Positions 1 to 64,000 of a stretch of DNA of 64,000 bases are shown here, in pieces. The DNA is from Methanocaldococcus fervens AG86 (GTDB lineage: Archaea > AGJL01 > Methanococci > Methanococcales > Methanocaldococcaceae), in NCBI RefSeq assembly GCF_000023985.1, contig NC_013156.1:1042363-1106362 (forward strand). The letters run 5' to 3'. The first letter of the stretch is position 1. Each line of letters opens with the position of its first letter. The position numbers were made by a program, and so were the translations under genes. A model generated the notes under the pieces. It worked only from the letters and a program-made list of their open reading frames with translations, was not told where the DNA came from and searched no databases.

Positions 1-13
1 TGCCATAGAGCAA

Positions 14-823
14 ATGTATCTTAAAAGGATAATAAACCATATTAAAAATGTGTTAAAAATAGACGTTACTCAATATAAAGATAGTTATGTTATGAGAAGA
101 ATTAAAGTAAGAATGAAAGCCACAAAATGTAAAACATTTAAGGAATATTATGAATACTTGAGAAATCATAGTGATGAAAATGAAAAACTGGCAGAAACTC
201 TAACGGTTAATGTTACGGAATTTTGGAGGGATATTACAGTATACAAAGAGATACATAAGATTATTGATGGATGGGTGGCTGATAGAAGAAAAAGAATGAT
301 AAGGGTATGGAGTGCAGGATGTTCTTCAGGAGAAGAGCCTTATGGTATAGCAATCATCATAAGTGAAGCTATGGAAAAGCATAAGAGGAAATTGTTAAAC
401 GTTTCAATAACAGCCACGGATATAGATAAGGAAATTCTTGCTAAAGCGAGAAGAGGAGTGTATCATGCAAAACAACTAAAAAACTTGCCTCCAAATATTG
501 TACAAAAATATTTCATAAAAATTAATGATGATGAGTACATGGTAAGAAATACACTAAAAAAATTTGTAAGGTTTCAATATCACGACCTTATAAAAGATCC
601 TCCATTAAAAAATATGGATATGGTGTTGTGTAGAAATGTAATTATTTACTTCGATAAAAAAATTCAAGAAGAACTTTTTTTGAAATTTTATGAAGCGTTA
701 AACCCGGGTGGATTTTTAATACTTGGAAAAACAGAAATACTTCATGGAGAAGCAAAAAAATTATTTAAAACATACAATGCAAGAGAAAGAATTTATCAAA
801 AACCTGAGAATGATAATAATTAA
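14..823 (+). CDS. cheR: CheR, MCP glutamate methyltransferase
   Basis: SAM-dependent methyltransferase that methylates glutamates of chemoreceptors during adaptation. Residues 1-60 look like the CheR N-terminal helical domain. TVNVTEFWRD (64-73) matches the family TxNxTxFFRD motif with Trp for one Phe. VWSAGCSSGEEPY (98-110) is the SAM-binding loop, DIDKE lies at 136-140 and CRNVIIYF at 206-213. The length of about 270 aa is normal for CheR. The reading frame stays open upstream to the window edge, so an earlier start cannot be excluded, but this ATG fits the family N-terminus. It converges on the cheC genes, with only 2 bp between stops, and is probably the last gene of a che operon that begins outside the window. 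Confidence 0.93.
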   Translation: MYLKRIINHIKNVLKIDVTQYKDSYVMRRIKVRMKATKCKTFKEYYEYLRNHSDENEKLAETLTVNVTEFWRDITVYKEIHKIIDGWVADRRKRMIRVWSAGCSSGEEPYGIAIIISEAMEKHKRKLLNVSITATDIDKEILAKARRGVYHAKQLKNLPPNIVQKYFIKINDDEYMVRNTLKKFVRFQYHDLIKDPPLKNMDMVLCRNVIIYFDKKIQEELFLKFYEALNPGGFLILGKTEILHGEAKKLFKTYNARERIYQKPENDNN

Positions 824-825
824 AT

Positions 826-1455
826 TCAGCCAAATATGCTATCCAATCTTTCAAGTGACTCAGGGTCGATAGTAATTATCAGATAACATTTTATTGGAAA
901 TCTTCCAATAATTTCAACTTTTGTGTCAAATAACATGACTATATCAGTTTTCTCAGCTATTTCAGCAATTAACGATTCAACTATTGTAAAACCAATATCT
1001 TTTATAAATGTTGGGGGAGTTATATCAATAGTGCCATTAAGCCTATTTGCAAAAACGTTTAAAAATGATGATATTACGATATTTCCAACTTCCCCGATTA
1101 ATGCACTTTCCATCTCTTCGTAGTTTGGAAGATCTGTTTTACTAACCATACTGTCCCAGAGAATGTCAATGAGCATTAATTTTTCAAGTTTTACAGAATC
1201 TTTCTCAGGCAATAAAATCAGTCCTTTACCGTCAAGAACCCCACTAAAATCAATTCTTGCGGCTTTATATTGTTCATCCCCAAATTGCTCTGGGACGAAC
1301 TCTACTAATGCAAACCTCAATCCTAAAAAATATACTTCAACATTTTCCCTAGTTAATTCCATAAAAGCTTTTGCCATATTTTCGGTAGCTTCTTTACTAA
1401 TGTCTATTAGCTTATGGATGGGTTGTAGTAAACTCATATTCATCACTTTTGGCAT
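826..1455 (-). CDS. cheC: CheC-type CheY-P phosphatase family protein
   Basis: 209-aa CheC/CheX-fold protein, expected to dephosphorylate CheY-P or to act as an adaptor with CheD. The segment beginning SALIGEVGN carries the family E-x2-N pair followed by N-x22-P (ITPP), the phosphatase signature. The Ser sits five rather than four residues before the Glu, so the [D/S]xxxExxN motif is not perfect. The C-terminal half repeats the beta-alpha pattern without a second obvious motif. A second CheC paralogue lies immediately upstream on the same strand. The family assignment is good, but whether it is an active phosphatase is inference. Confidence 0.8.
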   Translation of the reverse strand: MPKVMNMSLLQPIHKLIDISKEATENMAKAFMELTRENVEVYFLGLRFALVEFVPEQFGDEQYKAARIDFSGVLDGKGLILLPEKDSVKLEKLMLIDILWDSMVSKTDLPNYEEMESALIGEVGNIVISSFLNVFANRLNGTIDITPPTFIKDIGFTIVESLIAEIAEKTDIVMLFDTKVEIIGRFPIKCYLIITIDPESLERLDSIFG

Positions 1456-1491
1456 TATATTGTTAAAATAAAAAGAGTAAAAATAAGAAAA

Positions 1492-2256
1492 TTATTGCCC
1501 TTCATATTTTGCACTTAATTTATCATTAACTTCATTTTTATTCATACTCTCAAATAGTATATTTATTGAATCGTGCGGTAACACAATCAATACATCAAAA
1601 CCAGTTCCTACTTCGCATATATGCAGTGTAGACCTAAAGGCCAGGATTATGTCATCATCCCCTATATTTTTCTCATTGAAAATTTTTTCTAAAAATTCTT
1701 TTCCAGAACCTACAATATAGGATGGAGGGGTCATATTTAATGAAGTATTTATAAAGTTTGCAAATGAATCCACATAGGCAGATATTAATATATTGCATAT
1801 TTCATTAATAGCTGAGATTTTCATCTCATCCATTTCGTCACTATCTGATTCCATTCCCATTCCTAAAAGCATAGCTTTAGAAAGTTCTACAGCAGAATCT
1901 TCAGAGAAGATCAACAAACCTGTTCCGCTAATATCTCCTGAAAAATCAATTTTTGTAAATATTTTTTTCTCTTCCCCATACTCTTCTTTTATCTCTTTTG
2001 GAGTAATTAATCTAATATTGAATACCTTCAATTCAGCTGAGTATCCAGTCATTTCAGTGATAAATTTCATAGCTTTTTCTGAGGCGTATTTTCCCACATT
2101 TTCAATTTTACTTAGCTTATCTAAATCAAAATTGTTAATAATTGCAGTATTCGATGTCATTTCATAATCCCCCAATGTAGTCCCAATGATGGTTTTGATT
2201 ATAACTTCCCAAGATCTTGGAGAAATCTCAATATTTTTGTATTTCATGCATCTCAC
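1492..2256 (-). CDS. CheC-type protein, second paralogue
   Basis: 254-aa CheC-like protein with a complete phosphatase signature: S-A-I-N-E-I-C-N (SxxxExxN) followed by N-x22-P within a SLNMTPPS context. It is longer than its neighbour, with an extended N-terminus, and the two are clearly divergent paralogues. It lies between cheY (upstream) and the other cheC on the minus strand. The ATG at 2244 is an alternative start, because the sequence before the annotated start (a non-ATG codon or the adjacent ATG) has only a weak ribosome site. It probably controls CheY-P lifetime, and having both copies suggests separate phosphatase and CheD-binding roles. Confidence 0.8.
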   Translation of the reverse strand: MRCMKYKNIEISPRSWEVIIKTIIGTTLGDYEMTSNTAIINNFDLDKLSKIENVGKYASEKAMKFITEMTGYSAELKVFNIRLITPKEIKEEYGEEKKIFTKIDFSGDISGTGLLIFSEDSAVELSKAMLLGMGMESDSDEMDEMKISAINEICNILISAYVDSFANFINTSLNMTPPSYIVGSGKEFLEKIFNEKNIGDDDIILAFRSTLHICEVGTGFDVLIVLPHDSINILFESMNKNEVNDKLSAKYEGQ

Positions 2257-2375
2257 ACGTTGTAAATATTTTTGTAATACTTTTTATAGCTCTTTGGCGT
2301 ATATTGTAATACATTTATCATTAAATATCACTAAAATGATAACCCTAATAACAAAATAACATAAGAAAAAATAAA

Positions 2376-2750
2376 TTAATCAGGGAAAAGTTTATTTAAC
2401 TCTTCAAGAACTTTTTGAGCTTGAAATGGTTTTACAATGTATCCCTCTGCACCAGCTTCAATGGCTTCAATAACTTTCTTTTCTTGGTCGACTGAAGTAC
2501 ACATAACAACTTTTACGTCTGGTAGAATCTGTTTAATTTCTCTTGTGGCAGTAATACCGTCCATTTCTGGCATAACAATATCCATTGTTATCAAATCTGG
2601 TTTTAGTTCTTTAGCTTTTTCAATAGCTTCTTTACCATTTGAGGCTTCTCCAACAACCACAAATTTACCTGTTGGTGTTAATATTCTCTTCAAAATGTTT
2701 CTCATAAATGCAGAGTCATCTACAACTAATGTTTTTACTATATTTGCCAT
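2376..2750 (-). CDS. cheY: CheY response regulator
   Basis: 124-aa single-domain receiver that carries the signal from CheA to the archaellum motor through CheF. Acidic pocket D11-D12, phospho-acceptor D57 (in TMDIVMPEMDG), T85 and K107 (IVKPF) are all present. The frame is open 30 codons further upstream, but GGTGGTAAC precedes the internal ATG at 2750 and MANIVKTLVVDD is the normal CheY N-terminus, so that start is chosen. It is co-oriented with the cheC genes and cheF. Confidence 0.95.
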   Translation of the reverse strand: MANIVKTLVVDDSAFMRNILKRILTPTGKFVVVGEASNGKEAIEKAKELKPDLITMDIVMPEMDGITATREIKQILPDVKVVMCTSVDQEKKVIEAIEAGAEGYIVKPFQAQKVLEELNKLFPD

Positions 2751-2868
2751 GTTACCACCATATTTGGCTTTTAGAGAATTGTTATTTAGTATATATAAAG
2801 TATTGCAGTATTTTATATACTTTAGCAAAATCAATAACAACCAATATTAAAATGAGATTTAAATATTT

Positions 2869-3906
2869 TTAGAAGTTTGTTACGATATAGTTGGTTATTG
2901 CCCTACCTTTTTCAGATAATTCTACTTCTTTTCTAATTCTAACGAGATCTAATAGCCCTTTTTCTATTAAGTTATCTAATATTCTTTCCACTTCGTCAAC
3001 GTCCATGTTTAACATGCTTGGAAGTTCAAGTGAAGAGATTCCTGTGTATAAAGACATTAATATCTCTTGCTCTTCAGGGGTTAATTTTTCAATTTCACTT
3101 TTTATTTTTTCTCCAGACCAGCTTTCAGCTGCAAATTCTGAAGTTACTTCATCTTCTGATTTTGGTAGTAAATCTTTTACAGCGTTTTTGTATTTGGTTA
3201 GTGTTGCAATGTATCTAAGCACAAATAATCTCTCTCTTGGCTGAATATATAAATAAGATGTTATGCTTTCTCCGCCTTTTATTTGTTTTATTTCTAAAAC
3301 TTCCTCTTCTTTATCGTCTATAACTTTAGTTTTTATTCTTATGGATTCAATATTTGAAAACAAATTGTAGATTTTTGGCTTTCCACCTTCTAAAGCAGCT
3401 ACAGCTAGTATTTCTCCACCAGCTAATGTACTCTTTGTTTTAACAAATATTAAATAGCCATCTTCCCATTTAACATTTGGGTCGATACTACCTCCTTTTA
3501 TAGCTCCATATTGGACTTTTATTTCTTTCTTATTCAATAAGACATAAAAAAGCTTTCTTAAGAAGTTTTCTATAGGTTTTCTTCCGTATATTGATGTTTC
3601 TGGAGCAAATCCAATCATTGTTTTATCTGATTCAGGCAGTTGGAAAATTATTGAAGAGTGGTAGGTTATATCTTCCAAGGATGATTTGGCAATTTCTATA
3701 ACTCTTCTTGGTAATTCTGCACCTACGTCTTCTATATACTGGATATCTACTTTTATTGATTTGTTTAAGAATTTAAATTCAATGCTATCCTCATACAATA
3801 TTATATCAAGCTTTTCCCATTTTAATGTAGGTTTTTTTATTGTATATTGATTTATTAAAATTCCTTTTCCGTGAAATGTTGCAATTTCTTTAGATTTATC
3901 AGCCAT
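2869..3906 (-). CDS. cheF: CheF, archaellum adaptor for CheY
   Basis: 345-aa archaeal protein of the CheF (DUF439) family. In haloarchaea it links CheY-P to the archaellum switch. An all-beta-rich N-terminal region with repeated ILYEDSIEF and YGAIKGG-type strands is followed by a C-terminal winged helix (about residues 270-345, beginning LTPEEQEILMSLYTG and ending ELSEKGRAITNYIVTNF). A TTG four codons upstream is possible, but GGTGATT at 3910-3916 places the start at the ATG at 3906. Its position beside cheY matches archaeal chemotaxis loci. Archaellum genes are not in the window. Confidence 0.88.
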   Translation of the reverse strand: MADKSKEIATFHGKGILINQYTIKKPTLKWEKLDIILYEDSIEFKFLNKSIKVDIQYIEDVGAELPRRVIEIAKSSLEDITYHSSIIFQLPESDKTMIGFAPETSIYGRKPIENFLRKLFYVLLNKKEIKVQYGAIKGGSIDPNVKWEDGYLIFVKTKSTLAGGEILAVAALEGGKPKIYNLFSNIESIRIKTKVIDDKEEEVLEIKQIKGGESITSYLYIQPRERLFVLRYIATLTKYKNAVKDLLPKSEDEVTSEFAAESWSGEKIKSEIEKLTPEEQEILMSLYTGISSLELPSMLNMDVDEVERILDNLIEKGLLDLVRIRKEVELSEKGRAITNYIVTNF

Positions 3907-4208
3907 TCTAATCACCAATCTTTATTTACCATGACAGCACAATTTGTTAAATTTTAAAATCATAATAATAAAAATTTGGAAGTAAATGTTTGTTAAAAAC
4001 GATGAGTTTATAGATAATACTTCAATATAATAATATGAGTGTAGCTCTATAAATAGTTAACCAGACAGAAACCTTTAAACTATTATAAGGAGGTTAAGAA
4101 TTATAAAACAAGATTACTTAAAAATATAAAAATCTATAATTTACGCATCTTTTTAAAATTTATAAGGGGAAAATTGTGATATATAGGAGTTAAATCAAAT
4201 TTAAGGAT
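3907..4208. other. Intergenic region between cheF and the MCP, no gene seen
   Basis: About 300 bp of AT-rich DNA. TATA-like elements upstream of cheF (about 3955-3975 on the minus strand) are plausible. No open frame with a good ribosome site, hairpin or RNA motif was found. Confidence 0.6.
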
Positions 4209-5684
4209 TTATTGTGTATTACTCGCTTTTACAAGCTTACTTATTTTTCCTTCATCAATTTTAAACCTAAGTGATAACTCATCAACGATTTCAGATGTTT
4301 TTTTCAAGTCGAGTATTACATTTCTAAATTCTGAAATAGTTCTATTCAACTCCTCAGTTGATGCTGTTAACTCTTCAGCTGTAGCGGCAAACTCTTCTGA
4401 TATCGAAGCTATATCTTGAATATGTTTTAAAGCCTGTTCTACATCATCTGCAGAAGTTTTTGCGGCATTTTTAATATTCTCAATAACTTCTTTAGTTTTA
4501 TCAACAGCTTCTTTGATCTTTAAGAATGCTTTATTAACCTCATCTATCACTACAACTCCTTTATCCACTTCATTCTTTCCAGTTAATCCTAAATCGATAG
4601 TCTTATCGAGAGCTTTTCTAATTTCTTCAACCGTTCTGTTGATGTCTTCAATTGACTTTCCTATTTCCTCAGCAAGGTTTTTGATTTCACTCGCAACGAC
4701 TGCGAAACCTCTTCCCGCCTCTCCAGCCCTTGCAGCTTCAATAGAAGCGTTTAAAGCTAACAAACCAGTTTGTTCGGCAATATCTTTAATTAAAGCAGTA
4801 ATTTCGTTGATTTTTTGGCTTTTCTTACCCAAATCTTCTAAAGCTCTACCTAATTCGTCGATAACGTTGGCTATTCTTTGCATTGTTTCGATTGCATTTT
4901 CAACGTTCTTAACCCCTTCATCTGATTTTTCTTCTACTTCATTAATTGCTGAAACTCCCTCTTCAGCAGCTTTTAAGGTTTCATCTGAGAGTTGTACAGT
5001 ATGCTCCAACTCCTGAGTTAAATCTTGAAGTTTATTTGACTGGTCAGTAGCTGCAGTAGCAACTTGTTGAGCAGCGTCTGCTATTTGGTCAGAGGTTTCT
5101 TTTACTACTTCAATCCCTTCTTCAACTCTTTTAATTTCCTTATTTAATTTGGCAACACTCTGCATTAATTCAAATATCATTGTTGAAAGCTTATCAAGAG
5201 CTCTATTAATGGTTTTTTGTATTTTATTTCTTTTTCCACTTTCATCCATTCTTGCAGTCAAATCTCCTTCAATTACAGCACTCATAACCTTTTGAATTTC
5301 TTTCATTAACTTTCTTAAACCTTCTCTACTTTCATTAAGCTCATCAATGGTTTTCTTGAAGTTAAAATATATTTCTTTCACATTATAATAGACTCTTCCA
5401 ATCTCGTTATCTTTACTAAATTTTACTCTCTTATCTCTTTTTACATCTAAAGAACCTTTAGCAAATTCTTCTGTAACTCTTTCAAGTTCTTTTAATGGAT
5501 CAAATACTATTTTTTTCATCATTATTATAAAAATTCCACTTAAAATTAACGCCAATACATCGAATATGATTACCAATTTAGATACATCTCCTCCTGACAA
5601 ATACAATAAAATCGAAAACAGAATTATCATTGCAATATAAGCCCCAATTATTGAAAGGATAATAGTTTTAATATTGAATTTCAT
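4209..5684 (-). CDS. Methyl-accepting chemotaxis protein without an extracellular domain
   Basis: 491-aa chemoreceptor. Two hydrophobic segments (about residues 5-30 and 36-57) are separated by only a few residues, so there is no external ligand domain. They are followed by HAMP-like segments (about 58-107 and 128-172, the latter containing [12 protein letters not shown]) and a long coiled-coil signalling domain. The highly conserved hairpin tip (about 301-337) includes [15 protein letters not shown] and [11 protein letters not shown]. No C-terminal CheR-docking pentapeptide is visible. GGGGTG at 5691-5697 supports ATG 5684 over the GTG three codons upstream. Sensing is probably of membrane or cytosolic state. 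Confidence 0.93.
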
Positions 5685-5825
5685 TTCTTTCACCCCTGTT
5701 CACAACTACATACAAATAACTAATAGCAACATACCCTCCTTGTATATAGATATATAGTATATAGTTAGCAAGTAATATATATATTTAACATACAAATAAA
5801 CACTGTAAAAATTGAGGTGCTTATC

Positions 5826-6356
5826 ATGGAAAGTGATGCTAATATAAACTTACACGAGTCTATTGAATATTTACTAAAAAGTGCCAAAGATTTTAGAAAA
5901 AGTAATGAGGAGATGGCCAATTTAATAGATCAATTGTCATCAGTATTGGATAATGTTGAAAAAACTTTAAATATTATAGATGAAAAATACTATTTAATGG
6001 TAAAAAGGTACGAAAACGGTTCAGAAATCGATCCAATAATTCTTGAAAAGTTTGTAGAAAATTTGGAAAATTTAACGCATGTAATTGATAACGTCGAAAA
6101 AATAACGAAAAGCTTAAATTCAGAAATTGATAAACATTCAGAATCAATTTTTAAATTAGATGATGTTGTATCTAAGCTAAAAGTTGTTAATACCAATACA
6201 GCGAATGAGGCGATATCTGAATTTGAAAAAGTTTTTGCCATTGTTAATGATAACAAGAATAGAGTTAATGAGTTAATTAATAAAAATCAGGCATTAGAAA
6301 ATAGGTTAAAAGAATTGCTACTAGAAATTGATAAAATGATAAGTAGAATTGGATAA
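5826..6356 (+). CDS. Coiled-coil protein of the chemotaxis locus, unknown function
   Basis: 176-aa, highly charged, predicted almost entirely helical. Heptad-like Leu/Ile/Val spacing runs through SNEEMANLIDQLSSVLDNVE, a central helix and a C-terminal ENRLKELLLEIDKMI. There is no transmembrane segment, no cysteine and no MCP hairpin tip. The ribosome site GAGGTG at 5814-5819 selects ATG 5826. It is transcribed divergently from the MCP across a 140-bp region rich in TATA-like sequence. I do not recognise the family. Position and coiled-coil character suggest a soluble partner of receptors or of the FIST and V4R proteins downstream. Confidence 0.7.
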   Translation: MESDANINLHESIEYLLKSAKDFRKSNEEMANLIDQLSSVLDNVEKTLNIIDEKYYLMVKRYENGSEIDPIILEKFVENLENLTHVIDNVEKITKSLNSEIDKHSESIFKLDDVVSKLKVVNTNTANEAISEFEKVFAIVNDNKNRVNELINKNQALENRLKELLLEIDKMISRIG

Positions 6357-6423
6357 ATTTATATACTTAGTTTATCAATGTAATATATTTGTTATGTAAA
6401 ATTTACGATTTTTGGTGTCTGTA

Positions 6424-7984
6424 ATGCCTGTGCAAAAACTATACATTCATGAGAAAATAAAAAATCCTTATGAGGATGGGTTAAAAATTGGGAAGAGGAT
6501 TAAGGAAAATGTGGGTAATCCGTCTTTAATAATATTTATTACCACTGTATTTGATGAAGATAAGTTAAAAAAAGTTTTTGAAGGAATGCAAGAACATATT
6601 TCTTTGGATGGGCTTGTTGGATGTTCTGCTGGGGGGACGTTTGTAGGAAACAAGTATATAAAAAAGGATGGGGTTTTAATTTTAGCCTTTGACGGAACTT
6701 TTAAGTATGCAACTGCCTGTAAAAAATAGGCGACGATCCAAGAAAAACAGGAATAGAAATAGCAAATGAAATAAAAACACTCTTGGGGAAAATACGCATA
6801 TTCGTTAAGTATAGAAGATAAATTTGTTGGATTCGTATTTTTTGATTGGCATATGGATCACGAGCAAGAAATATTGAACGCATTAGGAGGGGAGTTAGGA
6901 TTTTCAATTGTTGGTGGAACTGCAGGAGATGATAGTTCGTTTGAAAATTTTTTCCAGATATATAAGGGAGAGGTTGTTAGGAATTCCTGCGTTTTTGGAG
7001 TTGTTGGTGGAAATTAAAATTCGATGTAATTTACGGACATGGGTATGAACCAACAAACGTATATGCAAGAGTTACAAAATCAGAAGGTAGAGTAGTTTAC
7101 GAGCTAGATAACAAACCAGCCTACCAAAGATACTTAGAAATGATCTCCGAATACACAAAACTACCAATAAACATCGTTGAGAAATATCTCGATATTGGTA
7201 GGATTCATAAATTAAAATTTAGTATATATTTTATCCATCCATTGGGCTTTATAGACATGTTTGGAAATGTAATAACTGCATTTTTGGAAGCTTCTGATGG
7301 CGATAAGTTAATATTTAGGAGGGAAATTCCAGAAGGAATGTTTATGGTATTGATGAGAACTGATTTGGAAAAGATAGTTAGGGCAATTTATGATAGGGTA
7401 TTGGAAATTAAGAAGGAGTATAAAAATCCATTAATCTTTATAAATCAAGGCTATGGAATTGAAATTCTTAAAAATCCATTATATAGGAAGTTTGAAAAAG
7501 AATCTCTTCCATATTTATCGGATTTTTACAATGATACAAAAAAATTGAGGAATATGTTCTCGGAGATGATTGCATTGGTTGGGTGGCTTATGGAGAAACA
7601 ATATCTAAAGATATTATAAGATTACATAACAATATATCATTCACTGGTGTTGTGTTTGAATTGGAGGAGGGGTATATAGATTGGAGGGAAGCGTTAAAGT
7701 ATTTTGATTTTACTGATGAAGAAATTGAGGTTATTGTCAATTTAATCAATAATAAGTTAGATATAAATGAATTATCGAAGGCAACGAATATTCCTGTGGA
7801 TAGGCTTAAGGATATATTGAAGAAATTACAAGATAAAGAAGTAGTAAAGTATATAGATGTAACCGAAAAATATTATATAGACATTGATGATTTAAAAGAT
7901 GCATTAAAAAAGATTGATGAGGAAATGGATAAGGAGTATAAAGTTAAAAAAGCTGGAAGGGAGATGGTACTAAAAAGACTATAA
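6424..7984 (+). pseudogene. FIST-domain sensor with C-terminal winged helix, broken by four frameshifts
   Basis: Three translated pieces plus two unannotated stretches read as one about 520-aa protein if four single-base shifts are corrected. These are an A-run at 6721-6726 (one A short), GGGG near 6785, near 7013 (one T short), and 7555-7575. The N-terminal half has the FIST pattern (LIIFITTVFDEDK, LDGLVGCSAGG, then GELGFSIVGGTAGDDSS). The middle is a FIST_C-like region (YEPTNVYARVTKSEGRVVYE, then DCIGWVAYGETI and HNNISFTG). The last about 80 residues look like a helix-turn-helix (IDINELSKATNIPVDRLKDILKKL type). FIST proteins are predicted small-ligand sensors, often linked to chemotaxis or two-component genes. 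Start ATG 6424 follows GGTG. Confidence 0.75.
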
Positions 7985-8004
7985 AAGGAAAATGAGTGGT
8001 TTAA

Positions 8005-8694
8005 ATGACTAATGCAATGAAACTTATTGAAATGCTTAGAATTATTGATAATAGGGCAAAGTTCATGGGTATTAAATTAACTATGATGAAAAATTTATTG
8101 GAAAAATATAAAGACGATAGAGAACTGTTAAAAGAAATTTTAAAATTAACAGAAGGAACAAAGTTACATGATTTAATATTGGAGGCATATCCTCCCTTAG
8201 AAGGGTTAAAAAGAGAGCTTAAAGAAGAAGAGTATAAACTTAAAGTTACTACTGAAAAAGAAGTTAAAAAAGAAGAAAAAATGGAATTTTGTATTTTTGT
8301 AGATACCCCTTCCATTGTTGCATATATAAAAGAATATTTGAGGAAATTCTACATGGGAAATAATATTAAAAAAGTTTTTTATGATATTGGTAAAGATTAT
8401 GCACTGAAATTGGGACTAAATACCTATGATGACATGATAAATTTTATGAGTAAAGAGTTTGGGGAAACCATTGTTGAGAAATCTGAGCCTTTAGTTGTTA
8501 TTGTTAAAAATAACAAAGAGTCTATAAATTGCAGCGCATCAGAACCAATTTGCTATTTAACAGCAGGATTTATAGCTGGGTGTTTAGAAAATATAACAGA
8601 GAGAAGATATATTGTTGATGTTGTTGAAAAAAAATGTCAAGCTGTTGGTGATCCATACTGTTTATTTATTGCAGAAAAATCAATAAGGTTGTAA
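8005..8694 (+). CDS. V4R-domain protein
   Basis: 229 aa. Residues 1-90 are charged and helical. The C-terminal half (about 95-229) matches the V4R (4-vinyl reductase) domain, a small-molecule or metal-binding sensor fold. The diagnostic ending is VVEKKCQAVGDPYCLFIAE, with cysteines spaced as in that family, preceded by a hydrophobic Gly-rich helix (LTAGFIAGCLEN). GAGTGG before the ATG is the ribosome site. It lies 20 bp after the broken FIST gene and probably shared its operon. A sensory role is inferred from domain and context. Confidence 0.75.
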   Translation: MTNAMKLIEMLRIIDNRAKFMGIKLTMMKNLLEKYKDDRELLKEILKLTEGTKLHDLILEAYPPLEGLKRELKEEEYKLKVTTEKEVKKEEKMEFCIFVDTPSIVAYIKEYLRKFYMGNNIKKVFYDIGKDYALKLGLNTYDDMINFMSKEFGETIVEKSEPLVVIVKNNKESINCSASEPICYLTAGFIAGCLENITERRYIVDVVEKKCQAVGDPYCLFIAEKSIRL

Positions 8695-8713
8695 TTTTGT
8701 TAATGTTATGTTG

Positions 8714-9241
8714 TTAATCTTCTTTCCACAGGATTGCAAAGTCTTTTAAAGCTTTTTTAACTCTCTCCATACTACCTTCAATAACTACTTTATCCTTCTC
8801 ATCACTGTATTCAAATATAACTCCATGCCACTCTCCTAAATCTCCCAATCTTTCAATTTGTATTTCTTTTTTTAGCTTTATTCTTACGGATTCAACTCTT
8901 CCTCTCTTTTTTACTTCTTTATTGTATTTACTTTTACTTAATGGAAATTTAACGTCAAGCTCTCCTCTAACAGCTTTCATCATTTTATTTAAATATTTTT
9001 CAGTTAATTCAACATCACATAAGCTGAATAATTGGGATTGAACAAAATTTAGCTCTCTTTCAACATCTGATAATACATTTACTGAGGCATGCGGATCTAA
9101 AATGTAATATGAAAGGAGGGCATTAGCTAATCTAAGTTTTTCAAATACTGTTTCAGGAACTTTAACCCCTCTGCCAACCAATTCAGCTGATAACTCAGAC
9201 AATACAACCCACTGCTTATCTAAATTTCTTGCATCTTTCAT
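8714..9241 (-). CDS. Conserved archaeal protein, DUF2096-like
   Basis: 175-aa soluble protein found in methanogens, recalled as DUF2096-like. It begins MKDARNLDKQWVVLSELSAEL. A helical first half is followed by a basic region (KSKYNKEVKKRGRVESVRIK) and a beta-rich end (WHGVIFEYSDEKDKVVIEGS), suggesting nucleic-acid or RNA binding, but no catalytic motif is visible. Its ATG overlaps the upstream stop by 4 bp (ATGA), so it is translationally coupled to the 9238-9525 gene. Function unknown. Confidence 0.7.
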   Translation of the reverse strand: MKDARNLDKQWVVLSELSAELVGRGVKVPETVFEKLRLANALLSYYILDPHASVNVLSDVERELNFVQSQLFSLCDVELTEKYLNKMMKAVRGELDVKFPLSKSKYNKEVKKRGRVESVRIKLKKEIQIERLGDLGEWHGVIFEYSDEKDKVVIEGSMERVKKALKDFAILWKED

Positions 9242-9525
9242 TTCCTTAACCTCTCAATGTATCTTTTTAAAACTTCTTCGCTATCATAATTAATTCTAAC
9301 ATTCATCTTTTTAAACTCTTCTTTTAATTTCTCTATGTCTGTATTTTCATCTATAAAAAATACCTGATAACTTGTTGTTGAGTTTATATTAAAGATTGCT
9401 ACTTTATCATCATCTTTTAACTCTCTTTTCTCAATAGCTGCCCTAACTCTAATAAAGTTTTCCATCTCACTATTTAAGGCATCTTTAACTGTTAATATCG
9501 ATATTAGCGTGGCAACAAACTCCAT
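9238..9525 (-). CDS. Small conserved archaeal protein, unknown function
   Basis: 95-aa protein starting MEFVATLISILTVKDAL. The open frame runs 23 codons further upstream, but that part overlaps the preceding gene in another frame, and GGGGGT at 9533-9538 supports ATG 9525. The pattern is alternating beta and helix with charged termini (KLKEEFKKMNVRINYDSEE). No cysteine, signal or membrane segment. It is between two other small conserved archaeal genes in an apparent operon ending at 8714. I do not recognise a function. Confidence 0.6.
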   Translation of the reverse strand: MEFVATLISILTVKDALNSEMENFIRVRAAIEKRELKDDDKVAIFNINSTTSYQVFFIDENTDIEKLKEEFKKMNVRINYDSEEVLKRYIERLRK

Positions 9526-9547
9526 TTCAAATACCCCCAAAGTATAT

Positions 9548-10030
9548 TTATTCTTCAAACTTAATTTCTTCCTCTGGTAGTATATAAAATACATAGTTTT
9601 CTCTCTTTGCAGGAACTTCTTTTAAAAACAATACAATCCCATTAACTGGAGTATTGACAAACCTTATATCTCCTTTCCTACTCTGCAAAGCAGCTATCCT
9701 ATGCCCCTCCAAAATTCTACAACCAAAATCTACAATCGGATATACTTTATAGCCTTCAGCAGGGATTTCCAACAATCTCGTTCCTTTTTTGACATAGGTT
9801 AGTTGCTTAACCCCTCCAACCTCATATTCAATGAGCATATCTCTTGTAGTTTGCCCCATCAATACATAGTTGTCAAAGTCATCGTATATAACTTGATATA
9901 AAACTTTTCCTTCTCCATTGTATTCTTCATCTTTATCTAAAAATTTTATAACCTTTCCTTCATTTTCAATAACAACCTTTCTACCCTCATGTTTTTCAGC
10001 GTTTTCAACATAAAGCTTAGGAATTCTCAT
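9548..10030 (-). CDS. DUF2118-like protein with a barrel-sandwich (biotinyl/lipoyl-like) fold
   Basis: 160 aa. The central segment VDFGCRILEGHRIAALQSRK followed by GDIRFVNTPVNGIVLFLKE has the G-x-x-V/I-x-x-G ... K-G-D ... P-x-x-G-x-V layout of biotin/lipoyl-type barrel-sandwich domains. However, no modifiable Lys in an MKM-like turn is present. I associate it with archaeal DUF2118. AGGTGGA precedes the ATG at 10030. It heads the three-gene operon running to 8714 and follows idsA on the same strand after 23 bp. Role unknown. Confidence 0.65.
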   Translation of the reverse strand: MRIPKLYVENAEKHEGRKVVIENEGKVIKFLDKDEEYNGEGKVLYQVIYDDFDNYVLMGQTTRDMLIEYEVGGVKQLTYVKKGTRLLEIPAEGYKVYPIVDFGCRILEGHRIAALQSRKGDIRFVNTPVNGIVLFLKEVPAKRENYVFYILPEEEIKFEE

Positions 10031-10053
10031 TCTTCCACCTAATATAATTTAAT

Positions 10054-11007
10054 TTAATATATTCTACTTATTATGAAATCTGCCAAATCTTCTAAAACTT
10101 TTCTTCTATCTTTATCAAATATCTTTAAATATTCCTTAGCTTCCTCTGTTTTTTGCTTCATAAGTTCTTTTGCATATTCAATAGAAGGCTTCAATATCTC
10201 AATAGCCTCTTTAATCTCCTCATCTTTAATATCTTTATTTCCCAAAATATTTAGCAATCTTTTCTTTTTATCCTCATCCAATGTTTTTAATGCGTGAATA
10301 ACAATTATAGTTTTCTTTCCTTCCCTTATATCACTTCCAACTGGCTTACCTAACTTTTTCTCATCTCCGATTAAATCTAAAACATCATCCTGTATTTGGA
10401 ACGTCAACCCTATTCTTTTTGCATATTCTTTTAAGGCATTTCGTTCCTCTTCATTGCAATCTGCCATAACTGCCCCAATCTCAACTGAAGCTTCCAATAA
10501 AGCTCCAGTCTTTTTTCTAATCATTTCTAAGTATTCATCCATTGTTGGGTAGTAGTTTTCAAACTCCATGTCCATTGCCTGTCCTTCACAAACCTCAACA
10601 CACGCCTTTGATAAGATTTTTAAAACTTCATGAGCTTTTTTATTATCTTTTATTTTTGAAACTGCCTCAAAAGCTTTAGCATACAATAAATCTCCAGCCA
10701 ATATAGCCATAGGTTCTCCAAAAACAACGTGAACTGTTGGCTTTCCCCTCCTTTCATCATCGTGATCCATTATGTCATCATGTATCAATGTATAGTTGTG
10801 AATTAGTTCAACAGCTGCAGCAGCTGGCAAAACTTCTTCAATATCATCTTTTTTTAACATGTATGTTACAACCGCTAAATATGGTCTAATCCTTTTTCCT
10901 CCAGCAAATAGAAGATGTTTTGAAGCGTTATATAGCTTGTCATCCTTATCTACATAAGTTTTTAGCTCTTCATCAATTTTTTGTAATATATTTTTATCAA
11001 AGAGCAT
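10054..11007 (-). CDS. idsA: Short-chain isoprenyl diphosphate synthase (FPP/GGPP synthase)
   Basis: 317-aa trans-prenyltransferase that condenses DMAPP with IPP to farnesyl and geranylgeranyl diphosphate for archaeal ether lipids. The first Asp-rich motif is in LIHDDIMDHDDERRG, and the second is QIQDDVLDLIGDEKKLGK followed by KKT. FAGGKRIRP near the N-terminus binds IPP. RBS GGTGAGAGT lies before the ATG. It clusters with RNase J and type 2 IPP isomerase on the same strand, an arrangement shared with M. jannaschii MJ0860-0862, which places two isoprenoid genes together. Confidence 0.95.
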   Translation of the reverse strand: MLFDKNILQKIDEELKTYVDKDDKLYNASKHLLFAGGKRIRPYLAVVTYMLKKDDIEEVLPAAAAVELIHNYTLIHDDIMDHDDERRGKPTVHVVFGEPMAILAGDLLYAKAFEAVSKIKDNKKAHEVLKILSKACVEVCEGQAMDMEFENYYPTMDEYLEMIRKKTGALLEASVEIGAVMADCNEEERNALKEYAKRIGLTFQIQDDVLDLIGDEKKLGKPVGSDIREGKKTIIVIHALKTLDEDKKKRLLNILGNKDIKDEEIKEAIEILKPSIEYAKELMKQKTEEAKEYLKIFDKDRRKVLEDLADFIISRIY

Positions 11008-11060
11008 ACTCTCACCATTTAATTATTTTTTAAATTATTTTTAATTTTAAAAATTAAAAT

Positions 11061-12407
11061 TTAAATGATTCTTTCAAAGCTTAGGCACTGCCCATTTCTC
11101 AATAGATGGACATCTTCCCCCAATCTATATCCTTCTTCTTCAGCTAATTTTGTATATTCAGCAGTTAAGTTAAAGTCTCCATGTGAAGGGATGATGTGCT
11201 CTGGATTCAGCCACCTCAACATATCTCTATGGTCTTCTTTTGCAGCGTGTCCTGAAACGTGAGCTCCTTTAAATATTCTAACGCCCAACAACTTTAACCT
11301 TGACTCTAACATGTATCTTTGAGCAGCGTTCATTGGGTTTGGGATTGGGTCTGCTGAGAATACAACGCAATCATATTTATCAAACTTGTAAGGTGTTTTG
11401 TTTGTAGCCATTCTTGATAACACAGCCCCCTCTTCTCCCTGATGCCCAGTAGCTATTATCAAATATTTTTCTTTACCTTCTTTAACAATATTCTTTAAAG
11501 CCATTTCTATTGAACTTGGGTCACCATAAATTCTTAAATCCTCTGGGAATTTAACTAAGCCAATATCTTGGGCTATTCCACAATATCTCATCATACTTCT
11601 TCCCAATAAAACTGGAGTTCTTCCCATCTTTTCAGCTATATCGGTAATAGATTTTATTCTTGCAATATGAGAGGAGAAGGTAGTTACAACTACACCATTT
11701 TTGTCATTATCTGCTGCCAATAAATCATTTTTTAATAAACCAGAGGCAATAATCTCTGGTGGAGTTTTTCCTTCGTGATTTATCCTCGTAGTTTCGGATA
11801 TAAAGCAGAGAACTCCATTTTTACCAACTCTTTTTATTGCCTTGTAATCTGGTCTTTCCCCAACAACTGGAAAGTTATCTAATTTAAAATCATTTCCATA
11901 AACTATTGCTCCGTAAGGGGTGTGTAAAACTGGTAAAACAGCGTCTGGAATACTGTGAGTTATTCTAATAAACTCTAATGTTATGTTTGGAGTTAAATCA
12001 ATTGATTCTCCAGCATTTAAAACAATTAATGGATTTCTAACATCAAACTTCTTCTCACTCAAAATTTCTCTCTTAACCAGCTCAATTGTATATGGAGTTC
12101 CGATGATTGGAGCGTTGTATCTGTGAGCTAATTTTGGAACTGCCCCTATGTGGTCTAAATGCCCGTGGGATAAAACTATTGCCTTAACCTCTCCTTCAAT
12201 ATTTTTCATAACTGTATCGTTTGGGATTATACCCTTCTCAATCAACTCTAAGCTGTGAAGTTTTGATATGTCAGTATCTTCATGAATTAAGACCCTATCT
12301 AATCTAACTCCCATATCTAATATTATAATTTCTCCATCTACATTAACAGCCGTCATATTTCTTCCAACTTCTTCATAACCACCAATTGCAATAATCTCTA
12401 GTTTCAC
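11061..12407 (-). CDS. rnj: Archaeal RNase J, beta-CASP metallo-beta-lactamase ribonuclease
   Basis: 448-aa 5'-3' exoribonuclease of the aRNase J clade. SHGHLDHIG at 80-88 is the zinc-binding motif II. THSIPDAV, GHQGEEGAVLSRM and SGHAAKEDHRDM mark beta-CASP motifs, and PSHGDFN near residue 405 is the last His motif. The start is GTG at 12407, preceded by GTGAT, with no better ATG. It lies between idsA and fni. Coupling of RNA decay and isoprenoid genes is a conserved neighbourhood rather than evidence of shared function. Confidence 0.92.
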   Translation of the reverse strand: MKLEIIAIGGYEEVGRNMTAVNVDGEIIILDMGVRLDRVLIHEDTDISKLHSLELIEKGIIPNDTVMKNIEGEVKAIVLSHGHLDHIGAVPKLAHRYNAPIIGTPYTIELVKREILSEKKFDVRNPLIVLNAGESIDLTPNITLEFIRITHSIPDAVLPVLHTPYGAIVYGNDFKLDNFPVVGERPDYKAIKRVGKNGVLCFISETTRINHEGKTPPEIIASGLLKNDLLAADNDKNGVVVTTFSSHIARIKSITDIAEKMGRTPVLLGRSMMRYCGIAQDIGLVKFPEDLRIYGDPSSIEMALKNIVKEGKEKYLIIATGHQGEEGAVLSRMATNKTPYKFDKYDCVVFSADPIPNPMNAAQRYMLESRLKLLGVRIFKGAHVSGHAAKEDHRDMLRWLNPEHIIPSHGDFNLTAEYTKLAEEEGYRLGEDVHLLRNGQCLSFERII

Positions 12408-12540
12408 CTTATCACATCCTTTAATTTTATTTGAAATTTTATATTTATGTCTGTAAATATTTGGTTGTTTAAAATTAATTTACAGACTAACCTCTAAGAT
12501 AAAAATAAATAAATGCAATAACAATAACTAACAATATAAT

Positions 12541-13620
12541 TTATTTCAATCTCTGATTAATCCAATCTTTTAGAGTTCCTTTAACAATATAAGGTGTTTT
12601 TTTAAGCTCTTCAATATTTTCAGCTCCAACTAAAAACATAGCTATCTTTAACTCTTTTATATATTCCTCCAATACCTTAACAACTTCTTCCCACCCTTTT
12701 AAACTTGCTTTTAATATGGGTAGAGCAACAGCACAGCAATCGCAACCAATTGCTATGCATTTGGCTATATCCAAACCTCCTCTTATCCCACCAGAGCCGA
12801 TAACTATACCATCATAAACACTTTTTACTTCAAATATTGATGCGGCAGTAGGAATGCCCCAATTAGCAAATTTTTCAAGTAGATTTTTTATTTTTTCATC
12901 TTTAACCCTATATATTTCAACCTTTGCCCATGAAGTGCCTCCACTTCCTTGAACATCAATTGCATCAAAGCCAATATCTTTTAATATTAAGGCATCCTCT
13001 TTTGAAAAACCCTCACCAACTTGTTTAGCAATAAATGGGATATTTTTATAGCTTTTTTTGTAGTTTGAGATGATTTCTTTAAGTTTATCTAAATTTTTAA
13101 AGTTTAAATCGCCCTCTGGCTGTATAACCTCTTGTAATGGGTTGAAGTGTATAGCCATAGCATCGGCATCTATCATTTCAACTGCTTTATCTACAACCTC
13201 CTCATCCCAATTATCAACGATAAAATTAACCGCCCCTAAATTGCCTATAACTAAATTATTTGTGTAATCTCTAACAACGCTGTAGGTGTCTATTAAATCA
13301 TCATTAATAATAGCTGCCCTTTGTGAGCCAACACCCATTCCTAAGCCGAGTTCTTCAACAGCTTTGGCAATGTTTTTATTTATCTCTTTTGCCTTACTAT
13401 GCCCCCCAGTAATACCAGAGACAATAATTGGGGCAGATAGTTTTTTTCCAAACAATTTTGTTTCTGTTTCTATATCATAAAAATTTATTCCACATGTTCC
13501 TTTATGAATTAGCTCAATATCTTCTAACAGTGTTGTTTTTTTGTATTCAACATCACAATAATTACATAAAAATATATGCTCCAATTTTCTAACTTCTATT
13601 TCATTTCTGTTATCAACCAT
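12541..13620 (-). CDS. fni: Type 2 isopentenyl diphosphate isomerase
   Basis: 359-aa FMN- and NADPH-dependent enzyme interconverting IPP and DMAPP. TIM-barrel FMN sites are visible: SGITGGHSKAKEINK near the N-terminus, GMGVGSQRAAI, NLGAVNF, FIAKQVGEGFSKEDA, VQGSGGTSWAKVE and GSGGIRGGLDIAKCIAIG. RBS GGTGAAATT lies before the ATG. It supplies DMAPP for the IdsA enzyme encoded 1.5 kb downstream on the same strand. Confidence 0.95.
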   Translation of the reverse strand: MVDNRNEIEVRKLEHIFLCNYCDVEYKKTTLLEDIELIHKGTCGINFYDIETETKLFGKKLSAPIIVSGITGGHSKAKEINKNIAKAVEELGLGMGVGSQRAAIINDDLIDTYSVVRDYTNNLVIGNLGAVNFIVDNWDEEVVDKAVEMIDADAMAIHFNPLQEVIQPEGDLNFKNLDKLKEIISNYKKSYKNIPFIAKQVGEGFSKEDALILKDIGFDAIDVQGSGGTSWAKVEIYRVKDEKIKNLLEKFANWGIPTAASIFEVKSVYDGIVIGSGGIRGGLDIAKCIAIGCDCCAVALPILKASLKGWEEVVKVLEEYIKELKIAMFLVGAENIEELKKTPYIVKGTLKDWINQRLK

Positions 13621-13771
13621 AATTTCACCAAATTACTATATAAATATTTACCTTTCTGAAAATTTTTAATTAAAGATTGAAAATAGTATTTAAAAAAGTT
13701 TAGTATTAAAAATCTAAAAAAGAGTTAAAAAATAAAAATATAAAAAAGATTAGATTTAATTCAATATTTTA

Positions 13772-14659
13772 TTATTCTATTCCTAATTTCTTTAAAACTG
13801 AGTCAACTGAAATTGCATGAACGCTAACAGCTAAATCTTCTGGTTTCATTCCAAATGCTAAACCTAACAACTGACTTAAGTGTAAGACTGGCAAGTTGTA
13901 TTCTTCACCAAACTTCTCTTTTATCTCTACTTGCCCTCTATCAAACTGCAAGTGGCAGAATGGACAGACGTTGACAGTACAATCAGCACCTGCTTCAAGC
14001 ATGTTTCTTATTTTTTCTCTTGTCATGTCTAATGCTGTTTCTAAGAATCTTGCTCTAACCCCTCCTCCAGCTCCACAGCACATTAAGTAATCCTTATACA
14101 TAACTGGTTTAGCTCCTGTTGCAGCAACAATATCCTCTAATAATGATGGTCTCTCTGGTGAATCTAAATGCTTGACATCGCTTGGTTTTAAGAAGTGGCA
14201 TCCGTAGTGAATAGCGACATTTAAATTATCTAAAGGTCTAACAACTTTTTCTTTTATTTTTTCTGCTCCAATATCTTTGGATATTAATTCAGCAAAGTGC
14301 CTAACTTTTACAGTTCCTTTGTACTGCTTACCAATCTTATCTAATTTTTCATTTACAAAATCTAATGCTTCTTTATTTTCGTGTAATATGTGAGCTGCTT
14401 CATACAATGAACCGTAACAACCGTTACATACAGTTACAATATCTAAGCCCATCTCTTCAGCAATGCATAGGTTTCTTGCAGCTAAAGTAAGCCATGTTTT
14501 TTGGTCAAAAGAACCGAAGACCCCAGGAGCTGGACAGCATGAAGCTCCAGGCATATATTCTAACTCAACACCTAACTCTTCCATAACTATCTTTGTAGCT
14601 TTCTCAACTCCAGGATACCTGTGTGGCATGATACATCCTAAGAAAAATGCATATTTCAT
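13772..14659 (-). CDS. hdrB: Heterodisulfide reductase subunit B
   Basis: 295-aa subunit carrying the two CCG domains that hold the non-cubane Fe-S clusters for CoM-S-S-CoB reduction. Cys motifs are NGCYGS near residue 80, [26 protein letters not shown] and [12 protein letters not shown]. The frame is open 10 codons upstream, but GGTGATAGG directly precedes ATG 14659 and [17 protein letters not shown] is the family N-terminus. It lies 31 bp behind hdrC in one transcript. HdrA and the hydrogenase partners are not in the window. Confidence 0.95.
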
Positions 14660-14690
14660 CCTATCACCAAATTTTATTATTATTTTCATT

Positions 14691-15251
14691 TTACTCCTTC
14701 AAATCCATTTTTTTCCAGTCAAAGTCGATTAATTTATCAAATTCTAATTCTTTAACTAATGTTCTAACTTCCTCTAAATCTTTTTCACTGAATTGTGCTG
14801 TTGGTGATTTTGCTGGTAAGCCAAGTTTTCCTCTCAATTCAACAACCTCTTTGTTTGCAGGAACTGCATGTCCAAATCTTAAAACATAGGAAGCTGTTTT
14901 TCTGTGAGCTAAAGCCATGTTTCCTTTTTGAGCAGCTATATTTCTCAATGTTTTTATAATTTCTGTAATTTTAACGTCTCTTGGGCATCTTTCATAACAG
15001 GTGTAGCAGGTTGTGCAATACCAGATGTCGTCGCTATCTAAAACATCATCTAAACCTAATAAAACCTTTCTTAGAACTTTTCTTGTTCTATAAGCTGTTC
15101 TTCTACCACTTGGACAGCTTCCAGTACAGGTTCCACACTGATAACATGCTTTAACTGATTTTACAACGTCTTCTCCCAAAACTAACTTTCCAGCCTCAAC
15201 AACCTCATCTACAAACTTTTTATTGGTTTTATCTAAATTTATAACTGCCAT
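14691..15251 (-). CDS. hdrC: Heterodisulfide reductase subunit C
   Basis: 186-aa ferredoxin-like subunit with two [4Fe-4S] motifs, [14 protein letters not shown] and [14 protein letters not shown], passing electrons from HdrA to HdrB. It is first in the hdrCB transcript, whose promoter region (15252-15408) contains the TATA-like run near 15276-15290 on the minus strand. Length and motif spacing are typical. Confidence 0.95.
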
Positions 15252-15408
15252 GATATCACCTCACATTAGAGTTAGAGTCTATTATATATATACTTAGAAA
15301 CTTCGAATGTCAGTATTAGACAGTTGTATAATAGCTATTATAAAATTAAAAAATAACTAAATAAGATTAAAAAAAGAATATTTAAAGAACATCAAAAAAG
15401 GGGATTGG

Positions 15409-16740
15409 ATGAGAATTACAATTTACAGCCCAAATGTTTATACTTACGGCTCAATGCTCATCGGCGGAATTTTAAAAGATAGGGGTTATAATGTCCATTT
15501 AGTTAGGAATATAGATAAAACACTGTTTTTGAAGTCAGATGTGGTTATATTTAGCTTATACTCAACATTACATATATTGGATAAGGAAATTAATGAGGCT
15601 ATAAACTTTATAAAAAAAGTTAGGAAAAATAAAACCAAGGTTTATGTTGCTGGATGTGTATCAGCCTATCCAGAGATTATATTAAATGAGTTGAATGTTG
15701 ATGGCGTTATTGTTGGAGAAGGGGAGCTAACAACACCAAAAATTATTGAAGGAGATAATGAAGGATTGGCATATAAAAATGGGGATGAGATAGTTGTAAA
15801 TTATCCAAAAGAAAAACCTGACTTGAATCACCCTCTCCCCTTAATACCAAAGGATATTGGGCAACAGTCAGTTAGAGGGGCTAATGTTTATATTGAAACA
15901 CATAGGGGTTGTTTGGGCAATTGCACATTTTGTCAAGTTCCAAAGTTTTTTGGTAAAACTATTAGGAGTAGGGAGGTTGAGGATGTTGTTGAGGAAGTTA
16001 AGGCATTTAAAAGAGCTGGAGCTAAGAGGATAGCAATAAGTGGTGGAACTGGGAGCTTATATGCCTTCAAAAAATCAGTAAATAGAGATAAGTTTTTTGA
16101 GCTTTTGGAAAAGATATCTGGGATTGTTGGTAAAAATAACTTGTCTGTTCCAGATATGAGGGTTGATTATGTTGATGAGGACATATTGGAGGCAATAAAA
16201 AATTACACTATTGGATGGGTATTTTATGGAATTGAGAGTGGAAGTGATAAAATTCTAAGGGATATGAAGAAAGGAACTAATAGGGAAAAAAACTTAGATG
16301 CCATAAAATTGGCTAAGGATTGTGGGGTTAAAGTAGCTGGGAGCTTTATAGTTGCATATCCAACAGAGACGGAGAAGGATTATCTATTAACAAAGGATTT
16401 TATTGTAGATGCTGAGTTGGATGATGTTTTTGTTTCTATTGCTGAGCCAATTCCAACAACGGAGTTGTGTGATTTAGTTCTATCTATACCTAAGGAAGAG
16501 AATTTATTATATAAAATGCATGAGAGGGAGTATAAAAGGTTTGGATTGAGTGAGGCAGAGGCGAGATGTTTTGATTTATTGATTCATGCTGAGATGTGGA
16601 AATCTACTCCAAGACCTTTAACTCCTCAACTCTATAATTTATATTTAAATGAGGCAAGAATGCAGGGGAAAGATATAAGAGCCATAATAGATTTATTGTT
16701 TAAGTATAGGGATTTATTATTAAATAAAGTAAAATTTTAG
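15409..16740 (+). CDS. B12-binding/radical SAM protein, MJ_0865 family
   Basis: 443 aa. The N-terminal about 150 residues form a Rossmann-like B12-binding-type domain (YTYGSMLIGGILKDRGYNV, VVIFSLYST, VAGCVSAYPEI, VDGVIVGEGE) without an obvious DxHxxG cobalamin motif. The radical SAM core follows with HRGCLGNCTFCQVPKFFGK (CxxxCxxC), ISGGTGSL and GIESGSD. It belongs to a methanogen family whose substrate is unknown. RBS GGGGATT precedes the ATG. The HIT gene begins 8 bp after its stop, suggesting one operon. A paralogous family member lies at 44330-45610. Confidence 0.85.
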   Translation: MRITIYSPNVYTYGSMLIGGILKDRGYNVHLVRNIDKTLFLKSDVVIFSLYSTLHILDKEINEAINFIKKVRKNKTKVYVAGCVSAYPEIILNELNVDGVIVGEGELTTPKIIEGDNEGLAYKNGDEIVVNYPKEKPDLNHPLPLIPKDIGQQSVRGANVYIETHRGCLGNCTFCQVPKFFGKTIRSREVEDVVEEVKAFKRAGAKRIAISGGTGSLYAFKKSVNRDKFFELLEKISGIVGKNNLSVPDMRVDYVDEDILEAIKNYTIGWVFYGIESGSDKILRDMKKGTNREKNLDAIKLAKDCGVKVAGSFIVAYPTETEKDYLLTKDFIVDAELDDVFVSIAEPIPTTELCDLVLSIPKEENLLYKMHEREYKRFGLSEAEARCFDLLIHAEMWKSTPRPLTPQLYNLYLNEARMQGKDIRAIIDLLFKYRDLLLNKVKF

Positions 16741-16748
16741 GTGATAGA

Positions 16749-17138
16749 ATGTGCATTTTCTGTAAAATAATAAATGGAGAGATTCCAGCAAAGGTTGTCT
16801 ATGAGGATGAGCATGTTTTAGCTTTCTTAGATATAAATCCAAGAAATAAAGGGCATACTTTGGTTGTTCCTAAAAAGCACTATGAAAGATTTGACGAAAT
16901 GCCAGATGATGAGCTCTGCAACTTTATAAAAGGGGTTAAAAAGACAGTTGAGGTTTTAAAAAAGTTGGGTTTTGATGGTTACAACATAGTTAATAACAAC
17001 GGTAGAGTTGCTGGGCAAGAAGTTAATCATGTTCATTTCCACGTCATTCCAAGATATGAGGGAGATGGAGAAGTTGTTAAGTTTGGAGAAGTTAAAAAAG
17101 CTGATTTAGATGAGGTTTTAATGGAAATTAAGGAATAA
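16749..17138 (+). CDS. HIT-family nucleotide hydrolase
   Basis: 129-aa histidine-triad protein. HVHFHVIP supplies H94, H96 and H98. C2 and C5 near the N-terminus, in the CIFCKII context, are the usual Zn-associated residues of Hint-type members. It is expected to hydrolyse nucleoside phosphoramidates or adenylylated compounds. GGTGATAG, overlapping the upstream stop, is the ribosome site, so it is coupled to the radical SAM gene. Confidence 0.92.
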   Translation: MCIFCKIINGEIPAKVVYEDEHVLAFLDINPRNKGHTLVVPKKHYERFDEMPDDELCNFIKGVKKTVEVLKKLGFDGYNIVNNNGRVAGQEVNHVHFHVIPRYEGDGEVVKFGEVKKADLDEVLMEIKE

Positions 17139-17218
17139 AATAATCTTTTATTTTTATTAAATTAAATAATAATATTAAAAAACTCTTTTTTAAGGTTTCA
17201 AAATTAAAATTTGCTATA

Positions 17219-17236
17219 CCGAAAACTTTAAATATA
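17219..17236 (+). promoter_or_regulatory. BRE/TATA promoter of the DUF2178-XRE operon
   Basis: CCGAAAACTTTAAATATA combines a purine-rich BRE with a TATA element. The expected start is about 25 bp downstream, inside the twin operator at 17237-17278. A near-identical BRE (CCGAAAAG) precedes tRNA-Val at 57815. Basis: sequence plus the general archaeal promoter rule. Confidence 0.7.
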
Positions 17237-17278
17237 TGTAAAGCATACTTTACATTTGGATGTAAAGGAAACTTTACA
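17237..17278. promoter_or_regulatory. Twin 18-bp inverted-repeat operator
   Basis: Two perfect palindromes of the same form, TGTAAAG-N4-CTTTACA, lie at 17237-17254 (spacer CATA) and 17261-17278 (spacer GAAA). Their centres are 24 bp apart. They follow the TATA box directly and cover the expected transcription start, ending at the first codons of the operon. The downstream XRE repressor is the natural candidate ligand (autoregulation), which is inference. Confidence 0.75.
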
Positions 17279-17290
17279 ATGGTGGTAGTT

Positions 17291-17662
17291 GTGAGCCGTG
17301 ATATGCTAAGAGGAATATCAATTATTGCAACGTTGATTGTTGCAGGTTATGTAATGGGTGTTGCTTCTAAACTTGGAGATGTTTTGCTATTTACAGCAAC
17401 TTTTTTAATAGCTACTGCAGTTGTTAGCATAATTATATTAACCCTTGGTCCAATGAAAAAAGGAGACGAAAGAATGATTAAACGCTCTGAAGAAGCTGCT
17501 CTGCTATCAGTTAGAGTTTGCATGTTTATTGGATTGTTTGCTCTTGCATATTCAACAATGCTTGGATTTGAAGAAATGAAGATGTTCTTTCTTGGAATGT
17601 CAGTGCCAGGGATGTTGTGGGTTTTAGCTTATCTTGTACTTGTATGGAGGGATGTGCATTGA
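17291..17662 (+). CDS. DUF2178-like membrane protein
   Basis: 123-aa integral membrane protein with about four hydrophobic segments ([73 protein letters not shown]) and a short charged cytosolic loop between segments 2 and 3. GGTGG at 17281-17285 supports GTG 17291. ATG 17279 lies on the ribosome site itself. Its end overlaps the XRE gene start (TTGA). Pairs of DUF2178 proteins with small XRE regulators are common in archaea. The function is unknown. Confidence 0.75.
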
Positions 17663-17853
17663 AAAACAGGTTGAGAGAGTTGAGAAAAGAGCATGGAATA
17701 ACTCAGGAAGAGCTTGCTAAAGCTTTGGGAGTGACAAGACAGACGATAATAGCCATAGAGAAGGGGAAATACGACCCTTCCTTAAAACTTGCTTTGAAGA
17801 TAGTAAAGTTTTTTGGAGTAAAGGTGGAGGATGTTTTTGAGTTGGAGGAATAA
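17659..17853 (+). CDS. Small XRE-family DNA-binding regulator
   Basis: 64-aa stand-alone helix-turn-helix protein. [19 protein letters not shown] and [19 protein letters not shown] form the five-helix Cro/CI fold. A TTG start overlapping the upstream TGA, with GGAGGG at the right distance, gives the typical M-K-N-R-L-R-E-L-R beginning. ATG 17644 would add five residues. It probably binds the twin operator upstream of its own operon and senses a signal through the co-translated membrane protein. Confidence 0.88.
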
Positions 17854-17863
17854 ACTCCTTTAA

Positions 17864-19114
17864 TTATTTCTCTATTTCTCCTCTCAACCCAAAAGTTTTG
17901 GCATCAGTAATTTTTACTTTTCTAAATTCTCCTATCTCCCCTCCTTCAAATTTAACAACTTTAAAGTTGTCAGTATAACCTTTTCCTTCATCTAAAACTA
18001 AAACCCTCATGGTCTTTCCAACATATTTTTTGTTGTTTAGATAGCTCAACTCTCTCCTCAATTTATCTAAAATCTCACTCCTTCTTTTCCTAATTTTTGT
18101 ATCAACCTGCTTCATCTTTGCCGCTTCTGTTCCTTTCCTTTGGGAATATTTAGCTCCATGAATGTAATCTGGTTTTAACTCTTTTAAAACCTCTAATGTA
18201 TTTTGAAACTGCTCCTCAGTTTCTCCTGGAAATCCAACGATTATGTCCGTTGTAAAGCAGAGATTTCTAACTTTTCTCCTAAATTCATCAACAATTTCTT
18301 TAAATTCATCTACTGTATAACCTCTATTCATTTTCTTTAAAATCTCATCATCTCCGCTTTGTAAAGGAAGATGTAAAAACTTTCCAACTTTTTCGTTTTG
18401 ATAGGCTTCTATAAGCTCATCCAATATTGGTTCAACATTTTTTGCATGCATCATTCCAACTCTCATTATAAACTCTCCCTCTATTTGGGTTAAATCGTTC
18501 AATAAATTTGCCAAATTATCTCCAATATCAAAACCATAACATGCGGTGTCTTGGGCAGTTATAAATAAGCATTTAACTCCTTTATTTATTAACTCTTTGG
18601 CTTTATTAACAATTTTTTCCCTTGGGTAGGATATTAACTTACCTCTTGCTATTTTAACAATGCAATAACTGCAATTTCCTAAGCATCCCTCACATATTGG
18701 TAATGGAGTGATTAAAGAAGGTTTTAGGTAATCTAATTTTTTGTAAAGTGTTTTATTAATCTCTTCTTCAATGTAAGGCATTCTATAATGTTTTTCGATA
18801 TAATACCTCAATATCTCTCCAGCTTTATAGGATTCCCTTGGATATATGTGCAAAAAATCCTTAACCTTATTTTTTAAAGCTTTTGGTAGGCATCCAGCAA
18901 CAACAACCTCTTTCCCTAAATTTTTAAGCTCATTTATTCTGTAAATCATTCTATTTTCAGTTTCCAATCTCACAACGCATGTGTTTATTACAACAATATC
19001 CGCCTCCTCTAAATTATCAACTAATTTAAATCCTGCCTCTTTTAAAGAGTTCTTAATAATTTCAGTATCAGCAGTGTTTAAAACACATCCGTATCCTTCA
19101 ACATAAACCCTCAT
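17864..19114 (-). CDS. tRNA t6A37 methylthiotransferase (MtaB-type)
   Basis: 416-aa radical SAM methylthiotransferase that makes ms2t6A at tRNA position 37. The UPF0004 domain cysteines are GYGC (C10), NTCVV and AGCL. The radical SAM cluster is in CEGCLGNCSYC, and a C-terminal TRAM domain (about 350-410) ends the protein. GGTGATGAT lies directly before ATG 19114, which I prefer to a start four codons upstream. The length matches archaeal CDKAL1/MtaB-like proteins such as MJ0867. Confidence 0.9.
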   Translation of the reverse strand: MRVYVEGYGCVLNTADTEIIKNSLKEAGFKLVDNLEEADIVVINTCVVRLETENRMIYRINELKNLGKEVVVAGCLPKALKNKVKDFLHIYPRESYKAGEILRYYIEKHYRMPYIEEEINKTLYKKLDYLKPSLITPLPICEGCLGNCSYCIVKIARGKLISYPREKIVNKAKELINKGVKCLFITAQDTACYGFDIGDNLANLLNDLTQIEGEFIMRVGMMHAKNVEPILDELIEAYQNEKVGKFLHLPLQSGDDEILKKMNRGYTVDEFKEIVDEFRRKVRNLCFTTDIIVGFPGETEEQFQNTLEVLKELKPDYIHGAKYSQRKGTEAAKMKQVDTKIRKRRSEILDKLRRELSYLNNKKYVGKTMRVLVLDEGKGYTDNFKVVKFEGGEIGEFRKVKITDAKTFGLRGEIEK

Positions 19115-19212
19115 AATCATCACCAATGTAAATTATACAAATCTATAAATTTAAATATTTTTGTTTTTACGTCATAAAAAATAAAAATAAAATAGGTATA
19201 TAAAGTTTTTTA

Positions 19213-19596
19213 TTATTTAATCAAATCTGAAAACAGTTTTACAATATCTTTTGAGCTTATAACTCCAACAATTTTATCTTCACATGGTGATTTAACGTAT
19301 AAATGGTGGATTCCCTTTTCAGCCATGATTCTAACAGCTTTTTCCAATGGAGCTTCAGGGCTAACAGTTATTGGATTTGTTGTCATAATTTCCTCTGCTG
19401 TTTTATCCAACTCGTTGTAGTGTTTTAATACGTCTGTATCCGTTACAATTCCCCAAAATGTCTCCCCATCTGAAACAACTACAGAAGATATATCATATTT
19501 TGCCATTGTTTTAATTATGTCGCTTAACTTTGTATCTAAAGATACTTCAACAACGCCTTTTTTCATCACATCTCTAACTAAATACTTGGATATCAT
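19213..19596 (-). CDS. Two-CBS-domain protein
   Basis: 127 aa composed of a tandem CBS pair (Bateman module): [22 protein letters not shown], then [22 protein letters not shown]. Each ends in a G-V/I-V-T/S-x-x-D motif ([18 protein letters not shown]) expected to contact adenosyl ligands. A strong RBS, GAGGAGGTG, precedes it. It is divergent from radA across 196 bp. The partner enzyme is not evident. Confidence 0.9.
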
Positions 19597-19792
19597 AATT
19601 ACACCTCCTCATTATAATTTATAGCTTTTAATGTTTTATATTTATTTTTTAAATTTATTAGCGAAAATTTTATATAGTCAAATATAGCAATTGACTTATG
19701 GCAACCTTCATATACATCCTCGACAATATCATCTTATACTATTCAATTTATCCACATATTAATAATTATAAATTCATGCTCACGGTGATACA

Positions 19793-20755
19793 ATGGATGA
19801 CTTGACACAACTACCAGGAGTAGGTCCTTCAACTGCTGAAAAGTTAAAAGAAGCTGGTTACACTGATTTTATGAAAATTGCAACTGCAACAATTGGCGAA
19901 TTGACTGATATAGAGGGAATTAGCGAGAAAGCTGCTGCTAAAATTATTGAGGCTGCGAGAGAGTTGTGTAATTTAGGATTTAAGAGTGGTAGTGAGGTAT
20001 TATCTCAAAGAAAAAATATATGGAAGCTTTCAACAGGAAGTAAGAATTTAGATGAGATTTTAGGAGGAGGGTTAGAGAGCCAGTCAGTTACTGAATTTGC
20101 AGGAATGTTTGGTTCTGGAAAGACTCAGATAGCTCATCAAGCGTGTGTTAATTTACAATGTCCAGAGAGGATAATAGCTGATGATGCTATAAAAGAAGAG
20201 ATTTTAAATGAGCCAAAAGCAGTTTATATTGATACAGAGGGGACATTTAGGCCGGAGAGAATCGTTCAAATGGCTGAAGCCTTAGGATTAGATGGCCAGG
20301 AAGTTTTAAATAATATCTTCGTTGCGAGAGCATATAACTCAGATATGCAAATGCTTTATGCTGAAAATGTTGAGAATTTGATAAGAGAGGGGCATAACAT
20401 AAAGTTGGTCATAGTTGATTCACTAACATCAACATTTAGGACTGAATATGTTGGTAGAGGAAAATTGGCAGAGAGACAGCAAAAGTTAGGAAGGCACATG
20501 GCTACTCTCAACAAATTAGCTGATTTATATAATTGTGTTGTTATTGTAACTAACCAAGTTGCCGCAAGACCTGATGCCATATTTGGAGCTTCAGAACAGG
20601 CAATAGGTGGGCATATTGTTGGGCATGCCGCAACATTTAGAATATTTTTAAGAAAGGCAAAGGGAGATAAGAGGGTAGCTAAGCTTTACGACTCTCCACA
20701 CTTGCCAGACGCTGAGGCAATGTTTAGAATAACCGAGAAGGGAATACATGATTAA
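19793..20755 (+). CDS. radA: RadA recombinase
   Basis: 320-aa archaeal RecA/Rad51-family strand-exchange ATPase. The N-terminal helix-hairpin-helix domain ([28 protein letters not shown]) is followed by Walker A GMFGSGKT at 104-111. Walker B lies in [12 protein letters not shown], and the L1/L2 regions include RQQKLGRHM and [11 protein letters not shown]. No intein. RBS GGTGAT at 19782-19787. A palindromic element follows at 20801-20880. Confidence 0.97.
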
Positions 20756-20800
20756 CCAAATAATACAGTTTTTTGATGAACGATGAACTTTTTATTTAAG

Positions 20801-20880
20801 AGACATTATGAGGGGCTTTAGCCCCTCCTTAATGCATCCCGGGTATACCAATAGGGCAGAGCCCTATGGTTTTGATGAAA
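20801..20880. repeat. Modular palindromic element, copy 1 (after radA)
   Basis: Two hairpin units. The first is GAGGGGCT-TT-AGCCCCTC (20810-20827), flanked by ACATTA and TAATGC, which extend the stem. The second is ATAGGGC-AGA-GCCCTAT (20851-20867), preceded by CCGGGTATACCA. The first unit is the reverse complement of the unit in copies 2 and 3. The second is nearly identical to the trmI-associated copy 5. It may act as a bidirectional terminator between convergent radA and fsr. Confidence 0.75.
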
Positions 20881-20940
20881 CTTTTTAAAATTCTTTAAAT
20901 TAATTTTTAAATATGATTTTCGAAAAATAAATAAAAAAGT

Positions 20941-22803
20941 TTAAGAAGATTCTTTTTTCATCAGCTCTTTAACTTCTTCTAAGAATTTACCATAACCAAC
21001 TCTTCTCATAACTGCAGCTAATCTCTCTCTTTGTGGTTTTTCAGCGTATTTTCCATAAACAACTAAAACTTTATCTATAAAGTTTATAATTTCATCAACG
21101 CTCATTAATTTCATTTTAATTCCTTCAACAACCTCTCTACCTGTTTTACCTCCAACATAAACTAAATATCCATCTTCTTTAACAACTCTTGCCTCATTTG
21201 GACAGTTTTTAATACACTTACCGCATCCAATACACACGTTATAGTTTGTGTAAGATGTTTCCCCCCTTACGTCAATAGCTTCAACCTTACAAACTTCAGC
21301 ACATCTTCCACAGCCGTTACATTTTTCCCTATCAACTTCAGGGAATTTAACTCCAACTATCCCAACATCATGAACTTGCGGCCTAACGCACTTGTTTGGA
21401 CATCCACTGATTGCTATCTTAAATTTGTATGGAGCAGGTCTTTCTTTGAATTTATCTTCAATAATTTTACATAGTTCAGTTGTATCTATCAACCCACTGC
21501 TACAATTTCCAGCTCCTGGACAGGCTAATGTTGCCCTAACTAAAGGTCCTTCTGAACCTGTAATTAATCCTTTTTCATTTAGCTTTAAAACAACATCTTC
21601 AGCGTCAAATCCACTAATGCCGTGAATTTCAATACCTGCCCTATCAGTTATTTTTATTTTTGCGTTATATTGTTCTGCAATATCCAAAATCTCTTTTATT
21701 TCATCTGGTTTGTACCAACCAGCAGGTTTTGCCCTAACTCTTATGAAGTAGGTTCCATCAGCCCTTTTACCAATTCCTCCATAATCTGAAATCCAGTAGA
21801 ATGAAATATATTCATTGTTTTCTTTCCTTCTTTCAACTTCCTTTTTAAATCTTTTTAACTTCATCCTCCTCAATTTCTCAATAGCTTCTAAATCAACGCC
21901 TTCTTTTAATTCAATAGCATTTTTAATTTCTTCTCCTTTTTTAGTCCTTATTGTTATTGTTGAATATCCTTCTGGACTTCCAACACATCCAACTGAAACA
22001 TCAGCCATTTCTGCATCGAAATCTCTACATATCTTACATCCTGGACAGATTTCAAACTCTTTTAAATCAATTTCCTTTTTCTCCCCATTTATACAAGCTA
22101 AAAGTTTTCCATCCTTAATATCAAATTTTTCAACCTTTTCTATATCTATGCCATGTTTTGATAGAACTTCCTTCATATTTTCATATTTGAACTTTTCAGT
22201 ACAGAACAAACCAATTAAGTATTCAATTTTTGGTAATTTTGTAGGTTTTCCATCCTTACCAAGTTCTCCATCATGTTTTGCCAAGTATGGGAAATACTGC
22301 AGTTTTCTTAAACCGTTAATTTGGCATGGCAAACCAACAACAGCTACTCTTTCCAACCCCATTTCTCCAGCTTTTCTTAATGCGTCTAAAGTTGAGATGG
22401 CATATTTTGATTTTGCAGATTTTAATAAATCATCTGCATTTTGAACTACTAATGAAACTGGTTTCCAGCATTCATCTCCAACAACTATTGCCCCATCAAT
22501 TTTTTTATTTTCTAACAAATATTTTAAAAATGCTATAACAACTCCCCCATCTTGTCCTTCAACGTCACTTTTTCCATAGTAGTATTTTTCATAGAATTTT
22601 TCTCTAATCTTTATTTGATATTTTCCTGAAGATACTCTTGGGCAGACATCATAGCACATTCCATTTCCTTTCCTTAAACACTCGTCCGTTAGTTTTGGCT
22701 TTTCATCAAAGGTTAATATATTGTTAGGACATACTATAGTACATGTCCCGCACCTTGCACATATTCCACTATCAACTATCTCATTCAACTTCCACTCATA
22801 CAT
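20941..22803 (-). CDS. fsr: F420-dependent sulfite reductase
   Basis: 620-aa fusion that reduces sulfite to sulfide with F420H2, both detoxifying sulfite and supplying sulfur. The N-terminal half is an FpoF/FrhB-like F420H2 dehydrogenase with ferredoxin cysteines (C15, C18, C21, C25) and CLRKGNGMC. The C-terminal half is a dissimilatory-type siroheme reductase. C428-x5-C434 (CPGAGNC) and C468-x3-C472 (GCPNKC) bind the coupled cluster, with an inserted ferredoxin pair at C495-C505 and C524-C534. RBS GGTGAAAAA precedes the ATG. It corresponds to MJ0870. A divergent regulator gene lies upstream. Confidence 0.95.
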   Translation of the reverse strand: MYEWKLNEIVDSGICARCGTCTIVCPNNILTFDEKPKLTDECLRKGNGMCYDVCPRVSSGKYQIKIREKFYEKYYYGKSDVEGQDGGVVIAFLKYLLENKKIDGAIVVGDECWKPVSLVVQNADDLLKSAKSKYAISTLDALRKAGEMGLERVAVVGLPCQINGLRKLQYFPYLAKHDGELGKDGKPTKLPKIEYLIGLFCTEKFKYENMKEVLSKHGIDIEKVEKFDIKDGKLLACINGEKKEIDLKEFEICPGCKICRDFDAEMADVSVGCVGSPEGYSTITIRTKKGEEIKNAIELKEGVDLEAIEKLRRMKLKRFKKEVERRKENNEYISFYWISDYGGIGKRADGTYFIRVRAKPAGWYKPDEIKEILDIAEQYNAKIKITDRAGIEIHGISGFDAEDVVLKLNEKGLITGSEGPLVRATLACPGAGNCSSGLIDTTELCKIIEDKFKERPAPYKFKIAISGCPNKCVRPQVHDVGIVGVKFPEVDREKCNGCGRCAEVCKVEAIDVRGETSYTNYNVCIGCGKCIKNCPNEARVVKEDGYLVYVGGKTGREVVEGIKMKLMSVDEIINFIDKVLVVYGKYAEKPQRERLAAVMRRVGYGKFLEEVKELMKKESS

Positions 22804-22847
22804 TTTTTCACCAATGAAAGTGTGATTACATTATTCACATCTTAATG

Positions 22848-22891
22848 TTATATAATTTAAAGCTTACTAATGTGTGCGTAAAAACTGCACA
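22848..22891 (-). promoter_or_regulatory. Putative fsr promoter with an inverted repeat
   Basis: On the minus strand TAAATTATATAA (about 22848-22860) fits a TATA element. Just upstream lies TGTGC-N9-GCACA (22873-22877 and 22887-22891). This is a short, imperfectly placed operator candidate for the divergent regulator at 22993. Weak evidence. Confidence 0.35.
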
Positions 22892-22992
22892 GGTTTATTT
22901 ATTATGAATATTTGTTATAAATTTAGATATATGGATGAAAAATTATTACGTTTGGAATTACGTTGATAACTGTTAAAAGATGGTGATAAATG

Positions 22993-23340
22993 ATGGATAA
23001 GCTTATAGTTGCAAGAATGCAGAAGTTTACAGTTGAAGATTTAATGAGATGTATTTTAGGGCTGCAAGAGATTGAGATTAGAATTTATTTTGAATTATTG
23101 GATATGAAAGAAGCTACTGTTCTTGAGCTTGCTGAGAGAGTTGAAAGGGATAGAACAACGGTTCAGAAAGCTTTAAGAAGTTTAATGAATTGTGGATTGG
23201 TTGAGAGGGAAAAGGTAACTGAAAAAAGTGGGTTTAAATATATTTACAGGCCTGTAGAATTTAAAAATGTAAAGACAAAAATGGAGGAGCTTTTGGATGA
23301 GTGGTATCTAAGTGTAAAAAAATGGTTAAGGGGTATTTAG
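22993..23340 (+). CDS. Winged-helix transcriptional regulator (TrmB/MarR-like) next to fsr
   Basis: 115-aa DNA-binding protein. Residues about 22-85 form a winged helix (GLQEIEIRIYFELLDMKE, ATVLELAERVERDRTTVQKA, LRSLMNCGLVEREKV). A charged helix at the C-terminus probably dimerises. GGTGAT at 22982-22987 gives better spacing to the second ATG (22993) than to 22990. It is transcribed divergently from fsr across a 186-bp region, so it may control sulfite reductase expression. This is inference from position only. No ligand domain is visible. Confidence 0.75.
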   Translation: MDKLIVARMQKFTVEDLMRCILGLQEIEIRIYFELLDMKEATVLELAERVERDRTTVQKALRSLMNCGLVEREKVTEKSGFKYIYRPVEFKNVKTKMEELLDEWYLSVKKWLRGI

Positions 23341-23349
23341 CTTTATTAA

Positions 23350-24111
23350 TTATTCAATTGTTGATTTTTCAAAAGAATACATTCCAATTAACAAAAAAAT
23401 TGCACATAATATTCCTAAAATTACAAAATCTGTTATTATAGAAAATTTTGAAACACCTGTTAAAAGATGTCTCATCCCATCAACTGCATAGGTTAATGGA
23501 TTTATATAGGCAAAGACTCTTATCCATAACGGTAGAACATCTATTGGATAAAACGCCCCACTCAAAAACATCAATGGGAGGGTGAGCATATTCATTACTA
23601 AACCAAATCCTTCTAAGCTTGACATTCTTAATGCAAAAGTTATGCCAATGGATGAGAATGTCCAAGCTAATAAAATTCCAAGTATTAATACTGGAATAAT
23701 TGCAGAAACATTTATTGGGGTAATTAGCATGCAGATTATTAGTATAATAAGCCCCCTTAATAGGGATGTTATTGAATCTCCTAAAATTCTTCCAAATATT
23801 GCTTTACTCCTTGAAACTGGAGCGACTAATATTTCTTTTAAAAATCCATAATCTTTGTCAATAATAACAGACATCCCGCTCATAAAACTCGTTGTGAATA
23901 TTGTTATTGCTACAACTCCTGGAACTAAATATGTTAGATAATCAACCCCTCCAAATATTGCCTTTGCTTGAGGGAAGTTTAAAGCTCTACTCCAACCTAA
24001 TCCAAAGAATGCAATCCAAATAATTGGGTGTAATAAAGTGCTAATAACTCTCGATTTTGCTCTTAAAAATCTTAAAACCTGTCTATATGCCATTGTTATT
24101 ATTACGTTCAT
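23350..24111 (-). CDS. ABC-2 type transporter permease
   Basis: 253-aa membrane subunit with six predicted helices and the ABC-2 pattern (GVVAITIFTTSFMSGMS, LTLPLMFLSGAFYPIDVLP, INPLTYAVDGMRHLL). It is an exporter partner of the ATPase immediately upstream, overlapping it by 4 bp (ATGA). Substrate unknown: DrrB-like systems export drugs, lipids or polysaccharides. Confidence 0.9.
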   Translation of the reverse strand: MNVIITMAYRQVLRFLRAKSRVISTLLHPIIWIAFFGLGWSRALNFPQAKAIFGGVDYLTYLVPGVVAITIFTTSFMSGMSVIIDKDYGFLKEILVAPVSRSKAIFGRILGDSITSLLRGLIILIICMLITPINVSAIIPVLILGILLAWTFSSIGITFALRMSSLEGFGLVMNMLTLPLMFLSGAFYPIDVLPLWIRVFAYINPLTYAVDGMRHLLTGVSKFSIITDFVILGILCAIFLLIGMYSFEKSTIE

Positions 24112-25094
24112 GCAAAGCCCCTCCTTTTCATAATAAACCTTCTCATGTCAAATTTTCCTCCTTCATCCCTAATGGATCTTCCAGTTAAATAGATAAATAC
24201 ATCGTTTAATGTTGGTTTTCTGTAATCAACCTCCAAAATTTCTAAATTATTCTTTAAGGCAATTTCAAAGATTTTTGGAATTGTTTCAGGAGCGTTTTTC
24301 ACTTTAATTTCAAAAATTCCGTCTATAATTTTACATTCACCAAATTGAGATAACATATTTTTTATTTTTTCATGATTATCGTTATTAAACCTTAAATAAA
24401 TTATATCATCTCCAATAATGGATTTCAGCTCATCAACAGTTCCCATGGCGATGATTTTTCCATTATCTATTATGGCAATTCTGTCAGCTAAACTTTCAGC
24501 TTCTTCCATATAATGGGTGGTTAAAAATATTGTCATATTATACTCTTCTTTCATCTCCTTAATGTAATCCCAAATGTGAGCCCTTGTTTGAGGATCTAAT
24601 CCAACTGTAGGTTCATCTAAAAATAATATCTCCGGCTTATGAATTAAAGCCCTTGCAATTTCCAACCTTCTAACCATCCCTCCACTGAAGTATTTAACAA
24701 TTCTATGTGCATGTTCTTTTAGCTCAACAAACTCCAACATTTCCTCTATCCTTTTTTTCAACTCTTCTCCCCTATATCCGTAAATTTTTCCGTGAATGTA
24801 GAGATTTTCATAGGCTGTTAGCTCTCTATCCAATGTGGTATCTTGAAAAACTATTCCAATTCTCTTTCTAACTTCATTTGGGTTCTTAACTACATCATAA
24901 CCCGCTACCTTTATTGTTCCAGATGTAGGTTTTAGTAGTGTTGTTATCATGTTTATTGTTGTTGATTTTCCTGCCCCATTTGGACCTAAAAATGCAAAAA
25001 TCTCTCCTTTTTTAACTTTAAAGCTAATGCCTTTTACAGCATAAAAATCGTTAAATTTTTTTGTTAAATTTTCCACCTCTATCACGTATTCCAT
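24108..25094 (-). CDS. ABC transporter ATP-binding protein (DrrA-like)
   Basis: 328-aa ATPase. Walker A GPNGAGKST, Q-loop in VFQDTTLDRELTAYEN, signature YFSGGMVRRLEIARAL, Walker B ILFLDEPTVGLD and switch His in LTTHYMEEAE. The C-terminal about 100 residues form the extra domain of DrrA-type exporters. It starts one codon after the PadR stop (TAGATG). It works with the downstream permease. Confidence 0.92.
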   Translation of the reverse strand: MEYVIEVENLTKKFNDFYAVKGISFKVKKGEIFAFLGPNGAGKSTTINMITTLLKPTSGTIKVAGYDVVKNPNEVRKRIGIVFQDTTLDRELTAYENLYIHGKIYGYRGEELKKRIEEMLEFVELKEHAHRIVKYFSGGMVRRLEIARALIHKPEILFLDEPTVGLDPQTRAHIWDYIKEMKEEYNMTIFLTTHYMEEAESLADRIAIIDNGKIIAMGTVDELKSIIGDDIIYLRFNNDNHEKIKNMLSQFGECKIIDGIFEIKVKNAPETIPKIFEIALKNNLEILEVDYRKPTLNDVFIYLTGRSIRDEGGKFDMRRFIMKRRGFA

Positions 25095-25544
25095 CTAATC
25101 TCCCCCAAAAATTATTAGATTTATCTTCCTTGCAGTTTCTTTTAAGGTTTTTTCAATCTCTTTTTTCTGCCTATCATTTAAATTATGGAAGTTTTTTACA
25201 ATCAATCTTGCAGCATCTTTTAATTCTTTCCCTCCTAATTCATAAAAGCCCCTGACTGCCTCAATATGTGAAAAAATATTTTCCAATTTTTCTTCATTTT
25301 CTTTTAAATATTTCTTTCCTTTTTCAGTTATTTTGTAGAGTTTTTTATCTTCTTTTTTTACAGCTTCAATATATCCACTTCTCCTTAAACTCTGCAGAGT
25401 AGGATAAATAACTCCAGAGCTCGGTTTATAATAAACAAACATTTCATTTAATTTTTGCATTATAGCATAGCCGTGCAACTCCTCTTTCTCCAATAAATAT
25501 AAAATGAGGTATTTTAAAGAGCCTCTTATACGCTCATGTTTCAC
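25095..25544 (-). CDS. PadR-family transcriptional regulator
   Basis: 149-aa PadR protein. The N-terminal winged helix runs ILYLLEKEELHGYAIMQKLN to GVIYPTLQSLRRSGYIEA. The C-terminal helical dimer region covers residues 75-149. GTG start with RBS GGTGAAATT. It is first gene of the padR-ATPase-permease operon, so it probably represses that exporter. A 16-bp palindrome lies 22 bp upstream. Confidence 0.9.
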   Translation of the reverse strand: MKHERIRGSLKYLILYLLEKEELHGYAIMQKLNEMFVYYKPSSGVIYPTLQSLRRSGYIEAVKKEDKKLYKITEKGKKYLKENEEKLENIFSHIEAVRGFYELGGKELKDAARLIVKNFHNLNDRQKKEIEKTLKETARKINLIIFGGD

Positions 25545-25566
25545 AATTTCACCAAAATTTTTATAC

Positions 25567-25582
25567 TATATCTTAAGATATA
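25567..25582. promoter_or_regulatory. Palindromic operator candidate of the padR operon
   Basis: TATATCTTAAGATATA is a perfect 16-bp palindrome in the 71-bp gap between divergent padR and the Gate-domain gene. It could control both directions. AT-rich composition makes chance palindromes more likely, so confidence is moderate. Confidence 0.45.
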
Positions 25583-25615
25583 TCTATCTACTTAGGAATA
25601 TAAAAAGGTGATGTT

Positions 25616-26551
25616 ATGGAATTGTTGATAGAGAGTATTAAAATCTCAGCATATTATACGATAAAAATATCGATTATCGTTTTAATTACAATGTTTATTG
25701 TGAATTATATTATGAACACTGGCATTATGAAAAAAGTTAGTGATTTTTTATCCCCAATTTTAAGAAAATCAAAGCTAAACCCCCTATCAATTTCATCAAT
25801 CTTAGCATGTTTTTTTAGTCCAACTGTTGGATATTCAATATTGGCAGAAGGTCTAAAGGAAAATAAAATAAATGAAAAAGAGATTATAGGTACATCCTTA
25901 GCAAATTCGTTTCCTTCTGTTTTATCTCACACATTCACATTCTTTATTCCGGTTGTTGTTCCTATTTTGGGTTGGACTGGAGTTTTATATGTTTTAATAA
26001 GGTTAGGAGTTGCCTTAGTAAAAACAATAATTGGATTTTTATACTTATCTATAGTATCAAAAAACTCTTCATTCGAGCTTCCAGAGATAAATAAACTGGA
26101 TAGAAAGGAAAATGTAAAGAAATCTTTTAAAAGCATTATTTCATTTGCCAAAAGGTTGATACCAACAATGTTTATCATGATGACGTTGGTTATCTATTTA
26201 TCCAAAGTTGGATTTTTTGATTATGTTGAGAAATTTGTTGAACCAATAACAAACTTATTAAATCTAAATCCTAACGTTGGAATTTTGGCATTAACAGAAA
26301 TTATGAATGTTCAGGCAGCTATTGTAATGGCTGGCGGGTTTTTAAATGAACATATATTAAATTCAAAAGAGATTTTAATTGGATTAATTATTGGAAATGT
26401 TTTAACATTCTCTACGAGGTATGTTAAGCATTCTCTACCATTCCATGTTTCACTCTTTGGAGCAAAGTTGGGAACGAAAATAGTTATGATTAATGCAGCT
26501 ATTACTTTGATATTGGACATCTTTATAATAATTGGGCTGTTATTGATTTAA
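25616..26551 (+). CDS. Gate (nucleoside recognition) domain membrane protein
   Basis: 311-aa protein with about eight hydrophobic helices and two related Gate-type halves (ISSILACFFSPTVGYSILAEG, SLANSFPSVLSHTFTFFIP; then GILALTEIMNVQAAIVMAGG). It resembles M. jannaschii MJ0871. Members are predicted transporters or channels, with no established substrate. RBS GGTGATG. It is divergent from the PadR/ABC operon and co-oriented with the NifH-like gene 47 bp downstream. Confidence 0.8.
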   Translation: MELLIESIKISAYYTIKISIIVLITMFIVNYIMNTGIMKKVSDFLSPILRKSKLNPLSISSILACFFSPTVGYSILAEGLKENKINEKEIIGTSLANSFPSVLSHTFTFFIPVVVPILGWTGVLYVLIRLGVALVKTIIGFLYLSIVSKNSSFELPEINKLDRKENVKKSFKSIISFAKRLIPTMFIMMTLVIYLSKVGFFDYVEKFVEPITNLLNLNPNVGILALTEIMNVQAAIVMAGGFLNEHILNSKEILIGLIIGNVLTFSTRYVKHSLPFHVSLFGAKLGTKIVMINAAITLILDIFIIIGLLLI

Positions 26552-26598
26552 AATTTTAAAATTATATACTTTTTAATATATTTTTATTTGGTGAAATT

Positions 26599-27438
26599 AT
26601 GAGAAAATTCTGTGTCTATGGGAAAGGAGGGATTGGAAAATCAACAACTGTAAGTAATATAGCAGCAGCTTTAGCAGAAGAAGGAAAAAAGGTTTTAGTT
26701 GTTGGCTGTGATCCAAAGGCAGATACAACAAGGAATTTAGTTGGAAGAAAGATTCCAACGGTTTTAGATGTTTTTAGGAAAAAAGGAGCAGACAATATGG
26801 AGTTAGGGGATATAGTTTTTGAAGGTTTTGGAGGAGTTTATTGTGTTGAAAGTGGAGGACCTGAGCCAGGAGTAGGATGTGCTGGGAGGGGAGTTATTAC
26901 AGCGGTTGATATGTTAAATAGGTTGGGAGCTTTTGAAGCATTAAATCCAGATGTCGTTATTTATGATATATTGGGAGATGTGGTTTGTGGAGGATTTGCA
27001 ATGCCTTTACAGAAGCACTTGGCTGATGATGTTTATATCGTAACAACCTGCGATCCAATGGCAATTTACGCAGCAAACAATATATGCAAAGGAATAAAGA
27101 GGTATGCAAGTAGAGGAAAAATTGGGTTGGGAGGGATTATTTACAATGGAAGGAGTGTTATAAACGCTCCAGAAATTGTTGAGGTCTTTGCTAAAAAAAT
27201 AGGAACTCAAGTTATTGGAAGGATTCCAATGAGTAATCTTATAACAAAGGCAGAGATTTATAGAAAGACAGTTATTGAATATGCTCCAGATAGTGAAATA
27301 GCAGATAGATTTAGAGAATTGGCAATTGCAATCTATAAAAATGAAAATAGGGTTATTCCAAATCCGTTATTAGAGGATGAGTTGGATAAGATTACTGAAA
27401 AAATTGACGACCTTTTAAAAGAAAGTGTTAAAGAATAA
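26599..27438 (+). CDS. cfbC: NifH-like reductase, probably CfbC of coenzyme F430 synthesis
   Basis: 279-aa P-loop protein with GKGGIGKST at 8-16 and the inter-subunit [4Fe-4S] ligands C94 (GVGCAGRG) and C130 (DVVCGGF). No nifD, nifK or nifE is nearby, and the sequence is of the stand-alone methanogen type (MJ0879-like). It is therefore more likely the ATP-driven electron donor of Ni-sirohydrochlorin a,c-diamide reductive cyclase (CfbCD) than nitrogenase Fe protein. RBS GGTGAAATT. It converges on the ABC binding protein with 4 bp between stops. Confidence 0.82.
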
Positions 27439-27442
27439 TTTT

Positions 27443-28579
27443 TTATTTTATCTTATAGAAGTATTTTAAATCTTCATCTCCACCAAATAATTCTGGATGA
27501 ATCATTTTTGCATAATCCATCATGTATCCAATTGGGTCTCTTGCTTCCCACACATAATAATCGGTATGGGATACATAAAATCTTTCATTTTTCAATGCTT
27601 TAAAGTTGGCAAAGTCAGGATTTAACTTCAACAGGTCTTCTTTTGTTTTTATTTCATCACCATAGTAGTTTCTCATTATAACAACATCTGCATTTATCGC
27701 CCTCTCATAGAATGTCTCTTTATCTAAATAGTAAGATTTGGTTCCATTGTAATCAGCAAAGAGGTATTTACCTTTAAGTTCGGCAATCATTTTACTATAG
27801 TAATGGTTATTTCCATAAATTACAGCCATTTGTTTAGATTTTGACCAACTAAAGGAAGCAACAATTGACTCAGTTTTAACATCTTCTATTTTTTTCAAAA
27901 TATCTTCTCTTTCCTTTTCCACATTTTTAAACCATGCATCTGCTTTTTTATAAATATCAGATCCATAAAATGCAGCCGCAAACTTTATCCACTCCACCCT
28001 TCCCATAAACGTTGGCTCATCATATGTGAAAAATCTTGCAGTTGTTATGCCCAATTCATTCAATTTAACTTCCATTTCGTCATGAGATGGCCAATCTCCT
28101 AAGAATACAATGTCTGGACTTATATTAACTATTTTATCATAATCAATTTTGCTTGATTTGCCTATATCTACAACTTTTCCTTCTTTGTAGTATTGAGAGA
28201 GCACTGGAGAGTACGAAATGTAAGTTTTTGGAACTCCTTTTATTGATTCATAGCAGATGCTTTCATTTAATATATCTGCAGTTGATATAACTGGGCAGTA
28301 AAATACCGTTACAACTTTTTTTACTGGGACATTTAAAACTATTGCGTTTGGTATGTTAGGAGCTTTTGCATTTTCTTCAACGAAAACAAACATTTTTCCT
28401 TTTGAATCAACTACTATGCAATATCCATCTTCCCAATGTGGCTCTAATTTGAAGGTCTTTGCATATTTGACAACATTTTTTGATATATTGTAGGTTTGTG
28501 TGGTTTTATTTTCTTCTACACAACCTGCAAATGCCACTACAACCCCTAAAATTAATAATAGTAGGATTATTTTTTTCAT
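27443..28579 (-). CDS. ABC transporter substrate-binding lipoprotein (FecB/BtuF-like)
   Basis: 378-aa secreted protein. Signal MKKIILLLLILGVVVAFAGC ends in a lipobox with Cys at 20. The Fe/cobalamin-type periplasmic fold includes VVTVFYCPVISTADIL, INISPDIVFLGDWPSHDE-like and a C-terminal DYVWEARDPIGYMMDYAKMIHPELF segment typical of iron-chelate binding proteins. GGTGATACTT before ATG 28579 selects that start over one six codons upstream. It belongs to the importer formed by the ATPase (+) and two permeases (-) downstream. Substrate, iron complex or corrinoid, is undecided. Confidence 0.87.
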   Translation of the reverse strand: MKKIILLLLILGVVVAFAGCVEENKTTQTYNISKNVVKYAKTFKLEPHWEDGYCIVVDSKGKMFVFVEENAKAPNIPNAIVLNVPVKKVVTVFYCPVISTADILNESICYESIKGVPKTYISYSPVLSQYYKEGKVVDIGKSSKIDYDKIVNISPDIVFLGDWPSHDEMEVKLNELGITTARFFTYDEPTFMGRVEWIKFAAAFYGSDIYKKADAWFKNVEKEREDILKKIEDVKTESIVASFSWSKSKQMAVIYGNNHYYSKMIAELKGKYLFADYNGTKSYYLDKETFYERAINADVVIMRNYYGDEIKTKEDLLKLNPDFANFKALKNERFYVSHTDYYVWEARDPIGYMMDYAKMIHPELFGGDEDLKYFYKIK

Positions 28580-28745
28580 AAGTATCACCAAACACACATT
28601 TTATTAAAAATTTAGGATTAGAGAGTAATATAATTTATTATAATAAGTTATAAATTTTACTACATATTTTTTAAAAGTATTATTGAAAGTAAATTATAAA
28701 ATTCAGAAATCTTAATTTTATATAAAAATTTCTTGAGTGACAATT

Positions 28746-29870
28746 ATGTTGAGAGCAGAAAATTTATCAGTTGGATACGGAAATTACGTTGTAGTTAAGG
28801 GCATAAATTTAGAAATAAAGGAAGGAGAGATTTTATGTATTATAGGGCCGAATGGAGCTGGAAAATCTACACTTTTAAAAACAATAGCAAGTTATTTGGA
28901 GCCAAAGGAAGGGGTAGTTTATTTAAATGGAAAAAAGATTCATGATTTAAAACCTAAAGATTTAGCTAAAGAGATGGCAGTGGTTTTAACGGAAAGGGTT
29001 AATCCAGGGAATATGACGGGTTTTGATATTATAGCAATTGGGAGATATCCATATACTGACTTATTTGGTAGATTAAGTGAGAAAGACAAAAAAATAATAG
29101 TCGAATCTGCAAGGGCAGTTAATGCAGAATATCTGTTGAAAAAGAATTTCTTTGAGATGAGTGATGGAGAAAGGCAGAAGATAATGATAGCGAGGTCTTT
29201 AGCTCAAGAGCCAAGAGTTTTAATCTTGGATGAGCCTACTTCATTCTTAGATGCAAGACACAAGATTGAACTAACTTTGTTGTTGAGAAAGTTGGCTGAC
29301 GAAAAGAATCTGGCAATAGTTGTAACCTTACACGATATTGAGCTTGCTTTAAGAATCGCGGATAAGATGGCTTTGATAAAAGACCATAAAGTTATTGCCT
29401 ACGGATATCCTGAAAATATAATGAAAAGGGATGTGGTCAATAATCTCTATGATTTAAAAAATGCCAATTATAGCGAGGTTATTGGATATTTTGAGTTAAA
29501 AAATAATCATAAAATAGATAAAAAGGTCTTTGTTATCTGCGGAGGGGGAAGTGGTGTTAATGCTTTAAGATATTTGGTTAAAAATGGATATAAAGTAGTT
29601 GTTGGTGTTTTACATAAAAATGATGCTGATTACTTTGTAGCAGAGGCGATGGGAGTTGAAATAATTGCAGAGGAGGCATATAGTAGGATATCAGAAGAAA
29701 AATTTAAAGAAGCTTTAAAGGAATTAAAGACATCTGATGTTGTTGTTTATACGGATTTTCCAATTGGGGAGATGAATGAATTAAATGTAAATCTTGTTGA
29801 GGAGGCAAAAAAACTTGGAAAGAAAATTATTTATTACAATGGTGATATTTCGGTTTTAAAAGAGATTTAA
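28746..29870 (+). CDS. FecCD-type importer ATPase with a C-terminal Rossmann-like extension
   Basis: 374 aa. Residues 1-240 form the ATPase (GPNGAGKST, MSDGERQKIMIARSLA, VLILDEPTSFLD, LHDIELALR), whose signature has SDG in place of SGG. Residues about 258-374 add a separate alpha/beta domain beginning KKVFVICGGGSGVNALRYL, with a Gly-rich loop and LVEEAKKLGKKIIYYNGD. That is absent from ordinary BtuD/FepC proteins but known in methanococcal homologues such as MJ0873. The extension may bind a nucleotide or sense the substrate. It is convergent with the permeases, overlapping the stop by 4 bp, and divergent from the binding protein. Confidence 0.88.
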   Translation: MLRAENLSVGYGNYVVVKGINLEIKEGEILCIIGPNGAGKSTLLKTIASYLEPKEGVVYLNGKKIHDLKPKDLAKEMAVVLTERVNPGNMTGFDIIAIGRYPYTDLFGRLSEKDKKIIVESARAVNAEYLLKKNFFEMSDGERQKIMIARSLAQEPRVLILDEPTSFLDARHKIELTLLLRKLADEKNLAIVVTLHDIELALRIADKMALIKDHKVIAYGYPENIMKRDVVNNLYDLKNANYSEVIGYFELKNNHKIDKKVFVICGGGSGVNALRYLVKNGYKVVVGVLHKNDADYFVAEAMGVEIIAEEAYSRISEEKFKEALKELKTSDVVVYTDFPIGEMNELNVNLVEEAKKLGKKIIYYNGDISVLKEI

Positions 29871-30937
29871 TCAATTTTTATATTTTTCTCTCCTTTATAA
29901 ACCAAGTATATAACCAATAAACCACCCAATATGTCTAAAACTGCTCCAATAGGAAGAGGGGAGGCAGATCTTTCTATGCCGTAGATGTAGTTGAGCGGGA
30001 CAAAGTATTTTAGAGAGACAATGTGGCATAAGACCATTAAAACAGCTCCTAATAGCATTGAAGTTGGCATTAAATACCTATGATCAGATGTTTTTATTAA
30101 AGGTCTTGCTAAATATGGGGCGATTAATCCAATGAATGCTATGGAGCCAACAAATGGAATTATAGCTCCAGTGATGAATGAGGCAAAGAACAATATTAAA
30201 ATTCTTGTTTTCTTTATATTTAATCCAAAGCTTTTTGCATATCTCTCTCCAAATAACAAGGCGTTTAAGGGTTTTAATAAATATACAACTCCAATAACAA
30301 ATATAATTGTGCAAACAGTCATTGGGGCCATATCATCTAAACGAATCCTCGTTAAACTACCAATTACAAATTCCCAATATTGGTGAATTTGGATATCTTC
30401 AGCATTGGCTATTAAATAATCTCTAACTCCTCCAAGCAAATAACCAAGCAATAAAGCAACTATTATAACTCCATTAGCTTCTTGAACTCTATATGCGATT
30501 ATTAGAAGCATAATCATCGCAAAAATTCCACCAATCCAACCAGCAATAAGGATTTTTGTAATATAATCTGTAGTTATTGCATCTAAAAGTTTTGAAACAT
30601 TATCTAAAAATATAACTAAAGATGCTATCAATAGAACTCCAGAAGTTATGCCAGTGGTGTAAGGAGAGGCTAATAAATTCCTAAATAATGTTTGTAGCAT
30701 TAAACCAGCCCCAGCTAATGTTAAACCAACAATTACAGCCCCTAATATTGGAGGTATTCTACATTTTTTTATAATGAGGTCTTTAAATTCATCTCCTGAA
30801 CTTCCTTTCAATAAAAAGTTGGTTATATCTTCATATGTTATTGATTTTGCATTTCCACCAATATAACATCCAACAATTGGCAGAACTACAGATAATGCTA
30901 ATAAAATTAATATTATAGTTATTGCTCTTTTGTTCAT
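29867..30937 (-). CDS. FecCD-family permease
   Basis: 356-aa membrane protein with about nine to ten helices and the BtuC/FecCD signature in GIGNxLxxPxxxG form (LQTLFRNLLASPYTTGITSG) and GSIAFIGLIAPYLAR. It starts immediately after the stop of the upstream permease (TAAATG), so the two are translationally coupled and probably form a heterodimer. Confidence 0.92.
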   Translation of the reverse strand: MNKRAITIILILLALSVVLPIVGCYIGGNAKSITYEDITNFLLKGSSGDEFKDLIIKKCRIPPILGAVIVGLTLAGAGLMLQTLFRNLLASPYTTGITSGVLLIASLVIFLDNVSKLLDAITTDYITKILIAGWIGGIFAMIMLLIIAYRVQEANGVIIVALLLGYLLGGVRDYLIANAEDIQIHQYWEFVIGSLTRIRLDDMAPMTVCTIIFVIGVVYLLKPLNALLFGERYAKSFGLNIKKTRILILFFASFITGAIIPFVGSIAFIGLIAPYLARPLIKTSDHRYLMPTSMLLGAVLMVLCHIVSLKYFVPLNYIYGIERSASPLPIGAVLDILGGLLVIYLVYKGEKNIKID

Positions 30938-31987
30938 TTAAATCCCCAGCTTTCTTACTTTTAAGTATATGAAAATTGCAATTGGAGCTCCAATTATTGA
31001 CAATGGGCAGGAAAGCCCTAATATGTTTGATGATGCTGGAATCACAACTCCTGGTCTAACCAATATATCTGCAATAACCAAAAACAAACTGCCCAATAAA
31101 GCGGTTACTGGCATTACATAGATGTGTTTTGATGTTCCACATAACATCCTCGCTAAAATAGGACACATTATTCCTATAAAGGCAATAGGCCCAGTAAATG
31201 CTACAACAGTTGCAGTTAAGATACAAGATAACAAAATTAGTTCTGTTTTAAGTTTTTTAATATTTACTCCAACGCTAATGGCATATTTCTCCCCTAAAAG
31301 ATTAGCATCAAGCTTTTTTGATAGGAAGATTATCGTCAATATTGAAGTTGGAATTAAGATTATTGCCATAATTTTAATTTGAAGGGCTGTTAAATTAGCA
31401 ACAGAACCCATTCCCCACATTAAGTATTCAGATAGCTTGCTTGCCTCTTCGTTGATATGGCTTCCCATGTATATGATGATAGTAGTGAAACCATAGGCAA
31501 TAGAACCAATCATCATTCCACAAATTAGTAGGGTTGAGACCTGCTTAACTGCCCTTGCTATGTTTATAACGACAAATACTGTTATTAAAGAGCCTATGTA
31601 AGCGGCAATAATCCTTCCCCAAATGTCATGAGGAATCCCAAACCCAAAAAGTATTGATGTGAATATATATAAAACAACACCTAAAGATGCTCCACTCGCT
31701 ACCCCAATTAGGTAAGGATCTGCCAATGGATTTCTAAAATAGCCTTGCATTAAAATTCCTGCTAAAGCGATAGACATTCCAGCAATGATTGCTCCAACAG
31801 TTCTTAAAATCCTTAATTTTTCAATAATTTTATCTTTAATTGGATTACCTGTAGTGCCATTTAGGATGTAATTTTTTACATCTTCATAGCTAACTTTAAT
31901 ACTACCTGCAGTTAAGCTGTAAATTGATGAAACAGCAAGCAATACTGTTAAAATTACGCATAGGGAAATAACTCTTTTTACTCCCAA
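30938..31987 (-). CDS. FecCD-family permease, second subunit
   Basis: 349-aa paralogue of the adjacent permease, with [21 protein letters not shown] and [17 protein letters not shown] motifs. It is first in the two-gene transcript. The 284-bp upstream gap is AT-rich and holds promoter-like sequence but no recognisable Fe or B12 operator or riboswitch. Confidence 0.92.
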
Positions 31988-32271
31988 ACAACCACCATAG
32001 AATTTTTATGAAAAATGGTTTAATGGTGTTATTTAAGTGTTATGATTTTATTTTTGTTAATATTTGGTATTACATCACAATTGTGGATAAATGTAATATT
32101 AAAGAATTTTTAATGAATTATAAAACTCATTTTAATATTATATACTTTATTGCAAAATTATTTTAGTGATTAAATAATTAAATATATAAATACATAATTA
32201 CAAAAAATAAGTTAAATAAAATAATTAGCTTAAAAATAACATTAAAACAGTTTAACGATTAAGGGGGAATC
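31988..32271. other. Intergenic region, no gene seen
   Basis: About 284 bp, very AT-rich, between the divergent permease and Sua5 genes. Several TATA-like runs are present (for example near 32180-32200). No open frame, hairpin, riboswitch or GC-rich island is visible. Confidence 0.6.
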
Positions 32272-32895
32272 ATGAAATTAAATAAAATAATAAAAATATA
32301 CGAATTTGATGAAAATGAAAGAAAAAAGATTTTGAATTTTTTAAAAGAGGAACTGTTGAATGGAAAAATTATTATCTGCGGAACTGATACGTTGTATGGC
32401 ATTTCAGCAAACGCATTAGATGAAAATGCTGTAAAAAAAGTATATAAAATAAAGAAGAGGGATTTCAACAAACCACTATCAATATGTGTTAAAAATAAGG
32501 AGGAGATTGAAAAATATGCCTATGTAAATGATTTAGCTAAAAAAATTATTGATGAGTTTCTTCCAGGACCTTTAACAATAATTTTAAAGAAAAAACCCAT
32601 AATTCCAGATATTGTAGCTAAGGATTACATTGGAATAAGGATTCCAGATGAGGCTATTATTAGAGAGCTCTCCATAGTTCCTTTAACAACAACTTCGGCA
32701 AACATCTCCGGAGAAAAAAGCCCAACAGCTGTGGAAGAGATAAATCCTGAGATTTTAAAAAAAGTGGATTATGTTGTTGATATAGGAAAATGTAAGTATT
32801 CAAAACCTTCTACAATTATTAAAATAGAGGATAACAAAATAATTCCAATTAGAGAAGGGGCCATCCCCATATCAAAAATTAAAGAGATGAGATAA
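32272..32895 (+). CDS. sua5: L-threonylcarbamoyladenylate synthase (Sua5/YrdC)
   Basis: 207-aa YrdC-domain enzyme making threonylcarbamoyl-AMP for tRNA t6A37. KxR/SxN-type substrate-site residues lie in CGTDTLYGISANA, KKRDFNKPLSICV, FLPGPLTIILKK, YIGIRIPDE and PLTTTSANISGEKSP. It lacks the C-terminal Sua5 domain, so it is a YrdC-length protein. RBS GGGGGAATC. Interestingly, the window also encodes Elp3 and the ms2t6A enzyme, but at separate sites. Confidence 0.9.
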   Translation: MKLNKIIKIYEFDENERKKILNFLKEELLNGKIIICGTDTLYGISANALDENAVKKVYKIKKRDFNKPLSICVKNKEEIEKYAYVNDLAKKIIDEFLPGPLTIILKKKPIIPDIVAKDYIGIRIPDEAIIRELSIVPLTTTSANISGEKSPTAVEEINPEILKKVDYVVDIGKCKYSKPSTIIKIEDNKIIPIREGAIPISKIKEMR

Positions 32896-32898
32896 GGT

Positions 32899-33816
32899 TT
32901 ATCCCTCTTCTTCCTCACTCATAGTTTTGTAGAACTCTCCATACTCTACTTGACTCTCTTTGCTCATCAACTTGTCAATTGAGTTCTTCATAATCATTGC
33001 ATACAAATCAATTAAATCCCTATATTTAACCTCTGGTAATCCAGTGTAGACAAATAAAACTTTTTTAAATCCTCCTCTTGTAGCGTTCTCGACTAAGTAT
33101 GTGGATAAAGCCTCAACTAATGGATCTACTGGTGGATAACCTTTACCTAATGGAACTCTCTTTTTATAGAATCTTTTTCCGTATTTAAGCCCAATAACTT
33201 GTGAGAATCTGAAATGCATTATGTAATCTGATATTTTATCCATTCTTTTGAAAATCTTTAGCCACCAATCAACATCCGCCTTCTCAGATGCTTCATCTAA
33301 ATCATCTTTCTCATAAACTTCTAATTCATTTAAAAATATATTTTCCAACTGTAAGGATGGAATAATCTTTATATCTTCCTCTTTAGCCGCTTTAACAAGC
33401 TCTTCAATCTCATCTAATGTTCCAAACTCCCCAATATTTGTCGCTGGCTCTGGAGAGTAAATAATATCGTTATTGACTTCACTGAATTTTTTCAAAACAT
33501 CTAAATGGTAGTTCAAATCATCCCCCACTCTTCTACCTAAGTGATAGTTGTATATCTCAGCCCCACACAATGTAGCTTTTTCTATTGCTGAAAGATGTCC
33601 TTTTAACCCTTTTTCTGAAGATAAGTTGTAGTAAGGTCCATGAGCTATTATTGAGGTGAAATATTCTTCACTTAATTTTTTGTAACTTTCATAGTATCCA
33701 GATGGCAATCTTCTTGATAAAACTGCAGGAGGGATTTCTGTAATCCTTGTTCCTAACAATGCCGCCTGTTTTAATGTTGACAAAGCGTTGTAAGTCCCCC
33801 ACTCGAATAGTATCAT
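32899..33816 (-). CDS. AP-endonuclease-2/xylose-isomerase-like TIM barrel protein
   Basis: 305-aa protein with the endonuclease IV-like barrel pattern: TEIPPAVLSRRLPSGYYESY, IIAHGPYYNLSS, IYNYHLGRRVG, IIYSPEPATNIGEFG and IIPSLQLENI. Histidines and glutamates sit where metal ligands occur, but the C-terminal third departs from true Nfo. RBS AGGTGAGAAA. Converges on sua5. Catalytic activity unknown. A second, closer Nfo-like barrel is at 49904. Confidence 0.7.
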   Translation of the reverse strand: MILFEWGTYNALSTLKQAALLGTRITEIPPAVLSRRLPSGYYESYKKLSEEYFTSIIAHGPYYNLSSEKGLKGHLSAIEKATLCGAEIYNYHLGRRVGDDLNYHLDVLKKFSEVNNDIIYSPEPATNIGEFGTLDEIEELVKAAKEEDIKIIPSLQLENIFLNELEVYEKDDLDEASEKADVDWWLKIFKRMDKISDYIMHFRFSQVIGLKYGKRFYKKRVPLGKGYPPVDPLVEALSTYLVENATRGGFKKVLFVYTGLPEVKYRDLIDLYAMIMKNSIDKLMSKESQVEYGEFYKTMSEEEEG

Positions 33817-33903
33817 TTTCTCACCTAAATTTTTCTTCTATAGTAAATAATATAAGCATTAAACATATATAAACATTTCAATTAAAAACCAATGGTGACA
33901 AGG

Positions 33904-35184
33904 ATGATAATCAAAAAAATTAAGGAATTAACGAGAGAAGAGAAGGAAAAAATAATTAACAGGAACAAAGCTAACTTTGAAGAAATACTGCCAACAGTCA
34001 TGGAGATTTTAAAGGATGTTAAGGAAAAAGGAGATGAAGCTTTAAAGTATTACACAAAAAAATTTGATGGCGTTGAAATAGATAATTTTAAAGTTACAGA
34101 AGAGGAGATAGAAGAAGCTTATAACTCAGTAGATTATAAAATTGTTGAAGCAATAGAAAAAGCCAGGGAAAACATTTATTACTTCCACAAAAAGCAGATG
34201 GAGAATATAAAAGATTTAAAAATAAATAAAGATGGAATAATATTGGGGCAGGTTGTTAGAGCAATAGAAAAAGTTGGATGCTACGTTCCTGGAGGGAGAG
34301 CGTTTTATCCTTCAACTGTTTTGATGACAACAATCCCTGCAAAGGTTGCTGGATGTGAAGAGATATATATCACCTCTCCACCAACAAAAGAAGGAAAGGG
34401 AAATCCATCTACATTAATAGCAGGAGATATCGTTGGAGTTTCAGCAATTTACAAAGTTGGAGGAGTTCAGGCTATAGGAGCTTTAGCTTACGGAACGGAA
34501 ACAATTCCAAAAGTTGATATTATTGTTGGGCCAGGTAATATATATGTAACAACGGCAAAAAAGATGGTTTATGGGGAGGTAGCTATTGATTTCTTAGCAG
34601 GACCTTCGGAAGTTTTAATTATCGCCGATGAAACAGCAAATACAGAATTTGTTGCATTGGATTTCATTGCTCAAGCTGAACACGACCCTAACGCCTCCTG
34701 TATAATAGCAACAACCTCTGAAACTAAGGCAGAGGAAATTAAAAATAAAATATTTGAAGAGATAGAAAGAGTTGAAAGGAAAGATATTATTTTAAAAGCT
34801 TTGGAAAACTCTGCCATATTAATTGGTGATTTAGAAGAGTGTATAGAGTTTTCAAACTTATATGCTCCAGAACATTTAGAAATATTAACTAAAAATCCAG
34901 ATGAGGTTTTGAATAATATTAAACATGCTGGAAGTGTATTTTTAGGAGATTATAGCCCCGTTCCAGTTGGAGATTATGCCTCTGGAACAAATCATGTTTT
35001 GCCAACGTCACAGTTTGCAAGAATGAGCTCTGGTCTAAATGTAGAAACGTTTTTAAAGAAGATAACTTATCAAAAATTAGATAAAGAAAGTTTAAAAAAC
35101 ATTGCTGATATTGTTATTACATTGGCTGAGGCTGAAGGGTTGTTTGGACACGCTGAAGCGGTTAGAAGGAGGTTAGAAAAATAG
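33904..35184 (+). CDS. hisD: Histidinol dehydrogenase
   Basis: 426-aa enzyme for the last two steps of histidine synthesis. Recognised by VPGGRAFYPSTVLMTTIPAKVAG-like sequence split over 34281-34350, VGGVQAIGALAYGTETIPKV, FLAGPSEVLIIADETA, AQAEHDPNASC and YSPVPVGDYASGTNHVLPTS. GGTGAC just before ATG 33904 makes that start better than 33892. It is monocistronic here, with other his genes absent. Confidence 0.95.
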   Translation: MIIKKIKELTREEKEKIINRNKANFEEILPTVMEILKDVKEKGDEALKYYTKKFDGVEIDNFKVTEEEIEEAYNSVDYKIVEAIEKARENIYYFHKKQMENIKDLKINKDGIILGQVVRAIEKVGCYVPGGRAFYPSTVLMTTIPAKVAGCEEIYITSPPTKEGKGNPSTLIAGDIVGVSAIYKVGGVQAIGALAYGTETIPKVDIIVGPGNIYVTTAKKMVYGEVAIDFLAGPSEVLIIADETANTEFVALDFIAQAEHDPNASCIIATTSETKAEEIKNKIFEEIERVERKDIILKALENSAILIGDLEECIEFSNLYAPEHLEILTKNPDEVLNNIKHAGSVFLGDYSPVPVGDYASGTNHVLPTSQFARMSSGLNVETFLKKITYQKLDKESLKNIADIVITLAEAEGLFGHAEAVRRRLEK

Positions 35185-35245
35185 TATAAATTAATTTAAG
35201 TTTTAGTAAAAATAAATAAAAATTTGGTTAGAACGGTGAAAATTA

Positions 35246-35566
35246 ATGACATTATTACTTTTATTAATTTTAGTTTTTGGTTTGGTAGGTTTTGGATTAC
35301 TATTGGGGTATTTATTGTTTGGCAGAAGAAGAGAAGTTGTTTATACTACTGGAGAAGCTAATAGAATGGTTGTGGTTGATAGAAGAGATAATTTATTAGG
35401 AACTGCAGCTGCTGTTGCTGGTGGAGTTGTAGCTGGAGAGTTAATAGCCGATGCTATGGAAGATTTGATGGATAGAGATGTTGAAGAGGAAATAATTAAT
35501 GGAGTAGATGATGTTGGCGAAACAATAAGTGATGCTGTTGATGACTTTGGAGATATTGATTTTTAA
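35246..35566 (+). CDS. Small membrane protein with glycine-rich helices
   Basis: 106 aa. One strong N-terminal transmembrane helix (LLLLLILVFGLVGFGLLLGYLLFG) is followed by RRR (positive-inside anchor), then a Gly/Ala helix (GTAAAVAGGVVAGELIADAME, marginally hydrophobic) and an acidic tail rich in Asp/Glu/Val. RBS GGTGAAAA. 27 bp before the ACT-domain gene. Not recognised. Confidence 0.65.
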   Translation: MTLLLLLILVFGLVGFGLLLGYLLFGRRREVVYTTGEANRMVVVDRRDNLLGTAAAVAGGVVAGELIADAMEDLMDRDVEEEIINGVDDVGETISDAVDDFGDIDF

Positions 35567-35592
35567 TCCAATAACTTATTATATGTGAGAGT

Positions 35593-36249
35593 ATGGAAAT
35601 TGGAATAAGTATAGAGGCAGATAACAAGATTGGAGTTTTACACAAACTTACTGGAATTCTTTCTGAATTGGGGGGAAATATAACTTACACTCAACAATTT
35701 ATTAAAAGTGATGGTAATACTGGATTTATTTACATGGAAGTTGAGGGAATTGAAGATATTGAGGAATTAAAGAAGAGAATGGAACGTTGTGAATATGTGA
35801 AAAGCTTTGAAATTCACAGCTCACTAAAAAAGATTTATGGTAAAAGGGTTATTATTATTGGCGGAGGGGCTCAAGTTGCTGAAGTTGCAAGAGGGGCGAT
35901 AAGTGAGGCGGATAGACACAACATAAGGGGAGAGAGAATTAGCGTAGACACTCTTCCAATAGTTGGTGAGGAAAATTTATATGAGGCTGTTAAGGCAGTT
36001 TCAACCTTACCAAGAGTTGGGATTTTAGTTTTGGCAGGATCTTTAATGGGGGGAAAGATAACTGAAGCAGTTAAAGAACTGAAAGAAAAAACAGGAATTC
36101 CAGTAATAAGCTTAAAAATGTTTGGTTCTGTTCCAAAAGTGGCTGATTTGGTTGTTGGAGATCCTCTACAAGCTGGTGTCTTGGCAGTTATGGCTATTGC
36201 TGAAACAGCAAAATTTGACATAAATAAGGTTAAAGGAAGAGTCCTATAA
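35593..36249 (+). CDS. ACT domain protein with DUF5612-like C-terminus
   Basis: 218 aa. Residues 1-75 are an ACT domain (IGISIEADNKIGVLHKLTGI, ITYTQQFI, GFIYMEVEGIED), expected to bind an amino acid. The rest is a Rossmann-like region (KRVIIIGGGAQVAEVARGAIS, VGILVLAGSLMGGKITEAV, VPKVADLVVGDPLQAGVLAVMAI). It is conserved in methanogens and is probably a regulatory sensor. Its stop codon lies within CTATAAATGAA, the first bases shared with the palindromic element after elp3. Confidence 0.8.
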   Translation: MEIGISIEADNKIGVLHKLTGILSELGGNITYTQQFIKSDGNTGFIYMEVEGIEDIEELKKRMERCEYVKSFEIHSSLKKIYGKRVIIIGGGAQVAEVARGAISEADRHNIRGERISVDTLPIVGEENLYEAVKAVSTLPRVGILVLAGSLMGGKITEAVKELKEKTGIPVISLKMFGSVPKVADLVVGDPLQAGVLAVMAIAETAKFDINKVKGRVL

Positions 36250-36440
36250 ATGAAACTTTTAGAAAAAGTTGAATGAAAATCATAGATTTTCATAGCTGGA
36301 AAGCTTTGCTTTCCATTTCATCAAAACGGATGCATTAAGAGGGGTTAAAGCCCCTCATAATGTCTCTTTTATAGTGGAGTTGCCAAAAGGCAACTCCACT
36401 CCGGGTATAGCAATAGGGCGGTAGTCCTATTTTTCCTAAA
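36250..36440 (+). repeat. Modular palindromic element, copy 2 (after the ACT gene)
   Basis: Five palindromes in series: ATGAAAATC-ATA-GATTTTCAT (36273-36293), GGAAAGC-TTT-GCTTTCC (36298-36314), GAGGGG-N6-CCCCTC (36339-36356) within GCATTA/TAATGT arms, AGTGGAGTTGCC-AAAA-GGCAACTCCACT (36373-36400, perfect 12-bp stem), and ATAGGGC/GTCCTAT (36413-36430, imperfect). The first about 120 bp are about 97% identical to copy 3. Confidence 0.8.
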
Positions 36441-36465
36441 AGGCTGTTTTAATAAATTTTTATTA

Positions 36466-36924
36466 TTATTTTTTAACCTTTTCAACAACTCTAATTCCAA
36501 AAATCTCAGCGGTTTTGTATTGTCCATTCTCATCTTTTTCAGCAGATTTAACCATATCCCAAATTGTCAATAAAGCTATAGAAACTCCAGTTAATGCTTC
36601 CATTTCAATTCCAGTTTTATAAGTAGTTTTTACTGAACAAATTGCCTTTATTTTATCTTCAAACACTTCAAAATCAATATTTACTGAAGTTATTGGTATT
36701 GGATGGCACATTGGAATTAATTCGTAAGTTTTCTTAACCGCTAAAATTCCAGCAATTTGAGCAGTTGTTAAAACATTTCCTTTTTTGATTTTCTGCTCTT
36801 TTATTAGCTTAATTGTTTCTGGTTTTAATTTTATATAACCTTCAGCAACGCAAAACCTTTCGACATCTTCTTTTTCTGAGATGTCAACCATTTTAACGCC
36901 TTTATCATCAACATGAGTTAGCAT
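36466..36924 (-). CDS. moaC: Cyclic pyranopterin monophosphate synthase MoaC
   Basis: 152-aa molybdopterin (tungstopterin) synthesis enzyme. Family motifs [24 protein letters not shown], split here as [14 protein letters not shown] and [10 protein letters not shown], plus [34 protein letters not shown]. The cofactor is needed by formylmethanofuran dehydrogenase. Confidence 0.95.
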
Positions 36925-37041
36925 TTAACCACCAATAGTTTATTAAATAATTTACAATTTAGTAGCATATGACTTAAATTATATAAATCATTTTTATGAG
37001 TATATTTATATATGTAAGTTTAAAGTTTATTGGTGATCATC

Positions 37042-38652
37042 ATGGATGAAAAAACAAAGTTAATGAGATGTATCATTGAGAGGATATTAGAGGAGTATAA
37101 AGAAGGAAAAACATTAGATAAAAAAAGAATTGAGCAAATTAAAGCTGAGTGTTTGAGAATTCATAGAATTGGTATTGGACATCCTTCAAACTCTGAAATT
37201 TTGCAGTATGCTACTGAAGAAGAAAAAAAGATTTTAATTCCAATATTAAGAAAAAAGCCAGTTAGAACTATCTCCGGAGTTGCTGTTGTTGCTGTTATGA
37301 CCTCTCCAGAAAAATGTCCACATGGAAAGTGTATGTTTTGCCCAGGAGGAGTTGGAAGCGTCTTTGGAGACGTTCCTCAAAGCTATACTGGAAGAGAACC
37401 GGCCACTATGAGAGGTTTGATGTTTGGCTTTGACCCATATCTTCAAACAAAGGCAAGGATTGAACAGTTGGAAAAGGTAGGACATCCAACAAATAAGATA
37501 GAGCTTATTATAATGGGAGGAACGTTTCCAGCGAGAGATATAAGTTATCAAGATTGGTTTATTAAGAGATGCTTAGATGCTATGAACGGAGTAGAGGCGA
37601 GTAGCTTAGAAGAGGCTCAGAAGATAAATGAAACTGCAGAGCATAGATGTGTTGCTTTGTGCGTAGAAACAAGACCTGATTATTGTGGAGAAAAAGAGAT
37701 AAATCAAATGTTGAAGTTAGGAGCTACAAGGGTAGAGTTAGGGGTTCAAACAATATACAATGAGATTTTGGAGTTTTGTAAGAGAGGGCATACTGTTGAG
37801 GATACCATAAAAGCTACTCAGCTATTAAAAGATAGCGGTTTAAAGGTCTCTTATCATTTAATGCCAGGAATGCCAGGCTCTGACATGGAGATGGACAAAA
37901 AAATGTTTAGAGAGATTTTTGAAAATCCTGATTTTAAGCCAGATATGGTTAAGATATACCCATGCTTAGTTGTTAAGGGAACTGAGCTTTATGAAATGTG
38001 GAAGAGAGGGGAGTATAGACCATATAGAGAGGAAGAGGCAATAGAGATAATTAGCTATGCAAAATCAATAATGCCAAAATGGGTAAGAACTTCAAGAATT
38101 CAAAGGGATATTCCAGCTACAGTAATAGTTGATGGAGTTAAAAAGAGTAATTTGGGAGAGCTCGTTTATAAATATATGGAAAAGCATGGAATTAAATGCA
38201 AGTGTATAAGATGTAGGGAAGTAGGGCATGTGATGTATAAAAAAGGAATAATGCCAGAGATCGAGCATATAAAACTATGTAGGGAGGAGTATGAAGCAAG
38301 TGGCGGAACTGAAATATTTTTATCCTATGAAGATGTGAATAATGATATTTTAATAGCATTTTTAAGATTGAGAGAGCCATACAAACCATTTAGAAAAGAG
38401 ATTGATGAAAATACTATGTTGGTTAGACAGTTGCATGTTTGTGGGCAAGAAAAACCATTAACTAAGGATTTGAAGGAAATTACCTGGCAACATAAAGGGT
38501 ATGGAAGAAAGCTTTTACAAGAGGCGGAAAGAATAGCAAAAGAAGAGTTTGGAAAGAAAAAGATTTTAGTGACAAGTGGTATTGGTGTTAGGGAATACTA
38601 TAGAAAGTTGGGATATGAGAGAATTGGGCCTTATATGGGCAAATATCTATAA
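37042..38652 (+). CDS. elp3: Elp3-like tRNA uridine(34) acetyltransferase
   Basis: 536-aa radical SAM plus GNAT enzyme that forms cm5U34 in tRNA. CPHGKCMFCPGG gives the C-x4-C-x2-C cluster motif of Elp3. GVQTIYNEIL and SYHLMPGMPGSD follow, and the C-terminal GNAT domain (about 390-536) contains QHKGYGRKLLQEAERIA. GGTGAT at 37032-37037 selects ATG 37042. It corresponds to MJ1136. Its stop codon overlaps the start of element copy 3. Confidence 0.95.
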   Translation: MDEKTKLMRCIIERILEEYKEGKTLDKKRIEQIKAECLRIHRIGIGHPSNSEILQYATEEEKKILIPILRKKPVRTISGVAVVAVMTSPEKCPHGKCMFCPGGVGSVFGDVPQSYTGREPATMRGLMFGFDPYLQTKARIEQLEKVGHPTNKIELIIMGGTFPARDISYQDWFIKRCLDAMNGVEASSLEEAQKINETAEHRCVALCVETRPDYCGEKEINQMLKLGATRVELGVQTIYNEILEFCKRGHTVEDTIKATQLLKDSGLKVSYHLMPGMPGSDMEMDKKMFREIFENPDFKPDMVKIYPCLVVKGTELYEMWKRGEYRPYREEEAIEIISYAKSIMPKWVRTSRIQRDIPATVIVDGVKKSNLGELVYKYMEKHGIKCKCIRCREVGHVMYKKGIMPEIEHIKLCREEYEASGGTEIFLSYEDVNNDILIAFLRLREPYKPFRKEIDENTMLVRQLHVCGQEKPLTKDLKEITWQHKGYGRKLLQEAERIAKEEFGKKKILVTSGIGVREYYRKLGYERIGPYMGKYL

Positions 38653-38776
38653 ATGAACCTTTTAGAAAAAGTTGAATGAAAATCATAGATTTTCATAGCT
38701 GGAAAGCTTTGCTTTCCATTTCATCAAAACGGATGCATTAAGGAGGGGTTAAAGCCCCTCATAATGCCTCTTAATA
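38650..38776 (+). repeat. Modular palindromic element, copy 3 (after elp3)
   Basis: Same order as copy 2 up to the GAGGGG/CCCCTC unit: ATGAAAATC/GATTTTCAT, GGAAAGC/GCTTTCC, then GGATGCATTAAGG ... ATAATGCCTC. It differs from copy 2 at only about three positions over about 120 bp and lacks the later AGTGGAGTT and ATAGGGC units. It begins at the elp3 stop. Confidence 0.8.
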
Positions 38777-38835
38777 AAATTAGAAAAATTTTTCGAATTG
38801 TTGAGGGTGTATGTCAATATAGAGGTAAAGTTCTT

Positions 38836-39396
38836 CTATAGACTTAAGAGAAATGCCACAATAAGGGGGAGGTATAAATTATCATCTATTTTCAACCCTT
38901 TACTTACGAACTCTGCCAATGCAGAGATTAAAGCTACAAGAATTCCATAAACTCCATAAAATGGATACAAAATTAATGAGGATGATATAAAAAATGCCAA
39001 AAATCCTTCAACTGTTTTTTCAAGGTATTTCATCTTTAGTTTCCCTCTAACACCTATGAATGTAGCTAAGGCATCCCCAACTGCAAAAACTAAGATTCCA
39101 AAGAAGACAGCATTTATATCATCAATTAATAGAAGGGATATTAGCATCCCAATGGCAAAGTATATGGCCCCTCTACCATCTTCTTTCTCTCTTTTGCAGA
39201 GATTTAGCAAATCTGAGATTATTGGGATATAATAGCTTTTACATAAGAAATATAATAAAGTGCCAACAGCTATACTAACAACTAATGGAATTATCAGCTG
39301 TTTTTTAAATATTAATACTGAAAAAGCTATTAAAACTCCTGCAGTTAGATGAATTGTCTGCCTATAAAGTTCTTTCACATTTTCAGCCTCTAACAT
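38836..39396 (-). CDS. CTP-transferase/dolichol kinase-like membrane protein
   Basis: 186-aa protein with about six helices and the SEC59/CdsA-like pattern: RQTIHLTAGVLIAFSV, KEDGRGAIYFAIGMLIS, VFAVGDALATFIGVRGK, KTVEGFLAFFISSSL, ISALAEFVSKGLKIDDNLYLPL. It probably uses CTP to phosphorylate or activate a polyprenol or archaeal lipid. The start is uncertain, because the annotated ATG has a weak ribosome site and a GTG six codons in (after GAGGCTGAAA) is possible. Confidence 0.78.
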   Translation of the reverse strand: MLEAENVKELYRQTIHLTAGVLIAFSVLIFKKQLIIPLVVSIAVGTLLYFLCKSYYIPIISDLLNLCKREKEDGRGAIYFAIGMLISLLLIDDINAVFFGILVFAVGDALATFIGVRGKLKMKYLEKTVEGFLAFFISSSLILYPFYGVYGILVALISALAEFVSKGLKIDDNLYLPLIVAFLLSL

Positions 39397-39439
39397 AAGA
39401 AACTTTAAGATTTTTAAACGTTGCTATAAGCCCCATAAA

Positions 39440-39663
39440 TCTTCTCATGAAACTTTAAGAAAGTTTCATCAAAACTGATGCATTAAGGAAGGGCTTTCAG
39501 CCCTCCATAATGCCTCTTGGATTAAAGTGGAGTTGCCTTTTGGCAACTCCGCTCTGGAGTATAGCAATCGCCAATAGGCGAGTAATGAAATCCGTAGGAT
39601 TTCATCTGATAGAGGCTATGCCTCTATGCATGTATTGCCTCGCTTCGCTTGGCAATGCCTCTT
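39440..39663. repeat. Modular palindromic element, copy 4: array of about seven hairpins (before the pyrC 3' end)
   Basis: Successive palindromes: ATGAAACTTT-AAG-AAAGTTTCAT (39447-39469), AGGGCT-TTC-AGCCCT (about 39490-39504), AGTGGAGTTGCC-TTTT-GGCAACTCCGCT (39526-39553), TCGCC-AATA-GGCGA (about 39569), TGAAATCC-GTA-GGATTTCA (39585-39603), ATAGAGGC-TAT-GCCTCTAT (39610-39628), ATTGCC-N11-GGCAAT (39633-39655). The end reads AATGCCTCTTAA and abuts the pyrC stop codon. It fills nearly the whole 265-bp gap. Confidence 0.8.
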
Positions 39664-40963
39664 AATTACAGTGAAGATGAACATAGGGCCATCTTTCATA
39701 AACCTTTCCATAGGCTTCATAAACCTTTCCATTAACTACTGTGTATATTGGAAATCCTTTGATTTCCCATTTATCAAATGGGCTGAATTTTGCCTTTGAT
39801 TTGAATAGTTCAGCGTTAATCTTTCCTTCTTTTTTCAAATCAACGATAGTTAGATTTGCCAAATTGCCTTCTTCAATTTTGTTGTTTATTTTGAATATTT
39901 TGGCAGGATTTTCTGATAAAACCCTAACAGCATCAAATAAAGTTATGAGTTTTTTATTAACCAAATTCAAAGTTAAAGGAACTATTGTTTCAACTCCAGG
40001 AATTCCAGAAGGGCAGTTTTTAACATCTTTAATTTTATCCTCCAACAAATGAGGGGCATGGTCTGAGGCAACGATATCAACATCTTCATTAACAATTCCT
40101 TTAATTAAAGCTATGTTATCTTCTTTTTCCCTTAAAGGAGGATTAAATTTTCCAAAACCTTTTAATTCTTCAGCCATATCCTTATTTAAATAAATGTGGT
40201 GGGGAGTGGCTTCAACACTAATTTTTACATTTTTCAAATCCTGTTTAGCTTTTTTTATTAGATGTAAAGCCTCTTTAGTTGATATATGGCAAAAGTGGAC
40301 GTGTGGCTTTTTATCTCCCAATTTATCAATAATTTTTAGATATTTTATAACTTCTTTAACTGCTTCAACCTCTGATTTTTCATCTCTAATTTTACAGTGG
40401 TCTATCCAGCTTTTTAAACTATATTTCTTTAGATTTTCGTCTATCACATCTTTATGCTCTGCATGGATGCAGAAGAGCTTATTTTGGTTTAAAATATCTT
40501 TTAGCTTTGAATAATCCTCTATATATAAATCACCAACTGATTTTACCATAAATATCTTATATGCCTTTGCATCTTCTATATTTTCAAAATAATTCCTCTC
40601 AGTAACTCCAAAATTTAAAAAAATATTTATTTTGCTATTCTTTTTACAATCTTCGAGTTTTTTATAAAATAACTCTTTTGTAGTTATTGGAGGCTTGTTG
40701 TTTGGCATATCTATGGCAAAGCAAACTCCTCCATTTATTGCGGCTAAGCTACCACTTAAAAAATCCTCTTTCTTTTCCTCTCCCCATCTAAAATGGACAT
40801 GTGCATCAATAACGCCAGGAATAACGATAGAGTTTTTTATATCAATTACTTCATCTCCTCCTTTAATATCTTTTGCTATTTTTTTAATTCTCCCATTTTC
40901 AATTAAAATATCTCCATCAATAATTTTTCCATCTTTTACTATTCTGCAGTTTTTTAATAACAT
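39662..40963 (-). CDS. pyrC: Dihydroorotase
   Basis: 433-aa pyrimidine synthesis enzyme of the class I type. HVHFR near residue 55 is the metal motif. [22 protein letters not shown] and VASDHAPH supply further ligands. [10 protein letters not shown] and [11 protein letters not shown] are typical. RBS GTGAT. The last residues are unusual: a 17-bp sequence is repeated in frame with a 21-bp period (39695-39711 and 39716-39732), giving [11 protein letters not shown], and the stop abuts a palindromic element. It is upstream neighbour of MCM, as with MJ1490/MJ1489. Confidence 0.93.
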
Positions 40964-41041
40964 ATTATCACTTCTTATGGACTATAATCCAAATACTACC
41001 CTAAATCTTAGATTGAACATTAATTGTCTCTTAAGAGGGAT

Positions 41042-43060
41042 TTATAGCAACCTGTACCTCCCTGGTTTTGGCTCATCAATGTCTCCATACTTAATTAGCT
41101 TTTTAATAATATTCTCTAACTCATCCTCTTTAATGCCCTTCTTCTTAGCCTCCTCAACAATATCCTCATGTTCAACGAGTTCTGATTTTTCACTTAACTC
41201 CTTAATTATTTCGTAAACAGTTGTTAGCTTATCTCTCTCTTTTTTAGACACTCCTAAGATTTTATCAACATCAAAGATTCCAGTTTCTGGATCATAGGCA
41301 ATCTCTTTTAAACATTCGGTAACTATGTTTATAGCCTCTTTGGCATCCTCCTCATCAACAATATTTTTTAATTTTGCTTTTGCATGGGCTTCAGCAATCC
41401 TTATAACTGCCTCTAATTGTCTTGCAGTTATTTGATGCTTTTTCCTCATCTCAACGTAGTAATTAACAAATAATTCCTTAGCCTTCTCGCTAATCACAGG
41501 TTTTTGCTGCCTTGCATAGTAAATATATTTTATTATAAACTCCTTGTCTATTTTAACTCCATCAATCTCAAAATAATCCAAACCAATCTTTTTATTTATC
41601 TCTTTGTCTAAATAAGCCCTGTGCAAATCTACAATATACTCTGCTATATCTTTATCCTTATCCTTATCAGAAACATCCCTAATTGGGAAAATCAAATCAA
41701 ATCTACTCAATAATGGGGCTGGAATATTTATCTGCTCTGCCACAGAAACATCTGGGTTAAATCTTCCCCATCTTGGATTACAGGCAGCTAAAATTGCACA
41801 TTCAGCGGGCAGTTTTGCGTTAATACCTCCTTTGCTTACGTGTATTGTTTGACTCTCCATAGCCTCCAAAACATAGCTCTGCAGGTCTTTATTAACGGTT
41901 AGCTCATCTATACATGCTGTTCCTTTATGAGCTTTAACTAACAAACCGGGCTTAATAACCCACGTATCTTCCCCTATCTCAGTTTTTTCTCTTACTACCG
42001 CTGCAGTTAAACCAACACCAGTAGCAGTGGTAACAGAACCGTATAAATTTCCAGGAATTTCAGCAATTTTTCTTAAGATAACTGTCTTTCCAATTCCCGG
42101 ATCTGTAATTAATAAGATATGAATATCTGCCCTTTTTCCTGGCTTTTTAACTCCCTTTATTTGTTGTAAAAAGACAGCTTTTTTTATTGCTGAGTGCCCT
42201 TTAATCTCTGGAATTAATCTATCTGCCAATATATCAACAACATCTTTTCTTTTAGCCAATTTTTTAATGTTTTCAATGTCTGAATTTGTTAACTTTATCT
42301 TTACTTCTCCATCTAAAACTTCGCAATTTACTGCCTTAACGTAAATATCATAAATTGGGAGCTTTTTGCTCTTCTTTATTCTTATTGGAATGCCTGTAAT
42401 CTTAACTCTGCCTGCGTAAATTCCAGGGCTGTTTTCTAAAAATACTGTTATATACTTTGGAGGCTCTTCAGGATTTTCCATTAAATCTAAAGGCTGTTGG
42501 ACTTTAATCTCTTGGAAATCAGTGTATACTGATTTATTCTCAATTAGGTTTAACTCAGCTCCACATTCGCAAACAGCTTTTTCAGAGGCATCATTTAAAA
42601 TGTCTATTTCTTTTAAAACCTCTCTTCCACATTTTGGGCAGATGTAATAAGCTTTTTTTAACATCGGCTTTATCTTTGATGCCATAACTATAATTCCTTC
42701 AAATTCAACCAATTTTCCTAAAGTGTTACTCCTAATATCTTCAATCGTAAATTCTCTCCCTTTTTTTGTAGTTTTGAAGATTTTTGGAAGGTTTTTTACT
42801 GATATTATCACACTTGTAGGACGTTCATTTTTTAATGTGTAGTATGCCTCTTCATAACACTCTTTTATGAAATCAATACCTTTTTCTGGATTATTTATTA
42901 AAAAATCGACGAATTCCATCAATCCAGAGTTATAAAGTTGATTTAAATCAATTACAACCCTTTCATTATCTAAAATAATGTCTTCTTGATGAATATTCCT
43001 TATATATGCGGTTAAATAATCCCTGGCTTCTTCTAAAATTTCCTCTTCTCTCAATTCCAT
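41042..43060 (-). CDS. mcm: MCM family helicase with divergent nucleotide-binding motifs
   Basis: 672-aa replicative-helicase family protein. Zinc cysteines are C141, C144, C164 and C166. Walker A is TDPGIGKT at 319-326 (GDPG in ordinary MCMs), and Walker B keeps CIDEL (383-387) but has TVNKD where DKM is normal. Sensor 1 is AACNP and the arginine finger is in LSRFDLIF. A C-terminal winged helix occupies about 600-672. RBS GGATGT. Methanocaldococcus has several MCMs, and this looks like the MJ1489 type. Whether it is the main replicative copy cannot be told. Confidence 0.88.
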   Translation of the reverse strand: MELREEEILEEARDYLTAYIRNIHQEDIILDNERVVIDLNQLYNSGLMEFVDFLINNPEKGIDFIKECYEEAYYTLKNERPTSVIISVKNLPKIFKTTKKGREFTIEDIRSNTLGKLVEFEGIIVMASKIKPMLKKAYYICPKCGREVLKEIDILNDASEKAVCECGAELNLIENKSVYTDFQEIKVQQPLDLMENPEEPPKYITVFLENSPGIYAGRVKITGIPIRIKKSKKLPIYDIYVKAVNCEVLDGEVKIKLTNSDIENIKKLAKRKDVVDILADRLIPEIKGHSAIKKAVFLQQIKGVKKPGKRADIHILLITDPGIGKTVILRKIAEIPGNLYGSVTTATGVGLTAAVVREKTEIGEDTWVIKPGLLVKAHKGTACIDELTVNKDLQSYVLEAMESQTIHVSKGGINAKLPAECAILAACNPRWGRFNPDVSVAEQINIPAPLLSRFDLIFPIRDVSDKDKDKDIAEYIVDLHRAYLDKEINKKIGLDYFEIDGVKIDKEFIIKYIYYARQQKPVISEKAKELFVNYYVEMRKKHQITARQLEAVIRIAEAHAKAKLKNIVDEEDAKEAINIVTECLKEIAYDPETGIFDVDKILGVSKKERDKLTTVYEIIKELSEKSELVEHEDIVEEAKKKGIKEDELENIIKKLIKYGDIDEPKPGRYRLL

Positions 43061-43112
43061 ATTGACATCCCTTGCATTATAATTTTAAAAAAGAAATTTT
43101 AAGTGATTATAT

Positions 43113-44309
43113 TTATTCATTTGCACTATTTAAACTATTTATATGATTAACAACTTTTAAAATGCCCATTGCTATACCTTCAACTTCTATTCCCCCTCTT
43201 CCTTTAGCACCATCTCCAACCAAATAAAGCTTATCATTTACAATATTATCAATATCAGTTCCATTTGATGCATGATTTACAGGCCAATCGTCCCTATATG
43301 ACTGAATATGCAATATTTTATACTCTTTTCCTTTAAAGAGATTTTCAATATCTTCTAAGCCGAGGTCAATCTCTTTTTTTACATTGTTGGTTAGTTGTGT
43401 TTGATGAGTCATAACTAAATGCCAACCTTCAGGGGCTAAGGATTTATCCACATTTGTTACTTGATTTAAACCATTTATTCTTTCACATTCTGGAGTGAAT
43501 AAAACTCCCCCATGTTTTATAAGTCCGTCTTTTGTAGCTATACTTATTTTTATTCCTTTAGAAGGCTTTGGCTTTGATTTTAAAAATTTTATGTTGCAGA
43601 TTTTTTGAGTCTCAACAGGGGAGATGTTGCTTATAACAATATCAAATTCATAATCATCAATATAAGCCTTTTCATCAATTTCAATGCTTTTAACCTCATA
43701 CTCTTTGATAATCTTTCCATTGTTTTTTTCAATAATCTTTGTAAGTTCATCAATAACTGCCTTACATCCTCCAATAGGAATTCCTGGCCCTCCAAATTTA
43801 TGGTAGTTTTTTGCTATCTCAACAATCTCACTCATTGGTGTTTCATAGGCAGTTAAGCTTAAAGCCCATCCAGTAAATGCATTTCCAACCTTTAATGCTA
43901 AATCAACATCTTCCAAAAACTCTCCAAAAGACATATCTTTATCTACCATTCCTAATTTTAGTTTAGCAGCCATATTCATAGCTTTTACCTTATCTTTAAA
44001 GCCAACGAGTGAAAATAGCTCTTTATATAAGTATTCTTTTCCATAAATTAAAAATGTTCCATCTGGATTTGAATTTATTATTTTTACATTTGCTCCTACT
44101 TTTCTTAATGCTTGAGCTAAATAACCATCATTACCATGCGGTATCATGTGTAGAGCTCCGGTTGTTAATTGAAATCCTTCATACTCCAAATTTGTAAATC
44201 TTCCGCCTAAAAATGGGAGTTTTTCAAATACAACAACTTCATTATTTTTTGATAATAATGCTCCAGATAATAAACCACCTAATCCAGCTCCAACAATACC
44301 AATTCTCAT
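43113..44309 (-). CDS. FAD-dependent oxidoreductase (phytoene desaturase-like fold)
   Basis: 398 aa. N-terminal FAD-binding Rossmann motif IGIVGAGLGGLLSGALLSK with an Glu-ending second strand (VVVFEK), RFTNLEYEGFQLTTGALHM, and a C-terminal FAD contact YLVGDGAKGRGGIEVEGIAMG. This is the amine oxidase/phytoene desaturase architecture and may act on isoprenoid chains, for example as a saturase. Substrate not identifiable. ATG 44309 follows GGTAGAT, and GTG or ATG four codons upstream is an alternative. Nine bases behind the radical SAM gene stop, so probably in one operon. Confidence 0.82.
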   Translation of the reverse strand: MRIGIVGAGLGGLLSGALLSKNNEVVVFEKLPFLGGRFTNLEYEGFQLTTGALHMIPHGNDGYLAQALRKVGANVKIINSNPDGTFLIYGKEYLYKELFSLVGFKDKVKAMNMAAKLKLGMVDKDMSFGEFLEDVDLALKVGNAFTGWALSLTAYETPMSEIVEIAKNYHKFGGPGIPIGGCKAVIDELTKIIEKNNGKIIKEYEVKSIEIDEKAYIDDYEFDIVISNISPVETQKICNIKFLKSKPKPSKGIKISIATKDGLIKHGGVLFTPECERINGLNQVTNVDKSLAPEGWHLVMTHQTQLTNNVKKEIDLGLEDIENLFKGKEYKILHIQSYRDDWPVNHASNGTDIDNIVNDKLYLVGDGAKGRGGIEVEGIAMGILKVVNHINSLNSANE

Positions 44310-44329
44310 AATATCTACCATTTTAATTT

Positions 44330-45610
44330 TTACAGTTCTCCAGTTTGTAAGTATTTTGATATCTTCTCAGCCAATATTTGTTGATTGTGCCATGTTCCAT
44401 AAAAAATACCTTTAGGGATTTCATACCTCATAGCTCTTATTATCTTTTTATTAACAACTCCTGGTTTTGCCTTTGCAAACGGAGTTTGTGGTAGTGGCAT
44501 AAAAGCATGCGCATGTATTTTAGCTCCCATTTTTATTAAATCTTTCATAACCTTTATTGTCTTTTCAACATCCTCCTCAGTTTCTCCCGGAAGTCCAAAA
44601 ATGAAATCTAAGCTAACGCTAACACCTTTTTTTATTGCAGTATTAACAGCGTTGTATATATCTTCAACCGTATGCCCCCTATTGCATAAATCTAATATCC
44701 TTTGACTTCCCGATTGGGCTCCAATAACTAAATTTTTATTATCAGCATATTTTAAAATTAAATCAACCGTTTCATCATTAACGTGCTCTGGTCTAACCTC
44801 TGAAGGAAACGTTCCAAAAAATATCCTTCCGTCTTTTCCTAAAATTTCCCTAATGTTCTCTAACAACTTTTCGATTTTATCAATATTTAATGTTTTTCCA
44901 TCTTTGGAGCCATAACCAAAGGCGTTTGGTGTTATAAACCTAATATCTTTTAAATTTCTTTCAGCCATTATTTCAACGTATTTGCAGATGTTTTCAATGC
45001 TCCTATGCCTCACATTCTTTCCAAATATCCTTGGAGTTTGACAGAAATAGCAGCTATAAGGGCAACCTCTCGTTATCTCTATATGTCCAAATTTATTGTG
45101 CTTTATGGGAAAGGGAGGATATTTATTTAAATCAACACACTTCCTTTTTCCAGTGTAAATAAAATTGTTCTCTTCTAAATACGCTATCCCTTTAACTTTC
45201 CTATAATCTTCGTTTTCATTCACAACCTTAATAAATTCTGGAAAGCTCTCTTCCCCTTCACCTATACAAACAACATCAAATCCCAATTTTAAAGTTCCTT
45301 TAGGATCTCCAGTTGGATGGGGCCCTCCGGCTAAGTAAATGATTTTGCTTCTATAGTTTTTATATTTGGCTTTTAATTCATTAATAAGCTCATAAGTTTT
45401 CCAAAGTTCAGTTGTAAAGAACGATATCGCTATAACAACCTTATCGTATTTTTTTAATATATTTTCTAAATTAAAAATCTCTTTTTTATTGGCAAAATAT
45501 ATTGGGAAGTTATTAAAATATTCATCGACTTCTAAAGCCCCAATTAATGCATTGAAACTGTTTTTATGTAGTTTTGTATAATAAACTACTAAGGCAGTGT
45601 TTCTTTCCAT
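44330..45610 (-). CDS. B12-binding/radical SAM protein, MJ_1487 family
   Basis: 426 aa. The N-terminal 150 residues resemble a B12-binding domain ([44 protein letters not shown]). The radical SAM cluster is in [19 protein letters not shown], followed by [21 protein letters not shown]-like sequence. It ends [19 protein letters not shown]. Shares the layout of the 15409 protein but is clearly distinct. ATG 45610 has TAGTGATT upstream. Function unknown. Confidence 0.85.
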
Positions 45611-45712
45611 ACTAATCACTAAATATTTATTTCTACAAATTCATAGTTGTTTTTGATAGGGATATATAATTGAAGTAACTTTTATGATTTTATAATTTTA
45701 TGAGGGATGGCT

Positions 45713-46405
45713 ATGATGATTATTGGTATTGATGAAGCTGGAAGAGGGCCTGTTTTAGGCCCAATGGTTATCTGTGGTTATGCAATTAAAAAAGATAAAG
45801 AAGAAGATTTAAAAAAATTGGGAGTTAAGGATAGTAAGGAGCTAACTAAAAACAAAAGAGCTTATTTAAAGAAGTTACTTGAAAACTTTGGATGTTCAGA
45901 AAAATTAATCTTAGAGGCGGAGAAGATAAATAACTTAATGGACACTATAAACTTAAATGAGATTGAAATCAACGCCTTTTCTGAAGTTGCAAAAAATTTG
46001 ATAAAAAAATTAAATATAAAGGATGAGGAGGTTGAGATTTATTTAGATGCATGTAGTACAAATACAAAAAAATTTGAAAGTGACTTTAAAGAAAAGATTA
46101 GAGATGTTATTGAAGAAAGAAATTTGAAAATAAAAATTATCGCTGAACATAAGGCAGATTCTAAATATCCAGTTGTTTCAGCCGCTTCAATAATAGCAAA
46201 GGCGGAGAGGGATGAAATAATAGAAAACTACAAAAAAATTTATGGTGATATTGGAAGTGGTTATCCATCAGACTCAAAAACAATAAAATTTCTTGAAGAT
46301 TATTTTAAAAAACATAAAAAACTTCCTGAAATTACACGAACTAAATGGAAAACATGTCAAAGGATTTTAAGTAAATTAAAACAAACAAAACTAAAAATAG
46401 AGTGA
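45713..46405 (+). CDS. rnhB: Ribonuclease HII
   Basis: About 230-aa enzyme removing ribonucleotides and RNA primers from DNA. Catalytic acids lie in GIDEAGRGPVLG (D, E), YLDACST (D) and HKADSKYPVVSAASIIAK (D). Three in-frame ATGs occur at 45707, 45713 and 45716. GAGGG at 45702-45706 fits 45713 or 45716 best. Its TGA overlaps the ribosome site of trmI. Confidence 0.95.
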   Translation: MMIIGIDEAGRGPVLGPMVICGYAIKKDKEEDLKKLGVKDSKELTKNKRAYLKKLLENFGCSEKLILEAEKINNLMDTINLNEIEINAFSEVAKNLIKKLNIKDEEVEIYLDACSTNTKKFESDFKEKIRDVIEERNLKIKIIAEHKADSKYPVVSAASIIAKAERDEIIENYKKIYGDIGSGYPSDSKTIKFLEDYFKKHKKLPEITRTKWKTCQRILSKLKQTKLKIE

Positions 46406-46409
46406 TATC

Positions 46410-47237
46410 ATGTTTGCCTACAAATTATTGGTGGATGAAAGAGGGAAGAGATACTTATTAAAAAAGAATGTTGAGAAGTTTGGAACTGATTTGGGAGTTG
46501 TAGATATGAAAGATGCTGAAGAAGGGAAGGTTTTAGAGTCTCATAAAGGGCATAAGTTTTATTTGGTTGAGCCAACAATGTTTGACATCTTAAAGAGGAT
46601 GAAGAGAACTGTGACTACCTTATTACCAAAGGATATTGGATTTATCATAGCAAGAGCTGGGATTAGGGAAGGAGAGGTTGTAGTTGAAGCTGGAACTGGC
46701 TCGGGAGCTTTAACCATGTATCTATCAAATGCTGTTGGCAAAACAGGAAAGGTTATAACCTACGATATAAGGCCAGAATTTGCAAAAGTTGCGAGAAAAA
46801 ATCTTTTGAGAGTAGGGGCTATTAGGAAAGGACAGGGGATTATTGGGTTAGATGAAGAGTTTGATGATGAAGATGAAATTGAGATTGAAGATGGACTTTT
46901 CAATGTTATTCAAAAAATTGGAGATGTTAGGGAGAAAATAGATGAGAAAGATGTTGATGTAATTGTTTTAGACCTCCCAGACCCTTGGAATGTTGTAGAG
47001 AATGCAAAAAAAGCCCTAAACAAAAAGAGAGGGAGGATAGTTACTTACCTCCCATACATAGAACAGGTTAAAAAAACTGTAGATAAGCTTAAAGAAGAAG
47101 GATTTTGGGATATACACACCTATGAGATCATTGAGAGGGAGATTGAAATTTCAGATAAAGGTGTAAGACCTTCAACGAGAATGATTGGGCATACAGGTTA
47201 TATCACAATTGCGAGAGTTCCTCCAGAGGAAATTTAA
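46410..47237 (+). CDS. trmI: tRNA (adenine-58-N1) methyltransferase TrmI
   Basis: 275-aa SAM enzyme. Motif I EAGTGSGALTMYLSNAVG, then VITYDIRPEF, VIVLDLPDPWNVV, and KRGRIVTYLPYIEQVKK. It ends HTGYITIARVPPEEI. The stop codon's last base is also the first base of a palindromic element, and a second, diverged version of this gene's last 16 codons lies beyond that element (47297-47347). Coupled to rnhB by GTGATATC. Confidence 0.93.
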   Translation: MFAYKLLVDERGKRYLLKKNVEKFGTDLGVVDMKDAEEGKVLESHKGHKFYLVEPTMFDILKRMKRTVTTLLPKDIGFIIARAGIREGEVVVEAGTGSGALTMYLSNAVGKTGKVITYDIRPEFAKVARKNLLRVGAIRKGQGIIGLDEEFDDEDEIEIEDGLFNVIQKIGDVREKIDEKDVDVIVLDLPDPWNVVENAKKALNKKRGRIVTYLPYIEQVKKTVDKLKEEGFWDIHTYEIIEREIEISDKGVRPSTRMIGHTGYITIARVPPEEI

Positions 47238-47296
47238 GTGGGGCTGAACGTAGTGAAGCCCCGCTCTGGGGATACCAATAGGGCAAAGCCTTATGG
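47237..47296 (+). repeat. Modular palindromic element, copy 5 (inside the trmI 3' end)
   Basis: AGTGGGGCT-N11-AGCCCCGCT (47237-47265, nine-pair stem with one G-T) is followed by CTGGGGATACCAATAGGGC-AAAGCC-TTATGG. The second part matches CCGGGTATACCAATAGGGCAGAGCCCTATGG of copy 1 except at a few bases. The stop codon of trmI is completed by the first A of the element. Confidence 0.75.
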
Positions 47297-47347
47297 ACTG
47301 GCTATATTACAGTTGCAAGAGTTCCTCCTGAAGAAAGTGAGGAATGA
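47297..47347 (+). pseudogene. Remnant trmI C-terminus (displaced ancestral end)
   Basis: Seventeen codons read TGYITVARVPPEESEE and stop. Over 13 codons shared with the live gene end, six differ only at synonymous positions and one gives Ile/Val. Its stop is directly adjacent to the old stop of the convergent ABC ATPase frame (47348), the expected ancestral arrangement. This is therefore not a simple target-site duplication. Confidence 0.7.
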
Positions 47348-48072
47348 TTAGCCAATAATCCTTACATTAGTTGCTTTTATAATTGCATAAACTTCATCAC
47401 CCTCTTTTATATCCAAACTGTATAATGCATTTGGAGTTAAAATACATATCAACTTAACTCCATTTATCTCTAAAATTAAATTTATTATATTACCTATCTT
47501 TTTAATTTCTTTAACTTTACATTTAATTTCATTCTTACTGCCTTTTTTACCAATTTTCTTAAATTTTCTTTTGTTTTCACATCTAAGGCACTGAATGGCT
47601 CATCCATCAATAACAACTTTGGTTTAACAACTAAAGCCCTTGCTAATGCAGTTCTCTGCTGTTCTCCCCCACTTAATGTCCCTGGTTTTCTATGCAATAG
47701 GTGGGAGATATTTAATAGCTCAGAAATCCTATTTACCTCTTCTTTAATTTTATCCTTATCTTTAATTTTTTTCTTTAACCCATAGGCAATATTTTCAAAT
47801 ACTGTTTTATGTGGAAAGAGGACATAGTCTTGATAAACAATACTCATATTTCTTTTTTCTGGAGGTAAATTAGTTATATCCTCCCCCTCAAGGAAAATTT
47901 TTCCATTTTTTGGCTTGTAAAATCCTGCAATCGTCTCCAATAATATGGATTTACCACTTCCTGTAGGGCCTATGATTGTTAAATAATCTCCTTTTTCTAT
48001 TTCTAAATTAACATCAATAAGCTTAAACTCTCCCAAATCAATACTTAAATTTTTTATCTCTAAAAAACTCAT
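47348..48072 (-). pseudogene. Molybdate/tungstate ABC ATPase with internal deletion
   Basis: The open frame 47494-48072 encodes 192 aa with Walker [10 protein letters not shown]-loop, signature LSGGEQQRTALARAL, Walker B LLLMDEP and SALD, then stops just after LRKLVKKAV. The H-loop His is missing. The remaining 3' sequence, in another frame, encodes a TOBE-domain end (GNIINLILEINGVKLICIL, SLDIKEGDEVYAIIKATNV) stopping at 47348. About 100-150 codons joining the two parts are gone. The intact permease and binding-protein genes upstream identify it as the ModC/WtpC subunit. Probably inactive. Confidence 0.78.
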
Positions 48073-48153
48073 ACTTATTCACCTGAGACTTTTATAAAAA
48101 TTAATAAGGAAATATTGTTAGTTTTCCAGCTTTTTTTAAATGCTGAAATTCTA

Positions 48154-48939
48154 CTATTCACCTTTATAACCCTCAAATTTTTCAAATACTAATATTGCAA
48201 TAAACGAGATTATCACAAGGAGTATTCCACTTGTAATTGCCATTCCTATATTTCCGTAGGAGATGTTTAGATAGAGTGTTATTGGTAGAATCTCAGTGTT
48301 CATATAAGAACCTCCAGCGAGGATTAAAACTGCTCCAAAGGCACCCATACATCTTGCAAATGTAATAATTGTAGATGCAAATAAACCGTTTTTTGCTAAA
48401 GGTAGAGAAACGTTAAAGAATGTTTCAAACTCCCCATAACCTAAAGACCTTGAAACAAGCTCATACCTTGGATTTATTTCCTCAAATGTTGAGTATATAA
48501 TCCTAATAGCATAGGGAAGGGCTGTAAAGAATTGAGCTACAACAATACCTAATTTTGTAAAAACAACTTTAATTCCAAAATTTTCTAAAAATTCTCCAAT
48601 AAATGATTGTCCAAATAATAAGAGGATGGCTAAACCTAAAACCAACTCTGGGAAAGCCATAGGCAAATCAAGAATTGATTTAATAACACTTTTTCCTGGA
48701 ACTTTGTATCTTGATAGTGCATATCCAATTGGAATTGCCAATATTATAATAAGAAACGTTGAAATTGAAGATGTTATAATTGATAGCTTTAAAGAAAACA
48801 TCATTTCTTCAGTTTTTAATGCATTCAAGATTTCAGAAGGATTGGGGATTAAAAATAATGATGCTATTGCTAAAAACAGTAAAAAAGTAAATAAAAATGA
48901 TAAAATGATACAAAAATATTTAAAATTGCTCTGCCCCAT
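48154..48939 (-). CDS. Molybdate/tungstate ABC permease (ModB/WtpB)
   Basis: 261-aa inner-membrane subunit with about six helices and the EAA loop around LVSRSLGYGEFETFFNVSLPLAKNGLFAS. SILDLPMAFPELVLGLAILLLFG is typical of ModB. GGTGATG at 48940-48949 fits ATG 48939. Between the binding protein (upstream, 14 bp) and the damaged ATPase. Confidence 0.88.
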   Translation of the reverse strand: MGQSNFKYFCIILSFLFTFLLFLAIASLFLIPNPSEILNALKTEEMMFSLKLSIITSSISTFLIIILAIPIGYALSRYKVPGKSVIKSILDLPMAFPELVLGLAILLLFGQSFIGEFLENFGIKVVFTKLGIVVAQFFTALPYAIRIIYSTFEEINPRYELVSRSLGYGEFETFFNVSLPLAKNGLFASTIITFARCMGAFGAVLILAGGSYMNTEILPITLYLNISYGNIGMAITSGILLVIISFIAILVFEKFEGYKGE

Positions 48940-48953
48940 TAACATCACCTAAA

Positions 48954-49766
48954 TTATTGATTGCATGGAATAAACCCCCATTTTTTCCAAATTTCTTTTG
49001 CTTCATCGCTCGAGATGTAATCGTTAAATGCCTTGGCAACTTCTAAATTACCATCTTTTTTGGCATAGATAGTAACAGCAGTAGGGATTGTTTTTATAAT
49101 GTTTTTCTCCTTTGGGATTCTAACTACGTCAATTTTTCCCTTTCCTTCTGCCCAAGTAACCATATCTTCCCATATAATTGCAGCATCTGCCTGATTTGTT
49201 GTTATATAAATAAGAAGTTGGCTGACTGTTGGAGTTTTAACAATAATATTTTTGCTCACATTTTCCCATAGCTGATTTTTTTCTAAAATTTTCTTGCTAA
49301 CTTTTCCAATTGCACACGCATTTGGATCTCCTATAACCACTCTAACCCCTGGTTTTGCCAAATCCTCCAAATTTTTTATATTCTTTGGATTTCCTTTTGG
49401 AACTGCGATAACTGGGATGTGGTAAGTTATGTTTTTAACAGTCTCTTTGAGGATTAACTCTTTTTTCATCGCATCTTCTGTATATTTATAAGCTCCAGGG
49501 ATAAAAACGTCCCCTCCTGTTGTAGTTAAAATTCCAAATAATTCAGCACTTCCTCCATAATGAACCTCCACTTTAGCCCCAGTTTTATTTTCAAAGTTTT
49601 GGATAAGTTCATTCATAGGCTTCATTAACCCAGCTCCACATAAAACGGTTATTGTCTTTCCTTCATAAGGTTTATTCTTTTGAATTTCCTCATTTTCGTT
49701 TAAACATCCACACAAAACCCCAAAAATGAGCATTGAGGAAATTAAAAGATAAATCTTGCCATTCAC
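48954..49766 (-). CDS. Molybdate/tungstate-binding lipoprotein (ModA/WtpA-like)
   Basis: 270 aa. A signal peptide with lipobox (SSMLIFGVLCGC) is followed by the ModA pattern: TVLCGAGLMKPMNELIQNFE, VHYGGSAELFGILTT, DVFIPGAYKYTEDA, RVVIGDPNACAIGKVSKKIL, ADAAIIWEDMVTWAEGKG. GTG start, with GGAGGTGAAA immediately upstream. First gene of the operon. Oxyanion choice (W or Mo) cannot be told. Confidence 0.9.
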   Translation of the reverse strand: MNGKIYLLISSMLIFGVLCGCLNENEEIQKNKPYEGKTITVLCGAGLMKPMNELIQNFENKTGAKVEVHYGGSAELFGILTTTGGDVFIPGAYKYTEDAMKKELILKETVKNITYHIPVIAVPKGNPKNIKNLEDLAKPGVRVVIGDPNACAIGKVSKKILEKNQLWENVSKNIIVKTPTVSQLLIYITTNQADAAIIWEDMVTWAEGKGKIDVVRIPKEKNIIKTIPTAVTIYAKKDGNLEVAKAFNDYISSDEAKEIWKKWGFIPCNQ

Positions 49767-49903
49767 ACTTTCACCTCCAAAAGTCTTATATTGGTTATAT
49801 AGTTACTATTTATGCTTTATTGTAATTAAAATCGATTACATAAAGTTTAATAAATTTAAAACAAAAAACAAATTAAGACATTAAAATTTGTTAAAGTGAA
49901 ATA

Positions 49904-50710
49904 ATGTTGATATTTGGCACCGCCGGAGTTCCAACTTCTGCAGAAGATGAATTTAAAGGCGTTGATGTTTTAAGAAAATTAAATTTGGGAGCTATGGAGC
50001 TGGAATTTGTTAGAGGAGTTTATATGAAGGAAGATTATGCAAAAAAGTTAAAGGAATATGGAGAAGATATAATTTTCTCAGCCCACGCTCCCCACTACAT
50101 AAATCTAAATGCAAATGAAGAGATAAAGGTTGAGAACAGCATAAGGAGGATAATTAAAACTGCAAAGGTTTTAAATCATTGTGGGAGGAATTTGGTTTTT
50201 CATCCCGGATATTATTTGAAAAGAAGTAAGGAAGTGACTTACAATAGAATAAAATTAAACATTCAGAGGATTTTGGATAAGTTGGAAGCTCTAAAATTAA
50301 ACGTTATACTGAGACCTGAAACTACTGGAAGAACTTCACAATTTGGAAATGTTGATGAGACATTAAAGCTCTGTTTTGAGTTAGGTATTTTACCTTGTAT
50401 TGATTTCGCCCATATATATGCGAGAAGTAGAGGGGCTTTAAATGATTACAACTCATTTTATAAAATTCTTGAGAAGATTGAGGATGTTTTGGGAAAAGAG
50501 GCAATAAAGGATATGCACATCCACTTATCTGGAATAGAATATGGGAAAGGAGGAGAGAGGAGGCATTTACCATTAAAAGAATCTAATTTTAACTATAAGG
50601 ATGTTTTAAGGGCATTGAAGGATTTTAACGCCTCTGGAACTGTTATATGTGAAAGCCCTTTATTGGAAATGGATGCTGTTTTATTAATGAGATGTTATAA
50701 TGAATTATAA
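49904..50710 (+). CDS. Endonuclease IV-like TIM barrel protein
   Basis: 268 aa. The barrel order resembles Nfo: MLIFGTAGVPTSA, ELEFVRGVY, DIIFSAHAPHYINLNA, NLVFHPGYYLKRS, VILRPETTGRTSQFG, LPCIDFAHIYARSRG, DMHIHLSGIEYGKGGERRH, GTVICESPLLEMDA. Most zinc ligands of AP endonuclease (His, Glu, Asp, His) are conserved, so AP-site incision is plausible. Normal Nfo length. Confidence 0.82.
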   Translation: MLIFGTAGVPTSAEDEFKGVDVLRKLNLGAMELEFVRGVYMKEDYAKKLKEYGEDIIFSAHAPHYINLNANEEIKVENSIRRIIKTAKVLNHCGRNLVFHPGYYLKRSKEVTYNRIKLNIQRILDKLEALKLNVILRPETTGRTSQFGNVDETLKLCFELGILPCIDFAHIYARSRGALNDYNSFYKILEKIEDVLGKEAIKDMHIHLSGIEYGKGGERRHLPLKESNFNYKDVLRALKDFNASGTVICESPLLEMDAVLLMRCYNEL

Positions 50711-50761
50711 GATCTACATTAATTAATATAGGTCAAGAAATATTGAAAAATTAAAATCATA

Positions 50762-50851
50762 GAAGCCCCAACAGAAATGAAAAAAGAGAAAATGACAATA
50801 GAAAAAGCAAGAAATGAATATGGGATTAATAAAGATTTAACAAGTGTTTAA
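50762..50851 (+). pseudogene. Possible gene remnant
   Basis: Thirty codons reading EAPTEMKKEKMTIEKARN and ending NKDLTSV-stop look protein-like (charged helix) but have no start or upstream frame, and overlap the end of the opposite-strand gene. Probably the broken tail of a lost gene. Weak. Confidence 0.3.
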
Positions 50852-51398
50852 AGTTTTTTAAAGTAATATGATCAATATGTAAATTCCCATTTTTTCCAGT
50901 ATTGTATTTATTTTTCACTAGTTTTGGTAATTTTCCTTCTCCTTTAAGCTTATTTAAAATATTGGAAAGTCCTCTTCTATCGCCCCAAGATACTTCTTTT
51001 ATTAAATGATCTATAAAATTAACCAAATATTTTGATCTATTAACATCCTGCAACTCAACATTTTCATGGGGTTTATAATCCGCCTTTTTTCTTAAATTAT
51101 GTAGAGTTTCTAAAGTTTTCGCTAAATGTTTAATATCTTTATTATTTAAATACTCTCCAACACAGAAGATATAATCTCTAACTAAATAATGACTTGATGC
51201 TGATTTTAAAGCGTTGATAACATTGTCTCTATTATCATTATCTAAGATAATGCCCCTCAAAGTCAAATAAGCATAATAGTAATAACGACCTATAGCAGTT
51301 CTGTAAGCTCCATTAATTAACTCATTAGAAGAAAAATTGTTATGCAAAAAGTTAGCAATACCATAAAATTCTTTAATATCAAAATTTTGATGAAACAT
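50826..51398 (-). CDS. HEPN-like helical protein, candidate toxin
   Basis: 190 aa, all helical. GAYRTAIGRYYYYAYLTLRGIIL resembles the YYAxF helix of HEPN proteins. NLRKKADYKPHEN resembles their LRxxADY segment, but the spacing Arg to His (seven residues between) is not the canonical R-x4-6-H, so nuclease activity is doubtful. GAGGTG gives ATG 51398, just 10 bp after the stop of the broken upstream gene. The last 50 residues are basic (KLPKLVKNKYNTGKNGN). Assignment is tentative. Confidence 0.5.
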   Translation of the reverse strand: MFHQNFDIKEFYGIANFLHNNFSSNELINGAYRTAIGRYYYYAYLTLRGIILDNDNRDNVINALKSASSHYLVRDYIFCVGEYLNNKDIKHLAKTLETLHNLRKKADYKPHENVELQDVNRSKYLVNFIDHLIKEVSWGDRRGLSNILNKLKGEGKLPKLVKNKYNTGKNGNLHIDHITLKNFKHLLNLY

Positions 51399-51408
51399 TT
51401 TTTTCACC

Positions 51409-52275
51409 TCATTCATAATCTAAAATAATCTGGATTCTTTTAAATTCATTTGGATATTTCTCATCAACTTTGTCCCAAATTTCTCTTAGAATTTTAATTT
51501 CCTGTTCTAGAGGGAGATATTGGTTTTTGACGAGTATTTTTATGACTGGCTCTTCTGATTCAAAGTCAGTATCATACACTAGTGAAAATTCTAAGGTTGG
51601 ATAGTTAGAACTTAAAAAGTCAAATATTATATTACCTATATCATTGCAGATAGATTTCATTTCATCATCTATTATTTCATTAAATAGTGGAGTTCTTATG
51701 ACTCTATTTTTAAAGTAATCATAATCAGCATTAGCTATCAAATTAGCTTTTGAAAGGCTTATTTTTCCTTTTTTTTAGAAGATAATTAGCATATTTTTTA
51801 CGATTTTTGATAATTTTATCTATTACATCAGACTCATAAGTCATTGTTGGGTAATTAAAATATACCAAAGCTAATAAACAGTCATATGGAAGGTCATTAA
51901 ATCTTTTTTGATTTTGCTAATTGTATTCAAAAGTTTTGGGCCAGCATATTTTTTTAACTCTTTTACGAGTTTTTTTCCATGTTCAGTTAGTGCTATTTTA
52001 CCATTTTCTAATGTAATTACGAGATTCATTACTGAAAGTTTCTCAAGTTCAAAATCCACAACTTCACTATATGGGCCATAACGGTAGGCTTCATACTGGG
52101 CGGTGTTTTTAAGTTCTTCATCATTTAGTTCGTTGATTATTAAGAACATTTCTTTTTGTAGATGTGTTTTACTTTTAATAGGTTCATTTTCATTACTCTC
52201 AAGTAACAAAAGTAACAATGCCTGAATCTCAGATAATTTATCAATATTAACATTGTTAGGTGTTTCATTGGCCAT
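51409..52275 (-). pseudogene. Panacea/DUF4065-like antitoxin-type protein, broken by two frameshifts
   Basis: Two open frames (51871-52275 and 51409-51741) join into one about 288-aa protein after two one-base corrections: near 51890-51900 (frame resumes with NDLPYDCLLALVYFNYPTMT) and in an eight-A run at 51768-51776. With seven As it reads YANYLLKKGKISLSKANLIA. The N-terminus has the LQKEMFLI ... YRYGPYSEVVDFELEKLS pattern of Panacea/DUF4065-type antitoxins. The middle KGKISLSKA is like a small HTH. The last 100 residues are alpha/beta, unrecognised. GTGAT before ATG 52275. Precedes the HEPN-like gene. Confidence 0.65.
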
Positions 52276-52377
52276 AATTATCACACAATAATAGACATTG
52301 GTTAGTAAATTTAATATTATTGGGAATATTATAAAATTATTGTTTAGTTAGGCATATAAAATTTGTTGAGGGAGAGT

Positions 52378-53566
52378 ATGTTCAAGATAAAGAAGTTAAA
52401 AGAAGATGAAGAAACATATTTTGCTCATAAATATGTAAAAATTAATAGAAAGTCTTTTGAAACTTCGGTAAAAGCTATTGACTTAAAGTATTATACACCT
52501 AATGTTCCTATAGCCTATGATACATTTGTTGAAGAAGTTTATAAGACTATTGATAAAACCCTTTTAAACGGGTTTATGGAAAACGGTGAAAATAAAGAAA
52601 GATTCAATAATAATTTAAAAAATATTTTAAATAATAGAGTAAATCCTAGCAATCCTTTAATATTTATTCCTGCTTTAAAAACTCTTGATATTTCAACTGA
52701 ACAAATAAAATATCTACTCCTTACACAGAGATATTTTGATTTTTATACCGTTCCTACATTAATGAAATCAAAAAGTATTTTTGAGAATTATGGGAATTCA
52801 GCAATTGAAAAATATTATCTACCCATGATAAATGAATGTCTAAAGTTGGTAGAAGAGAGGAGTATAGAAAAACATACTATTGGTTCAATTCCTATGACTC
52901 TACCTATAAAGTACATTGAATCATTATTAAATGTATATTTAGAGTTTGGTATTGGGGCGGTTCTTGTAGATTTACAGGGAAGAACACCATTCACCGTATT
53001 TCAAGAATTGACATCAATATAGGAGATTATAAAAAAGTTCGAAGAAGAAAATAATGAAAGTGTTTATGTTCATGCAACTAATGTGAATATTGGTAAGCCA
53101 GGGAAGAAAAGTGGGACATTTTAGCTCATGATGTCTTATCATTTGGATTTGGTATTGACTCTGTAGGCGATAATCATATGCCTGCAGGGGAGGTAAAGGC
53201 AAATATACAATTCGACTATTCCGAAAAGATGAATATTCCTATCGAAAAGTAGATGATATTAGGAATATAGATGTAATATATCCAGAAGACTCAAAAATAC
53301 CTATTGAAATGTTCAAAAATAGTAGTAGTCATAATAAAAAAAGAAAGTTACAAAGAATGGTAAATTATGAACAATTGGGTATAGAATGTATAAATTTGGC
53401 TAAAGAAATAGATACTGAATCTGTTGTAGAATATATAAGAGAAAAATCTATGGTTGAAATATCTCGTAATAAGGTAGATAAGCTTTTAAATATAAAAAAG
53501 CAAAAGTCCAAACGTGATACATCAAAAGATGTGGATATTAGGAAATTCTTAAGTAAATTTGGATAA
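52378..53566 (+). pseudogene. Unrecognised gene of about 395 codons, decayed
   Basis: RBS GAGGGAGAGT and ATG 52378 open a frame that hits TAG at 53020-53022, yet continues in the same frame for 33 sensible codons (EIIKKFEEENNESVYVHATN). It shifts near 53111 (KWDILAHDVLSFGFGIDSVG), again near 53215 (RLFRKDEYSYRKVDDIRNID), and ends SKDVDIRKFLSKFG at 53566. So one nonsense codon and two frameshifts. The intact part is alpha/beta with VPIAYDTFVEE and LEFGIGAVLVDLQGRTPFTVF. I do not recognise the family. Accessory content like the adjacent HEPN pair. Confidence 0.6.
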
Positions 53567-53729
53567 TTTTTATTTTCTTTAACTTTAAAATGATGAAATT
53601 AGAGTAATTTAAATTTATTATAACGAATACTTACAAAATCCTAAATTGATGTAACTACGAAAACTATATCTAAAATAAAAGTACGCTTAAAGGCAATAAA
53701 GTATTTTATAGCAAAATTTGGTGTTTAAA

Positions 53730-54644
53730 ATGAGTGAAATGGATATTATAAAAGAAACCTATGAAAAAATTAAGAATATGGAGATTAGGGGGGCAGGGAG
53801 AATAGGAAGGGCTGCAGCTAAGGCTTTAAAGGAATTTGCATTAAAAATTAGTAATTTAAGTGAAGAAGAGTTTAAAAACAAAATGAAAGAAGCAGGAAAT
53901 ATATTGATATCAGCAAGACCTACAGCTGTTTCTTTACCAAATGCTGTAAAGTATGTTTTAAAAGGATTAGATGAAGAAAATCCAAAGGAAAGAGTTTTAG
54001 AAAGGGCTGATGAGTTTATAAACTCCTCATTAAAAGCAATTGAAAATATAGGAAAATTTGGAGCCAATAGGATAAAGGATGGAGATACAGTATTAACTCA
54101 CTGTAACTCTGAAGCTGCGATAAGCGTTATAAAAACTGCCTACGATGAAGGGAAGGATATTAAGGTTTTCTGCACAGAGACAAGACCGAGAAATCAAGGC
54201 TACATAACTGCAAAAACTCTCTACGATTATGGAATTGATGTTACTCTAATAGTGGATTCTGCAGTTAGATACTTTATAAAAGATATAGATATTGTAGTCG
54301 TTGGAGCTGATGCAATAACAGCAAACGGCTGCCTTGTAAATAAAATTGGAACATCTCAAATTGCCTTAATAGCTAATGAAAGCAGAGTGCCATTTTTAAC
54401 AGCAGCTGAGACATATAAATTTCATCCAAAAACCATAGTGGGGGAGTTGATTGAGATAGAGGAAAGAGAGCCGGAGGAGGTTGTAACATTTGAAGATAAA
54501 TATAAAGGCATAAAGATAAGAAATCCTGCGTTTGATGTAACTCCAGCTAAGTATATAGATGCAATAATAACAGAAATTGGTTTAATTCCTCCACAGGGAG
54601 CTTGGTACATAATAGAGAAATACTTTGGATGGCTTGAAAAGTAA
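53730..54644 (+). CDS. Ribose-1,5-bisphosphate isomerase
   Basis: 304-aa eIF2B-like isomerase converting ribose-1,5-bisphosphate to ribulose-1,5-bisphosphate for the AMP/type III RuBisCO pathway. Recognised by the Gly-rich GAGRIGRAAAKALKEFA, SARPTAVSLPNAV, VLTHCNSEAA, FCTETRPRNQG, VGADAITANGCLVNKIGTSQ and NPAFDVTPAKYIDAIITEIG. Distinguished from aIF2B subunits by the ARPTAVSL and CTETRPRNQG context. GGTG at 53720 selects ATG 53730. Confidence 0.88.
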   Translation: MSEMDIIKETYEKIKNMEIRGAGRIGRAAAKALKEFALKISNLSEEEFKNKMKEAGNILISARPTAVSLPNAVKYVLKGLDEENPKERVLERADEFINSSLKAIENIGKFGANRIKDGDTVLTHCNSEAAISVIKTAYDEGKDIKVFCTETRPRNQGYITAKTLYDYGIDVTLIVDSAVRYFIKDIDIVVVGADAITANGCLVNKIGTSQIALIANESRVPFLTAAETYKFHPKTIVGELIEIEEREPEEVVTFEDKYKGIKIRNPAFDVTPAKYIDAIITEIGLIPPQGAWYIIEKYFGWLEK

Positions 54645-54680
54645 AAGTTATATACTCAAAAATCAAAATTAATATATGTC

Positions 54681-54800
54681 CCGGGTGGCGACCTTCCGCA
54701 GGGGATGAAACCACCTTGGCATTCTACCCACAAGGCGGCCGTGCCGAGTAGCCGTTACGGCTTCTATGAAGGCCACGGTTTTCCAAGGGTAGATACACTT
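54681..54800 (+). ncRNA. GC-rich H/ACA-type guide RNA
   Basis: A GC-rich island in AT-rich DNA with two hairpins. Hairpin 2: stem CTACCC (54724-54729) with GGGTAG (54787-54792), then AT and the ACA box (54795-54797). It has an internal pocket (54730-54738 and 54779-54786), upper stem CCGTG/CACGG, GA/TGA kink-turn residues (54746-54747; 54766-54769) and loop stem AGCCG-TTA-CGGCT. Hairpin 1: GGTGG (54684-54688) with CCACC (54711-54715), again with GA and TGA for a kink-turn and ACCC-ACA following. The strand is set by the ACA box. Confidence 0.72.
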
Positions 54801-54995
54801 TTTTATTAATTTAAATCAAAAATGATTTAACTTTTTTACACCTTAAATTTATATATTTAAATTTACAGTTTAATATTTTACAAAAATCAAAAATTATATA
54901 AAATTGTTTATCCAATGGTAATTACGAATAACCTTATAGTACAAACAAAGAAGTCAATTTTTCTTATAAGAAAAATTTTCTCTTAGGATGATAAT
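54801..54995. other. AT-rich leader region
   Basis: Between the H/ACA-type RNA and the ABC ATPase gene. Poly-T near 54800 could terminate the RNA. TATA-like runs at 54848-54862 may start the downstream operon. Nothing else seen. Confidence 0.5.
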
Positions 54996-55781
54996 ATGGA
55001 GATTAGAGAAATCACGATTATTGGCGGTTATGACAAAAACGGTAACCCGGAGCCAGTTAGGGAAGTTACAATAAAAAGAGGGGAAATCGTTGGAGTTGTA
55101 GGGCCAACAGGAAGTGGAAAATCAAACCTAATTAGTGATATTGAGCAGTTAGCTCAGGGAGACACAATATCAAAAAGAAAAATTTTGGTTAATGGAAAAG
55201 TTCCGCCAATTGAGATGAGGAGAGATCCAAAAAAGAGGAGGATTGCCCAACTATCACAAAATATGAATTTCTTAGCAGATATGACTGTAGAAGAGTTTAT
55301 TTTAATGCACGCAAAGAGTAGGGGAGTTTATAGGGAAAATATTGTTGATGAAGTTATAGAATTGGCAAATAGATTGACAGGAGAGCCAATAAAAAAAGAT
55401 TACAACTTAACAATCCTAAGCGGAGGGCAATCAAGGAGTTTGATGGTTGCAGATGTTGCTGTAATAAGTGATTCTCCTATCGTTTTAATAGATGAGATTG
55501 AAAATGCTGGGATAAAAAAGCATGAAGCTTTGGAGTTGTTGGCAGGGTATGGAAAGATTGTTTTAGTTATTACCCACGACCCTGTCTTGGCTTTAATGAC
55601 TGATAGAAGGATAGTTATGAGAAGTGGAGGAATGCAGAAGATTGTTGAAACTACTGAGGAGGAAAAGGAGATTTCAAGGAGAATAAATGAGGTTGATAAC
55701 TGGTTACTATCTTTGAGGGAAAAGATTAGGTTAGGAGAGAGATTAACTTATGAAGATGTAACTTTGGCGGTGAAAGAATGA
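54996..55781 (+). CDS. Soluble ABC-type ATPase of a metallocentre-like operon
   Basis: 261-aa ATPase, no partner permease. Walker [10 protein letters not shown], signature [14 protein letters not shown], Walker [11 protein letters not shown], switch His in VITHDPVLA. It begins [16 protein letters not shown] and ends with a C-terminal helix pair. RBS GGATGAT. Overlaps the GTPase gene by 4 bp (ATGA), which is followed by the Fe-S gene, so three proteins are made together. This set is methanogen-conserved. Function unknown, and assembly or reductive activation of a metalloenzyme is a reasonable guess. Confidence 0.8.
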
Positions 55782-56479
55782 AAGTAGCAATAATTGCAGG
55801 AACTCCAGGGGCAGGAAAAACGTCTGTTCTAATCCACACAATAAAAACTCTGATTAATGATGGGCATAAACCGGTAGTTGTTAAAATTGATTGTCTATAC
55901 ACTGACGATGACATTAGGTATAAAAAATTGGGAATTCCTGTTTTGGTTGGTTTAAGTAAAGATATGTGCCCAGATCACTTTGCAATATACAACTTTGAGG
56001 AGATGGTTGATTGGGCTAAGGATAAAGGGGATATACTGCTAATTGAAACAGCAGGTCTCTGCCATAGATGTGCTCCTTATACAAAAAACAGCCTTGGAAT
56101 TTGTGTAATTGATGCCACTTCAGGGCCAAACACGCCAAGAAAAGTAGGGCCTTTTTTAACAAGTGCGGATATTGTGGTTGTAACAAAAGGAGATATTATT
56201 TCTCAAGCTGAAAGAGAAGTCTTTAGGGAGAGAGTTTTAGAGATGAACCCAAATTGTAGGGTTTATGAAGTCAATGGGCTTACAGGACAGGGATGTGTTG
56301 AGATAGCAAAGGAGATTATTGAAAGCAGTGATATTAAGGAGCTGGATAATGAGGAGTTAAGGCATAATGCTCCATTGTGTATTTGCACCTTATGTGTTGG
56401 CGAAACAAGGGTAGGTAAAAAGTATCATAGAGGAATTTTAAGAAGAATAGATGGATTTATGAAGTATGAAGGGGAATAA
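55778..56479 (+). CDS. CobW/HypB-like P-loop GTPase
   Basis: 233 aa. P-loop GTPGAGKTS at residues 8-16, switch-like [14 protein letters not shown], base-recognition [13 protein letters not shown] (TKGD in place of NKxD) and a late cysteine pair [11 protein letters not shown]. Similar GTPases deliver nickel or cobalt (HypB, UreG, CobW). Cysteines in HRCAP and CTLC may bind metal. Central gene of the three-gene operon. Confidence 0.82.
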
Positions 56480-56480
56480 A

Positions 56481-57125
56481 ATGGCGGATGTAAATGAAAT
56501 TACCCAACATCTTCCAGGATTCAATTGTGGAGCTTGCGGTTATAAGAGATGTGATCTATTTGCAGAGGCATTGTTAAATAAGGAGGTAAAATTAGAGGAT
56601 TGCCCATTTTTGCTTAGAGAGAGATTTAAAGAAAACTATGAAATATTAAAAGAGATTTTAGAAGTTAGTGGAATTTCTAAAAAAGAAGAAAAATACGTTG
56701 GAGTTATTGATGGATATGAGGCAGAGTTTTTATTAAAGCCATTGCCAAATGAATGTTCTTGTAGAGAGACATTGTTAATTATGGACAAAAAAGAGCTTAA
56801 AGTTGGAGATTATATAAAATATAGGCCTTTGGGATGTCCAATCCCACACTTTGCTAAAATAATAGATGAATATCACGGCTTATACACAATTCATGTTATG
56901 GGGCCGTGCCATAGGATAACTAAAGAGGAAATAGAGTATAAAGATGTGGGTATTGCGATAGTTGTGGCATTTGAGGGAATTGTAGAAGGAAAAGTTCCAG
57001 AAGTAGGAAAAACTGTAAAGTTCATACCAAAACACTGCATGATGCAGAAGGTTCATTCTGGAGTGGTTGTGCAAGTTGAAGGGAAAAGAGTTTATATAGA
57101 GGGCATTGATTTGAAGGTATTTTAA
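56481..57125 (+). CDS. Fe-S protein with RnfB-type cluster motif
   Basis: 214 aa. [20 protein letters not shown] and a later Cys (EDCPFLL) form the four-cysteine Fe-S motif shared with RnfB and CODH/ACS-related proteins. The C-terminal part is beta-rich with several cysteines ([29 protein letters not shown]). GGGGAAT selects ATG 56481, 1 bp after the GTPase stop. It probably provides electrons or a scaffold to the ATPase and GTPase. Confidence 0.78.
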
Positions 57126-57757
57126 TGGCTTATAGGACATTTTTCACATAACGGCTTTTTTCTACAAAACTTTTTACAGTGCTCCACTATTAAAGCATGA
57201 TACTCCTTGTATATCTCTAAATCCTTTGGAAGAGATTTTTCAAATATTTCTTTAATCTCATCATATTTGGCTTTTTCATTAATTATTCCCAACCTGCTGA
57301 ACATTCTTTTAGTGTATGCATCAACGACAAAGCTTTCTCTATCTAAAGCATATAGTAAGATGCTGTCAGCTGTTTCCTTTCCAACACCATTTATTGATAA
57401 AAGCTCCTTCCTTAAAGTTAAGGTATCTTTGTCTGTTTTAGCCATCCCTTCAGTGCTTCCATAATTATCTACAATAAATTTAGTTGTATTTTTTAGACGT
57501 TTAGCCTTTAAATTATAAAATCCAGCTGGTTTTATTAGTTCTTTTAATTTATCTTCGTCAATATTCAATATCTTCTCTTCTTCCAACAAATTTTCATTTT
57601 TTAAGTTATTGATAGCTTTTTCTACATTTTTCCAACTAGTATTTTGAGTTAGAATTGCTCCAACAACAACTTCATACCTTGTTTCAGCAGGCCACCAATT
57701 TTGGTGCCCATAAAAATCCAACAAAACTTTATATATCTTTAGTAGCTCTCCTCTCAT
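57122..57757 (-). CDS. Endonuclease III-family DNA glycosylase, catalytic Lys replaced
   Basis: 211-aa HhH-GPD protein. Hh[20 protein letters not shown] is followed by the catalytic Asp in FVVDAYTKR. The residue matching E. coli Nth K120 (GVGRKTA) is Glu here (GVGKETA), so AP-lyase activity is unlikely. The C-terminal cysteines, C-x3-C-x5-C-x2-C in [16 protein letters not shown], differ from the classical C-x6-C-x2-C-x5-C cluster. It resembles the MJ1434 type. RBS GGATGTGA. Its end overlaps the Fe-S gene end by 4 bp. Confidence 0.85.
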
Positions 57758-57814
57758 TCACATCCCTTTATTTGAGGTTTTAAAATCATTTCTATATATA
57801 AAAACACTATAAGA

Positions 57815-57831
57815 CCGAAAAGTTTATATAT
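57815..57831 (+). promoter_or_regulatory. BRE/TATA promoter of tRNA-Val
   Basis: CCGAAAAGTTTATATAT, with its TATA centre about 40 bp before the tRNA, fits an archaeal stable-RNA promoter with a short 5' leader. Confidence 0.7.
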
Positions 57832-57865
57832 GGGTTATACATATCTTAATTTCGCTTATGGTTGT

Positions 57866-57942
57866 GGGCTCGTGGTCTAGATGGCTATGATGCCGCCCTG
57901 ACACGGCGGTGGTCGGGAGTTCGAATCTCCCCGAGCCCACCA
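57866..57942 (+). tRNA. tRNA-Val(GAC) with encoded CCA
   Basis: Acceptor GGGCTCG pairs with CGAGCCC. Anticodon stem CCGCC/GGCGG encloses loop CTGACAC with anticodon GAC at 57900-57902. T arm GGGAG-TTCGAAT-CTCCC. Discriminator A at 57939, then genomic CCA at 57940-57942. No intron. Confidence 0.96.
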
Positions 57943-57974
57943 TTTATTTTTATAGGAATGTAAATTAATATATT

Positions 57975-58988
57975 TTAATATATTGGTATTTCAGCTTTAC
58001 TTAACCTTTCAAACCCATTCTTTTTGATTAAATATAAATCTTCTATCCTCACACCAAACCTATTTTTTAAATATAAACCTGGCTCAATAGTTACAACCAT
58101 TCCTTCTTTTAAAATAATATCTTCTTTTAGCTTATTTGACAATCTCGGCTCTTCATGCACTTCCAAACCAACTCCATGTCCTAAAGAATGAATAAACAGC
58201 TTTTCATAATCTCCAAAGAATGCCCTAACTATGTTGTCAATTTCTTTAGCAGATACTCCTTCTTTTAGATGTTCTTCTGCCAGTTCTTTTGCCTCATAAA
58301 CTAAATTATAAATTTTTCTCATCTCTTCATCATCTTTTAACAAAAACGTTCGTGTTATATCTGAGCAGTATCCATTATAAACTGCTCCAATATCAATCAA
58401 TAAAATATCCTTTATTTTATCTTTTGTTGGTAAAGCATGGGGGAAGGATGTTTTTTTACCAGAAACTACTATTGAATCAAATGCTGGTTTTATTGAGCCA
58501 TGTTTTTTCATAATGTATTCAATCTCAGCCACTAACTCATATTCGTTTAGATTTTTAATATCTTCTAAGTTATTTGAAACATAATTTATAGCTTTATCAC
58601 TAATTTCAGCAGCTTTTTTAATTAATTTTATCTCCTCTTTATCTTTAATCATTCTGAGTTCTTTAATTTTTTCAGAAACTATTTTGTAATCTTTATCTAT
58701 GTATTTCAAATAACTAATTGGTAGCTCTCCTTCAACTCCATCACATCCTTTAAATATCCCTTCCCAGCTTTTAAACTCTCTAATCTCTAAAAAATCAAAA
58801 AGTTCTTCTGCATAATCTTTATCGAGCTTTCCAACGTATAAACATGGCTCTTCTTCAAAAACTAAAACTGAAAAGCTCATAAAGTATTTTCCTAAAAAGT
58901 AGTTTATATTTTCTTTCTTTAAAATCACAGCCTTTTTTATACCCTCGTCTTCCATATACTTTAAAAACCTCTTAGTCCTATTGTTCAT
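57975..58988 (-). CDS. pepQ: M24 metallopeptidase, Xaa-Pro dipeptidase-like
   Basis: 337 aa. The N-terminal creatinase-like domain covers about 1-120. The pita-bread catalytic domain holds metal ligands: DIGAVYNGYCSDITRTF (two Asp), SLGHGVGLEVHEEP (His), TIEPGLY (Glu) and RIEDLYL (Glu). Two adjacent ATGs occur, and GGTGAT spacing favours 58988 over 58991. Archaeal prolidase length. Divergent from the chorismate lyase gene. Confidence 0.92.
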   Translation of the reverse strand: MNNRTKRFLKYMEDEGIKKAVILKKENINYFLGKYFMSFSVLVFEEEPCLYVGKLDKDYAEELFDFLEIREFKSWEGIFKGCDGVEGELPISYLKYIDKDYKIVSEKIKELRMIKDKEEIKLIKKAAEISDKAINYVSNNLEDIKNLNEYELVAEIEYIMKKHGSIKPAFDSIVVSGKKTSFPHALPTKDKIKDILLIDIGAVYNGYCSDITRTFLLKDDEEMRKIYNLVYEAKELAEEHLKEGVSAKEIDNIVRAFFGDYEKLFIHSLGHGVGLEVHEEPRLSNKLKEDIILKEGMVVTIEPGLYLKNRFGVRIEDLYLIKKNGFERLSKAEIPIY

Positions 58989-59017
58989 CATATCACCAAC
59001 TTTAAGGGTTGATATTC

Positions 59018-59521
59018 ATGATTGTTTATAAGGAAATAGCCGAGTTAAATAAAAGATTTCCTTTACTTAATGAGGAAAAAATTCTCTTAGGGACTGATGG
59101 TAGTGTAACAAACATTTTGGAGATTTTATTTGAAGGAGATTGTAAGGTTGAAACCATTAATCAAAAAATTGTTGATAACACAAACTACAGGGAAGTTATA
59201 CTCAAAGTTAATAATATACCTTTAGTTTATGCAATCTCAAAAACACCTTTTAAAAACATCGAGGAAGAAAACCTTAGGGAAGAGATAAAGAGAGATTTGC
59301 TTTCTGCAGATATTCCAATAGGTAAGATTATTAGAAAGCATAATTTAGAGACAAGGAGAGAGATTAAGTTTATAGGGATTGAAAAAGTTGATGAAAGATT
59401 AAAAACCCTCTTAAAAACGAACTATGCCCAACTACCAAAAAGGACATATAACATAATATACAAAAATAAAATATTAATGGAGATTACCGAAGTTTTTTGC
59501 ATCAGAGGGAAACTGAAGTAA
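59018..59521 (+). CDS. Chorismate lyase (4-hydroxybenzoate formation for methanopterin)
   Basis: 167-aa DUF98/UbiC-like protein matching the MJ0807 family, which makes 4-hydroxybenzoate from chorismate in methanogens. GTDGSVTNILEILFEG, LPLVYAISKTPF-like (NIPLVYAISKTPF), IPIGKIIRKHNLETRREI and ITEVFCIRG are the recognisable blocks, with Arg and Glu in places for substrate carboxylates. GGTTGAT precedes ATG 59018. Genes 59018-61293 keep the M. jannaschii order. Confidence 0.83.
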   Translation: MIVYKEIAELNKRFPLLNEEKILLGTDGSVTNILEILFEGDCKVETINQKIVDNTNYREVILKVNNIPLVYAISKTPFKNIEEENLREEIKRDLLSADIPIGKIIRKHNLETRREIKFIGIEKVDERLKTLLKTNYAQLPKRTYNIIYKNKILMEITEVFCIRGKLK

Positions 59522-59581
59522 TATTGTTTGATGAACTTTCTTAAACTTTCTTACTGAATTTTTTACATTAAGGGGGAAATT

Positions 59582-60583
59582 ATGAGAGAAGCAATGTTTT
59601 ATGAAAAATTGGGCGATAATAAAGTTAGATGTCATATCTGTCCAAGGCATTGTATTATAAAAGAGGGGGAGAGGGGTTTTTGCTGGAATAGAGAAAATAT
59701 AAATGGAACTTTATATGCAGTTGGGTATGGAAAAATCTGCTCATTGGCAATAGATCCTATAGAAAAAAAGCCGTTATTTCATTTCCATCCAGGAACTCAA
59801 GTTTTGTCTTTAGCAATTGGGGGATGTAACTTTAGATGCTTACACTGCCAAAATTGGACGATTTCCCAATTTCCACCAGACCAAATACCTTACAGGGAGA
59901 TGACGCCAGAAGAGGTTGTTGAAACGACTTTACGATATAATTGCCCAGGAATATCTTACACATATACAGAGCCAACGGTGTATTATGAATTTATGTATGA
60001 CACTTCAGTCTTAGCAAGGGAGAATGGGCTTTTTAATGTAATGATAACCAATGGCTATATTGAGAAAGAGCCATTAAAAGCTCTCCCTGTAGATGCAATG
60101 AACATAGATATTAAAGGAAACGCTGACTTTTACAAAAAAGTTTGTAAAGCAAGATTAGAGCCAGTATTAGAGACATGTAAGTTAGCAAAAAGATTAGGTA
60201 TTTGGGTAGAGATAACAAATTTAATTGTTCCAGGTTATAATGACAATATAGATGATTTATTGTTCATAATACACTTTGTGAGGGATGAATTGGGAAGAGA
60301 AACTCCTCTACATTTTTCACGATTTCATCCTGACTATAAATTAACTGACGTTCCTCCAACTCCAATAGAAACCTTAGAGATGGCAAGAAAACTGGCTATT
60401 GAAGAAGGGCTTAAGTATGTGTATATTGGAAATGTCTCAGGACATGAGGGGGAAAATACTTACTGCCCAAATTGTGGGGCTTTATTGATAGAAAGATATA
60501 TATTCGAGGCAAGAATAATTAATTTAGATTTAGAGACAGGAAGATGTAAGGTTTGTGGAGAGAAGATTGATATAGTTCTTTAA
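59582..60583 (+). CDS. amrS: AmmeMemoRadiSam system radical SAM enzyme
   Basis: 333 aa, PFL-activase-like. The N-terminal zinc-like cluster CHICPRHC and GERGFC is followed by radical SAM CNFRCLHC (CxxxCxxC) and GISYTYTEPTVYYEFM. The C-terminus ends in zinc-ribbon CPNCG ... CKVCG. It belongs to the set with AMMECR1 and Memo proteins, whose substrate is unknown. AMMECR1 follows after a C/D box sRNA. Confidence 0.9.
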   Translation: MREAMFYEKLGDNKVRCHICPRHCIIKEGERGFCWNRENINGTLYAVGYGKICSLAIDPIEKKPLFHFHPGTQVLSLAIGGCNFRCLHCQNWTISQFPPDQIPYREMTPEEVVETTLRYNCPGISYTYTEPTVYYEFMYDTSVLARENGLFNVMITNGYIEKEPLKALPVDAMNIDIKGNADFYKKVCKARLEPVLETCKLAKRLGIWVEITNLIVPGYNDNIDDLLFIIHFVRDELGRETPLHFSRFHPDYKLTDVPPTPIETLEMARKLAIEEGLKYVYIGNVSGHEGENTYCPNCGALLIERYIFEARIINLDLETGRCKVCGEKIDIVL

Positions 60584-60595
60584 ATTTTAATAAAA

Positions 60596-60658
60596 CAACG
60601 CGATGATGAGTGCTGACTTCACTGAAATTGTGATGACACCTGGGACAGCTGAGCGTTG
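60596..60658 (+). ncRNA. C/D box small RNA
   Basis: Terminal stem CAACGC (60596-60601) with GCGTTG (60653-60658). Box C ATGATGA (60603-60609), 12-nt guide, box D' CTGA (60622-60625), 5-nt gap overlapping C' GTGATGA (60630-60636), 12-nt guide, box D CTGA (60649-60652). All four boxes match consensus and both guides are the usual archaeal length. The D' guide complement gives seven bases matching the conserved 16S rRNA GAAGUCGUAACA neighbourhood, too few to name a target. It directs 2'-O-methylation, target unproven. Confidence 0.9.
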
Positions 60659-60693
60659 CCATTTCTTTATTTTATAATTCTTTAGGTGGAATT

Positions 60694-61293
60694 ATGAAAC
60701 TATTGACCTTAGAAGAAGGGATTTTTGCAGTAAGGTACGCAAGGGCTGTTATAGAGAACTATTTGGCTGGTAAAAAATTGGTTGTTGAAAACTATCCTGA
60801 AGTGTTTAATGAAAAAAGAGGATGCTTTTGCACCCTACACACCTACCCAGATAGGGAGCTTAGGGGATGTATTGGTATTCCAGAGCCGGTAATGCCATTA
60901 ATTGAAGCTTTAGAGGAGGCTGCAATAAGTGCAGCGACAAAGGATCCAAGATTTCCTCCAGTATCTTTGGAGGAGATGGATAGTATAGTGGTTGAGGTCA
61001 GTATTTTAACCCCTCCAGAGCTTATAAAGGTTAGTAATCCAAAAGAATATTTAGAAAAAATAAAAATTGGTAGGGATGGTTTAATCATTGAGTATGGATT
61101 TTATAGGGGGCTTTTATTACCTCAAGTTCCTGTTGAGTATGGATGGGATGTTGAAGAGTATTTGGCCCACCTCTGCCTAAAAGCTGGATTGCCTCCAGAC
61201 ATGTGGTTAGCTGAAGGTGTTAAGATATATAGATTTGAGGCACAGATATTTGAAGAGGTTGAACCAAGGGGGGAGGTTGTTGAGAAAAATTGA
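60694..61293 (+). CDS. AMMECR1 family protein
   Basis: 199 aa. GCFCTLHTYPDRELRGCIGIPEP and the following ALEEAAISAATKDPRFPPVS and WDVEEYLAHLCLKAGLPPDMW are hallmark motifs. GTPEP-like loop and LRGCIG contain the invariant Cys. Possibly part of a radical-mediated modification with the upstream enzyme. RBS TAGGTGGA. Corresponds to MJ0810. Confidence 0.93.
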   Translation: MKLLTLEEGIFAVRYARAVIENYLAGKKLVVENYPEVFNEKRGCFCTLHTYPDRELRGCIGIPEPVMPLIEALEEAAISAATKDPRFPPVSLEEMDSIVVEVSILTPPELIKVSNPKEYLEKIKIGRDGLIIEYGFYRGLLLPQVPVEYGWDVEEYLAHLCLKAGLPPDMWLAEGVKIYRFEAQIFEEVEPRGEVVEKN

Positions 61294-61300
61294 TGTAAAA

Positions 61301-62620
61301 TTAAGAAACTGCTCTATATATCTTCCTCGCCTCTTCTTCTACCAAATCATAAACCTTTATAACTTCATCAGAAATCATTTTCAAAGTTTCTGTTGGGAAG
61401 ATTTCAACAAAAACAGAGATTAATTTAACGTTATGTTCATTTTTGAACTTATCAAACTCCTTTAAAAACATATCATTTACTTCAGCATAGCCATCAGTTA
61501 TTAACAAGATATCTGCATTTTTGAAGCTTTCATTTTTTTTTATCACTTCCATAGCCTTATTTAACGGTTCTATAAAATTCGTTCCTCCACCAAAATATAA
61601 TGAAGCTATTTCAATTATTTCTTCCATGGTTATATTTTTAGGATTTATCAGTTTTTCAAATCTAACTCCATCATCAAATGCTATATAGTATAGCTCCCTA
61701 TTTTCCCTTTTAGCAATCTCTATTAAAGATAAAGCAACAGCCTTTCCCCAAATTTCTCTATCTCCATACATTGAACCACTGTGGTCTAATAAAACTACAA
61801 TTGGACCTTTCTGCTTATCCAATTTATTTTGTATATCATAAATCATGAGCTTTTTATCTGCAAATCTCCTGAGAAAATCATAGTATAAAAGTTCATCAGA
61901 CAGATTAACAATCTCTTTTGGTAATAAATGCTTCAAATCTCTCCCAATTTTTGTAGAATAAACCTCTCCAGAGTAGTGTTTAATCTTTGATTTGTACTCA
62001 TTTGTTGCCAACAATTTTAATTTACCAAGTTTTTTAACAATCTCTCTAATTTTTTTATTCTCCAAAATTTTATCTGCTAACTTTATCCTATCCTCTGGAG
62101 ATAAGAGCTTTTTATCTCCCAAGCCTTTACCAAAATTTTCAACCGCATCAAACCCCTGTAAAACTTCAGAAACCTCTTCAGAAATTTCTTTCATTGTTTC
62201 CTTGGCAGTTTCTTTTAATTTATCTTCCAACCCCTCCCCATTTCCATCAGATATAAATTTCTTCAACTCTTTATTTAGGTTTTTAAGCTTTAGATTTTCA
62301 AAAAATTTCTCACAGAACATTATTGTCGCAGTTCCAGCATTCATCTCATCCAATTCAGTAAAAAGCTTACTTTTTTCATATTCAATATTTTTCATAGCTC
62401 CCTCTAAAATTGCCTTATTTATCTTAAATCTCTCTTCTACATATTCATTGAACTCAACAACGTATTTAAAAAATGCATAAAATGTATCTTCAGCCAATTT
62501 TTCATGAATAGGATGAAATTGGGAATAATATCTAAGAAGTTTTTGTAAATATTTGCTATTTTTTAGAAATCTTTCAAATGCCTTTTTATCGTAGGCATCA
62601 TGCTTTATAACATTTTTCAT
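61301..62620 (-). CDS. VWA-domain protein, ViaA/CoxE-like partner of MoxR ATPase
   Basis: 439 aa. Helical N-terminal about 250 residues, then a von Willebrand A domain with MIDAS DHSGSM (D-x-S-x-S) and FGGGTNF (Thr). The layout and the phrase KAVALSLIEIAKRENREL resemble ViaA, the partner of the RavA ATPase in bacteria. RBS GTGAT. Four bases after the MoxR stop, one operon. Target unknown. Confidence 0.87.
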   Translation of the reverse strand: MKNVIKHDAYDKKAFERFLKNSKYLQKLLRYYSQFHPIHEKLAEDTFYAFFKYVVEFNEYVEERFKINKAILEGAMKNIEYEKSKLFTELDEMNAGTATIMFCEKFFENLKLKNLNKELKKFISDGNGEGLEDKLKETAKETMKEISEEVSEVLQGFDAVENFGKGLGDKKLLSPEDRIKLADKILENKKIREIVKKLGKLKLLATNEYKSKIKHYSGEVYSTKIGRDLKHLLPKEIVNLSDELLYYDFLRRFADKKLMIYDIQNKLDKQKGPIVVLLDHSGSMYGDREIWGKAVALSLIEIAKRENRELYYIAFDDGVRFEKLINPKNITMEEIIEIASLYFGGGTNFIEPLNKAMEVIKKNESFKNADILLITDGYAEVNDMFLKEFDKFKNEHNVKLISVFVEIFPTETLKMISDEVIKVYDLVEEEARKIYRAVS

Positions 62621-62624
62621 AATA

Positions 62625-63743
62625 TCACTTCATAAGCCCCTCAACGTATTTTTTAAATCCTTCAACCTCTTTTAAAACATCATCAACAAGCTCATACGGT
62701 TTATTTGCTTCAATTGCCTTATTTTTAACATCTTTTAATGATATAGTCATGCTGTTCAACTTCCCCAATATCTCAAGGCACTTTCTATACTCTATTCCTC
62801 CTAACTTTATTCTTTCTTTGTTAATTTTTTTTATTTCGTTTATTAAGCTATCTAAAATTTCCCTCTGCTCTAATGCAAAGCCAGCAAAGTGATTGGACAA
62901 TTTGAAAACCTCAACAGAAACTTTAAAGAATTCATCCGGCTCGTTCCAATATATATGCCTCAAAATGTCTAAATCATTCTCATCAGCTTTTTCTTTTCCG
63001 TTTAAATAGGCGAAGCATTTAACAGCTTTTACAGATTTTTTAAATCTTCTGTCAGATACTCTAATCCCTTCGCTCTCCAAAGCCAATTTTAGCTTAATCA
63101 AATCTTCCTTTATATTTGATATATCAACTTTTAAAGCCTCTCTCTGCATTTTTTTAACATCTTCAACATCAATTACGGTTTTTGGCTTATATTCCTCATC
63201 TAAATCAATAAGTTTCATTAAGTTTTCGTAGCTTCTTATTCCTCTGACGACTTTTCTAAATAAAAATCTATCATAAAATGCCAATAATTCATTCTCTTCT
63301 GGTAACTCGTTTGAAGCTCCGAATAAGCTTATCAAAGGAACTTTTTCAACCTTATCGCCGTTGTGATAAATCCTCTCATTAATTATTGAGAGTAAAGCGT
63401 TTAGTATAGAACTGTTTGCTTTAAAGACCTCATCTAAAAATGCTATTTCAGCGGTTGGTAAGTAACCAGAGGTTTTTCTAACGAATTTGTCATTATCTTT
63501 TAGCTCTTTAATGCTTAAAGGCCCAAACAATTCATCTTCCGTAGTGAATCTTGTTATAAGTTTTTCAAAGTATTCAGCATTTATGTGTGATGCTATAGCC
63601 CTAATTAATTGGGATTTAGCAACTCCAGGATTTCCCAAAAATACCGTATGCTCGTTAGCTAATATTGAAGTTAAAGCGATATCAATCTCCTCCCTCCTCT
63701 CCAAAAAATAAGAATTTAATTCTTTTTTTATTTTTTCAAGCAT
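62625..63743 (-). CDS. MoxR-family AAA+ ATPase (RavA-like)
   Basis: 372 aa. Walker A LGNPGVAKSQ, Walker B IAFLDEVFKANS (MoxR sensor-like), sensor LFGASNELP (SN in sensor 1) and arginine finger FYDRFLFRKVVRGI are all visible. Short lid and helical C-terminus. Directly upstream of its VWA partner. Expected chaperone-type remodelling, perhaps of a metalloprotein or of a respiratory complex. Confidence 0.9.
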   Translation of the reverse strand: MLEKIKKELNSYFLERREEIDIALTSILANEHTVFLGNPGVAKSQLIRAIASHINAEYFEKLITRFTTEDELFGPLSIKELKDNDKFVRKTSGYLPTAEIAFLDEVFKANSSILNALLSIINERIYHNGDKVEKVPLISLFGASNELPEENELLAFYDRFLFRKVVRGIRSYENLMKLIDLDEEYKPKTVIDVEDVKKMQREALKVDISNIKEDLIKLKLALESEGIRVSDRRFKKSVKAVKCFAYLNGKEKADENDLDILRHIYWNEPDEFFKVSVEVFKLSNHFAGFALEQREILDSLINEIKKINKERIKLGGIEYRKCLEILGKLNSMTISLKDVKNKAIEANKPYELVDDVLKEVEGFKKYVEGLMK

Positions 63744-63751
63744 AATTTCAC

Positions 63752-64000
63752 CTAAATTTTGTATTTATTTAAATATCCCCTTGGCGTTATCATTTTGTTG
63801 TTTATGGCTTTTGTTGAAGAGTTTCCAATGATTAGTATTGTGTTCATGTCTATAAACTCCAAATACTTATCTAAGTTGCTGTAAAACTCTTTAAAATTGG
63901 TTATCAAAGCCTCTTCTTTATCTCTTCCAGCATTTTTAACTATCCCAATAACATAATTGTTGTTTTTTGCAAATTCAGCCAAGATATCAACAGCTTTTAA
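63752..64000 (-). CDS. cbiH: Precorrin-3B/cobalt-precorrin-3 C17-methyltransferase, C-terminal part
   Basis: Partial gene running off the window edge. The frame is open upstream past 63982. IVKNAGRDKEEALITNF, ILIIGNSSTKAINNKMITPRGY is the characteristic CbiH/CobJ ending. Makes the ring-contracted intermediate in anaerobic B12 synthesis. The catalytic half lies outside the window. Stop 8 bp before the MoxR start. Confidence 0.88.
   Translation of the reverse strand, partial: LKAVDILAEFAKNNNYVIGIVKNAGRDKEEALITNFKEFYSNLDKYLEFIDMNTILIIGNSSTKAINNKMITPRGYLNKYKI

Follow-up and report, generated by a model that had tools for sequence, protein, structure and literature searches.

Productive archaeal H/ACA folds fall into the 10/6/9 and 10/5/9 families, and an M. 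jannaschii H/ACA motif related to Pab40.3 has been reported to guide 23S L2015 (PMC4652768). For M. jannaschii, PMC3432209 credits screens based on GC content or base composition with 5 and 18 small-RNA candidates (Klein 2002; Schattner 2002). The locus described here lies within a 64,000-nucleotide stretch of Methanocaldococcus fervens AG86 DNA, referred to below as the window. Positions 54681-54800 have a GC content of 0.583 (0.58-0.59 for the region of ~54676-54804) against a window mean of 0.319, and only 9 of ~63,900 overlapping 120-mers across the whole window reach this value, the top one starting at 54680; this bears out the claim of an earlier note that the piece is the GC-richest of the window. 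On comparative grounds, the locus (Table 1) is very probably an independent gene for an archaeal box H/ACA small RNA with a predicted length of ~125 nt; it is preceded by a TATA-like box and followed by a U-tract. This level of confidence covers the identity of the RNA as an H/ACA guide and does not extend to the assignment of its target.

Table 1. Coordinates of the predicted RNA, its parts and its surroundings. Short residue numbers used in the text and table are the last two digits of the position (G38 = 54738, U79 = 54779, A30 = 54730).
Feature	Position	Strand	Remarks
Upstream neighbour, IF-2B-family gene	53718-54644	same strand as RNA	
Archaeal BRE/TATA-like promoter element, AAAAGTTATATA	54643..54654	+	~25 nt before predicted RNA start; read directly
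Predicted non-coding RNA gene, H/ACA-type sRNA with 5' kink-turn hairpin	54676..54804	+	kept in 35/36 Methanococci genomes; flanked by promoter and U-tract; ends predicted
Hairpin 1	54683..54716	+	stem GGGTGG/CCACCT; kink-turn cap (GA 54690-54691, UGA 54706-54708)
Hairpin 2, H/ACA guide unit	54723..54797	+	covariance model R1, 93.4 bits in window
Hairpin 2 lower stem, 5' strand	54723..54729	+	pairs with 54787-54793
Pocket, 5' guide strand, ACAAGGCG	54730..54737	+	A30, A32 and GGCG never vary, unlike positions 31 and 33
GA stem, 5' strand	54738..54747	+	10 layers to second G-A pair; 3' strand 54768-54779
Kink-turn of hairpin 2	54746..54769	+	sheared G46-A69 and A47-G68; 3-nt bulge 54765-54767; C-stem 54748-54753/54759-54764
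Pocket, 3' guide strand, UUUCCAA	54780..54786	+	one U fewer in G017
Hairpin 2 lower stem, 3' strand	54787..54793	+	pairs with 54723-54729; covariation
ACA (ANA) box	54795..54797	+	15 nt past GA stem; all relatives have ACA or AUA, the two outer A residues being invariant
U-tract, six T	54799..54804	+	read directly; U-rich end in most relatives
Downstream neighbour, ABC ATPase gene	54996-55781	same strand as RNA	
Hairpin-2 family copy in G007	G007:C1:118059-118137	-	

Conservation and architecture of hairpin 2

A DNA search recovers the RNA from each of the genus's 14 genomes and from some of those of the sister family, and the hairpin-2 covariance model extends this to one strong copy (73-95 bits) in 35 of 36 Methanococci genomes, the sole exception being a 54% complete assembly. 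Across 395 archaeal genomes sampled around G040, no convincing matches appear except in Methanococci; one archaeal match at E = 0.003 was rejected as a homologue, as it reads like coding sequence. An exact-pattern scan of 84,980 species, with records near the window left out, returns only scattered bacterial matches in a number estimated to be compatible with chance. A second, diverged member of the hairpin-2 family, L214 (G002:C1:1225313-1225386, minus strand, 47 bits), carries the pocket UUGGCGC/UUACAA and may have arisen by duplication of the guide and a shift to a different target.

The comparative signal in hairpin 2 is strong. Among 25-26 distinct sequences, 15-16 of the 20 pairs change on both sides and 95% of cells hold standard pairs, a proportion that falls to 34-48% once the partners are slid; the covariation score is 0.44-0.46, compared with 0.19 after shuffling and at most 0.10 after sliding. 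The helices are thus kept by compensatory change, as expected of an H/ACA unit, and the orthologue covariation whose absence the earlier note had named as a potential refutation is present. The fold of the single sequence is unremarkable (z = -1.56, with 15 of 200 shuffles equally stable), and the predicted fold pairs 54734-54735 with 54783-54784, generating a GG/CC contact across the pocket that, in this model, could partly close it and is counted against the guide reading. Unlike this single-sequence fold, the comparative evidence from the aligned sequences is taken as decisive for the structure of hairpin 2.

The lower stem comprises 7-8 bp, with 98.8-100% of cells paired and five of seven pairs changing on both sides. 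Above it, the pocket ACANGGCG/UUUUCCAA is almost frozen in the alignment while the stems drift, the pattern that a conserved target would impose. The guide strands measure 8 and 7 nt, or 7 and 6 nt if A30-A86 is assigned to the lower stem, consistent with the 5-8 and 5-6 nt of H/ACA pockets. The 5' strand of the GA stem spans 10 layers in every species (alignment A2), in agreement with the ~10 layers of the class. Pair 38-79 is G-U in most species and A-U in G015 and G033; because A-U replaces G-U there, it belongs to the GA stem. Consequently, the pocket that had been placed at 54730-54738 and 54779-54786 was right to within one base, G38-U79 closing the upper stem instead.

The GA and UGA of the kink-turn are invariant or nearly so and its C-stem covaries in the alignment, as in H/ACA kink-turns, and the ATACA said to end this hairpin does follow it. 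The ANA box lies 15 nt from the GA stem, or 14 nt in G017, where the orthologue (L208) is without one pocket U of the 3' guide strand; both values fall within the 14-15 nt of the class. A GA stem of 10 layers with 15 nt to the ACA fits the 10/6/9 geometry, and G017 at 14 nt fits 10/5/9, L208 representing a natural switch from the one to the other. In the sister-family (f2) orthologues L026, L177, L179, L180, L018 and L021, an extra helix (e.g. GACAG...CUGUC) encloses hairpin 2 beyond the ACA, so that in these orthologues the box lies away from any free 3' end.

Candidate targets of the pocket

By the known pathway, L7Ae would bind the kink-turn or kink-turns, Cbf5-Nop10-Gar1 would engage the ACA box and stems, and the pocket would pair with the target RNA, positioning an unpaired uridine for conversion to pseudouridine by Cbf5. 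Candidate uridines were assessed by published pairing rules, namely a 5' duplex of -6 kcal or better, standard pairs beside the target U, at most one wobble and a 2-nt spacer. Within the 16S, 23S, RNase P RNA and 29 tRNAs of this genome (G000), exactly one uridine conforms, that of 16S GCCGGAA[U]CCGUAG (core GGAA[U]CCG), a site which lies in the region GGAAUCCG and is conserved in all 24 species compared; by motif, we take it to be the equivalent of E. coli U1341. This U is the most likely target, tentatively proposed from the predicted pairing with 54781-54784 (UUCC) and 54735-54737 (GCG). The 3' duplex would consist of three pairs only, and pocket U 54780 stays unpaired in most species. Among 3000 shuffled guides, 330 give some rule-conforming conserved site and 81 (2.7%) give one as strong, which makes the 16S assignment suggestive only; the rRNA test proposed in the earlier note thus yields one conserved site, at a p of only ~0.03-0.11 against shuffled guides. 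The invariant pocket bases A30, A32, G34, A85 and A86 are unexplained by this best 16S pairing.

When 16S and 23S are scanned in free register, no strong complement emerges beyond those of shuffled guides; the raw scan of tRNAs gives weak U39-type matches with broken 5' duplexes, none of the 29 passing the rules; and genome-wide perfect complements of both arms are about as numerous as for the reversed control, with no orthologous recurrence apparent. Another H/ACA-like RNA, L215 (G002:C1:1071067-1071140, plus strand), is a weak match of the same covariance model, with a lower stem CCCTCTAAT/ATTAGAGGG followed by ACA and a pocket GGCCGA/UUCGAU. Its guide pairs cleanly with 23S CATCGA[U]GUCGG in the peptidyl-transferase region (-19.4 kcal), indicating that the target method can work.

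Several other roles for the frozen pocket have to be weighed. One reading, unlikely on our assessment, is an order-wide H/ACA guide in which the pocket stays frozen for the sake of a target that is non-ribosomal or otherwise unusual (conserved region I of RNase P RNA, for example), or because the particle acts structurally in addition to modifying RNA; the kink-turn hairpin at the 5' end would then provide a second platform reserved for L7Ae. Less probable again is a purely structural kink-turn RNA that binds L7Ae and guides no modification, its frozen internal loop being a protein or RNA contact. Such an RNA would accommodate kink-turns in both hairpins and an internal loop almost invariant even at bases left unpaired by the best target, but the ACA box and its 14-15-nt spacing, needed only by an H/ACA unit, are also kept.

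RNase P RNA as the specific target appears very doubtful. Here the pocket would pair with GGAAG-UU-CCGCC in conserved region I, beside the universal bulged U of P4, a site that offers the best free-register complementarity in the pool of stable RNAs from this genome (-20.1 kcal, against -17.1 kcal for the next site outside RNase P RNA) and whose arms, GGAAG..CYGCC, show conservation across 30 RNase P RNAs. However, the canonical uridine position is C in all genomes of the sister family f2, and half of the species have the wrong base there; the pairing uses the stem base G38, which is A in two species; the register that preserves the stem needs a 3-nt spacer, reported to be unfavourable (PMC4652768); and of 150 shuffled guides, at least 15 reach a better score at some site of the pooled RNAs.

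The 5' hairpin and the gene as an independent unit

Two hairpins with GA/TGA kink-turn residues had been described for this piece, and both are present. Hairpin 1 occurs in all 33 sequences examined, with a covarying stem of 4-12 pairs, an invariant GA...UGA and a kink-turn or kink-loop; its base may extend further (54676-54680/54718-54722). None of the 33 has, at hairpin 1, the marks of an H/ACA unit, namely a two-sided pocket or an ANA box. The earlier description of a two-hairpin H/ACA RNA accordingly stands for hairpin 2, whose kink-turn, GA-stem length, pocket, ACA distance and covariation match the published archaeal model, and fails for hairpin 1.

An H/ACA RNA with two working guides, hairpin 1 having a target of its own, would be in keeping with the conserved kink-turn and covarying stem of hairpin 1 and with a basal stem containing a small internal loop that the sequences of some members of the genus permit. 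Against this, no relative shows a hairpin 1 pocket of at least 5 nt per side or an ANA box, and the loops and base of hairpin 1 are poorly conserved compared with the almost frozen pocket of hairpin 2. The alignment largely refutes the two-guide arrangement, to which we give hardly any weight. As predicted from the aligned sequences, the full RNA is instead one guide unit, hairpin 2, preceded by a 5' kink-turn hairpin that is most readily interpreted as an additional L7Ae site and would probably stabilise or assemble the particle.

The flanks are consistent with a separate transcription unit. The element AAAAGTTATATA is a putative promoter of the predicted RNA, with similar AAAATATATATA elements at the equivalent upstream position in congeners, and the downstream U-tract is a probable transcription terminator. 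The IF-2B-family gene upstream probably encodes ribose-1,5-bisphosphate isomerase. Across the 29 loci examined, the upstream gene is kept in 11 and the downstream gene in 4, all within the genus; since the gene neighbours change while the RNA persists, it is an independent gene. It is scarcely credible that the RNA acts in cis, whether as a leader or attenuator for the ABC ATPase gene or as a 3' element belonging to the isomerase gene. Although its two neighbours share one strand and a U-tract closes the RNA, it persists where these genes are not adjacent and has a TATA-like element directly upstream.

Significance and place among archaeal H/ACA RNAs

Assigned H/ACA guides are still few in methanogens. 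The present RNA is single-copy throughout Methanococci, including the genetically tractable Methanococcus, is described by a clean covariance model and falls outside Rfam at its cut-offs. The candidate pairing predicts that the 16S uridine equivalent to E. coli U1341, which lies in the 30S ridge contacting P-site tRNA, is converted to pseudouridine.

At the gathering thresholds of Rfam 15, the sole hit in the entire window is a tRNA, and no family covers the RNA at these or at relaxed thresholds; its best plus-strand sub-threshold matches are the H/ACA families PyrR201 (54726-54795, 22.6 bits) and PyrR208. The RNA shares with Pyrobaculum sR201 (RF02801, PyrR201) a single canonical H/ACA unit, the weak covariance match extending over all of hairpin 2, but the guide strands differ and the score lies under the family's 49-bit gathering score. 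With Pab40/HgcG (RF00064) and the M. jannaschii L2015 motif it shares the class and a kink-turn similar to the HgcG consensus. HgcG gives no plus-strand match at the locus, and a Pab40.3-type guide was rejected, as the HgcG consensus implies a helix 69 pairing (GUAAC-UA-UAACCC) that would be impossible for the present pocket.

The closest structural likeness is to the archaeal box H/ACA sRNAs of the 10/6/9 and 10/5/9 families, such as the Pab RNAs of Pyrococcus abyssi and Afu46 of Archaeoglobus, which likewise combine a 10-layer GA stem, a kink-turn, a pocket, an ANA box at 14-15 nt and a short lower stem. Unlike these, the present RNA has a lower stem of 7-8 strict pairs rather than 9, a pocketless kink-turn hairpin in front and another guide sequence. 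It also resembles the products of the 2002 M. jannaschii screens in being a GC-rich intergenic RNA of plausible size in an AT-rich hyperthermophile, and it may already be among them. Collectively, these comparisons place the RNA as a new guide within the known archaeal H/ACA class, one that may coincide with a 2002 M. jannaschii candidate.
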